This document shows positions 1 through 37,423 of a stretch of DNA of 37,423 bases, one piece after another (the first letter of the stretch is position 1; every line of letters starts with the position of its first letter). This DNA comes from Armatimonadota bacterium (lineage in GTDB: Bacteria > Armatimonadota > Zipacnadia > Zipacnadales > FEN-943), in contig PMZA01000221.1 in assembly GCA_003170595.1 (NCBI GenBank), positions 17,828 to 55,250 of the forward strand, written 5' to 3'. The translations under genes were made by a program, and so were the position numbers. The notes below the pieces were generated by a model. The model made no database searches and was not told the origin of the DNA. It saw only the letters and a program-made list of their open reading frames with translations.

Positions 1-1
1 C

Positions 2-637
2 GACGAGCCGATGTGCACCGACGACTTCCTGGCCTTGCGCTTCTTCGGCCGTCTCTTCAAGGACGCCGTCGCCGGCACACCAGGCGCGAGGATGGTCTTC
101 CGTGGCGACATCTCCCGCCCGCAGTGGCAGCGCGATCTCCTCGATGGCCTCACCGACGTCGAGTGCGTCGCCGACGCCTTCTGGCCCTACCACGACCGCC
201 TCCTCGACATGCAGCGGCGGTGGGGCGTGAAGTTCTGGGACTACGGAAGCCCCAACCGGGTGGGGGAGAGCAACCTCGCCGCGGTGACGTGGGCCCTGCG
301 TGCGTACCTCGCCGGGGCGGACGGCTTGCTCCCATGGAATGTGATCGGTGGCGATGATGCCTACACGACGCCCACCGACACCGCCCTTCTCGTACCCGGC
401 GACCGGTTCGGGGTGAAGGGGCCTATCGTGAGTCTGCGGGCGAAGGCCTTTCGGCGTGGGCAGGAGGACGTGGAATTGCTCGCGGGGCTGGCGCGACGGA
501 AGGGTTGGAACCGGGCGCAGGTTGCCGAGGCCCTTGGCGGAACACTGCCCGACTGGTCGTCGGGCGATTGGCGTCACGTGAAGCCCGCCGACCTCGACCG
601 CCTTCGGGCCGCCGTCTACCAGGCCTTTGATCGCTAG
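2..637 (+). CDS. C-terminal part of a DUF4091-type glycoside-hydrolase-like protein (5' truncated by window edge)
   Basis: Frame is open to the window start (D-E-P-M-C-T...). GH-like 'FWDYGSPNRVGESNLAAVTWALRAYLAGADGLLPWNVIG' followed by 'RRGQEDVELL' resembles the DUF4091 C-terminus. Confidence 0.7.
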   Translation, partial: DEPMCTDDFLALRFFGRLFKDAVAGTPGARMVFRGDISRPQWQRDLLDGLTDVECVADAFWPYHDRLLDMQRRWGVKFWDYGSPNRVGESNLAAVTWALRAYLAGADGLLPWNVIGGDDAYTTPTDTALLVPGDRFGVKGPIVSLRAKAFRRGQEDVELLAGLARRKGWNRAQVAEALGGTLPDWSSGDWRHVKPADLDRLRAAVYQAFDR

Positions 638-650
638 GAGGGATTGGACC

Positions 651-3074
651 GTGATGCGACGCCAGCTCGGGCTTTCAGCCTGCCTCTTACTGTCATCGGT
701 CACTTGGGCCGCGCCGACTAACCTCGTCGCCAACCCGGGCTTTGAGGACGGCGCCACGGGCTGGAATATCCCCGCATCCCAGTCCGGCGCGGGACGGGCC
801 TTGATCACCGCGGACGCGCCTCACAGTGGCGGCCACGCGCTTCTTTTCGATGCCACGAAGGCCAACTGGGAAGTCGGCGCCCTCTCCGACCCCATGCCCG
901 TCACGGCCGGCACGCGCTACCGCTTCGGCGTGTGGGTGAAGCAGATCGGCGGCTACGGCGCCTACAAGGCGGTCATCGATTGGCGCGACGCCCAGGATAA
1001 GCACATCTCCTATTCCAACGACTGGAAGGGCAACAACCGCCCCGCCACCTACGCCCTTCACGGTGGCGATTTTCAAGCTCCGCCCGGCGCGACTCACGCC
1101 CTGCTCAACATCGGCGTCGCCATGGGGTCGGCGATTTTGATGGATGACTTCAGCCTCGTGGCCATGCCGCCCCTGGGGCCGAAGCTGCGGGCGTACCTTT
1201 TCTCGGAGCCGCCCGACGCCGACGATAAGTGGCTCGTTCGAGCGTGGATGTGCAATGAAGGCGACAGCCCGTCGCAGGCCGGCACCGTCACCCTCGTTCT
1301 CGCGCCGGGCCTCAAGTCCGACGACCCCGATCGACTCCTTCCCGCCCTCTTGCCCACTGAGCGCCTGCGCCTGGAATGGACAGTCACCGGCAAGCCGCGC
1401 AGCCTTCCCGCGCCCCTCAGCCTGAAGATGCCCCCGGCGACTCCCGTCGTCGGCGACACTTCCACCACCCTCTTCGTCGGCCTCGGCGCGATGAAGGAGG
1501 GCGACGGCCACGGCGTTCCCGCGCCCCATCCGGCTCAGGCCAAGCCCCTCATCGGCACGTACTATTTCCCCGTCATGCTCGACTGGGATCGCAGCGGCTG
1601 GGGCGTGCGCCACGTCGCCTACCTCACCCCGCTCCTCGGCTACTACGACGAGGCCTCACCCGAGGTCGCCGACTGGCACATCCTCTGGGCCGCCGAGCAT
1701 GGCCTCAGCTTCTTCGCCTACGACTGGTACTACAACGACGGCTGCGCCTACATCAACGATGCGCTGGAAAAGGGTTTCCTTAAGGCGCCCCACCGTTCGG
1801 CGATGAAGTTCTTCATCAACTGGTGCAACGAGGGCCAGTGCACGTGGGATAAGCCGCTCAACTTCTCCACGGAGAGCCTTTGCGGCTTCATGGAATATCT
1901 CTGCACCCACTACCTCGCCCTGCCCGAGTACCTGCGCGTGAACGGCCGGCCCGTGGTCATGATCATCCGGCCCGACCCGATCATCGAGTGGCACGGCGGC
2001 CCCGACGGGTCACGCAAGGCCATCGACGCGATGAAGCAGGTGGCCCGACGGCACGGCCTGCCCGAGCCCTACATGCTCTGCGTGGCCTCGGCGGACGCCG
2101 CCGCCCTGTACCGCCGCGCCGGGTATGACGCGATCACGGCCTACTCCTACGGCTTCGGCGAGGCCCCGCGTCGCCCGGACGGCAACTGGGACTATGACGA
2201 CCTCATCGCCGAGCACGAGAAAGCCTGGCAGTCGTCGCTCGCCGGCGCGAAGGCCGGTGGGATGGCGTACATGCCCGCTGCGTGGACGGGCTGGGACGAT
2301 GAGGCTCGCGCTCACGAGAAGTCCGTCCGCACGATTGGCAATACCGCCGGTCGCTTCCGCGAGATGTGCCGCCTGGTCCGCCATTACACCGATCCGTCGC
2401 TGAACCTGGTCATCGTCGAGGCGTGGAACGAGTGGGGCGAGGGCGGATACCTCGAGGCGTCGAAGCAGCGCGGGCTGTCCTTCCTCGATGCAATTCGCGA
2501 TGCCTTCACCGACAGCCACGGCCCCCACGTCGACCTCTACCCGACCCCCGCCCAGCGCGCGAGCTACAACACGGACATCACCTGCGACCAGGTCGACGAG
2601 ATGTACATCCGCCGCGACCGCCAGCAGCGCGGCCTAGGCGACGGAACGCGGCCCGACTGGACCTTCGACGTCCCCGGCGACTTCAAGGGCTGGTACCACA
2701 TGGCCAGTATCGGGGACTTGAAGGTCACGGCCGAGGGCCTCAGCGGCGTCTCCACTTCGGACGATCCGATGTTCCAGGGGCCGACGCTGATGAGCATCCG
2801 CGCGGCCGATTGGACGGCCCTGCGGGTCAGGATGAAGGTCGACGCGGGCGCCATGGTGCAGGTCTTCTGGACCACCCCCGAGGCGCCGGTCACGACGGAG
2901 GAAGCCAGCAGCAAGCTCCCCATCGTCGCCGACGGCGCGTGGCACGACTACGTCTTTCCGGTGGCTGACAACCCGCACTGGCAGGGCGTCGTCCGGCAGT
3001 TGCGCTTCGATCCGACGAACGCCCCCAACGCCCACTTCACCATCGCCAGCATCACCGGCCTCCCGCGCCAGTAG
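651..3074 (+). CDS. Secreted WbsX/GH99-like protein with N-terminal CBM_4_9-like and C-terminal CBM-like regions
   Basis: ORF 627-3074; likely start GTG 651 or ATG 654 after AGGAGG (636-641), giving signal peptide MRRQLGLSACLLLSSVTWAA. 'IGTYYFPVMLDWDR...FFAYDWYYNDG...VEAWNEWGEGGYLEASKQRG' is typical of WbsX/GH99-like proteins. Confidence 0.8.
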   Translation: MMRRQLGLSACLLLSSVTWAAPTNLVANPGFEDGATGWNIPASQSGAGRALITADAPHSGGHALLFDATKANWEVGALSDPMPVTAGTRYRFGVWVKQIGGYGAYKAVIDWRDAQDKHISYSNDWKGNNRPATYALHGGDFQAPPGATHALLNIGVAMGSAILMDDFSLVAMPPLGPKLRAYLFSEPPDADDKWLVRAWMCNEGDSPSQAGTVTLVLAPGLKSDDPDRLLPALLPTERLRLEWTVTGKPRSLPAPLSLKMPPATPVVGDTSTTLFVGLGAMKEGDGHGVPAPHPAQAKPLIGTYYFPVMLDWDRSGWGVRHVAYLTPLLGYYDEASPEVADWHILWAAEHGLSFFAYDWYYNDGCAYINDALEKGFLKAPHRSAMKFFINWCNEGQCTWDKPLNFSTESLCGFMEYLCTHYLALPEYLRVNGRPVVMIIRPDPIIEWHGGPDGSRKAIDAMKQVARRHGLPEPYMLCVASADAAALYRRAGYDAITAYSYGFGEAPRRPDGNWDYDDLIAEHEKAWQSSLAGAKAGGMAYMPAAWTGWDDEARAHEKSVRTIGNTAGRFREMCRLVRHYTDPSLNLVIVEAWNEWGEGGYLEASKQRGLSFLDAIRDAFTDSHGPHVDLYPTPAQRASYNTDITCDQVDEMYIRRDRQQRGLGDGTRPDWTFDVPGDFKGWYHMASIGDLKVTAEGLSGVSTSDDPMFQGPTLMSIRAADWTALRVRMKVDAGAMVQVFWTTPEAPVTTEEASSKLPIVADGAWHDYVFPVADNPHWQGVVRQLRFDPTNAPNAHFTIASITGLPRQ

Positions 3075-3090
3075 AGGGCTGCATGTCTGG

Positions 3091-3145
3091 CTTGCTGTAG
3101 GGCTTGGGGTTCGCTTTGCGAACCCACCTTTATGCCCCGCCGCGC
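3091..3145 (+). repeat. Chimeric GTAG-hairpin element (copy 1)
   Basis: CTTGCTGTAGGGC, then inserted hairpin GGGTTCGC(3107-3114)-TTT-GCGAACCC(3118-3125), then TTTATGCCCCGCCGCGC, which matches the right half of the other copies. Confidence 0.65.
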
Positions 3146-3160
3146 TTGGCCTTGGCTTTC

Positions 3161-3196
3161 CGCTTTCTGTAGGGCGGGCACTTGTGCCCGCCGCGG
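3161..3196 (+). repeat. GTAG-hairpin (REP-like) element, copy 2
   Basis: CGCTTTCT-GTAG(3169-3172)-GGCGGGCAC(3173-3181)-TT-GTGCCCGCC(3184-3192). Confidence 0.85.
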
Positions 3197-3205
3197 AGGT
3201 GTCGC

Positions 3206-5089
3206 TTGCGGCTTACCCGTACAACTCAGGCTTTCCGCTACATCCTCGCCTTTGCCGCCGTAAGTCTCCTGGCCCAACTGGGCCTCGCGGACATCTACGC
3301 CGGCGCATGGACTCCCATCTACCACGGCGTCGACTACAAGGTCTGCTTCGCCGGGGTGGGCTTTCCGTGCGTCGAGAAAGTCAATGCCCTCCGCATCCAC
3401 ACCCACGCGGCGGGCGTGCGCTTCTACTCCACCCCCCGCTGCCCGGGCTGGGTGGCCAACAAGGCCGAGACGCGCCGTCAGACCACGCGAGAGTTCATAG
3501 CATCCAGTGGCGCCCAGGCCGCCATCAACGCCGACTTCTTCAACATGGGCCAGTCCACGTCCCAGCCCGGCGTCACCGACCTCGTGGGCCTGGCCATCTC
3601 CGAGGGCCAGATCGTCTCGCCGCCCGCCTGCACGGACTCGCTGCTGATCACCCGCGACAACCGCGCCCGCCTCGAGGTTACGACCTCCACCACCGACCTG
3701 CGCGACGTCTGGACCGCAATCAGCGGCCGCGGCAGGATGCTGGTCGACGGCGTCGTGCAGGAGACCTGGCCCGAGCGTCATCCCCGCACCGCCGTCGGCG
3801 TCTCACGCGACGGACGCTACATCTACCTCGTCACCCTCGACGGCCGCCAGCCTGGCATCAGCGCCGGCGCGACCACCGGTGAGCTTGGCGTCTGGATGCT
3901 CCGCCTCGGCGCCTGGCAGGCCATCAACCTCGACGGCGGTGGCTCCACGACCCTGGCCCTCGCTGACGGCCGCGGTGGCGCCAGGATCCTGAATGTGACC
4001 GTCGGCGACAGCAAGACGCCGCACACCGAGCGGCGCGTCGGCAACAATCTCGGCATCTTCGCCTTGCCCCTGAGCGCCTACGCCCGCGCCCCAGAACCCA
4101 CTTCCGGAGGTCCTTCGACCATGAGCAATCCGCCCAAGCTGCACGTCCTGAGCCGCACCACCGAGCCCCTCCTCGTCGCCGACCAGCCCCACGAGGACTT
4201 CTGCCTCGGCTACTGCAGCGTCCTCCGTGAGGGAGCGCGCTGGCGCATGTGGTATGAGGCCTACGACCACACCTATCGCACCGATGCCGACGGCTATCTC
4301 TGCTATGCCGAGTCCTGGGACGGCGTGCATTGGGAGAAGCCGGTCCTCGACCTCGTCGACGTGGGCGGCAGCCGCAGCAACAACGTCCTCCTCAGCGGCC
4401 GGCCCACTGGCGGCATCCACGGCCACACCGTCTTCCTCGATCCCGCCGCCCCGCCCGCCGAGCGTTACAAGATCGTGTTCACGCGCTGGGCCGAGGGGAA
4501 GTGGGAAGTCTTCGGCGGGACGTCGCCCGACGGCTTCTATTGGCGCCTCGGCGACCGCCCGATCCTCGCCGCCAACAGCGACACCCAGAACGTCTGCTTC
4601 CGCGACGGCGACCTCTACCGTCTCTATGTGAGGATGTGGACCCAAGAGCCCTTCGGTGGCAAGCGCCTGGTGGGCTATTCAGACTCGCCCAGCTTGAGCG
4701 GCTTCAAGCTCCCCACGCCCATCCTCCAGCCCGACGCCCACGATCCCGCCGACCTCCCCTTCTACAACAACGCCGCGACCATGCTCCGCCACGGCCTCTA
4801 CCTCATGTTCCCGTCGGCGTTCTCCACCGCCGAGGACGTCCTGCGCGTGCATGCGGCCTGGAGCCCCGACGGCGTCAGCTTCCACCGCCTCGGCCGCGAA
4901 CCCCTCCTCGACCTGGGCGCGGGCTTCGACAGCAAGGGCCTCTACGTCGCCCCCGGTGGCATCCCGGGCGACGAGCCGAACACCTGGTGGTTCTACTATA
5001 TGGGCACAGGCGTCGGCCACGATCAGAACCTGCCCGACCGGACGCAGCGCGAGGGCGGCATCGGCCGCTTCCTGCTCAGGGTCGAGTGA
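3206..5089 (+). CDS. Fusion: NAGPA-type phosphodiester glycosidase domain (N-term) plus GH32/43-like five-bladed propeller (C-term)
   Basis: ORF 3182-5089. TTG 3206 after GGAGG (3195-3199) gives a signal peptide (RLTRTTQAFRYILAFAAVSLLAQLGLA). N-half 'INADFFNMGQ...INLDGGGSTTLAL' is NAGPA/DUF2233-like. C-half 'LCYAESWDGVHWEKPVLDL' is propeller-like. Confidence 0.75.
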   Translation: MRLTRTTQAFRYILAFAAVSLLAQLGLADIYAGAWTPIYHGVDYKVCFAGVGFPCVEKVNALRIHTHAAGVRFYSTPRCPGWVANKAETRRQTTREFIASSGAQAAINADFFNMGQSTSQPGVTDLVGLAISEGQIVSPPACTDSLLITRDNRARLEVTTSTTDLRDVWTAISGRGRMLVDGVVQETWPERHPRTAVGVSRDGRYIYLVTLDGRQPGISAGATTGELGVWMLRLGAWQAINLDGGGSTTLALADGRGGARILNVTVGDSKTPHTERRVGNNLGIFALPLSAYARAPEPTSGGPSTMSNPPKLHVLSRTTEPLLVADQPHEDFCLGYCSVLREGARWRMWYEAYDHTYRTDADGYLCYAESWDGVHWEKPVLDLVDVGGSRSNNVLLSGRPTGGIHGHTVFLDPAAPPAERYKIVFTRWAEGKWEVFGGTSPDGFYWRLGDRPILAANSDTQNVCFRDGDLYRLYVRMWTQEPFGGKRLVGYSDSPSLSGFKLPTPILQPDAHDPADLPFYNNAATMLRHGLYLMFPSAFSTAEDVLRVHAAWSPDGVSFHRLGREPLLDLGAGFDSKGLYVAPGGIPGDEPNTWWFYYMGTGVGHDQNLPDRTQREGGIGRFLLRVE

Positions 5090-5107
5090 GGAGCAGCTAG
5101 AGTCCCC

Positions 5108-7237
5108 GTGCACAGATTCCTCCCGATCCTGGCCACCTTGCCCCTCCTCTGCGGCATGACCTTCGCGGCAGATCCCCTCTGCGCCACCATCGACACCTCC
5201 GCCCAGGTCGACGGCAACCGCGTCTTTCGCTTCGTCGACGACACCTGGGCGCGCGGCTGGTGGATCGACAAACCGACGCTCCCCCAGGACTGGGCGGTCA
5301 CGCGCTACGACGGCACCCTCCGCGAGATCGCCGACTGGTGGTCTCTCAGCGATCCGCGCCAGAACTACGAGATGACCCCCGACGGCGAGTTCCGGTTCAA
5401 GCCGAGCCCCGGGACGAAGCCCGCCCTCGACGAGTGGGCCCTCCGAGCCGGCCTCCGCCCGGTGATCGTCCTGGCCAACAACACGATGCCCGCCCCGCTC
5501 ATCGAGGGCGGCTACCTCGAGGGGCAGTACGGCTACAACATCCGCCAGCCCATCGATTACGCGAAGTGGCAGCGCTACGTGGAGTCCGCCCTCCAGTGGC
5601 TCGTCGCTCAGTACGGCCGCCCGCAGGTGAAGACCTGGACCTTCATGTTCGGCATCGAGTCGGACTGGCAGGCGAAGGCCGTCGTCCCCGGCACGCAGAC
5701 CGAGATGAGCCCCGCCGACAACCGCCGCGAGTACATGAAACTCGTCGACCACTTCCAGGCTGCGTGCGAGAAGGTCCTCGGCCCGACGGTCTACGTGGGC
5801 ATCTACTTCGCCTTCGAGACGCAGGCCGACGACTACCTCGAGCACTGGGCCCGCGGCACCAACTTCGCCACCGGCCGCACTGGCACGCGCATCGGTTACT
5901 GCGGCTTCTCCGACTGGACCCACGTCGGCACCGACGACAAGAACCCCTTCAGCCTCAGCGGCCTCAAGCGCCGCCAGGCGCACGGCAACGCGGAAACCGT
6001 CGACGCCTGGGCGGGCGGCCTCGTGTGGAAATACGACCATATCGCCCGGCGCATGGACGCGGAGGGCTTGCCTCGCGCGATGGAGATCGGCCTCCCGGAG
6101 GCCGGCTACTTCGACGACCGGGGCGGGCTCAACTCCGCCGGCGCCGACGTCCCCTGCGATGTCCTTTACGCCGACCATCGGGGCGCTGCCCTGCGCACGA
6201 TGCGAACCGCCGCCTACGCAGCCTGCCCGCGGCTCCGGTGGGCGTGGAACCGCTATGCGCTGGGCACCGGCGACCTCGCCCACGTCTATGCCGATGAGGC
6301 CAAGCCGCCCGTCTTCCACGCGATCCGACTCGAGAAGAAGCTTGAGGGCGAGCGCATGTTGCCTGTCGATCGCACCGGGGCGCCGCAGGATCCCTCCAAC
6401 GACGTCCGCGTTATCGCCTCAGCCACCGACGCGCCTGGCGTCGCCTATCGCCTGGTCGCCGTGAGCTTCAACGAGAACTTCGCCGCCGCCACGCCGGAGC
6501 CCCTGCGCCTTCGGTTGAGCGGCCTCGGCCCTGCGACCTCTATCCGCGTGACCGAGTACCGCATCGACGCCGACCACAACAACTGGTGGCCCGAGTGGAA
6601 GAACTGGCGCGAGGCGAACGGCCTGCCCTATGTTGCCGGCGCGAACAGCGGCCAGTTCGGCTCGGGCATCCTCTACAAGCCCCAGTACGCGCCGTGGCAG
6701 GCCGACGTCATCGGCACCCTCCGGCCCGAGGACGTGCCCAAGTGGATGGCCAAGTCGGCGGAGTACCATGCGCGCGACGGGCTTGCGCCCACGGCAACGC
6801 GGACGATCGCAGTGGCGAACGGCGTCGCGATTTTCGATACGACTCTTCAGGCCAACAGCGTCCTCTACTTGGAAGTCTCCGGCGCCCCACAGCACTTGGT
6901 CCCGATAGACACGCCACCCGTCCGCCTCTCACCCTTCCAGAAAGACGCTCGCATCACTCGCACTCTCACGGGCCTCAAACCTGGAGCGGCGTACACCGTC
7001 CTCTGCACGGCCCAAGCATCCGGTCGCATGATGGACTATCGCCTGACCGCCGGTCCGCCGCTGGGCCCGGGACGCATCGAGGCCCTCGGCGACTGGTCGG
7101 CCCGGCCCAACCGGCTTGTGGTCACGGCGCGATCCGATGCCGCCGGAGCCCTCGCGATCTCGCTCTCGGCGCCGAAGCAGCCCTGCGACGCCGACGACGT
7201 GGTCGAGTTCCGGGACCTTCGAGTGATCGCCCACTGA
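5108..7237 (+). CDS. Secreted GH39-like (clan A TIM-barrel) glycoside hydrolase
   Basis: GTG start; signal peptide HRFLPILATLPLLCGMTFAA. 'ADWWSLSDPRQNYEM...WTFMFGIESDW...AMEIGLPEAGYFDDRGG' resembles GH39-type barrels. Confidence 0.6.
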   Translation: MHRFLPILATLPLLCGMTFAADPLCATIDTSAQVDGNRVFRFVDDTWARGWWIDKPTLPQDWAVTRYDGTLREIADWWSLSDPRQNYEMTPDGEFRFKPSPGTKPALDEWALRAGLRPVIVLANNTMPAPLIEGGYLEGQYGYNIRQPIDYAKWQRYVESALQWLVAQYGRPQVKTWTFMFGIESDWQAKAVVPGTQTEMSPADNRREYMKLVDHFQAACEKVLGPTVYVGIYFAFETQADDYLEHWARGTNFATGRTGTRIGYCGFSDWTHVGTDDKNPFSLSGLKRRQAHGNAETVDAWAGGLVWKYDHIARRMDAEGLPRAMEIGLPEAGYFDDRGGLNSAGADVPCDVLYADHRGAALRTMRTAAYAACPRLRWAWNRYALGTGDLAHVYADEAKPPVFHAIRLEKKLEGERMLPVDRTGAPQDPSNDVRVIASATDAPGVAYRLVAVSFNENFAAATPEPLRLRLSGLGPATSIRVTEYRIDADHNNWWPEWKNWREANGLPYVAGANSGQFGSGILYKPQYAPWQADVIGTLRPEDVPKWMAKSAEYHARDGLAPTATRTIAVANGVAIFDTTLQANSVLYLEVSGAPQHLVPIDTPPVRLSPFQKDARITRTLTGLKPGAAYTVLCTAQASGRMMDYRLTAGPPLGPGRIEALGDWSARPNRLVVTARSDAAGALAISLSAPKQPCDADDVVEFRDLRVIAH

Positions 7238-7262
7238 TAGCTTTCGAGAGGTGATGTGACGC

Positions 7263-8558
7263 ATGGCACGCCCGAACATGCTTCTGATGATCTGCCACGA
7301 CCTTGGCCGCCACCTCGGCTGCTACGGCGTCGACACGGTGAGCAGCCCCTCGCTGGACGGCCTCGCCTCCGAGGGCGTTCGCTTCACCAACAGCTTCTGC
7401 TCGGCGCCGTCGTGCAGCCCCAGCCGCGCCTCGATCTTCACCGGCCGCTACCCACACTCCAACGGCGTGATGGGCCTTTGTCACTCCGAATTCGCGTGGG
7501 ACCTGCACCCCGGTGAGCGCCACCTCGCCGGCCTCCTCGGCGACGCAGGCTACCGGACGGCGCTGGCCGGTCTTCAGCACGAGACCTGTCGCCCGGCGGA
7601 GATGGGCTGGCAGGACATCTTGCCCTTCGGCCCCTGCGAGACCATCGCGGATGAGGCGATCGCCTGGATGCGCGGCGCCGCGGGTGGAGGTCAGCCCTTC
7701 TACGCGCAGGTCGGGTTCTTCGAGCCGCACCGCACCTTCGACTTCGGCGGCGCCGTCCCCGACGACAGCCTTGGTGTGACGATCCCTCCCTGGCTGGTCG
7801 ACGAGCCGTCCGCGCGCGAGGAGTTCGCCGGATACCAGGGCGCCATCCGCAAGGTCGACGCGGCGATCGGCACAATCCTGAAGGCCGTGGATGGCGCCGG
7901 CTTGCGCGAGAACACCATCGTCGTCTTCACGACGGATCACGGCATCCCCTTCCCGCGCGCGAAATGCTCGCTCTACGACCCGGGCCTCTCGACGGCGCTG
8001 ATCGCGCGATGGCCTGCGGGCGGATTGGCCGGCGGCCGGGTGCAGGACGAGATGATCCCGAACGTGGACTATCTGCCGACGCTCCTCGAGGCGGCCGGCG
8101 TGCCCGCGCCGGAGAACGTGCAGGGCCGAAGCTTCGCCGCGCTCCTCGGCGGCGGCGAGTATGAGCCGCGCGAAGAGGTCTTCGCCGAGATGACCTACCA
8201 CGATTACTTTGACCCGCGCCGCTGCCTTCGCACGAGGACGCATAAGCTCATCGCGAACTTCTCGACCGCCTATTTCTTCATGGACCCGAGCCAGAGCTGG
8301 CGGCCGAGGACGATCACCGTCAGCCCGCCCGAACCCGCCTGGGCCTACCATCCGCAGCTAGAACTCTACGACCTCGTGGCCGATCCGCTGGAGACGAACA
8401 ACCTGGCCGAGTCGCGGGAGCATGCGGCCCTGCGCGACGACATGGCCGCGCGCCTGCTGACTTGGATGGAGGAGACCGGCGACCCCCTGCTCGATGGCCC
8501 GCCCGCCTCACCGCATCATCGCAACACGATGGCGAAGCTCCGCGCCGCGCGAGGATGA
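7263..8558 (+). CDS. Cys-type S1 sulfatase, heparan N-sulfatase (SGSH)-like; no signal peptide
   Basis: FGly signature C-S-P-S-R-A-S-I-F-T-G-R (TGC at 7413-7415), 'GCYGVDTVSSPSLDGLASEGVRFTNSFCSAPSCSPSR', 'FTTDHGIPFPRAK'. Confidence 0.92.
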   Translation: MARPNMLLMICHDLGRHLGCYGVDTVSSPSLDGLASEGVRFTNSFCSAPSCSPSRASIFTGRYPHSNGVMGLCHSEFAWDLHPGERHLAGLLGDAGYRTALAGLQHETCRPAEMGWQDILPFGPCETIADEAIAWMRGAAGGGQPFYAQVGFFEPHRTFDFGGAVPDDSLGVTIPPWLVDEPSAREEFAGYQGAIRKVDAAIGTILKAVDGAGLRENTIVVFTTDHGIPFPRAKCSLYDPGLSTALIARWPAGGLAGGRVQDEMIPNVDYLPTLLEAAGVPAPENVQGRSFAALLGGGEYEPREEVFAEMTYHDYFDPRRCLRTRTHKLIANFSTAYFFMDPSQSWRPRTITVSPPEPAWAYHPQLELYDLVADPLETNNLAESREHAALRDDMAARLLTWMEETGDPLLDGPPASPHHRNTMAKLRAARG

Positions 8559-8580
8559 AGCCCGCCGCCTTTGCTTTCTG

Positions 8581-8615
8581 CTTTCTGTAGGGCGGGGCTT
8601 TACGCCCCGCCGCGC
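8581..8615 (+). repeat. GTAG-hairpin (REP-like) element, copy 3
   Basis: CTTTCT-GTAG(8587-8590)-GGCGGGGC(8591-8598)-TTTAC-GCCCCGCC(8604-8611)-GCGC, between convergent genes. Confidence 0.9.
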
Positions 8616-8621
8616 TTTTCC

Positions 8622-9743
8622 CTACCTCAACCTATCGGCCAGTCGTCTCAGCGTCCGCCGACTGTGGCTGAAAAGCTGCTGATACGCCGCGCAGAAGTAG
8701 CTCGCCGCGGCGACGTCGGGCGACGTGATGAGCCTGTGCTTCTGGCACCCGCCGTGGCACATCGGCAGCCACCGGCACGCACGGCATTGCTCCCCATAGT
8801 CGCTCTTCCGCCCGGCGAATTCCCGGAACGTCGCCGATGCGACAAGCTCGCCCAGCGGCTCCCGCGTGAGGTTGCCGAGCATCCATCGCGGCTCGACCAT
8901 GAAGTCGCACGCGTACACGTCTCCGTTGTGCTCGACCACGACATACGCGCCGCACGTTTCGGCAAAGGTGCACGACGGCGCCGGCTGACCCGCGTACGCC
9001 GATAGCAGTTCGTCGAAGATCCGGATGCCCAGCGGCGGCGGCCACTCGCCCGCCCACAGGTCGAACAGCCGGCACAAGAACTCGCCGTAATCCTCCGGCG
9101 CCACCGAGAACTCCGCCGCGGTCAACGGCTCCGCCCCAGGCTCAACGAGCGGGATGAACTGCAGGTGGCGCAGGTCCTTCGCGAGGAAGAACTCGAACAG
9201 CTCCTCGGGACGTCCGACGCTCTCTCGCGTAACCATGCACAGGACGTTGAATTCGACCCCGCCGCGGCGCAGGGCATCGATCCCCCTCATCACCCGCTCG
9301 AAAGTCGGCGCCCCCGATGCATCCCGCCGATGCAGGTCATGCAGCTCACGCGGCCCATCGAGGCTGACGCCCACGAGGAATTTGTACCGGGCGAAAAACC
9401 GCGCCCACTCGTCGTCCAGGAGCACGCCGTTCGTCTGAAAGCCGTTGCCCACGACCTGCCCCGGCTTGCCGAGACGCTGCTCGAACTCGACGGCCGCGCG
9501 GTAGAAGTCGAGCCCCATCAGCGTGGGCTCGCCCCCTTGCCAGGCGAGGACCGGCCTCGGCCCGGCGAGGCTCATGTACTGCCCCACCACTGCCTCGAGG
9601 ACGGCCTCCGTCATGCGATGGACGGGCGGGCCGTCAGGGTAGAGGACCGCCTTCGGCCGGTAGAAGCAATAGTCGCACGCGAGGTTGCAGTCGGGCCCGG
9701 CCGGTTTGATGAGGATCGAGCTTATCGGCGGGACACTGGGCAT
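8622..9743 (-). CDS. Anaerobic sulfatase-maturating enzyme (radical SAM, SPASM)
   Basis: ORF 8622-9821; ATG at 9743 (MPSVPPISSILIKPAGPDCNLACDYCFY). CxxxCxxC radical-SAM motif. C-terminal 'CRACRWLPMCHGGCQKHR' SPASM-type cysteines. Confidence 0.9.
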   Translation of the reverse strand: MPSVPPISSILIKPAGPDCNLACDYCFYRPKAVLYPDGPPVHRMTEAVLEAVVGQYMSLAGPRPVLAWQGGEPTLMGLDFYRAAVEFEQRLGKPGQVVGNGFQTNGVLLDDEWARFFARYKFLVGVSLDGPRELHDLHRRDASGAPTFERVMRGIDALRRGGVEFNVLCMVTRESVGRPEELFEFFLAKDLRHLQFIPLVEPGAEPLTAAEFSVAPEDYGEFLCRLFDLWAGEWPPPLGIRIFDELLSAYAGQPAPSCTFAETCGAYVVVEHNGDVYACDFMVEPRWMLGNLTREPLGELVASATFREFAGRKSDYGEQCRACRWLPMCHGGCQKHRLITSPDVAAASYFCAAYQQLFSHSRRTLRRLADRLR

Positions 9744-9844
9744 GGCCCGCCCATCATACCGCACCCGCCATCGCCCGAGGAAACCGGCGGCGAGGGACGA
9801 ACACACCCTCGTCGCACTCACCCTCCGCCTCGAGGAGAACGAGC

Positions 9845-12421
9845 ATGTTGCATGTCGCCGTCCTAGCGCTGTTGGCCTCGATCCCGCAGTCGCCGCTGCC
9901 CTACCGGAATGCCTCGCTGCCTATCGAGGTCCGTGTGGAGGACTTGCTCTCCCGCATGACCCTCGCGGAGAAGCTGAACCAGATACGCTCGGACGACAAC
10001 GTCTCCGTCTGGAGGCCCGCCGCTGAGACCACCGGCTGGGGCGAGATCTTCGACCTCCTCCGTCCCCTGTCGCCCTTCGACGCGGCCTTGAAGGCTAACG
10101 AGGTGCAGCGACTGGCACTGACGGGACGCCTGGGCATCCCCATCATCATCCGCGACGAGGCCCTGCACGGATTGGTAGGCAATGGTCCCACCAGCTTCCC
10201 GCAGTCCATCGCCCTGGCCGCCACCTGGGACCCCGCCCTCGTGGGTCGCGCAGCCGGAGCCATCGCCAGTGAGGCCCACGCGCGAGGTGTGCGCCGCGTC
10301 CTCTCGCCCGTCATCAACCTCTCCCGCGACGCCCGCTGGGGACGCACGGAGGAGACCTACGGCGAGGATCCCTACCTGAGTTCGCGCATGGCGGCGGCCT
10401 ACGTGAAGGCCTTCGAGGACCTCGGCGTCGCGACGACACCCAAGCACTTCGTCGCCAACTACGGCGACGGCGGCCGCGACAGCCACGCCATACACATGAC
10501 CGAGCAGTTCCTCCGCGAGACTTACCTCGCCCCCTTCGAGGCAGCCGTGCGCGAGGGCGGCGCCCGCTCGATCATGACTGCCTACAACTCTCTCGACGGT
10601 GTGGCCTGCTCGGCGAACCACTGGCTTTGCACCGATCTGCTCAAGAACGAGTGGGGCTTCCGCGGTGTGGTGGGTTCGGACTACGGCGCGGCCGAGGGCA
10701 CGCTCGGGTCGCATCACAACGTCGCCGATGAAGAGCACGCAGCCGCGGCTGACATGAACGGCGGCCTCGACATCGAGTGGCCCAACATCGGCCTCTGGGG
10801 CAAGCCCCTCGAGCAAGGGGTGAAGGACGGCCTGGTCTCCCAGGCGCGCATCGATGAGGCCTGCCGCCGGATGCTGCGCAACAAGTTCGAGCTGGGCCTC
10901 TTCGACCACCCCTTCGTCGACCCTAACGAGGCCGACCGCGTGGTCCAGAGCAAGGATCATCGCGCCCTGGCTCTCGAGTCCGCCCGCGAGGCGATCGTTC
11001 TCCTCCGCAACCGAGGGAACACGCTGCCTCTTCGCAAGGACCTCTCGTCCATCGCGGTCATCGGCCAGAACGCCTCCGGCGGCATGCCTCTCGGTGGCTA
11101 CAGCGGCTGGGGTCAGCCCACCGTCTCCGTGGTCGACGGCATCAAGGCGAAGCTCGGCGACAGCGTGAAGGTCAACTGGGTGAGCGGCAGCCAGTACGGT
11201 GAGCCGCCCTCGGTGCCGATCATCCCGGACTACTGTTTCTCCGATCTCAAGGGCGAGTACTTCGCCAACCGCGACATGTCTGGGACGCCGGTCCGCACCC
11301 GCGACGATGAGCGCATCGACTTCGACTGGAGCAGCAAGGCCCCGGCCTCGGACGTTCCCCGCACCAACTTTTCCGCGCGCTGGACGGGCAAGCTAACCGC
11401 GCCCGAGAGCGGCGAGTACGTGCTCGCCGTGACCTCCGACGATGGCGTCCGCGTGTGGCTCGACGGCGACGTCGTCCTCGAGAACTGGACGATCCATCCG
11501 CCGACCACCGACCGTGTCCGGCTCCAGGTGCACAAGGGCCGCCCCATGGATCTTCGCGTCGACTACTACCAGGCCGAGGGCCTCGCCGTCCTGCAGATGG
11601 CCTGGGGGCCGACGAGCATGCCCAACCAGGGCATCCAGGATGCGGTGCGCCTTGCCCGAGAGTCCGATGTCACCATCGTTGTCGCAGGCATCGAGGAGGG
11701 TGAGGGACGCGACCGTGCCTTCCTCGATCTCCCCGGCAATCAGGAGGAACTGATCAGTTCCGTCGCCGCCACGGGCACGCCCACGGTCGTCCTGCTCATC
11801 GCCGGCGCGCCGGTCACGATGCGATCGTGGCTCACCAAGGTCGACGCCGTCGTTGACGCCTGGTACCCCGGCCAGGAGGGCGGCACAGCCGTCGCCGACG
11901 TCCTCTTCGGCGACGTCAACCCGAGTGGCAGGCTGCCCATCACCTTCCCGCTCAGCGTCGGCCAGTGCCCGACCTACTACAACCTCGAACCCTCGGGCCG
12001 CGGCTATGACTACGTGGACCTCACCGGTCAGCCCCAATTCGCCTTCGGCTTCGGCCTCAGCTACACGACCTTCGAGTACTCGAACCTGAAGATCACGCCG
12101 GCGAAAGCAGCGCCCGGCGCTCTCATCACCATCTCCTTCGACCTGAAGAACGCCGGCCCGGTGCCGGGGTGCGAGGTGCCCCAGCTTTACATCCACGACC
12201 TCGTCGCCTCGATGGTGCGGCCCATGAAGGAACTCAAGGACTTCACTCGGGTGAGCCTCGATCCCGGTGAGAAGAAAACCGTCACCTTCCACCTGCCGCA
12301 GGATCGCCTGGCCTTCTGGAATGCCCGGATGCGGAAGGTCGTCGAGCCGGGTCAGTTCGACGTCATGATCGGCGCGTCGGCGAGCGATCTCCGCCTGACC
12401 GGCTCCTTCTGGGTGCAGTGA
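9845..12421 (+). CDS. Glycoside hydrolase family 3 with inserted PA14 domain and C-terminal Fn3-like domain
   Basis: 'PKHFVANYG', 'GFRGVVGSDYGA' nucleophile region. PA14 'GEYFANRDMSGTPVRTR...TAPESGEYVLAVTSDDGVRVWLDGDVV'. Fn3-like C-term. GAGGAG 9832-9837 precedes ATG. Confidence 0.93.
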   Translation: MLHVAVLALLASIPQSPLPYRNASLPIEVRVEDLLSRMTLAEKLNQIRSDDNVSVWRPAAETTGWGEIFDLLRPLSPFDAALKANEVQRLALTGRLGIPIIIRDEALHGLVGNGPTSFPQSIALAATWDPALVGRAAGAIASEAHARGVRRVLSPVINLSRDARWGRTEETYGEDPYLSSRMAAAYVKAFEDLGVATTPKHFVANYGDGGRDSHAIHMTEQFLRETYLAPFEAAVREGGARSIMTAYNSLDGVACSANHWLCTDLLKNEWGFRGVVGSDYGAAEGTLGSHHNVADEEHAAAADMNGGLDIEWPNIGLWGKPLEQGVKDGLVSQARIDEACRRMLRNKFELGLFDHPFVDPNEADRVVQSKDHRALALESAREAIVLLRNRGNTLPLRKDLSSIAVIGQNASGGMPLGGYSGWGQPTVSVVDGIKAKLGDSVKVNWVSGSQYGEPPSVPIIPDYCFSDLKGEYFANRDMSGTPVRTRDDERIDFDWSSKAPASDVPRTNFSARWTGKLTAPESGEYVLAVTSDDGVRVWLDGDVVLENWTIHPPTTDRVRLQVHKGRPMDLRVDYYQAEGLAVLQMAWGPTSMPNQGIQDAVRLARESDVTIVVAGIEEGEGRDRAFLDLPGNQEELISSVAATGTPTVVLLIAGAPVTMRSWLTKVDAVVDAWYPGQEGGTAVADVLFGDVNPSGRLPITFPLSVGQCPTYYNLEPSGRGYDYVDLTGQPQFAFGFGLSYTTFEYSNLKITPAKAAPGALITISFDLKNAGPVPGCEVPQLYIHDLVASMVRPMKELKDFTRVSLDPGEKKTVTFHLPQDRLAFWNARMRKVVEPGQFDVMIGASASDLRLTGSFWVQ

Positions 12422-12447
12422 CGTCCCGCAGGCTCTGGAGGTTTCGC

Positions 12448-15400
12448 ATGTCCCGATCGCATCGCCTTGCCCTGCTTGCCCTGACTCTGCCGGTCGTGTT
12501 CGCCGGCGCATCCCTGGGAGGGTCTGCCATGGCGGCGCCAACCGTCGACTATTTGTCCGACCCCGGCTTCGACCGCATCCTCATGTCCACGCAGGGCTTT
12601 GGCGTGCTCGGCATCGACGTCTGCGCCCACATGCCGACCCAGACCCCGCTGCATCTTCGCATCAAGGGCGTCGACTACGCCCGCGGACTCGGCCACCATG
12701 CGCCCGGCCAGATCCTCGTCGACCTCGCCGGCGGCTACGACCGCTTCGAGGCCGAGGTCGGCGTTCAGGAGCAGGGCAGCAACATCGGCACCGTCGTCTT
12801 CCATGTCTTCGTCGACGACGTCCTCCGCTTCGACAGCGGCGTGATGCACGAGGCCGACGCCGCCAAGAAGGTCTCCGTCGATGTCCGCGGCGCCTCGGAG
12901 TTGCGCCTCGAGGTCACCGACGCCGGCGATGGCATCACCTGCGACTGCGCCGACTGGGCCAGCGCCCGCCTGATCCGCGCCGCGGGGAAGACTCCGGGCC
13001 ACAGCGTCGAGACCTTCGACGCCGGCCTTTTTGCCACCGTCGTCACCTGCGACCCGGCCCGCCTCGACGGCGCCCGTGCCGACCGCGTGCACGAGTTCCA
13101 GCCCGCCGATGTCTTCCTTGAGACCCCTGCCGCACGCACCTCAACCGGCGACGTTCAGGTCCCCATCTACGCCGACAAGACCGGCTGCGTCGGCCTGCGC
13201 TGGGCCGAGCGTCGCATGATCACTCGCGCAGAACTCGTCCTCGCCCCGGGCCAGGCGGCGCCCGATGCGACCAAGGCTCGCGTCGAGTTCTGGTCCGGCG
13301 AGTCCATCTGGCAGGGCGCGTGGAAGGCTGTCCCGGCCCCCGTGCAGGTCCACGACGGCGAATGGACGGTCGCGATGGAGTCCCGCACCCTCCCCGAGCT
13401 TCGCAGCGGTACGTGGAAGATCCGCTGGGTCATCCCCGGCGCGCAGGAGGGGCTGGTCGTACGCGAGCTTAAAGCCTTCACTCGCGCTCGCACGGACGAC
13501 CTCGCCCTTCGCCTCGACACCGAGGGCCTTCCTCACGGCACGATGGCTCACGTCAGCGGGTACAACGGCTGGCTGCTGCGCGATCACACCGGCCCGGCCG
13601 AGCTTGCCCTCGACTGGGATGCGTCCCATCCGCTCGACGTCACCGTCCGCCACACCCGCTCGCGTCTGTGGAAGTCCGACGCCACCCTCCTGCGCTTCAC
13701 CGTCCCCGGTCGGCCCGCTTTCTCGGTGGCCGTCGACGACCTGCTCAATAGCCCCTGCGTCTACGTCAAACCCGCCGGCGTGTTCCTCACCCGCGCCGAC
13801 ACGGGCCTCAACCTGACCGCCTGGAAGCGCAAGATCGTAGGCCGCGAGACGGTGCTCGAGCGCGTGCGCCGCATGCCCGACCAGACCTTCGCGCAGGCCT
13901 GGGCGCACGTCCACAACTCCGTCCAGCGCAACGGCCCGGTCATGCTTTCCCTCGCCTGCGACAACCGCAAGTTCATCGTCGGCCGCGAGGGCGCCATCGA
14001 TTTCAGCACCGTCCCCAACGTGCCCGACCCGCTGCTTTACTACCCGCTCGAGTACCCCTGCCAGGTGCGCCCGGTCTTCGGCGGCGGCGGCGCCCAGGAG
14101 ATCACGCGCCATCTCGACGGCGACTGGCTGCCCATCGTGGTCAACGCCGTGACTGACGGCGGCGTGGCGTATAGCCAGCGATCCTTCGTCGCCCCGATCG
14201 GTGAGACCAATGCGTCTGGAATGTTCCCAAGAGCCATGTTCGTCACCGAATTCACTCAACACAACCCTCAGAAAACCTCCGCTGAGGCCCGTTTGACCCT
14301 AGGTTTTGCCCCGTCTATCGTCAGTTTGGTGCACGTTGGGCGACGAATCGTGGCGACCAGCGGCGGTCAGGTGCTTGCGGTGGTCGATGCCGGCGAGGCC
14401 CCCGGGCTGATACTGACGGCTACGGAATCCACCATTACGTTGAGCGGGCCTCTCGCCCCTGGCACCACGACCCGGTGTGTTATGTATCTGCCAGCCTGGT
14501 TCGTCGCACCGGCCGATCAGTCCCAACTCGACGGTTGGGATCACCTCCTCGATGCCACCCGCCAGTACTGGCAGCGCATGCTGTCAACGACCACCCAGAT
14601 CGACGTCCCCGACGCCCTGCTCACCGACACCATCCGCGCCTCTCAGGTCCACTGCCTCATCGCCGCACGCAGTGAAGCCGGCGGCGCGCGCGTGGCCCCG
14701 TGGATCGCCTCCAACACCTACGGCCCCCTCGAGAGCGAAGCCAACACGATCGTCTCAGGCATGGACCTCCTCGGCCATCGCGACTTCGCGCGGCGCTGCC
14801 TCGACTTCTACATCCATCGCTATGCGCCCGAGGGTTATCTGACCACCGGCTACACTCTCATCGGCACGGGCTGGCACCTCGGCTCCCTCGGCGAGTACTA
14901 CGACCTCACCCGCGACGACGCCTGGATGCGCACCGTCGCTCCCGACGTCGACCGCGCCTGCCGGTGGATCACCCGCCAGCGCGCGATGACCCTCCGCACC
15001 GGCCCGGACGGCGAGAAGTTTCTAGGCTATGGCCTTGTGCCGCCCGGTGTCACGGCCGACTGGGGCGTCTATTCCTATCGCCATTTCAACCAGGGGCACT
15101 ACTGCAACGGCCTCCGTGCCGCCGCCACTGCGCTCGCTGCGGTCGGCTATCCCGGCGCGAACGACCTCGTCGCCACCGCCGAGGATTACCGCCGCGACAT
15201 CGTCGGCGCCTACACGGCTACCCAGGCTCTCGCCGCCGCGCTTCCGCTGCAGGATGGCACCTGGGTCCCGGGCTCGCCCTCCACGGTCGAGTCCTTCGGC
15301 CTCCTCAAGGACGTCTACCCCGGCGAGGACGGCAACCGCAGTTGGGCCTACGACGTCGAGATCGGCTCCCACCAGCTCACCGCCCAGCACATCCTCGACC

Positions 15401-16068
15401 CGGCCAGCAAGCAGGCCGCCTGGATGATGGACCAGCTTGAGGACGGCTGGCTCCTCGACACGGGCATGGGTGACTACGCGGCGGAGAAGAACCACGCCGA
15501 CTGGTTCAACCTCGGCGGCTTCGCGAAGGTCCAGCCCTACTACGGCCGGTTCTGCGAGGACTACGCCCTGCGCGACGACGTGAAGCCCTTCGTGCGGTCC
15601 TACTTCAACGCGATCCCCAGCCTCCTCAACCCCGAGATCCTCACCTTCTGGGAGCACTTCCACAATCAGGGCGCATGGTGCAAGACGCACGAGACCGGCG
15701 AGTTCCTGCGCCAGACGCGCGAGATGTTCGTGATGGAGCGCGGGCAGGAGCTGTGGCTGGCGCCCTTCGCTACCAACGTCTGGATGGCCGACGGCAAGCG
15801 CGTCTCGGTGCGCAACGCCCCCACGCACTTCGGCCCGGTCAGCTACGAGATCGTCTCTCACGTCGCCACCGGCTACATCGAGGCCACCATCGATCCGCCC
15901 ACCCGCTACGCCCCGTCGGCGCTGGTAATCCGCCTGCGCCATCCCGAGGGCAAGCCGATGCGCAAGGTCACGGTCAACGGCCAGGCACACACCGACTTCG
16001 ACGCGGAGCGCGAGATCGTCCGCCTCAAGCCCACCACCGACCGCCTTGTCATCCGAGCCGAATACTGA
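12448..16068 (+). CDS. Secreted NPCBM-domain protein with (alpha/alpha)6-barrel glycosidase-like domain
   Basis: ORF 12418-16068; ATG 12448 preceded by GGAGG and followed by a signal peptide. NPCBM-like 'VDYARGLGHHAPGQILVDLAGGYDRFEAEVGVQ'. Six-hairpin-like 'DALLTDTIRASQVHCLIAARSEAGG...YTLIGTGWHLGSLGEYYDLTRDDAWM'. Confidence 0.75.
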   Translation: MSRSHRLALLALTLPVVFAGASLGGSAMAAPTVDYLSDPGFDRILMSTQGFGVLGIDVCAHMPTQTPLHLRIKGVDYARGLGHHAPGQILVDLAGGYDRFEAEVGVQEQGSNIGTVVFHVFVDDVLRFDSGVMHEADAAKKVSVDVRGASELRLEVTDAGDGITCDCADWASARLIRAAGKTPGHSVETFDAGLFATVVTCDPARLDGARADRVHEFQPADVFLETPAARTSTGDVQVPIYADKTGCVGLRWAERRMITRAELVLAPGQAAPDATKARVEFWSGESIWQGAWKAVPAPVQVHDGEWTVAMESRTLPELRSGTWKIRWVIPGAQEGLVVRELKAFTRARTDDLALRLDTEGLPHGTMAHVSGYNGWLLRDHTGPAELALDWDASHPLDVTVRHTRSRLWKSDATLLRFTVPGRPAFSVAVDDLLNSPCVYVKPAGVFLTRADTGLNLTAWKRKIVGRETVLERVRRMPDQTFAQAWAHVHNSVQRNGPVMLSLACDNRKFIVGREGAIDFSTVPNVPDPLLYYPLEYPCQVRPVFGGGGAQEITRHLDGDWLPIVVNAVTDGGVAYSQRSFVAPIGETNASGMFPRAMFVTEFTQHNPQKTSAEARLTLGFAPSIVSLVHVGRRIVATSGGQVLAVVDAGEAPGLILTATESTITLSGPLAPGTTTRCVMYLPAWFVAPADQSQLDGWDHLLDATRQYWQRMLSTTTQIDVPDALLTDTIRASQVHCLIAARSEAGGARVAPWIASNTYGPLESEANTIVSGMDLLGHRDFARRCLDFYIHRYAPEGYLTTGYTLIGTGWHLGSLGEYYDLTRDDAWMRTVAPDVDRACRWITRQRAMTLRTGPDGEKFLGYGLVPPGVTADWGVYSYRHFNQGHYCNGLRAAATALAAVGYPGANDLVATAEDYRRDIVGAYTATQALAAALPLQDGTWVPGSPSTVESFGLLKDVYPGEDGNRSWAYDVEIGSHQLTAQHILDPASKQAAWMMDQLEDGWLLDTGMGDYAAEKNHADWFNLGGFAKVQPYYGRFCEDYALRDDVKPFVRSYFNAIPSLLNPEILTFWEHFHNQGAWCKTHETGEFLRQTREMFVMERGQELWLAPFATNVWMADGKRVSVRNAPTHFGPVSYEIVSHVATGYIEATIDPPTRYAPSALVIRLRHPEGKPMRKVTVNGQAHTDFDAEREIVRLKPTTDRLVIRAEY

Positions 16069-16086
16069 TCGCGCATTTGACTTACC

Positions 16087-16122
16087 GCTTTCTGTAGGGC
16101 GGGGATTTACTCCCCGCCGCCG
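16087..16122 (+). repeat. GTAG-hairpin (REP-like) element, copy 4
   Basis: CGCTTTCT-GTAG(16094-16097)-GGCGGGGA(16098-16105)-TTTAC-TCCCCGCC(16111-16118). Confidence 0.9.
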
Positions 16123-16140
16123 ATAGGAGATTCGCCACCA

Positions 16141-18675
16141 ATGAGGCTACCGCTCGCAGTCCTGTTGTTCGTCCTTTGCGCATCGGCCTTCGCCCAACCC
16201 GGCCTCGTCGACTGGGTTGCGAAGGAGCCCGCCCCCCCAACGCCGGCCGCAGCCCTGCGCCTTCTCACCAGCCACCCCGGCGCGCTTGAGGTCCGGTGGC
16301 GAGCCAACGGCGCGACCGATTGGATGGGCGATCTCTCCGCCTGGGATGCCTCCCGCGACGGCTTAGTCGGCGCGGGCAAGAGCGACGGCCTCTTCACCGC
16401 CTCCCTCAAAGCCTCCGCCTGGCACAACGGCCTTCGCCTCACCGTCGTCCTTACCGCCACCCGCGCGGCAGCCCAGCCCACCGAGGTCATCGTCCGCTGC
16501 CCCTTCGACGCGTCAGCCTGGCAGCGCCAGTTCTACCCCCACCTGCCGTACCTTGCGACCGCGCCGGACGCGCCGGTACTTCTGCGCTTCGCGGCGGATG
16601 CGACCGACGCGACGACCTTCGCCCAGGCGCCGGAAGTCGCCTTCTACCCCTTCGGCGTCCTCGAGAACGACCGCGCCTTCGTGCTCTGGGGCTGCCCCGA
16701 CGTTGGCCGCTATGCGGTCCTCAGCCCCAACGCGATCGCCCCCGGAGCGCCCTGCCTATCGCTCCGCCCCAAGCACCTCGCCGCCGGGCAGCAGTTGTCC
16801 TTCGACCTCATGCTGAAGCGCTTCACCAAGCCCGACTGCCGCTACCGCGACGTCCTCCGCTGGTATCTCCAGTCGTGCTTCAGCACCGACCCGCTCAACC
16901 GCGACCTCTTCCCCTGGGATGGCCGATTTCACGCCCGCCGGTTCCAGGTCGGCAATCTCGGCAGCGGCATCGGCCGCCTCGCCGAGCCCGGGTCTGAGGG
17001 CACGAAGCTCCTCGACGAGCTTCATCGCCGCCGCGTGACCGGCTTCTGGTTCCAGGGCTGGGGCTCGTGGGATGAGACCTATCCCACCGAGGGCTCCTGG
17101 CTCACCGAATACTGGTCGCGCCTCTCGGCCACCCAGGTCCGCGACGAGATCGCCTGGGAGCGCGGGCACGGCCTCTTTCCCTTCATGTACGTCCGCCAAT
17201 TCCTCGCCGAGCAGGGCGTCCACGATGACCGCCCGCCCTATCGCGACTGGCTCGGCCGCGACGAGAACGGCAACCGCCAGGGCTGGGGAGACTCAGCCGT
17301 GCCCGACGCGATCGCCGCGGAGGTCGGCTTCCACACCTTGCAGCAGAGCGTCGCTGACTTCGGCGACGACGCCTACCGCGCCTGGTACGAGGCCCGCGTG
17401 AAGGCCTGCATGGACACCTATCGGCCTGCGGGCATCGCGTGGGACATGGGCTGGGCGGCCGGGCCGACGTGGGAGTACTCGCACTCGAACCCGAAGCAGA
17501 TGAACGGCGACGGCATGCTCCGCGCTCAGGCCGACCTCTGGGCCTGGCTCCCTTCGCACCATCCAGAAATGCGCACCATCGCCAACGAGGCCTTCGGCAC
17601 GCCCTCGCAGATGTTCGCCGACGGCATCCTCCTCGAGGGCGGCTTCGCGGTGGGCAAGACCGAGCTTGATTACGAGGCCGCCAGGGCCCTCGGCTCGACC
17701 ATCATCAGCTACGAGTACCCCGAGCAGTACGCGGCCCGCCTGACCGGCCTCCCGACCACCTCCGCGCGGTACGTGCAGTTCCGCTATCGCGCCGTCGGCC
17801 TCAACACCGCTTCCGGGCGCTACGTGGTCTACCCCTCGCAGGAGATCGTCGGCAAGGAGGGCACGGCCCTCGGCTGTAGCGATCTCCTCTCCGACGGCGA
17901 GTGGCACATCGCGACCTTCGACATGCGCAAGCTGCCGCAGATCGCCGAGATCAAGGGCCTCGCCTTCGGGATGGAGGCCGGCGCCGATGAAGCCCATCTC
18001 TGGGTCGACTACATCCGCTTCAGCGCCACGCCCGACGGTCCTGCCCTCGAGGTCGGGCCGAAGAGCTTCCCCTCGAACATCACCGCAGCCGAGGCGGCAG
18101 CCTTCGAGCCACGGCCCGGCTGGCTGGGCAATCCGGCGCCCGACTACGGCGTGCGCCGCGATGGTGACGCGCTCGAGTTCTTCGTCCGCGGCAAGGGCCG
18201 CGGGATGAGCTGGTCCTTCTTCACGGCACAGGCCGACGTCGCCCAGGAGTACCTGAAGGTCGTCGGCCTCGGCGCGTGCCTGGGGGCCGGCGTGCGCGGC
18301 GAGTGGGGGACCCTCGACGCCTTCTCGGCCCAGGCCATGGCCCTGCCGCCGCTCGTCGGCAGCCACGATGTCGAGGTCGCCCAGGAGGCCCCCGGCGTAT
18401 ATGCCTCGGGCTGGGGCGGCGGCGGGCACCTTCTCCTCGCGGCCTACAACGGCAGCGCCGAGTCCCGCTCGCTGACTGTCGGGGTCCCGGCGAAGGTCCT
18501 ATCCCAGTCCGGCGTCACACCCGGTCCCGGCGCACTCAGCCGCATCCTCGGCCGCGACGCCTTGCCTTCCCGCCCGGGCCCATCCGCCTCCGCAACCAAA
18601 GCCGGCGGCCTCAAGCTCACCGTCCGCCTGGAGCCCGGCGAGGAACTGCTTTGGGGAAGCTGGGGATGGGAGTGA
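16141..18675 (+). CDS. Secreted glycoside-hydrolase-like TIM-barrel protein with beta-sandwich insert
   Basis: AGGAGA (16124-16129) then ATG; signal peptide MRLPLAVLLFVLCASAFAQ. 'GFWFQGWGSWDETYPTEGSW...YRPAGIAWDMGWAAG' barrel-like strand motifs. Confidence 0.6.
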   Translation: MRLPLAVLLFVLCASAFAQPGLVDWVAKEPAPPTPAAALRLLTSHPGALEVRWRANGATDWMGDLSAWDASRDGLVGAGKSDGLFTASLKASAWHNGLRLTVVLTATRAAAQPTEVIVRCPFDASAWQRQFYPHLPYLATAPDAPVLLRFAADATDATTFAQAPEVAFYPFGVLENDRAFVLWGCPDVGRYAVLSPNAIAPGAPCLSLRPKHLAAGQQLSFDLMLKRFTKPDCRYRDVLRWYLQSCFSTDPLNRDLFPWDGRFHARRFQVGNLGSGIGRLAEPGSEGTKLLDELHRRRVTGFWFQGWGSWDETYPTEGSWLTEYWSRLSATQVRDEIAWERGHGLFPFMYVRQFLAEQGVHDDRPPYRDWLGRDENGNRQGWGDSAVPDAIAAEVGFHTLQQSVADFGDDAYRAWYEARVKACMDTYRPAGIAWDMGWAAGPTWEYSHSNPKQMNGDGMLRAQADLWAWLPSHHPEMRTIANEAFGTPSQMFADGILLEGGFAVGKTELDYEAARALGSTIISYEYPEQYAARLTGLPTTSARYVQFRYRAVGLNTASGRYVVYPSQEIVGKEGTALGCSDLLSDGEWHIATFDMRKLPQIAEIKGLAFGMEAGADEAHLWVDYIRFSATPDGPALEVGPKSFPSNITAAEAAAFEPRPGWLGNPAPDYGVRRDGDALEFFVRGKGRGMSWSFFTAQADVAQEYLKVVGLGACLGAGVRGEWGTLDAFSAQAMALPPLVGSHDVEVAQEAPGVYASGWGGGGHLLLAAYNGSAESRSLTVGVPAKVLSQSGVTPGPGALSRILGRDALPSRPGPSASATKAGGLKLTVRLEPGEELLWGSWGWE

Positions 18676-18680
18676 TAGCG

Positions 18681-18699
18681 TTGGCGCCTCAGGCGCCAA
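18681..18699 (+). promoter_or_regulatory. Perfect 8-bp hairpin just upstream of a Shine-Dalgarno
   Basis: TTGGCGCC-TCA-GGCGCCAA, followed directly by GGGAGGAGCATCCATG (start of the 18713 CDS). Confidence 0.6.
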
Positions 18700-18712
18700 G
18701 GGAGGAGCATCC

Positions 18713-20239
18713 ATGACCTCACCCACATCAGCGGGGGAACCAGTGGACCTTGGCTCGCGCCTTGAACTCCTCGTGGATGACTTCCTCCTCGAGGGCATGA
18801 CCGGCGGCGCCCGCCTCGAGCTGCACCATCCCGTCCGCCGCGAGGTCGTCTTCTGTACCGACGCTCCCTGGGAGGGCAACGCCTGCGCCTATGAATCCAT
18901 CTTCGAGGACGACGGCCTCTTCCGCCTGTACTATCACGGCCTCCACTACCGCTTCAGCGGCCCGCCGGCTCAGGCCCTCCCCGATCATCCCGGCGTCCTC
19001 TGCTACGCCGAGAGCGACGACGGCCTCCACTGGCGACGGCCCGACCTCGGCCTCTTCGACTTCGGCGGATCGAAGGCCAACAACATCGTCCTCACAGCCG
19101 AGGTCCTCGAAGAGGTCGGCGGCGACCCGGTGCACACCGCCGTCTTCAGGGACAGCAATCCTGCATGCCCGGCCGACGAGCGCTACAAGATCGTCTGCGT
19201 CGGATCCAAACCGGCGGGCCTCTACGCGCTCAAGTCCGCCGATGGGATCCACTTCTCGCTGATGAGCCGCGAGCCCATCGTCACCGAGGGCGCCTTCGAT
19301 TCGGAGAACCTCGCCTTCTGGGATCCCGTCCGCGAGGAGTATCGCGAATACCACCGCGGCTTCCGCGACGACCGCCGGGACATCCTCACCTCGGCCTCGC
19401 GCGACTTCCTGCACTTCCGCGCCCCGCAGTGGCTCGAGTACCCGGGCGCCCCGCCCGAGCAGCTTTACATCAACCAGGTCCAGCCCTACTTCCGCGCCCC
19501 GCACATCTTTATGGGCTTCCCCGCGCGCTATATCGAAGGCGACTGGTCCGAGCCCCTTCTCGACCTCCCCGGCCTCGACGAGCGCCTCGCCCGAGCGAAA
19601 GAGCACCCCCGCTACGGCACCGCCCTGACCGACGCGGTCTTCATGTCCAGCCGCGATGGCCTCACCTTCAACCGCTGGCCCGAGGCCTTCATCAGACCCG
19701 GCCCGAGGCGTCGCGGAAGCTGGGTCTACGGGGACAACTTCATCTTCTGGGGCATGATCCTGACCCCCTCCATGACCGAGGATGCGCCCGACGAGATATC
19801 CCTCTTCGCGACCGACGACTACTGGGAAGGCACCAGCATGAACATGCGCAGGTATACCCTTCGCGTCGACGGCTTCGTCTCTGCGGCGGCGCCTCTGTCC
19901 GGCGGCGAAATCCTCACGCGGCCCATCGTCTTCAACGGCGGCAGCCTCGCGATCAACGCCGACACCTCCGCCGCGGGTGGCGTGCGGGTTGAGGTGCAGA
20001 CCGCCGCCGGTGTGCCCATCGAGGGTTACGCGCTGGACGACTGCCCGCGTATCATGTGCGACGACCTCCACCATATCGTGCGGTGGACGACCAACGGCGG
20101 CGACCTTCGTCCCCTCGCGGGCAAGCCCGTCCGCCTCCGCTTCATCCTCAGCGACGCGGACCTTTACTCCTTCCAGTTTGTCCCTTACGCTCCGGTGGTG
20201 CGTGAGCAATCCCAAGTCGGCCAGGTGACGGTTCCATGA
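18713..20239 (+). CDS. GH32/43-like five-bladed beta-propeller protein, cytoplasmic by sequence
   Basis: 'LGSRLELLVDDFLLEGM...LCYAESDDGLHWRRPDLGLFDFGGSKANNIVL'; similar to the C-half of the 3206-5089 protein; no signal peptide. Confidence 0.7.
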   Translation: MTSPTSAGEPVDLGSRLELLVDDFLLEGMTGGARLELHHPVRREVVFCTDAPWEGNACAYESIFEDDGLFRLYYHGLHYRFSGPPAQALPDHPGVLCYAESDDGLHWRRPDLGLFDFGGSKANNIVLTAEVLEEVGGDPVHTAVFRDSNPACPADERYKIVCVGSKPAGLYALKSADGIHFSLMSREPIVTEGAFDSENLAFWDPVREEYREYHRGFRDDRRDILTSASRDFLHFRAPQWLEYPGAPPEQLYINQVQPYFRAPHIFMGFPARYIEGDWSEPLLDLPGLDERLARAKEHPRYGTALTDAVFMSSRDGLTFNRWPEAFIRPGPRRRGSWVYGDNFIFWGMILTPSMTEDAPDEISLFATDDYWEGTSMNMRRYTLRVDGFVSAAAPLSGGEILTRPIVFNGGSLAINADTSAAGGVRVEVQTAAGVPIEGYALDDCPRIMCDDLHHIVRWTTNGGDLRPLAGKPVRLRFILSDADLYSFQFVPYAPVVREQSQVGQVTVP

Positions 20240-23200
20240 GAGTAATCCTCTTCGCAGCAGCCTTCGCACTCGTTTTCTCGCCCGCCTTCGCTCAGGGGCC
20301 GGTCACGATTGGCGGTGTGACCTATGACCATGTCGATCCCGGCCCGGCCTTCACCGAGGCCGCCCGACCGCCGCAGGATTGGTCCGCGCCGGCGCCCTTC
20401 GCCGCCGAGACCGCCGCCGGCATGATGGCCTATGTCACCTCCGACGCCGGCGATTACAAGCCCGATCGCATCCCCAGGGCCGACGAGCATGCGGCAAAGC
20501 TGTCCGCCTTCTTCGCCCAGGGGCAGACCGAGGCCACCTGGGTCGGCGTGTCCGGCCTCTCGGATCTCCAAGGTCTCAGCGCGACGGTCGATCTCAAGGG
20601 CGCGCCGGTCAGCGTCGACGTCCGCCATCTTCACTTCTGGCCCCAGCGCACCGGCTGGGGTTCGCGTCAGTGGTACATGACCCCCGAGATGCTCCTCCCC
20701 TGCGCGGGCGGGATGCAGACAGTCCCCGCCACGCATGGCATCCTCGTGCAGAAGCCCTTCGACCTCAAGCTCGGTGAGACCGCCGCCTTCTGGCTCACCT
20801 TCATCGCCGCCGACGACGCGAAGCCCGGCGTCTATCAGTGCGCGGTCACGATCTCCAGCGCGGGCAAGCCGTCCCTCACCCTCCCCCTCACGGTCGAGGT
20901 CCTGCCCTTCAAGCTCGATCGCCCGAAGAGCAAGCAGTGGCTCCTCTACGCCGACACTTGGCGGTGGAACGCGATGAGCGATGCGCAGGTCCTCGCTGAG
21001 CTTCGCGACTTCGGCCGCCACGGCATCACCGGCCTGGTCGAGATGCCCCTCGGGTCCGAGGATCTCTCCCAGCTCAAGGCCGGCAAAGTCACCTTCGACG
21101 CCCGACCCTTCAAGCGCCTGGCGAAGCTCTGCGATGAGGCCGGCATCCCCGGCCCTCACGTCTGCTCCTACGGTGGCGCGGCGGAGAGAGTGCGTGACGC
21201 CTTGGGCCTCACCGTCGACCTCGGCAAGGGCGAATGGCCCCAGGCCGTTAAGGATGGCGTCGCCCTGGTGGCGAAGGCCGCGGTCGACGCCACGAAGGAC
21301 ACGCCCACCCGCTGGTATTACTACGGCGTCGACGAGCCCACCGGCGAGAACACCTACGCGATCCAGGACTATCAGGCCTGGCATCAGGGCGGCGCCCCGA
21401 CCTACGCCACCTTCGGCGACCCGAAGTTCCTCGAGCAGGCCGCGGCCTACCTCACCGCCCCCTGCTTCGTCACCTATCTCATCAGCCAGGAGGCGGGAGC
21501 CCGCGCCGCGCGCGAGGGTTGCGCGAAGACCGGCGCTGAGTTCTGGTGGTACGGCATCGGCTCCTACGTGAACCCCTATGCCCAGGAGGGCGCCACCTTC
21601 GCCAACCGCTATGGCGCCGGCTTCCTCCTCTGGAAGAGCGGCGCGAAGTCCGCCGTCGCCTGGACCTTCCAGCGCGTCCACGAGGATGTCTTCAACGACT
21701 TCGATGGATCGCAGGTCAACTCCGCCGAGCCCAAGGATCAGATGACCGCCTACCCTCAGTTCCTGCGGCCCGACGACTGGTCCACCTACCAGGGCGCCAT
21801 CCCGACCCTCGCCTGGGAGGGCCTGCGCGAGGGCGTCGACGACTACCGCTACCTCTCCACCCTCGCCTCGCTCATCACCAGGGCGAAGTACAGCAGCACG
21901 CGAGCGGCGGCAGACGCTGCGAAGCATGCTCAGGACACCCTCGACACCCTCACCTCGACGATCCCCTGGGTCAACCCGATGGTGCAGTCGGACTTCCAGA
22001 CGATCCGCATGCAGCAGGTCCGCCGCGCGATCGCCGATCAGATCGTGATCCTACAGGCCGCCCTCCGCGGTGAGGCCCTCGCGCCCGAAGCAGTGCGTGA
22101 GGCGCACGTCTCCGTCCTCGTATCGGCAGCCGTGGCCGATGCCGCGCCCGAGTCGCCGATGCCCGCAATCTCAGCCGCACGCGCAGCCGTCCCGCCCATC
22201 ATCGACGGCATCCTCGACGACGCCTGCTGGGCGTCTGCTCCTGTCGCCGACGACTTCCGCACAGTGAACACCGACAAGCCGTCCGCCGCCCCGACCGAGG
22301 CCCGCCTGGCCTATGACGACCGCTGCCTCTACGTCGCCTTCGATTGCCACGAGCCCGCGATGGACAAGCTCGTCGCGAAGCAGTTCGGCCATGACACGCC
22401 CATGGTCTGGGTCGACGACGGCATCGAGTTCTTCCTCGGCGGTGCCGATCGCAAGAAGTACGCGCACGTGATCGTTAACACCAACAAGTCGGTGTACGAC
22501 GAGATCGGCCAGGACCCGTCGTGGAACCCCGCGCTCGAGGTGGGCTTGCACAAGCGGGCCGACGGCTACAGTGTCGAGATCGCCATTCCGTGGGCCGACC
22601 TCGCGCAGGCCGGGATCGCGCGGGCCTCGATCATGACGGTAAACTTCTGCCGCAGCCGTTTCGCCGGATCCGACGACTCGCCCCACAGCTCGTGGTCCTT
22701 CGCTGGCGGCGGCTTCCACGTTCCCGAGCGCTTCGGCCTCGCCCAATTCGGCGACAGCGCGCTCGCCTTGAGCAGCGTTCAGGTACCGAGGTCCTGGGGA
22801 CGACAGGTCATGGTCGCCGAGCTTCGCAATCTTTCCGACGCGCCCGTCAAGGCACGCGTCGGCCTCTCGGGATCGCGCGCTCAGCAGGTCGTCGTTCCCG
22901 CGCATGCCACGGCGACGGTCCGCATGCCGGTCGATCTCATGAAGCCCGGTCCGGCGACCGCGAGCTTCTCCTGGGGCATCGCGGGGAAGGCGCCTTCGAC
23001 GATCAGTTTCCCGATCACCGTACCCGAGCCGGCATCGGTATCGGGCTGCCCGTCCTTCGTGTCCGACGGCGAGACGGTAAAGGTCGTGGTAACGACTCAC
23101 GCGACCGCAGCCGACTGGCAGGCCTACCGCGTCCTCGCCACTGCCTCCACCGCCTCCGGTTCGCAGCAGGTCAGCTTCGCCGCGAAGCCCGGCCGCTCCG

Positions 23201-23313
23201 CGCGACTCCAGCTTCGCATGTCGGGGCCCACAACCCTCACCGTCGGCCTCGTCGACGACAGCGGCGCCTGGGTCGGCAAGCCCACCCAGCAGCGCATCAT
23301 CGCCTTCCCCTAG
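20236..23313 (+). CDS. Secreted DUF4091-type GH-like protein with CBM9/DOMON-like domain
   Basis: ATGA overlap with upstream stop; signal peptide MRVILFAAAFALVFSPAFAQ. 'WEGLREGVDDYRYLSTLA' DUF4091-like. 'PPIIDGILDDACWASAPVADDFRTVN...YSVEIAIPWADL' CBM9-like. Confidence 0.8.
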   Translation: MRVILFAAAFALVFSPAFAQGPVTIGGVTYDHVDPGPAFTEAARPPQDWSAPAPFAAETAAGMMAYVTSDAGDYKPDRIPRADEHAAKLSAFFAQGQTEATWVGVSGLSDLQGLSATVDLKGAPVSVDVRHLHFWPQRTGWGSRQWYMTPEMLLPCAGGMQTVPATHGILVQKPFDLKLGETAAFWLTFIAADDAKPGVYQCAVTISSAGKPSLTLPLTVEVLPFKLDRPKSKQWLLYADTWRWNAMSDAQVLAELRDFGRHGITGLVEMPLGSEDLSQLKAGKVTFDARPFKRLAKLCDEAGIPGPHVCSYGGAAERVRDALGLTVDLGKGEWPQAVKDGVALVAKAAVDATKDTPTRWYYYGVDEPTGENTYAIQDYQAWHQGGAPTYATFGDPKFLEQAAAYLTAPCFVTYLISQEAGARAAREGCAKTGAEFWWYGIGSYVNPYAQEGATFANRYGAGFLLWKSGAKSAVAWTFQRVHEDVFNDFDGSQVNSAEPKDQMTAYPQFLRPDDWSTYQGAIPTLAWEGLREGVDDYRYLSTLASLITRAKYSSTRAAADAAKHAQDTLDTLTSTIPWVNPMVQSDFQTIRMQQVRRAIADQIVILQAALRGEALAPEAVREAHVSVLVSAAVADAAPESPMPAISAARAAVPPIIDGILDDACWASAPVADDFRTVNTDKPSAAPTEARLAYDDRCLYVAFDCHEPAMDKLVAKQFGHDTPMVWVDDGIEFFLGGADRKKYAHVIVNTNKSVYDEIGQDPSWNPALEVGLHKRADGYSVEIAIPWADLAQAGIARASIMTVNFCRSRFAGSDDSPHSSWSFAGGGFHVPERFGLAQFGDSALALSSVQVPRSWGRQVMVAELRNLSDAPVKARVGLSGSRAQQVVVPAHATATVRMPVDLMKPGPATASFSWGIAGKAPSTISFPITVPEPASVSGCPSFVSDGETVKVVVTTHATAADWQAYRVLATASTASGSQQVSFAAKPGRSARLQLRMSGPTTLTVGLVDDSGAWVGKPTQQRIIAFP

Positions 23314-23317
23314 GGCG

Positions 23318-26300
23318 TCACTGCTGAGGGATCACTTCAATCGCATCGCACAGCCTTGCCGTCGGGTCGACTGCCCCGCCCGGCGGCACGCTGAACTCGA
23401 TGTCCAGCACCCCGTCGCGAACCTCCACGTCCCGGAACTCGCGCACCATCGCCTTCCGGAAGTCGCTCCCGCACGCCGTGAACAGGTCCACGTCGGTCAT
23501 CACCTTCTTCCCCTCGATGGCCACGCTCATGACGAACACGCTCGGCTTCGCGCCAGGCTCATACCCGACCTTGAGGTACAGCCGCACCGTGTACTTCCCG
23601 GGCTTCACCGTGAACCGGTACGCGTCCAGGTCATAGGCCTCCGTCGCGAAGAGCGCCGGATCGTCGGTGCCGATGAGGCCCGCCGTCGACCGCCCCACCG
23701 ACTGACAGCTCCCGTCGTAGCCATACCCGCCCACCGTGTATTTCCGGTCGGGGAAGAAGAGTCGGCCCGACTTCGCGCGGTAGAACGCGGCGCTCCCGCA
23801 GTCGATCGCGTACTCGCTCCGCGCGATCATGGCCGCCTTCTCCTTCAGCGATCCATCAGCCGCGGCCTTGCGGAACTCCGGGATACCGAGCACGAGCTTC
23901 GACACCAGCAGTCGATGAGCATCGGCATAGCGGCCCTCAGCTACGCGCTTATGGATGTCTGCGAGTCGCTGTTTCTGCGGTGCGACATCGGCCCCACTCT
24001 CGGCCAGAGCGGCGACCTCCTGCTGAAGCTCCTTCACCCTTGCCGCGAACCATGCGCGCGTCGACTCAGGCACCGTCACATGCCCACCTCGCGGCTTCAC
24101 ACTCGGACTGGCCAGCCGGAACGATTTCAGTTCATACGGCTTCAGCTCGATCGTCATCGGTCCCGCGCCGGAGCCCATGTCGATCGTCGCAGTCACCGGC
24201 GACCACAGCAGGTTGACGGCGTATAGGTATGTGCCGCCGCTCGTATTGAGGTACCTCGCCGTCACGGGATCGCTCATCCCCGCCACGTCCTTGAAGTCGC
24301 CCACCGGCAGCGCCCGGTACGCGCTCGCGAATTCCCGCGTCTCGGCGTCACGGCCCATCGTTCCCAGCGGCTGCGCGCCGATGAGTATCTGCGAGGCGTC
24401 CTGCGAGGCCATGGCGTCGGCGAAGTCCTCGAGGAAGTACCGTCCGTTCGCCTTGGGATCGGAGTTCTGGAAGTAGCCCTTGTAGGTCGCCTGCTTGAGC
24501 GACTCCATGAACGACTCGAAGTATCGCAGGTAGATCGACGTCCCCGACCGCGCCCCGTTGCGGAAGACGCCGAACTTGGCGACGTTGTGGTTCAACTCGC
24601 CGGTGATATTTTCCCGCCCGCCGTACCAGTGCTTGAGCCACCGGTAGAACGTCCCGTCTTCCATGGGCACGAGCACCACCGACGGCAGCTTCTTCACCGC
24701 CGCCATGTCCAGCCCGACGTTCTCGTAGGCGAACTTGCTGAAGTCGAAGTCCTCGCACTGCTCGGCGTCGAGGTACTCCGGCGAATTGTCGTACCACCCG
24801 CTGACGCTGATCTGCAGCTGCAGCCCCGGCCTCGTCCGGCGCACCATCGCATCCGCCTGCGCCAGCAGTTCGGTGTTCTTCCGCGCCCGCCAGGCCAGCC
24901 ACTCCGCGCGTTTGTCGTGGGTCAGGTACGTGTACCGTTCGGCAAAGCGTCCCTCCGGCTTCTCGGCGGCGGGAACCTTGATCCCGGTATCCCGCTCGAA
25001 GGCCGCCACGGTCAGATCGTCGTAGCCCATGTCGAGCGACCCGTACAGATACGGCGCATGGCCGTCGCACCACAGGTCGATCCCACGGAAGGCCTCATAC
25101 TTCCCATACCGCCGCAGCATCTCCCCGACCAGCTTCAGGAACGCCGCCCGCACCGCCGGATGGCTCGGGTTGTCGCCCAGGCCCGGATCCTCCCAGCCCG
25201 TCGCCGCCGTCTTCCCATTGCGATCGACGCGGTAGTACCCTTCCTTCACCCGCGCCTCGAGCCCCTCCTGCGAAGCCCCCTGCGCAGGCATCGTCCACAC
25301 GTTGATGTTGCCCAGAAGATGCTTGCCCCTTCGCCCCATCATCTCCAGCAAGAGGTCCACCCAGCCCCCGACCCGCATCCCGTCGCCCACGTCATTCACC
25401 GGCCCCTCGTCGAGGTGCGACCAGGTGTACCGCGCGAGCGAGTACGACATCGCGTCCTGCCCCGTGTAGTCCATGTAGTCCAGCAGTTTCTCGAAGCACT
25501 GGATCGGATAGCCATAGGGGAGAGGACTGCGATGGAAGCTCTTGTCCTGCGGTCCGCCGAAGTTGGTCTCGAAGCTCTGGTCCTCATCGAGATGACCCAG
25601 CGACCGCCCCGTCATCCCGCGCGGCAGGTCCAGCGCCAGCCTCGGCAGCCTCTCCGCGAGGCGATAGATCTCCAGCTTCGCCGCCGCCGCCGCCATCCCC
25701 GGCACGAGGGTCCGCACCTCGAACAGGTACTGCTCCTCGGTGGGGTAGAAGAGGTAGCGCGCCGTCTGCATCGTCCCCGTGTTGGGGTACTCACCGCCGC
25801 ACTGCACCCCGCCGGACAGCCGGTCGCGATGCTGCGCCCAGTCGGACTTGGGGATCATGTAGAAGCTCATCGCCCGCTCGCGATCATCGGGCCACGTGAC
25901 CTCGAGCATGACCGGCGATCCGTCCGCGCCGGGTATCCGCACCTCATACCCGAACCGGTCCCACTTGCTCTCCCCGGCCTCGCGATAGCTGCCCACGCCG
26001 GGCGCCGTCTTCACCTTCGACGGCACGCTCTCCACGAACCCGTCGTCGGTCTTCGTGCAGTCGATGCTCACGACGCGCTCGCCGAGCTTGACCTCATCGT
26101 GCGATGCCGGCGCCGCGGGCAGTTGCTGATAGACGGTCAGCGGGAAGCTTCGCTGGAACCGTCCCGCCTGCCTCGTCAGAACGCACTCCGCGCGGTAGGC
26201 CCCGACTGCAAGCTTGCCCACGGGAAGCTTCAGCGTCTCGCGCCTCGATAGCTTCAGCGCGAACTCCTTCTGCCCGACCACCTTCCCATCGGCATCGCTC

Positions 26301-27208
26301 AGCACGCGAACCATGAGCCTCCCATCGACCGGCCCGACGACACTCCTTCCCGGCTCCACATCAAACGCGAATTCCTCCGCCTCCCCGGCCCGCAGGTAAC
26401 GCCGCTCGACGGTGAAGTCGATGGGGGCGATGCGGCGAAACTCCCTCGAGATCTCCTCATCGCTGAGCGCGCGCCGGTAGATGCTCAGGTCGTCGAAGGC
26501 CGCGTTAGCCCGGCCGTCGCGGTTCCATACCTTCGGCATCGATCCCACGTAGAACCGCTGGATGTCGGCCACCTTCGCATGGACCTTCCCCGCCCGCGGG
26601 ATGCCGTTGACGTAGATCTTCGCCCAGCCAGTCTTGTCCCACGTGATCGCCACGTGCCACCAGTCGCCGCGCATCCACGTATTCCGGCACCGCCACGCGA
26701 GCGAGGCCGAGGGCTTGCCGGCCTCCTCGTGCACATCGCAGCGCAGCCAGTTCCACATGAACAGCCAGAGTCGATCGCATCCGCTATCCGGCGCCACGTC
26801 GCGCGTCGTGAAATCCGGCACGTCACGCCCGCCCAGCGCCGAGAAGAGGAAGTACGTGTCGAACTTGATCGGGTCGGTGAAGTACCCGTCCCAGTCGGGG
26901 CTCACCCAGAACATGACCGTGCCGCCGTCGCCGCTGAAATGCTTTCCGCCGTCGTACTCAAGCAGCGGCATCTGCTCATAGGGCCCCTTCCCGTTCTGGC
27001 CGAGGAAGACCGCCTGCCCGGTCACGCCCGGCACGAAGGTCAGACCGCGAGCGGTTGTAGGCACAGGATTCCCATCCACACACACCTCGGCCGTCGCAGT
27101 GCCGTCGAAGGATGCGTGGAAGCTCGGCCCATTATCAGCGCATGCAATCGCGGTCAGACACGCCAGCCCCAGCCCGAACAGCAAAGTCCCTGCGCGACGG
27201 TTCAGCAT
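23318..27208 (-). CDS. Large secreted (possibly lipidated) protein: LamG/ConA-like N-term, GH-like TIM barrel, malectin-like C-term
   Basis: ORF 23318-27226; ATG 27208 preceded by AGAGGAA on the minus strand. Signal peptide ending TAIAC-A. LamG 'FSGDGGTVMFWVSPDWDG'. Malectin-like 'AIDCGSAAFYRAKSGRLFFPDRKYTVGGYGYDG...KPGKYTVRLYLKVGYEPGAK'. Confidence 0.72.
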   Translation of the reverse strand: MLNRRAGTLLFGLGLACLTAIACADNGPSFHASFDGTATAEVCVDGNPVPTTARGLTFVPGVTGQAVFLGQNGKGPYEQMPLLEYDGGKHFSGDGGTVMFWVSPDWDGYFTDPIKFDTYFLFSALGGRDVPDFTTRDVAPDSGCDRLWLFMWNWLRCDVHEEAGKPSASLAWRCRNTWMRGDWWHVAITWDKTGWAKIYVNGIPRAGKVHAKVADIQRFYVGSMPKVWNRDGRANAAFDDLSIYRRALSDEEISREFRRIAPIDFTVERRYLRAGEAEEFAFDVEPGRSVVGPVDGRLMVRVLSDADGKVVGQKEFALKLSRRETLKLPVGKLAVGAYRAECVLTRQAGRFQRSFPLTVYQQLPAAPASHDEVKLGERVVSIDCTKTDDGFVESVPSKVKTAPGVGSYREAGESKWDRFGYEVRIPGADGSPVMLEVTWPDDRERAMSFYMIPKSDWAQHRDRLSGGVQCGGEYPNTGTMQTARYLFYPTEEQYLFEVRTLVPGMAAAAAKLEIYRLAERLPRLALDLPRGMTGRSLGHLDEDQSFETNFGGPQDKSFHRSPLPYGYPIQCFEKLLDYMDYTGQDAMSYSLARYTWSHLDEGPVNDVGDGMRVGGWVDLLLEMMGRRGKHLLGNINVWTMPAQGASQEGLEARVKEGYYRVDRNGKTAATGWEDPGLGDNPSHPAVRAAFLKLVGEMLRRYGKYEAFRGIDLWCDGHAPYLYGSLDMGYDDLTVAAFERDTGIKVPAAEKPEGRFAERYTYLTHDKRAEWLAWRARKNTELLAQADAMVRRTRPGLQLQISVSGWYDNSPEYLDAEQCEDFDFSKFAYENVGLDMAAVKKLPSVVLVPMEDGTFYRWLKHWYGGRENITGELNHNVAKFGVFRNGARSGTSIYLRYFESFMESLKQATYKGYFQNSDPKANGRYFLEDFADAMASQDASQILIGAQPLGTMGRDAETREFASAYRALPVGDFKDVAGMSDPVTARYLNTSGGTYLYAVNLLWSPVTATIDMGSGAGPMTIELKPYELKSFRLASPSVKPRGGHVTVPESTRAWFAARVKELQQEVAALAESGADVAPQKQRLADIHKRVAEGRYADAHRLLVSKLVLGIPEFRKAAADGSLKEKAAMIARSEYAIDCGSAAFYRAKSGRLFFPDRKYTVGGYGYDGSCQSVGRSTAGLIGTDDPALFATEAYDLDAYRFTVKPGKYTVRLYLKVGYEPGAKPSVFVMSVAIEGKKVMTDVDLFTACGSDFRKAMVREFRDVEVRDGVLDIEFSVPPGGAVDPTARLCDAIEVIPQQ

Positions 27209-27307
27209 GGTGGATTCCTCTGACATGGTGCCCTAGGCCTTCGATCATCTCGGCGGACAGCAGAAGGTCAATCTCCCGAGAATCAGCGACCATCGAAGAA
27301 CCGTAGT

Positions 27308-27325
27308 CGCAGCCTTCAGGCTGCG
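27308..27325 (+). repeat. Hairpin in the divergent intergenic region, preceded by GTAG
   Basis: GTAG(27303-27306)T-CGCAGCC(27308-27314)-TTCA-GGCTGCG(27319-27325). Confidence 0.6.
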
Positions 27326-27501
27326 GTTGTGGGCGCGTGGTGGGCCTTTGCTTGCGTCGTCCTCGCGATGGCTCTGGCGCGACTTCAGCCGTCAGTATAG
27401 CCTCGCCCCCGACTTCCTCCCAAGGGGCAGGACATCGCCCCTCGGCCCGGAATTACCGCACGCCCAGTTCCCAGGGCAGTCCCAGTAGCGAGGAGCATCT
27501 C

Positions 27502-28668
27502 ATGGGTTATCTCACGACACAGGAACGAGACAAGCGACTGGCCGCGGTCAAGACAATCATGGCCGGGCACGACCTCGACCTTTGCCTGGTCTACTACGAC
27601 GAGTTCAACATCGGCAACGGCTGGTACCTCACCGGCTGGTGCCCGCAGTTCGAAGCCGGCGCGGTACTCGTGCCCCGCGAGGGCGAGTCGATGATCCTGG
27701 GCGGGCCCGAGAGCGAACCCTTCGCCAAGCTCGATAGCGCCATCCCCGAGACGCGCAACTTCCCGGTCTTCATGGTCCCGGACGAGGAGTACCCCAACGC
27801 CGTGATCCTCGATTTCCCCAAGCTCTTCGCCGAACTCAACGCGAAGCTCGGGAAGATCGGCCGCGTCGGCCTCGTTGGCGCGGGACGCATGCCGGCCGAC
27901 TGCTACCGGCAGTTGTCCGAGGGCTTCACCGGCGTGGACCTGGTCGACGTCACCCGCGATTTCGTGGAACTCCGGTACATGAAGTCGCCCTGGGAGATCG
28001 CCCAGATTCGCGAGGCCTTCAAGCTGGCCGACGTCTGCCACGATGCGATGGTGGCGAAGGTCGCCGCCGGCGTGTCCGAGATCGAGGTCGCCGCGGCGGG
28101 AGAATTCGCCGCCCGTTCGCGTGGCGCCAGCGGCTTCGGCTTCTCTGCCATCGTCGGCAGCGGCGCGAGGAGCAACGCGGTCGTCCCCACCGCCAGCGCA
28201 AAGAAACTCATCGCCGGCGAATCGGTCATGCTCGGCATCGCGCCCAAAGTCCAGGGCTACGCCGGCACCTTCGGCCACACCCTCCCGGTCTCCGGCAGCA
28301 ACACCGCCCAGCAGGACGAATGTCTGAAGCATCTGAAGGAGGCCTTCTGGCTGACCCGCGAGCAGTTGGTCGTCGGCAAGACCGGCAAGGAAGTCGACGC
28401 CCCGGCCCGCGCGTATTTCGAGAAGCACGGCTTCTCGAAATACCTGGTCTGCCCCTTCGCCCATACCGTCGGCCTGCACGAAGCCGAGTCACCCTTCTTC
28501 GGCCCGGGCAGCGAGGACGTGCTGGTGCCCGGGATGACCGTCTGCATCGACGTCAGCTTCTTCGGCCACCCGGACTTCAACGGCGCCCGGATCGAGACGG
28601 GCTACGAGATCACCGCCGCCGGCGCAGTCCCGTTCAGCGAGAAGATGGAGAAGCTCTTCGCGCTCTAG
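27502..28668 (+). CDS. M24 (aminopeptidase P/creatinase-fold) family protein with degenerate metal site
   Basis: ORF 27337-28668; ATG 27502 after GAGGAG (27490-27495). Creatinase N- and M24-domain layout: 'IVGSGARSNAVVPTASAKKLIAGESVMLGIAPKVQGYAGTFGHTLPVSG', 'FAHTVGLHEAESPFF', 'LVPGMTVCIDVSFF', 'GARIETGYEIT'. Confidence 0.85.
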   Translation: MGYLTTQERDKRLAAVKTIMAGHDLDLCLVYYDEFNIGNGWYLTGWCPQFEAGAVLVPREGESMILGGPESEPFAKLDSAIPETRNFPVFMVPDEEYPNAVILDFPKLFAELNAKLGKIGRVGLVGAGRMPADCYRQLSEGFTGVDLVDVTRDFVELRYMKSPWEIAQIREAFKLADVCHDAMVAKVAAGVSEIEVAAAGEFAARSRGASGFGFSAIVGSGARSNAVVPTASAKKLIAGESVMLGIAPKVQGYAGTFGHTLPVSGSNTAQQDECLKHLKEAFWLTREQLVVGKTGKEVDAPARAYFEKHGFSKYLVCPFAHTVGLHEAESPFFGPGSEDVLVPGMTVCIDVSFFGHPDFNGARIETGYEITAAGAVPFSEKMEKLFAL

Positions 28669-28692
28669 CGATCCGCCTTTGCGGGGCTTGCG

Positions 28693-28746
28693 GAGGGGCC
28701 GAGTAGGGTGCCGACCGAAGGTCAGCGGGTCCCCTACCCGGCCCTC
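28693..28746 (+). repeat. Large imperfect inverted repeat after the M24 gene
   Basis: GAGGGGCCGAGTAGGG ... CCCCTACCCGGCCCTC arms, with internal GACC-GAA-GGTC hairpin (28713-28723). Confidence 0.65.
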
Positions 28747-28780
28747 GCTTTGGCCTTCGCCTTTCGCCTTGATGGTTTCT

Positions 28781-28816
28781 GCTTGCTGTAGGGCGGGGCT
28801 TTACGCCCCGCCGCGC
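28781..28816 (+). repeat. GTAG-hairpin (REP-like) element, copy 5
   Basis: GCTTGCT-GTAG(28788-28791)-GGCGGGGC(28792-28799)-TTTAC-GCCCCGCC(28805-28812)-GCGC. Confidence 0.9.
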
Positions 28817-28865
28817 TCTTGATCCGCACGTCCCGCTTCTTAGAACGTCGAGGAGCCTTTACTCG

Positions 28866-30884
28866 TTGCCAGACCAACCCGACCCTGACCCTATCACCAA
28901 TATCGCACCAACGCCGGCCCCTACGCCGTCGCCCGCGATCGCCAAGGACCCGCGCATGCGCGGGCTCACCCTGCGCTCGGGCCTCATCGCCCTCATCCTC
29001 ATCCCCGTCAACGCCTACTGGGTGATCATGATGGAGGTGGTCCGTTATGAGGGCCACCCGACCACGATCTCCCTCTTCTTCAACACCGTCTTCCTCCTCG
29101 CCGTCCTCTCGGCCGCCAACAGCCTCTTCGCCCGCGTCTGGCCCAGGATCGCCCTCCACCGCAACGAGCTACTGGTCATCTACTGCATGCTCTGCATCTC
29201 CTCCGCCCTGGGCAGCCACGACCTCATCGAGGTCCTCACGCCTCAGATCATCTGCCCCTACGAGTTCGCCACCCCGGAGAACAAGTGGGAAGACCTCTTC
29301 TTCAAGCAGCTTCCGCCCTACCTGTTCGTCAACAACCCCAAGATCTACGATCCCGCCTTCCTCGGCGGCACGACCTTCGGCACCGTCGCCCGCCTGCAGG
29401 CTTGGTCGACGCCCCTGCTCAACTGGGGTGCCTTCCTCTTCGCCCTCACCCTCGTGATGCTGGGCATGAACTCCATCCTTCGCCGCCGCTGGACTGAACG
29501 CGAGAGGCTGACTTACCCCATCACGTACTTGCCCATCGAGATGACCACCACTAACGGTGGGCTCTGGCGCAACTGGTGGATGTGGGGCGCCTTCATCGTC
29601 GTGGCCCTGATCACCACGGTCAACAACCTGCACAACCTCTACCCGATGGTGCCCCTCATCAAGACGCGGGTCATCCACTACGACGCCTACATGGCCTCGA
29701 TCTTCCAGGGCTTCCCCTGGTACGCCCTCGCCGGTACCCGCATCAGCTTCTACCCCTTCGCCATCGGCATGGGCATGCTCCTGCCCACCGACCTCGCCTT
29801 CTCCTGCTGGTTCTTCTACCTCTTCTGGGCGGCGCAGAGGCTCCTTGCGACCGTCCTTGGGCTAGGCGGCATCCCTGAGTTTCCCTATGTCGCCGAGCAG
29901 TCGGCCGCGGCCTACATCGCCCTCGCCCTCTTCGCGCTTTACATGGCCAAGGACCACCTTCGCGACGTCTGGGATGGCCTGCGCGGTCATCTTACTTCCG
30001 GCGACGCTAGCGACCAGGGCGAGCCCATGCGCCACCGCGTCTCGGCGTGGATGATCGGCCTGAGCCTCCTCTTCCTCCTCGGCTTTTCGCTGAGGATGGG
30101 CATGTGGGCTTCCGTCGCCATCGCGGTCTTCATGATCTACTTCCTGTATTCCCTGACCATCACCCGCGTCCGCGCCGAGCTTGGTCCGCCCGCCCATGAT
30201 CTCCACATGGCCGGCCCCGACCAGGTCCTCACCAACATCCTCGGCAGCAACGGCCGCATCCTCCCGGCGAAACAGCTTGTGGACCTGAAGCTCTACTTCT
30301 GGTTCAACCGCGCCTACCGCTCGCACCCGATGCCCATCCAGCTCGAGTCCTTCAAGATCGCCGACCACGTCGGCATCCCCCTCGGCGCGATGAATCAGGC
30401 CCTCATCATCGCCGCGGTCCTGGGCATCATCTCCGCCTTCTGGGCTGAGACGCAGGTCTACTACGTCTACGGCATCTCGACGAAGATGAGCTTCGTCGCC
30501 AAGATTTTCGGCACCGAGCCTTTCGGCCAGCTTCAGTCCTGGCTGAGCAACGGCCAGCCGCCCAACTTCGGCAAGGCCGGCGCCTACGTTGTGGGTCTCG
30601 TGGCGACGCTGGTGGGCATGGCGCTACGGGTGCGCTACCTGTGGTGGCCCTTCCACCCGGTCGGCTACGCGATCTCGTCGAGTTGGTCGATGAACTGCCT
30701 GTGGCTGCCGATCTTCATCGCGTGGCTGGTGAAGTGGGCGGTGCTGAGGTACTTCGGCTATCAGAGCTACCAGAAGGTCATCCCGGTGGCGCTTGGATTG
30801 ATCCTCGGCGAGTTCCTCGTCGGCGGAGCCTGGCTCCTGGCCGGCTGGATCTTCAACTTCAACGCCTACGCCTTCTGGGTCTAG
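28866..30884 (+). CDS. Polytopic membrane protein, DUF6785/DUF6784-like
   Basis: TTG start after GAGGAG (28850-28855). About 12-14 hydrophobic segments, e.g. 'LRSGLIALILIPVNAYWVIMMEVVRYEGHPTTISLFFNTVFLL' and 'FHPVGYAISSSWSMNCLWLPIFIAWLVKWAVLRYFG'. Confidence 0.75.
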   Translation: MPDQPDPDPITNIAPTPAPTPSPAIAKDPRMRGLTLRSGLIALILIPVNAYWVIMMEVVRYEGHPTTISLFFNTVFLLAVLSAANSLFARVWPRIALHRNELLVIYCMLCISSALGSHDLIEVLTPQIICPYEFATPENKWEDLFFKQLPPYLFVNNPKIYDPAFLGGTTFGTVARLQAWSTPLLNWGAFLFALTLVMLGMNSILRRRWTERERLTYPITYLPIEMTTTNGGLWRNWWMWGAFIVVALITTVNNLHNLYPMVPLIKTRVIHYDAYMASIFQGFPWYALAGTRISFYPFAIGMGMLLPTDLAFSCWFFYLFWAAQRLLATVLGLGGIPEFPYVAEQSAAAYIALALFALYMAKDHLRDVWDGLRGHLTSGDASDQGEPMRHRVSAWMIGLSLLFLLGFSLRMGMWASVAIAVFMIYFLYSLTITRVRAELGPPAHDLHMAGPDQVLTNILGSNGRILPAKQLVDLKLYFWFNRAYRSHPMPIQLESFKIADHVGIPLGAMNQALIIAAVLGIISAFWAETQVYYVYGISTKMSFVAKIFGTEPFGQLQSWLSNGQPPNFGKAGAYVVGLVATLVGMALRVRYLWWPFHPVGYAISSSWSMNCLWLPIFIAWLVKWAVLRYFGYQSYQKVIPVALGLILGEFLVGGAWLLAGWIFNFNAYAFWV

Positions 30885-30904
30885 TACTGACCCGCTGGGC
30901 GTTG

Positions 30905-30940
30905 GCTTGCTGTAGGGCGGGGATTTATTCCCCGCCGCGC
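30905..30940 (+). repeat. GTAG-hairpin (REP-like) element, copy 6
   Basis: CTTGCT-GTAG(30912-30915)-GGCGGGGA(30916-30923)-TTTAT-TCCCCGCC(30929-30936)-GCGC. Confidence 0.9.
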
Positions 30941-31063
30941 TTTTCGCCTTTGCCCTTCCGCTCTTCGCCCTTCCGCACATCGCCCGAAGGACCGTCGCCC
31001 TTCCCATCGAAGCTTACCGCGCGTAGACTCAGCCTTGGCCTTACCCTTGGAGGCATCCGTCTC

Positions 31064-34000
31064 ATGCCGTTCTTCAGGCGAGGGCACATGTCAGTCGCCA
31101 TCGCGTTTCTCCTGGCCACGTCCTTCGCCCACGCCAACACCTGGGGCGTCCTCACCCGCGACGGCGGGGGCCGCCAGGTCGCGCCCTACCTCTCCTCCCT
31201 CGCCAGCGGGGAGCCCTCTGTCGGCGCCCTCCGTTCCACGACCTTCAAGCTCGACGCCGACACGATCTCCTTCACGATCTGCGGCTGGGACGGCGCGCCG
31301 GGCCAGCCTCGCCTGCGCAACCACTTCGCCCTCTGCGACGCTGAGAGCGGCCTCGCCCTCCGCCAGGTCTCGCCGCCCGCCACCGACGCGATGACCCCGG
31401 TCCACTGGGACGTCGTCGAGCTTATCGGCCGCCAAGTCTACTTCCGCGCCATCGATGGCGTGTCCGACCAGGCCTTCGCCTGGATGGGCGTAGCCGACGT
31501 GCGCGTTGGCGACCGCGACCTCACGCCCAGGCTCACTCCCGGCCACCTGCCCGCGGGGTGGACCGAGGAGTCCCGCCCGCCCGGCTTATCTGTGGACGAC
31601 TGGCTGGCCTGCAAGCCGGCCTCGTCCCGCCTGGCGATCGAGATGGATAGCACGGCGCCCACCTGGGGTGTCATCACGATCAACGGCGAGCGGCGCGAGT
31701 GCAAGCCCTACCTGTCCTCCCTCCGCGGCGGGGAAACTGGCACCGGCGCCGTCCGTTCGCCCGTCTTCGTCCTCGCCTCGCCCAAGTACACTTTCGTCGC
31801 CATGGGCGCCGACAGCCCCACCTGCGACGCCGGCCTCAACTCCTTCCAGCTTGTCGACGCGACCACCTTCGAGGTCCTGCGCACGGCCGAGCCGCCGGGC
31901 GGCAACACCCTCGTCCCGCTGTCGTGGAACACCTCCGACCTGGTCGGACGCCGCGTCTTCTTCCGCGCCGTCGACACCAACACCGCCGGCGGCTATGCCT
32001 GGATGGGCTGCGACGACGTGCCCCTCGGTGCGGGCAAGGTTGCCCACTTCGCCGACTCCGCCGCCCTCACTGGTTGGCGCGAGGAGGGCCAGCCCGAGAG
32101 CCTCCTCGCGGGTGTGGCCGCCGCCCCACGCAGCCTCCGCGAGATGGTCGAGGCCGAGTGGCTCAACGAGGATGTCCGCCGCGGCGTCCGTTGGTCGCTC
32201 TGGGAGCAGAACCCGCCAGCCGCGCCCTATCTCCTGCACCGGCTCGTTGTCATCATGGACGCCGACTTCGCCCGCGCCCGATCGCTCCTGCGTGACTTTG
32301 CCGGCGCGGGAGTGAAGCCCGACGATCTGGCCGCCTTCCGCGCCACCTTCACCCGGTTGAACCAGCGCTTTTCCGCCCTCCAGGGCAAGCCGCAGGGCAT
32401 CAAGGACTGGCAGGCTCTCCGCCACGACCAGCGCGTCGCCCTCCGCGACCTGGCCTTCCGCAACCCGCGCCTGTCCTTCCCGGCGCTCCTTTTCGTCAAA
32501 CGCTTCACGCAGCAGAGCTATTCCGACATCAACGTCAACCACCACGCCTGGGGCTCGCGTCCGGGCGGCGATCTTTGCCTCCTCACCGGCTTCGGTGCGA
32601 ACGGTGATCCCAAGGTCCGCCCGCTTCTCAGTGGCCGCCTCGGCCCCGGCAATGTCCACGGCATCGACCTCGACTTCGACGCCTCACGCATCGTCTTCGC
32701 CTACGCCCAGTCACTCACCGACCAGCCGCCCGACGGCTGGCTGAGCCGTCAGGCCACCTTTGACCTTCACCGCACCGTCGGCCTCCTCCACCTCTACGAG
32801 ATGTCTCCCGACGGCTCCAGGTTGACCCAGCTCACCCGCGGCGAGTGGAGCGATCTCAACCCCTGCTATCTTCCCAACGGCGACCTCGCCTTCGAGTCCG
32901 AGCGTTGCGCCCTGGAGATCGAGTGCAACGAGGGCGACAAGGACGAGCCGACGACCAATCTCTACGCCTACCGCCGCGCCGGCGGCACTATCGACCGACT
33001 GACCCTCACCAAGGACGGCGACTGGTACCCCCGCGTCCTTCCCGACGGCAGCATCGTCTATTCGCACTGGGAGTACCAGGAACGCAGCCTGATGTTCATG
33101 CACTCCCTCTGGTTCTGCCGCCCCGATGGCACCGGCGCCGACAATTTCGTCAAGCAGCACTTCGACTATCCGGTGACGCTGACCGTGCCTCGCCCTATCC
33201 CCGGCAGTGAGAAGCTCCTCGCCATCGCCGGCGGCCATCACACCCTCGCCGCCGGGCCCGTGGTCATCGTCGATCGCGCGAAGGGCATGAACAACCCCGA
33301 CTGCCTCGAGCGCGTCACCGGCCCCGACGTCTGGCCCGAACTCGGCGGCGCCGCCCCGGGCCCATCGACCGCCGGCTGGCACGCCTCGCCCGGTCAGGGC
33401 TGGTACATGGACCCCTATCCGCTCTCGGCCACGACCTACCTCGCGTCCTATTGCGACGGCGGCATGCAGGACGAGGCGGGCTACGCGCTCTATCTGATGG
33501 ACGTCTACGGCGGCAAGGAACTCCTCTACCGCGATCCCTCCATCTCCTCGGTCATGCCCATCCCGCTCAAGCCGCGCATGCGCCCGCCCAACCTGTGGAG
33601 CAACCGCGATCCAAAGATGGCCGACGCCCGCCTTATCGCCACCAACGTGGCCTCCGGCGTCGAGGGCGTGGCCCCCGGCGAAGTAAAGTTCCTCCGCATC
33701 GCCGAGCCCGTGCCCTGGTCCTATAGCAACGTCACTGGCGGCCAGCGCTACGATCCCGACGCCAAGGCCACGGGCGTCAACTGGACCCCGGTGCGCATCC
33801 TCGGCACCGTCCCGGTCGAGGCCGACGGCTCCGCGCAGTTCCGCGTCCCGGCCGACACGGGCCTCTACTTCCAGGCCCTCGACGCCCAGGGCCGCGAGGT
33901 CCGCCGCATGCGGACCTACATCAGCTTCCGCGCCGGCGAGGTGCGAAGCTGCACTGGCTGCCACGAGACCCGCAACGAGGCGCCCTCCATCCCGCGCAGC

Positions 34001-34801
34001 GAAGTCCTCGCCTGCCGCCACGATCCGTCCATCCCCACGCCGCCGCCCTGGGGCGATCGTCCTCTCAGCTTCCTCCGCGACGTTCAGCCCATCTTCAACC
34101 GCCATTGCCTTAGCTGCCACACGGGCCTCAAGCCCGCCGGCGGCGTCGACCTCTCGCCCGGTCTCACGGAGAGCAACAACCGCGCCTATGACACCCTCCT
34201 CGACCCGGCCCGCAACCTCGTCACCGTCGCGAGCAAGGGCGACGACACGCGCATCACTCCCGTCCGCGCTTTCGGCTCGCAGGCCAGTCGCCTCGTCGAT
34301 GTTATCCGCCACAGCGCCGGCGCCGCCCTTACCGACGACGAGTGGCGCCGCCTCTATATGTGGATGGACGCCAACGCCGTCTATCACGACGACTTCCTTC
34401 GCAAGCGCCCGCCCTCGGAGCTGCCCTACTCGATCGTGGAGGACAAGGACTTGTGGACCCGCATCGCCGGGGTCGAGCAGCGACGCTGCGCCTCCTGCCA
34501 TAGTGGGGCGAATCTGGCGCGGCCCGAGTGGGTTGACCTCGATGACCCGTCCCGCAGCCTCTTCCTGACGGCTCCGCTCGCCGGTTCGAGAACCCCCACC
34601 GGCAAGCATTGCGATCCCGCTCCCTTCGCCGACCGCAACGATCCCGACTACGCGGCGATGCTCTCGTGGCTGAAGGAGGCCGCCCAGCGAAGCTGGGACC
34701 ACCCTCGCCGCGACCTGCGCTGCTTCGTGGCTCAGCCGTCCCTCCGCCGCGACATCTTCTTCGGCTTTGAGCCCCTCGGCAGGACCGCTCGCCTGCCCTG
34801 A
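31064..34801 (+). CDS. Secreted tri-heme c-type cytochrome with beta-propeller, hydrazine-synthase-alpha-like architecture
   Basis: ORF 30641-34801; ATG 31064 after TTGGAGG (31048-31053). Signal peptide 'MSVAIAFLLATSFAHA'. Two ~123-aa N-terminal repeats, TolB/PD40-like propeller ('EMSPDGSRLTQLTRGEWSDLNPCYLPNGDLAFESER'), three CXXCH motifs at 33950, 34106 and 34487. Confidence 0.82.
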   Translation: MPFFRRGHMSVAIAFLLATSFAHANTWGVLTRDGGGRQVAPYLSSLASGEPSVGALRSTTFKLDADTISFTICGWDGAPGQPRLRNHFALCDAESGLALRQVSPPATDAMTPVHWDVVELIGRQVYFRAIDGVSDQAFAWMGVADVRVGDRDLTPRLTPGHLPAGWTEESRPPGLSVDDWLACKPASSRLAIEMDSTAPTWGVITINGERRECKPYLSSLRGGETGTGAVRSPVFVLASPKYTFVAMGADSPTCDAGLNSFQLVDATTFEVLRTAEPPGGNTLVPLSWNTSDLVGRRVFFRAVDTNTAGGYAWMGCDDVPLGAGKVAHFADSAALTGWREEGQPESLLAGVAAAPRSLREMVEAEWLNEDVRRGVRWSLWEQNPPAAPYLLHRLVVIMDADFARARSLLRDFAGAGVKPDDLAAFRATFTRLNQRFSALQGKPQGIKDWQALRHDQRVALRDLAFRNPRLSFPALLFVKRFTQQSYSDINVNHHAWGSRPGGDLCLLTGFGANGDPKVRPLLSGRLGPGNVHGIDLDFDASRIVFAYAQSLTDQPPDGWLSRQATFDLHRTVGLLHLYEMSPDGSRLTQLTRGEWSDLNPCYLPNGDLAFESERCALEIECNEGDKDEPTTNLYAYRRAGGTIDRLTLTKDGDWYPRVLPDGSIVYSHWEYQERSLMFMHSLWFCRPDGTGADNFVKQHFDYPVTLTVPRPIPGSEKLLAIAGGHHTLAAGPVVIVDRAKGMNNPDCLERVTGPDVWPELGGAAPGPSTAGWHASPGQGWYMDPYPLSATTYLASYCDGGMQDEAGYALYLMDVYGGKELLYRDPSISSVMPIPLKPRMRPPNLWSNRDPKMADARLIATNVASGVEGVAPGEVKFLRIAEPVPWSYSNVTGGQRYDPDAKATGVNWTPVRILGTVPVEADGSAQFRVPADTGLYFQALDAQGREVRRMRTYISFRAGEVRSCTGCHETRNEAPSIPRSEVLACRHDPSIPTPPPWGDRPLSFLRDVQPIFNRHCLSCHTGLKPAGGVDLSPGLTESNNRAYDTLLDPARNLVTVASKGDDTRITPVRAFGSQASRLVDVIRHSAGAALTDDEWRRLYMWMDANAVYHDDFLRKRPPSELPYSIVEDKDLWTRIAGVEQRRCASCHSGANLARPEWVDLDDPSRSLFLTAPLAGSRTPTGKHCDPAPFADRNDPDYAAMLSWLKEAAQRSWDHPRRDLRCFVAQPSLRRDIFFGFEPLGRTARLP

Positions 34802-34804
34802 GCC

Positions 34805-37423
34805 CTATCCTTTGATCTTGCAGGCGATATCCTTGTCCACCGGCGGCACGTGCAGCACTAGCTTCCCGCCCGACGCCTTCACCTTCTCGCTGCGCAGCAG
34901 TCGCCCCTCATACGTGTCCCACCACTCGACCGTCCGCGCCCCATCGCCCGCGCCCGCGAGCGTCACCGTCGCCCCGTGGATGGTCGCCGGCTTAGACCCC
35001 GCGATCGCGTTGATCCACGTATGCTGCGTGTTCTGCAGCCACAGCAGCGTCAGCCGCCTGCCTTGCAGCCCCACAACCCGCAGCGTCGCCGGCGCATAGT
35101 TCGACAGCGCGTAGCTCGTGACGCGGATCCAACTGAAGCCGGGCTTGGTATTCTCCAGGCGCACATCGTGGCGCCCGGCCGTCAGCGGCACGGCGTCATC
35201 CTCGTCATATCGGCACTCCCACACCTTCCATTGGTCTGAGAAAGTGCACCGCTTCCCCGGCACGTTCTCAGCCGGGAGGTCACGCTTCAGCACCGTCTTT
35301 CCGTCCACGCCGATCGTCAACTCAGCGTCCGGCGACACGGCCTCCACGTGCAGCGAGAAGGTCCCGGCCTGCGGGCACGTCAGATGGAACGTCGGGTTGA
35401 TGCGAGCTTCCGGACGCCCGGCCGCCAGCAGGAACCCCGGCGCCTCCGAGGCATCGGTGACAGTCCCATCCGGCAGTACGGTGAACTCGGCGACCTTAGC
35501 GCCCACGAGCGGTCCGCTGCCCAGGAACCTCACCAGCCCGCAGTCTCCCCCCGGCGGCGTCACTGTCGTGGCCTGCGCCCGCCGGAAGCCCTCCCGCGGG
35601 AAGTCGACGCCCTCGACGAACTTACGTAGCGCGACGTAGTGCGGGTAGAGGTTCCACCCATCGATATGCTCCCACCACCACGATTGCGCCGACCCTGCCG
35701 CCCCGCCGAGCATGCTCGCCCAGATCCCGTTGTGCTGACACACCCCCTCGCGGTCGAGGAAGGGCTTGGTCCAGTCGGCCCACCACGCGAACTCGGTCAC
35801 CATCAGCGGCTTCGCGAACTCCCCGGTCAGCTTCGCGCACCACTCGCTCATCGTCCGCCCGACGTCCACCGAGTCGTAGTGGTGCAGTTGCGTATACTGC
35901 ACCTCCGGCATCGCCCAGATCGCCGGGTCCTCCACATCCCCCGCGAAGGAGTTGGTGAACAAGCGTTCATAGGGGCATACCTGCCGCAGGTAGGCCGAGG
36001 TCTCCTTCAGGAATGACGCCAGCATCGCGGTCACTGCCTCGGCGCCGGGCTTGCCTGGATACCCCCAGCCCGCCTGCCCATCCCTCTCGACTCCGCCGTC
36101 AATCTCCGCCACCGGCTCCCATGCGATCATGTGCGTGCTGTACCCCCACCGCGCGGCGATGTAGCGCAGGCGCCGCTGGTAGAGCTTCCGCGCCTCCGGG
36201 TTCGTGTAGAAATCGTTCGGCCCGGCGCAGGGCCCGCCTCTCTTCGCCGAGTACGGATTGCTCTCCCACGTCGCCCCGGCCCGCAGCGAGTCATGCACAT
36301 CGAAGGACAGCTTGAAGTAGATGTCGTTCTTCTCCGCAGCCTCAACGAAGCTGTCCATCTTTGCCGCCGCCGTGAGGTTGTATTCCCCCAGCTTGTCCCA
36401 CTCGATGTCGGTGTCATCCGGCATCATGATGAAGTACGTGCAGTTCTCCCCGGCCGCGTGCATCTTCGGAAATAGCGCCCGTGCATCCGCCACGCCCCAG
36501 GCGACGTCGTGTCCGATCGGCACGAAAGCCTTCCCGTTGTCGAAGTCGAAGTAGTGCGGGTCGTCGCGAGAGATGCGCACGAAGCCCGGCGAGTCTGACG
36601 CCGTGCACGCGAAGCCTCCCTGCTCAGACACCGCCGCCCCACCCCGATCGCGCACCCTCACCCGGTATGTCCACCGCCCCGTCTCCGTCGGGCAGAACCT
36701 CACGCGCCAACTGGCCGCGCCCTTCGGCTCCCACGAACATCGCGTCGGGAAGCCGCGCCAGTCCCAGGTCAGGTGGTTCCACTGGTTCGGCTTCAGCCCC
36801 TCGCTCCCCACCTGCCAGCTTGTGATCGGCGAGTTCCCGCCCAGCGCGTCGGCGAAGTAGAGGTTGACCGTCCCCAGCGGCTCGCCCACCCGTGGATAGA
36901 CCCATAGCGACACCCCGTCGTACGCCGACCAGTCCGCCCCGTTCAGCGGCAGGATCGCCCCGGGCCATTCCTCCGCGCCGCCGCTTATCTCCGTCCGAAA
37001 GCGCAGCGACCGCTTGCCCCTGTGGACGATCTCCTCGCTCGGCGCCACCCACTTCGGCAGGTACCACCGCGTCTCAGGTTTCTCCATGTCGTCGACCAGG
37101 GCCATCTTCCCCGTGGCGGCCTCACGCAGCTCAACGTCATCGAGGAAGAATTCCACCGAGGGATGCGCCGCCCACACGCCCTTGTCCTCGATGTAGAACT
37201 TGAGCATGGTCATATGCTGTCGCGCCTGCGCCGGGGTCATGGTCGTGACGGCATGCTCCTGGTACCAGAAGCCGGGCACGGTGAGGGTCTTGCCGGACGG
37301 CGCGGTGAACTCGCCCGACACGTTCACCTGATCCGGGTCGTAGGGGTTGCTCCACTGCCCGGTGATCTGCGGCGTCAGTTCGAGTTTCCCATACCGCGGC
37401 ACCTGCGCGGCTGAGGCCTGGAC
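34805..37423 (-). CDS. DUF5060/DUF4038-like GH5-type (clan A) glycoside hydrolase (N-terminus truncated by window edge)
   Basis: Minus frame stays open past the listed start (VQASAAQVPRYGK...). 'NPYDPDQVNVSGEFTAPSGKTLTVPGFWYQE' and 'SWRVRFCPTETGRWTYRVRV' match DUF5060 ends. 'MIAWEPVAEID' and 'PLMVTEFAWWADW' are candidate catalytic Glu sites. Confidence 0.8.
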   Translation of the reverse strand, partial: VQASAAQVPRYGKLELTPQITGQWSNPYDPDQVNVSGEFTAPSGKTLTVPGFWYQEHAVTTMTPAQARQHMTMLKFYIEDKGVWAAHPSVEFFLDDVELREAATGKMALVDDMEKPETRWYLPKWVAPSEEIVHRGKRSLRFRTEISGGAEEWPGAILPLNGADWSAYDGVSLWVYPRVGEPLGTVNLYFADALGGNSPITSWQVGSEGLKPNQWNHLTWDWRGFPTRCSWEPKGAASWRVRFCPTETGRWTYRVRVRDRGGAAVSEQGGFACTASDSPGFVRISRDDPHYFDFDNGKAFVPIGHDVAWGVADARALFPKMHAAGENCTYFIMMPDDTDIEWDKLGEYNLTAAAKMDSFVEAAEKNDIYFKLSFDVHDSLRAGATWESNPYSAKRGGPCAGPNDFYTNPEARKLYQRRLRYIAARWGYSTHMIAWEPVAEIDGGVERDGQAGWGYPGKPGAEAVTAMLASFLKETSAYLRQVCPYERLFTNSFAGDVEDPAIWAMPEVQYTQLHHYDSVDVGRTMSEWCAKLTGEFAKPLMVTEFAWWADWTKPFLDREGVCQHNGIWASMLGGAAGSAQSWWWEHIDGWNLYPHYVALRKFVEGVDFPREGFRRAQATTVTPPGGDCGLVRFLGSGPLVGAKVAEFTVLPDGTVTDASEAPGFLLAAGRPEARINPTFHLTCPQAGTFSLHVEAVSPDAELTIGVDGKTVLKRDLPAENVPGKRCTFSDQWKVWECRYDEDDAVPLTAGRHDVRLENTKPGFSWIRVTSYALSNYAPATLRVVGLQGRRLTLLWLQNTQHTWINAIAGSKPATIHGATVTLAGAGDGARTVEWWDTYEGRLLRSEKVKASGGKLVLHVPPVDKDIACKIKG

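Follow-up and report, generated by a model that had tools for sequence, protein, structure and literature searches.

Background

To our knowledge, hydrazine synthase (HZS) has no relatives of known function.

The alpha subunit of the enzyme in anammox bacteria is HzsA. Its heme alphaI has Tyr591 as proximal ligand, its heme alphaII has His772 as distal ligand, and Cys303 and His587 bind zinc, as described in PMC12758564 and PMC12607021.

Homologues of HZS outside anammox bacteria are not new. They were published in December 2025 by Hagglund et al. (PMC12758564), including the loss of Tyr591 and His772. The clades I-IV presented there hold HZS_alpha proteins without these two residues, with a fused beta-gamma protein in the same genomes. 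They were chosen for co-location of alpha and beta-gamma, and the phyla mentioned in the abstract are Planctomycetota and Desulfobacterota.

The gene described here lies in a window of 37,423 nucleotides, which is the whole stretch of DNA analysed. Its product, of 1245 amino acids, is like these non-anammox homologues in having the HZS_alpha fold, a heme alphaI motif and no Tyr591. It belongs to a clade that, set against clades I-IV as that paper presents them, is not co-located with beta-gamma, has three hemes in nearly every member and extends to Armatimonadota. A preliminary description, made from the sequence alone, took the protein to be HzsA-like outside an anammox context. The homology is borne out, but given PMC12758564 this is not its first description. 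What does appear to be new is the tri-heme clade with the residues that are invariant in it, and the ratio of many alphas to one beta-gamma; the homology itself is published.

The gene and its host

The gene runs from 31064 to 34801 on the forward strand, as do all features given below, in a frame that is open from an ATG. The GC content at third codon positions is 0.89, which is what a genuine gene of a GC-rich genome should show. A GTG at 30641 would give a longer frame. This start is less likely because orthologues begin near the ATG, each with its own signal peptide. Here the predicted Sec signal peptide spans amino acids 1-25 (31064 to 31138), with a positive N-terminus, a hydrophobic core and AHA-N.

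The host is an Armatimonadota metagenome-assembled genome (MAG) of 6.4 Mb, 84.5% complete and in 553 contigs, that contains five HZS_alpha genes. Such fragmentation could be taken to point to a chance assembly or an annotation artefact. This explanation is refuted by six Armatimonadota orthologues of 62-68% identity, present in genomes of the same family and order. In addition, the frame is open and the heme motifs are invariant, and we give the idea next to no credence.

The genome encodes ResB and, beside it, CcsB, which scores 198.2 against an equivalog cut-off of 187.6. System II cytochrome c maturation is therefore available to the host, which answers a check that the preliminary description had proposed. 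By its CxxCH motifs, its export signal and this maturation system, the protein is, as read from sequence, a c-type cytochrome.

Domain plan

The signal peptide is followed by two N-terminal beta-sandwich domains, amino acids 26-172 (31139 to 31579) and 198-342 (31655 to 32089). AlphaFold predicts both as all-beta, at moderate confidence (pLDDT 75), which agrees with the beta domains first proposed for this region. The second domain repeats the first, with a repeated strand order. A three-helix linker at amino acids 384-464 (32213 to 32455) comes next, with helices at 5-35, 40-61 and 67-85 of the AlphaFold model. It leads into a beta-propeller of the TolB/HzsA type at about 475-871 (32486 to 33676), placed by AlphaFold and Foldseek; a TolB/PD40-like propeller had been suspected. 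After this comes the HZS_alpha middle domain, amino acids 872-968 (33677 to 33967, PF18582).

The three heme motifs are where the preliminary description had put them. The first, CTGCH at amino acid 963 (33950 to 33964), closes the middle domain, is followed by an invariant Glu968 and corresponds to heme alphaI; no tyrosine is found at the Tyr591 position. The second, CLSCH at amino acid 1015 (34106 to 34120), corresponds to heme alphaII, and its His1019 aligns with HzsA His689 in all rows. It lies in a cytochrome c domain (amino acids 999-1105, 34058 to 34378; PF13442, 27.9 bits) that aligns with residues 641-766 of 5c2v_A, making it the equivalent of the heme alphaII domain. HzsA stops after this domain. 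In the alignment the protein continues in a C-terminal extension, amino acids 1106-1225 (34379 to 34738), which carries the third motif, CASCH at amino acid 1142 (34487 to 34501), invariant in 45 of 45 clade members.

All three CxxCH motifs are in fact invariant across the 45 aligned relatives. Not one of 20,000 shuffles of the protein gave even two such motifs.

Comparison with HzsA

The Pfam family HZS_alpha (PF18582) matches amino acids 872-968 with E=2.1e-22 and 79.9 bits, above the curated cut-off of 26.6. A search of the PDB with the single sequence returned HzsA (5c2v_A, E=4.7e-9) as its sole match. With a profile of 32 sequences the same entry was matched at 6.7e-30, in pieces covering propeller, middle domain and alphaII domain.

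The AlphaFold model of amino acids 380-1245 has a mean pLDDT of 85.7 and a pTM of 0.86. The best Foldseek match of this core in the PDB is again 5c2v_A, the Kuenenia stuttgartiensis structure (E=1.7e-28, TM 0.56/0.62, 848 columns), spanning the whole core. The runner-up is TolB at 6e-11, which is alike in its propeller fold; the match covers the propeller only, and TolB has no heme. A generic propeller with a DUF1549/1553-type cytochrome was considered and rejected, since the HzsA match spans the core and no such Pfam domain is present. Both the family search and the structural comparison that had been proposed for this gene come out in favour of the resemblance to HzsA, and the refuting outcome named there, a match to nothing but a generic propeller, did not occur. 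Taking sequence and predicted structure together, the protein is a full-length homologue of HzsA outside anammox.

Propeller, middle domain and C-terminal cytochrome domain follow in identical order in the two proteins, and the motifs of hemes 1 and 2 line up with those of alphaI and alphaII. The overall plan of HzsA, which had been recognised early on, is there over the full length of the fold; that plan has two hemes, however, and heme 3 is extra. The protein also differs in adding N-terminal domains, in the invariant cysteine of its heme 3 domain, in the location of its gene away from beta-gamma, and in a structural alignment of only 17% identity.

The ligands differ as well. An alignment was made of ten HzsA from Planctomycetota genomes that pass the NCBIfam HzsA equivalog model NF052339 and 32 relatives, in which the numbering of one HzsA agrees with that of the published residues. 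All ten HzsA have Tyr591, and none of the 32 relatives does, this protein included. His772 is likewise present in ten of ten HzsA; here it is an alanine, and among the relatives the position is variable and scattered. The Cys303 column is harder to read: it holds histidine in the 25 clade rows (His699 here), and cysteine in only three of the ten HzsA rows.

NF052339 gives the protein 49.4 bits, where the cut-off is 800. The model gave no match at E<=1e-10 over 291 Armatimonadota genomes; Planctomycetota served as positive control, with 27 of 392 genomes above its cut-off. The candidate of a bona fide HzsA was rejected on this score, the absent Tyr591 and the unconserved His772. The protein is a paralogue of HzsA that has lost its catalytic ligands, and on this evidence, which is that of sequence, it is not a hydrazine synthase subunit. 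The preliminary description spoke of a widely mis-annotated family, and annotating from the domain name HZS_alpha would indeed mislead.

The tri-heme clade

Named genomes were scanned with the orthologue alignment and two peptide patterns typical of the group, which samples the group and not the whole family. This found 53 loci, in records titled Armatimonadetes, Planctomycetota, Verrucomicrobia, Lentisphaerae, Hydrogenedentota and Kiritimatiellaeota. Truncated copies aside, the main matching proteins are tri-heme.

A tree was built from 141 alphas, with the ten HzsA as outgroup. It places the protein, with support 1.0, in a clade that has 52 members and spans at least six phyla; 50 of the members are tri-heme. 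None of the 16 alphas that adjoin a beta-gamma is in this clade; 13 of them are in its sister group, which is mostly di-heme. One tri-heme alpha of the host genome, on contig C377, does adjoin a beta-gamma and sits outside the clade. Three hemes alone therefore do not define it.

Several residues outside the heme motifs are the same in all 45 aligned clade members. In the propeller these are His493 (32540 to 32542), where other alpha rows have H, Y, Y, Y and V, and His699 (33158 to 33160), which aligns with the column of the HzsA zinc ligand Cys303, in a region that is poorly conserved. The pair His725-His726 (33236 to 33241), in the sequence GHHTL, is in addition near-invariant across the alpha family. 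Also constant are Cys615, Cys621 and Cys1183 (34610 to 34612), the last being a lone cysteine in the heme 3 domain. Glu968 is conserved more widely: every one of the 32 rows in the broader set has it.

The beta-gamma protein

No hzsB or hzsC was found beside the gene, neither in the window nor near the named clade relatives, around whose loci 692 kb contain no beta-gamma. The preliminary description had reported no HzsB/HzsC-like gene. This holds within the window, but not for the genome, where the check it recommended turns up a fused HzsB-HzsC homologue on contig C377.

There, an alpha paralogue (open frame of 726 amino acids) is followed by a protein of 619 amino acids, with a seven-bladed propeller and a CCP_MauG domain according to Pfam. 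Its PDB matches are HzsB (2e-40) and HzsC (5e-30), and it is collinear with anammox HzsB-HzsC at about 31% identity. No second full-length match of this kind turned up in the host genome. Against the NCBIfam beta-gamma fusion model it scores 250 bits, where the cut-off is 1250. Aligned by eye, it does not keep the positions of the third heme-binding cysteine of HzsC and of a conserved histidine, residues whose roles in HzsC are given in PMC12758564.

A fused HzsB-HzsC homologue in the genome, an HzsA fold and a PF18582 match could together be read as signs of a genuine hydrazine synthase alpha, and hence of an unrecognised anammox-like organism. This is very improbable. Tyr591 is missing and His772 unconserved, NF052339 yields 49 of the required 800 bits and matches none of the 291 Armatimonadota while 27 of 392 Planctomycetota pass it, and the host's own beta-gamma reaches 250 of the 1250 bits that its model requires and lacks the HzsC cysteine and histidine at the aligned positions.

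Although it is not a neighbour, beta-gamma goes together with alpha. It is encoded elsewhere in 20 of 20 clade genomes tested, a count for which there is, outside Armatimonadota, no alpha-free background rate for comparison. Among the 291 Armatimonadota genomes, 31 have alpha and 32 have beta-gamma (E<1e-30): 26 have both, five only alpha, six only beta-gamma and 254 neither. Fisher's exact test gives p=1.5e-26, which is uncorrected for kinship and is no proof of contact. The five alpha-only genomes (G256, G271, G274, G060 and G214) include several incomplete ones. In the six with beta-gamma only, the matches are weaker and mostly start near residue 205. As a control, CBB3-type cytochrome c was found in 221 of the 291; the alpha/beta-gamma pattern therefore does not just mirror which genomes have cytochromes.

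The numbers per genome are unequal. Armatimonadota have up to at least 16 alphas, these counts being floors since scoring covered 16 candidates, against one to three beta-gammas. Of 33 beta-gamma regions inspected, about 20 have an adjoining alpha, mostly di-heme.

The di-heme enzymes MauG and MbnH are like the di-heme C-terminal half of beta-gamma (CCP_MauG). They differ in that beta-gamma adds an HzsB-type propeller, and in that the C377 protein scores far below both cut-offs: 42 bits against 443.85 for the MauG model, and 48 bits against 362.85 for MbnH. By analogy with MauG and its target, or MbnH and MbnP, beta-gamma might oxidise residues of several alphas and so mature them. Maturation by one beta-gamma would explain the many alphas per beta-gamma, and the two models do match, if weakly. 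Their scores are far under the cut-offs, however, no target residue was identified, and the same parts make a stable complex in HZS. This explanation is rather improbable.

Genomic neighbourhood

The window is rich in carbohydrate genes: WbsX, NAGPA, GH39, sulfatase, GH3, NPCBM, CBM9, GHL10 and GH5-like. The glycoside-hydrolase neighbours named in the preliminary description are right as to this wider neighbourhood, and as to a convergent GH5-like gene downstream. The genes immediately upstream, however, encode a DUF6785 membrane protein and an M24 peptidase. The gene is probably a transcription unit of its own. Immediate neighbours of other clade members are mixed, with Gfo/Idh/MocA at 7 of 61 and a sulfatase at 2 of 61. 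Given this heterogeneity, operon context names no pathway.

For the N-terminal domains, Pfam has no match, and Foldseek finds generic beta-sandwiches only, at TM of about 0.3. A module 42-44% identical to the first of them is found on another protein of the host genome, encoded on contig C492; the rest of that protein has no Pfam match. Relatives from other phyla have F5/8 type C (discoidin-type) domains in the N-terminal region. From such comparisons and the predicted fold it is plausible that these domains bind a glycan or a surface polymer. The earlier suggestion of a sugar-linked enzyme is supported indirectly, by the discoidin-type domains of relatives, the C492 module and the carbohydrate genes nearby.

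Possible function

The reading we favour, tentatively, is that of a tri-heme c-type cytochrome that is exported, has the hydrazine-synthase-alpha fold and, as an HzsA paralogue, does not make hydrazine, with a reaction site at heme 1 and a beta-gamma partner in trans. Heme 1 would lie under the propeller, and in the model, which is without heme, His967 could serve as an ordinary proximal ligand in place of the tyrosine. The invariant propeller residues His493, His699 and His725/726 would line the other face of heme 1, which makes this the probable site of reaction. Hemes 2 and 3 would carry electrons between that site and a partner, and the N-terminal beta-sandwiches, going by structural matches of TM about 0.3, may anchor the protein to a glycan or a polymer of the cell surface. 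As partner, the MauG/peroxidase-like di-heme beta-gamma from its separate locus on contig C377 would be the likeliest.

A somewhat less probable alternative is a pure electron carrier at the surface or in the periplasm, its propeller a docking platform, in extracellular electron transfer or sugar oxidation. Three hemes with a carbohydrate-binding-like N-terminus would suit this, as would genes that are dispersed, apparently monocistronic and in carbohydrate-rich surroundings. Yet the invariant propeller histidines and Glu968 amount to more constraint than docking seems to need, and the closest solved relative, HzsA, is a catalytic subunit.

It is conceivable, if unlikely, that the HZS parts outside anammox make up a modular system. 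In it, a single di-heme beta-gamma would serve interchangeable alphas that act on different substrates and are encoded in trans, the tri-heme clade being an alpha of this sort with a third heme on top of the HzsA plan.

For annotation, HZS_alpha domain matches in metagenomes are no evidence of anammox, and members of this clade should not be given the name of an enzyme that makes hydrazine. For the family, a clade of non-hydrazine alphas in at least six phyla, with beta-gamma in every clade genome tested, offers a handle on the role these parts had before hydrazine. It also provides a way to ask how the tyrosine-ligated heme alphaI arose.

Genomic context

The gene for the tri-heme protein is immediately preceded on its 5' side by one for a DUF6785/DUF6784 membrane protein (window 28866-30884). 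The host genome also encodes an additional HZS_alpha-family protein (alpha) at L083 (G000:C377) 6408-8071, about 1.2 kb past the gene for the fused HzsB-HzsC homologue (beta-gamma); only its N-terminal part is present, and it ends at the contig edge.

On another contig, L240 (G000:C428) 3-3788 is a cluster for c-type cytochrome maturation and respiration. Here a fusion of a multiheme cytochrome with a membrane cytochrome b precedes ResB and CcsB, and downstream of these lies a NuoB-like frame.

No CBB3-type cytochrome c match was seen in most of the Armatimonadota genomes of the window's order (G252-G271), though several of these are rich in HZS_alpha. Genome G253 has a single beta-gamma gene amid at least five clustered alpha paralogues (L085 and L086, G253:C5:64000-96000). 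ResB/CcsA-like genes are close to this cluster, and one of its alpha stretches runs on across four in-frame TGA codons.

The window itself contains a C-type sulfatase gene (7263-8558, + strand, CSPSR motif) and, convergent with it, an anaerobic sulfatase maturase gene (8622-9821, - strand; TIGR03942, 402 bits against a cut-off of 349). This pairing, at 7263-9821, suggests that the host is an anaerobe.
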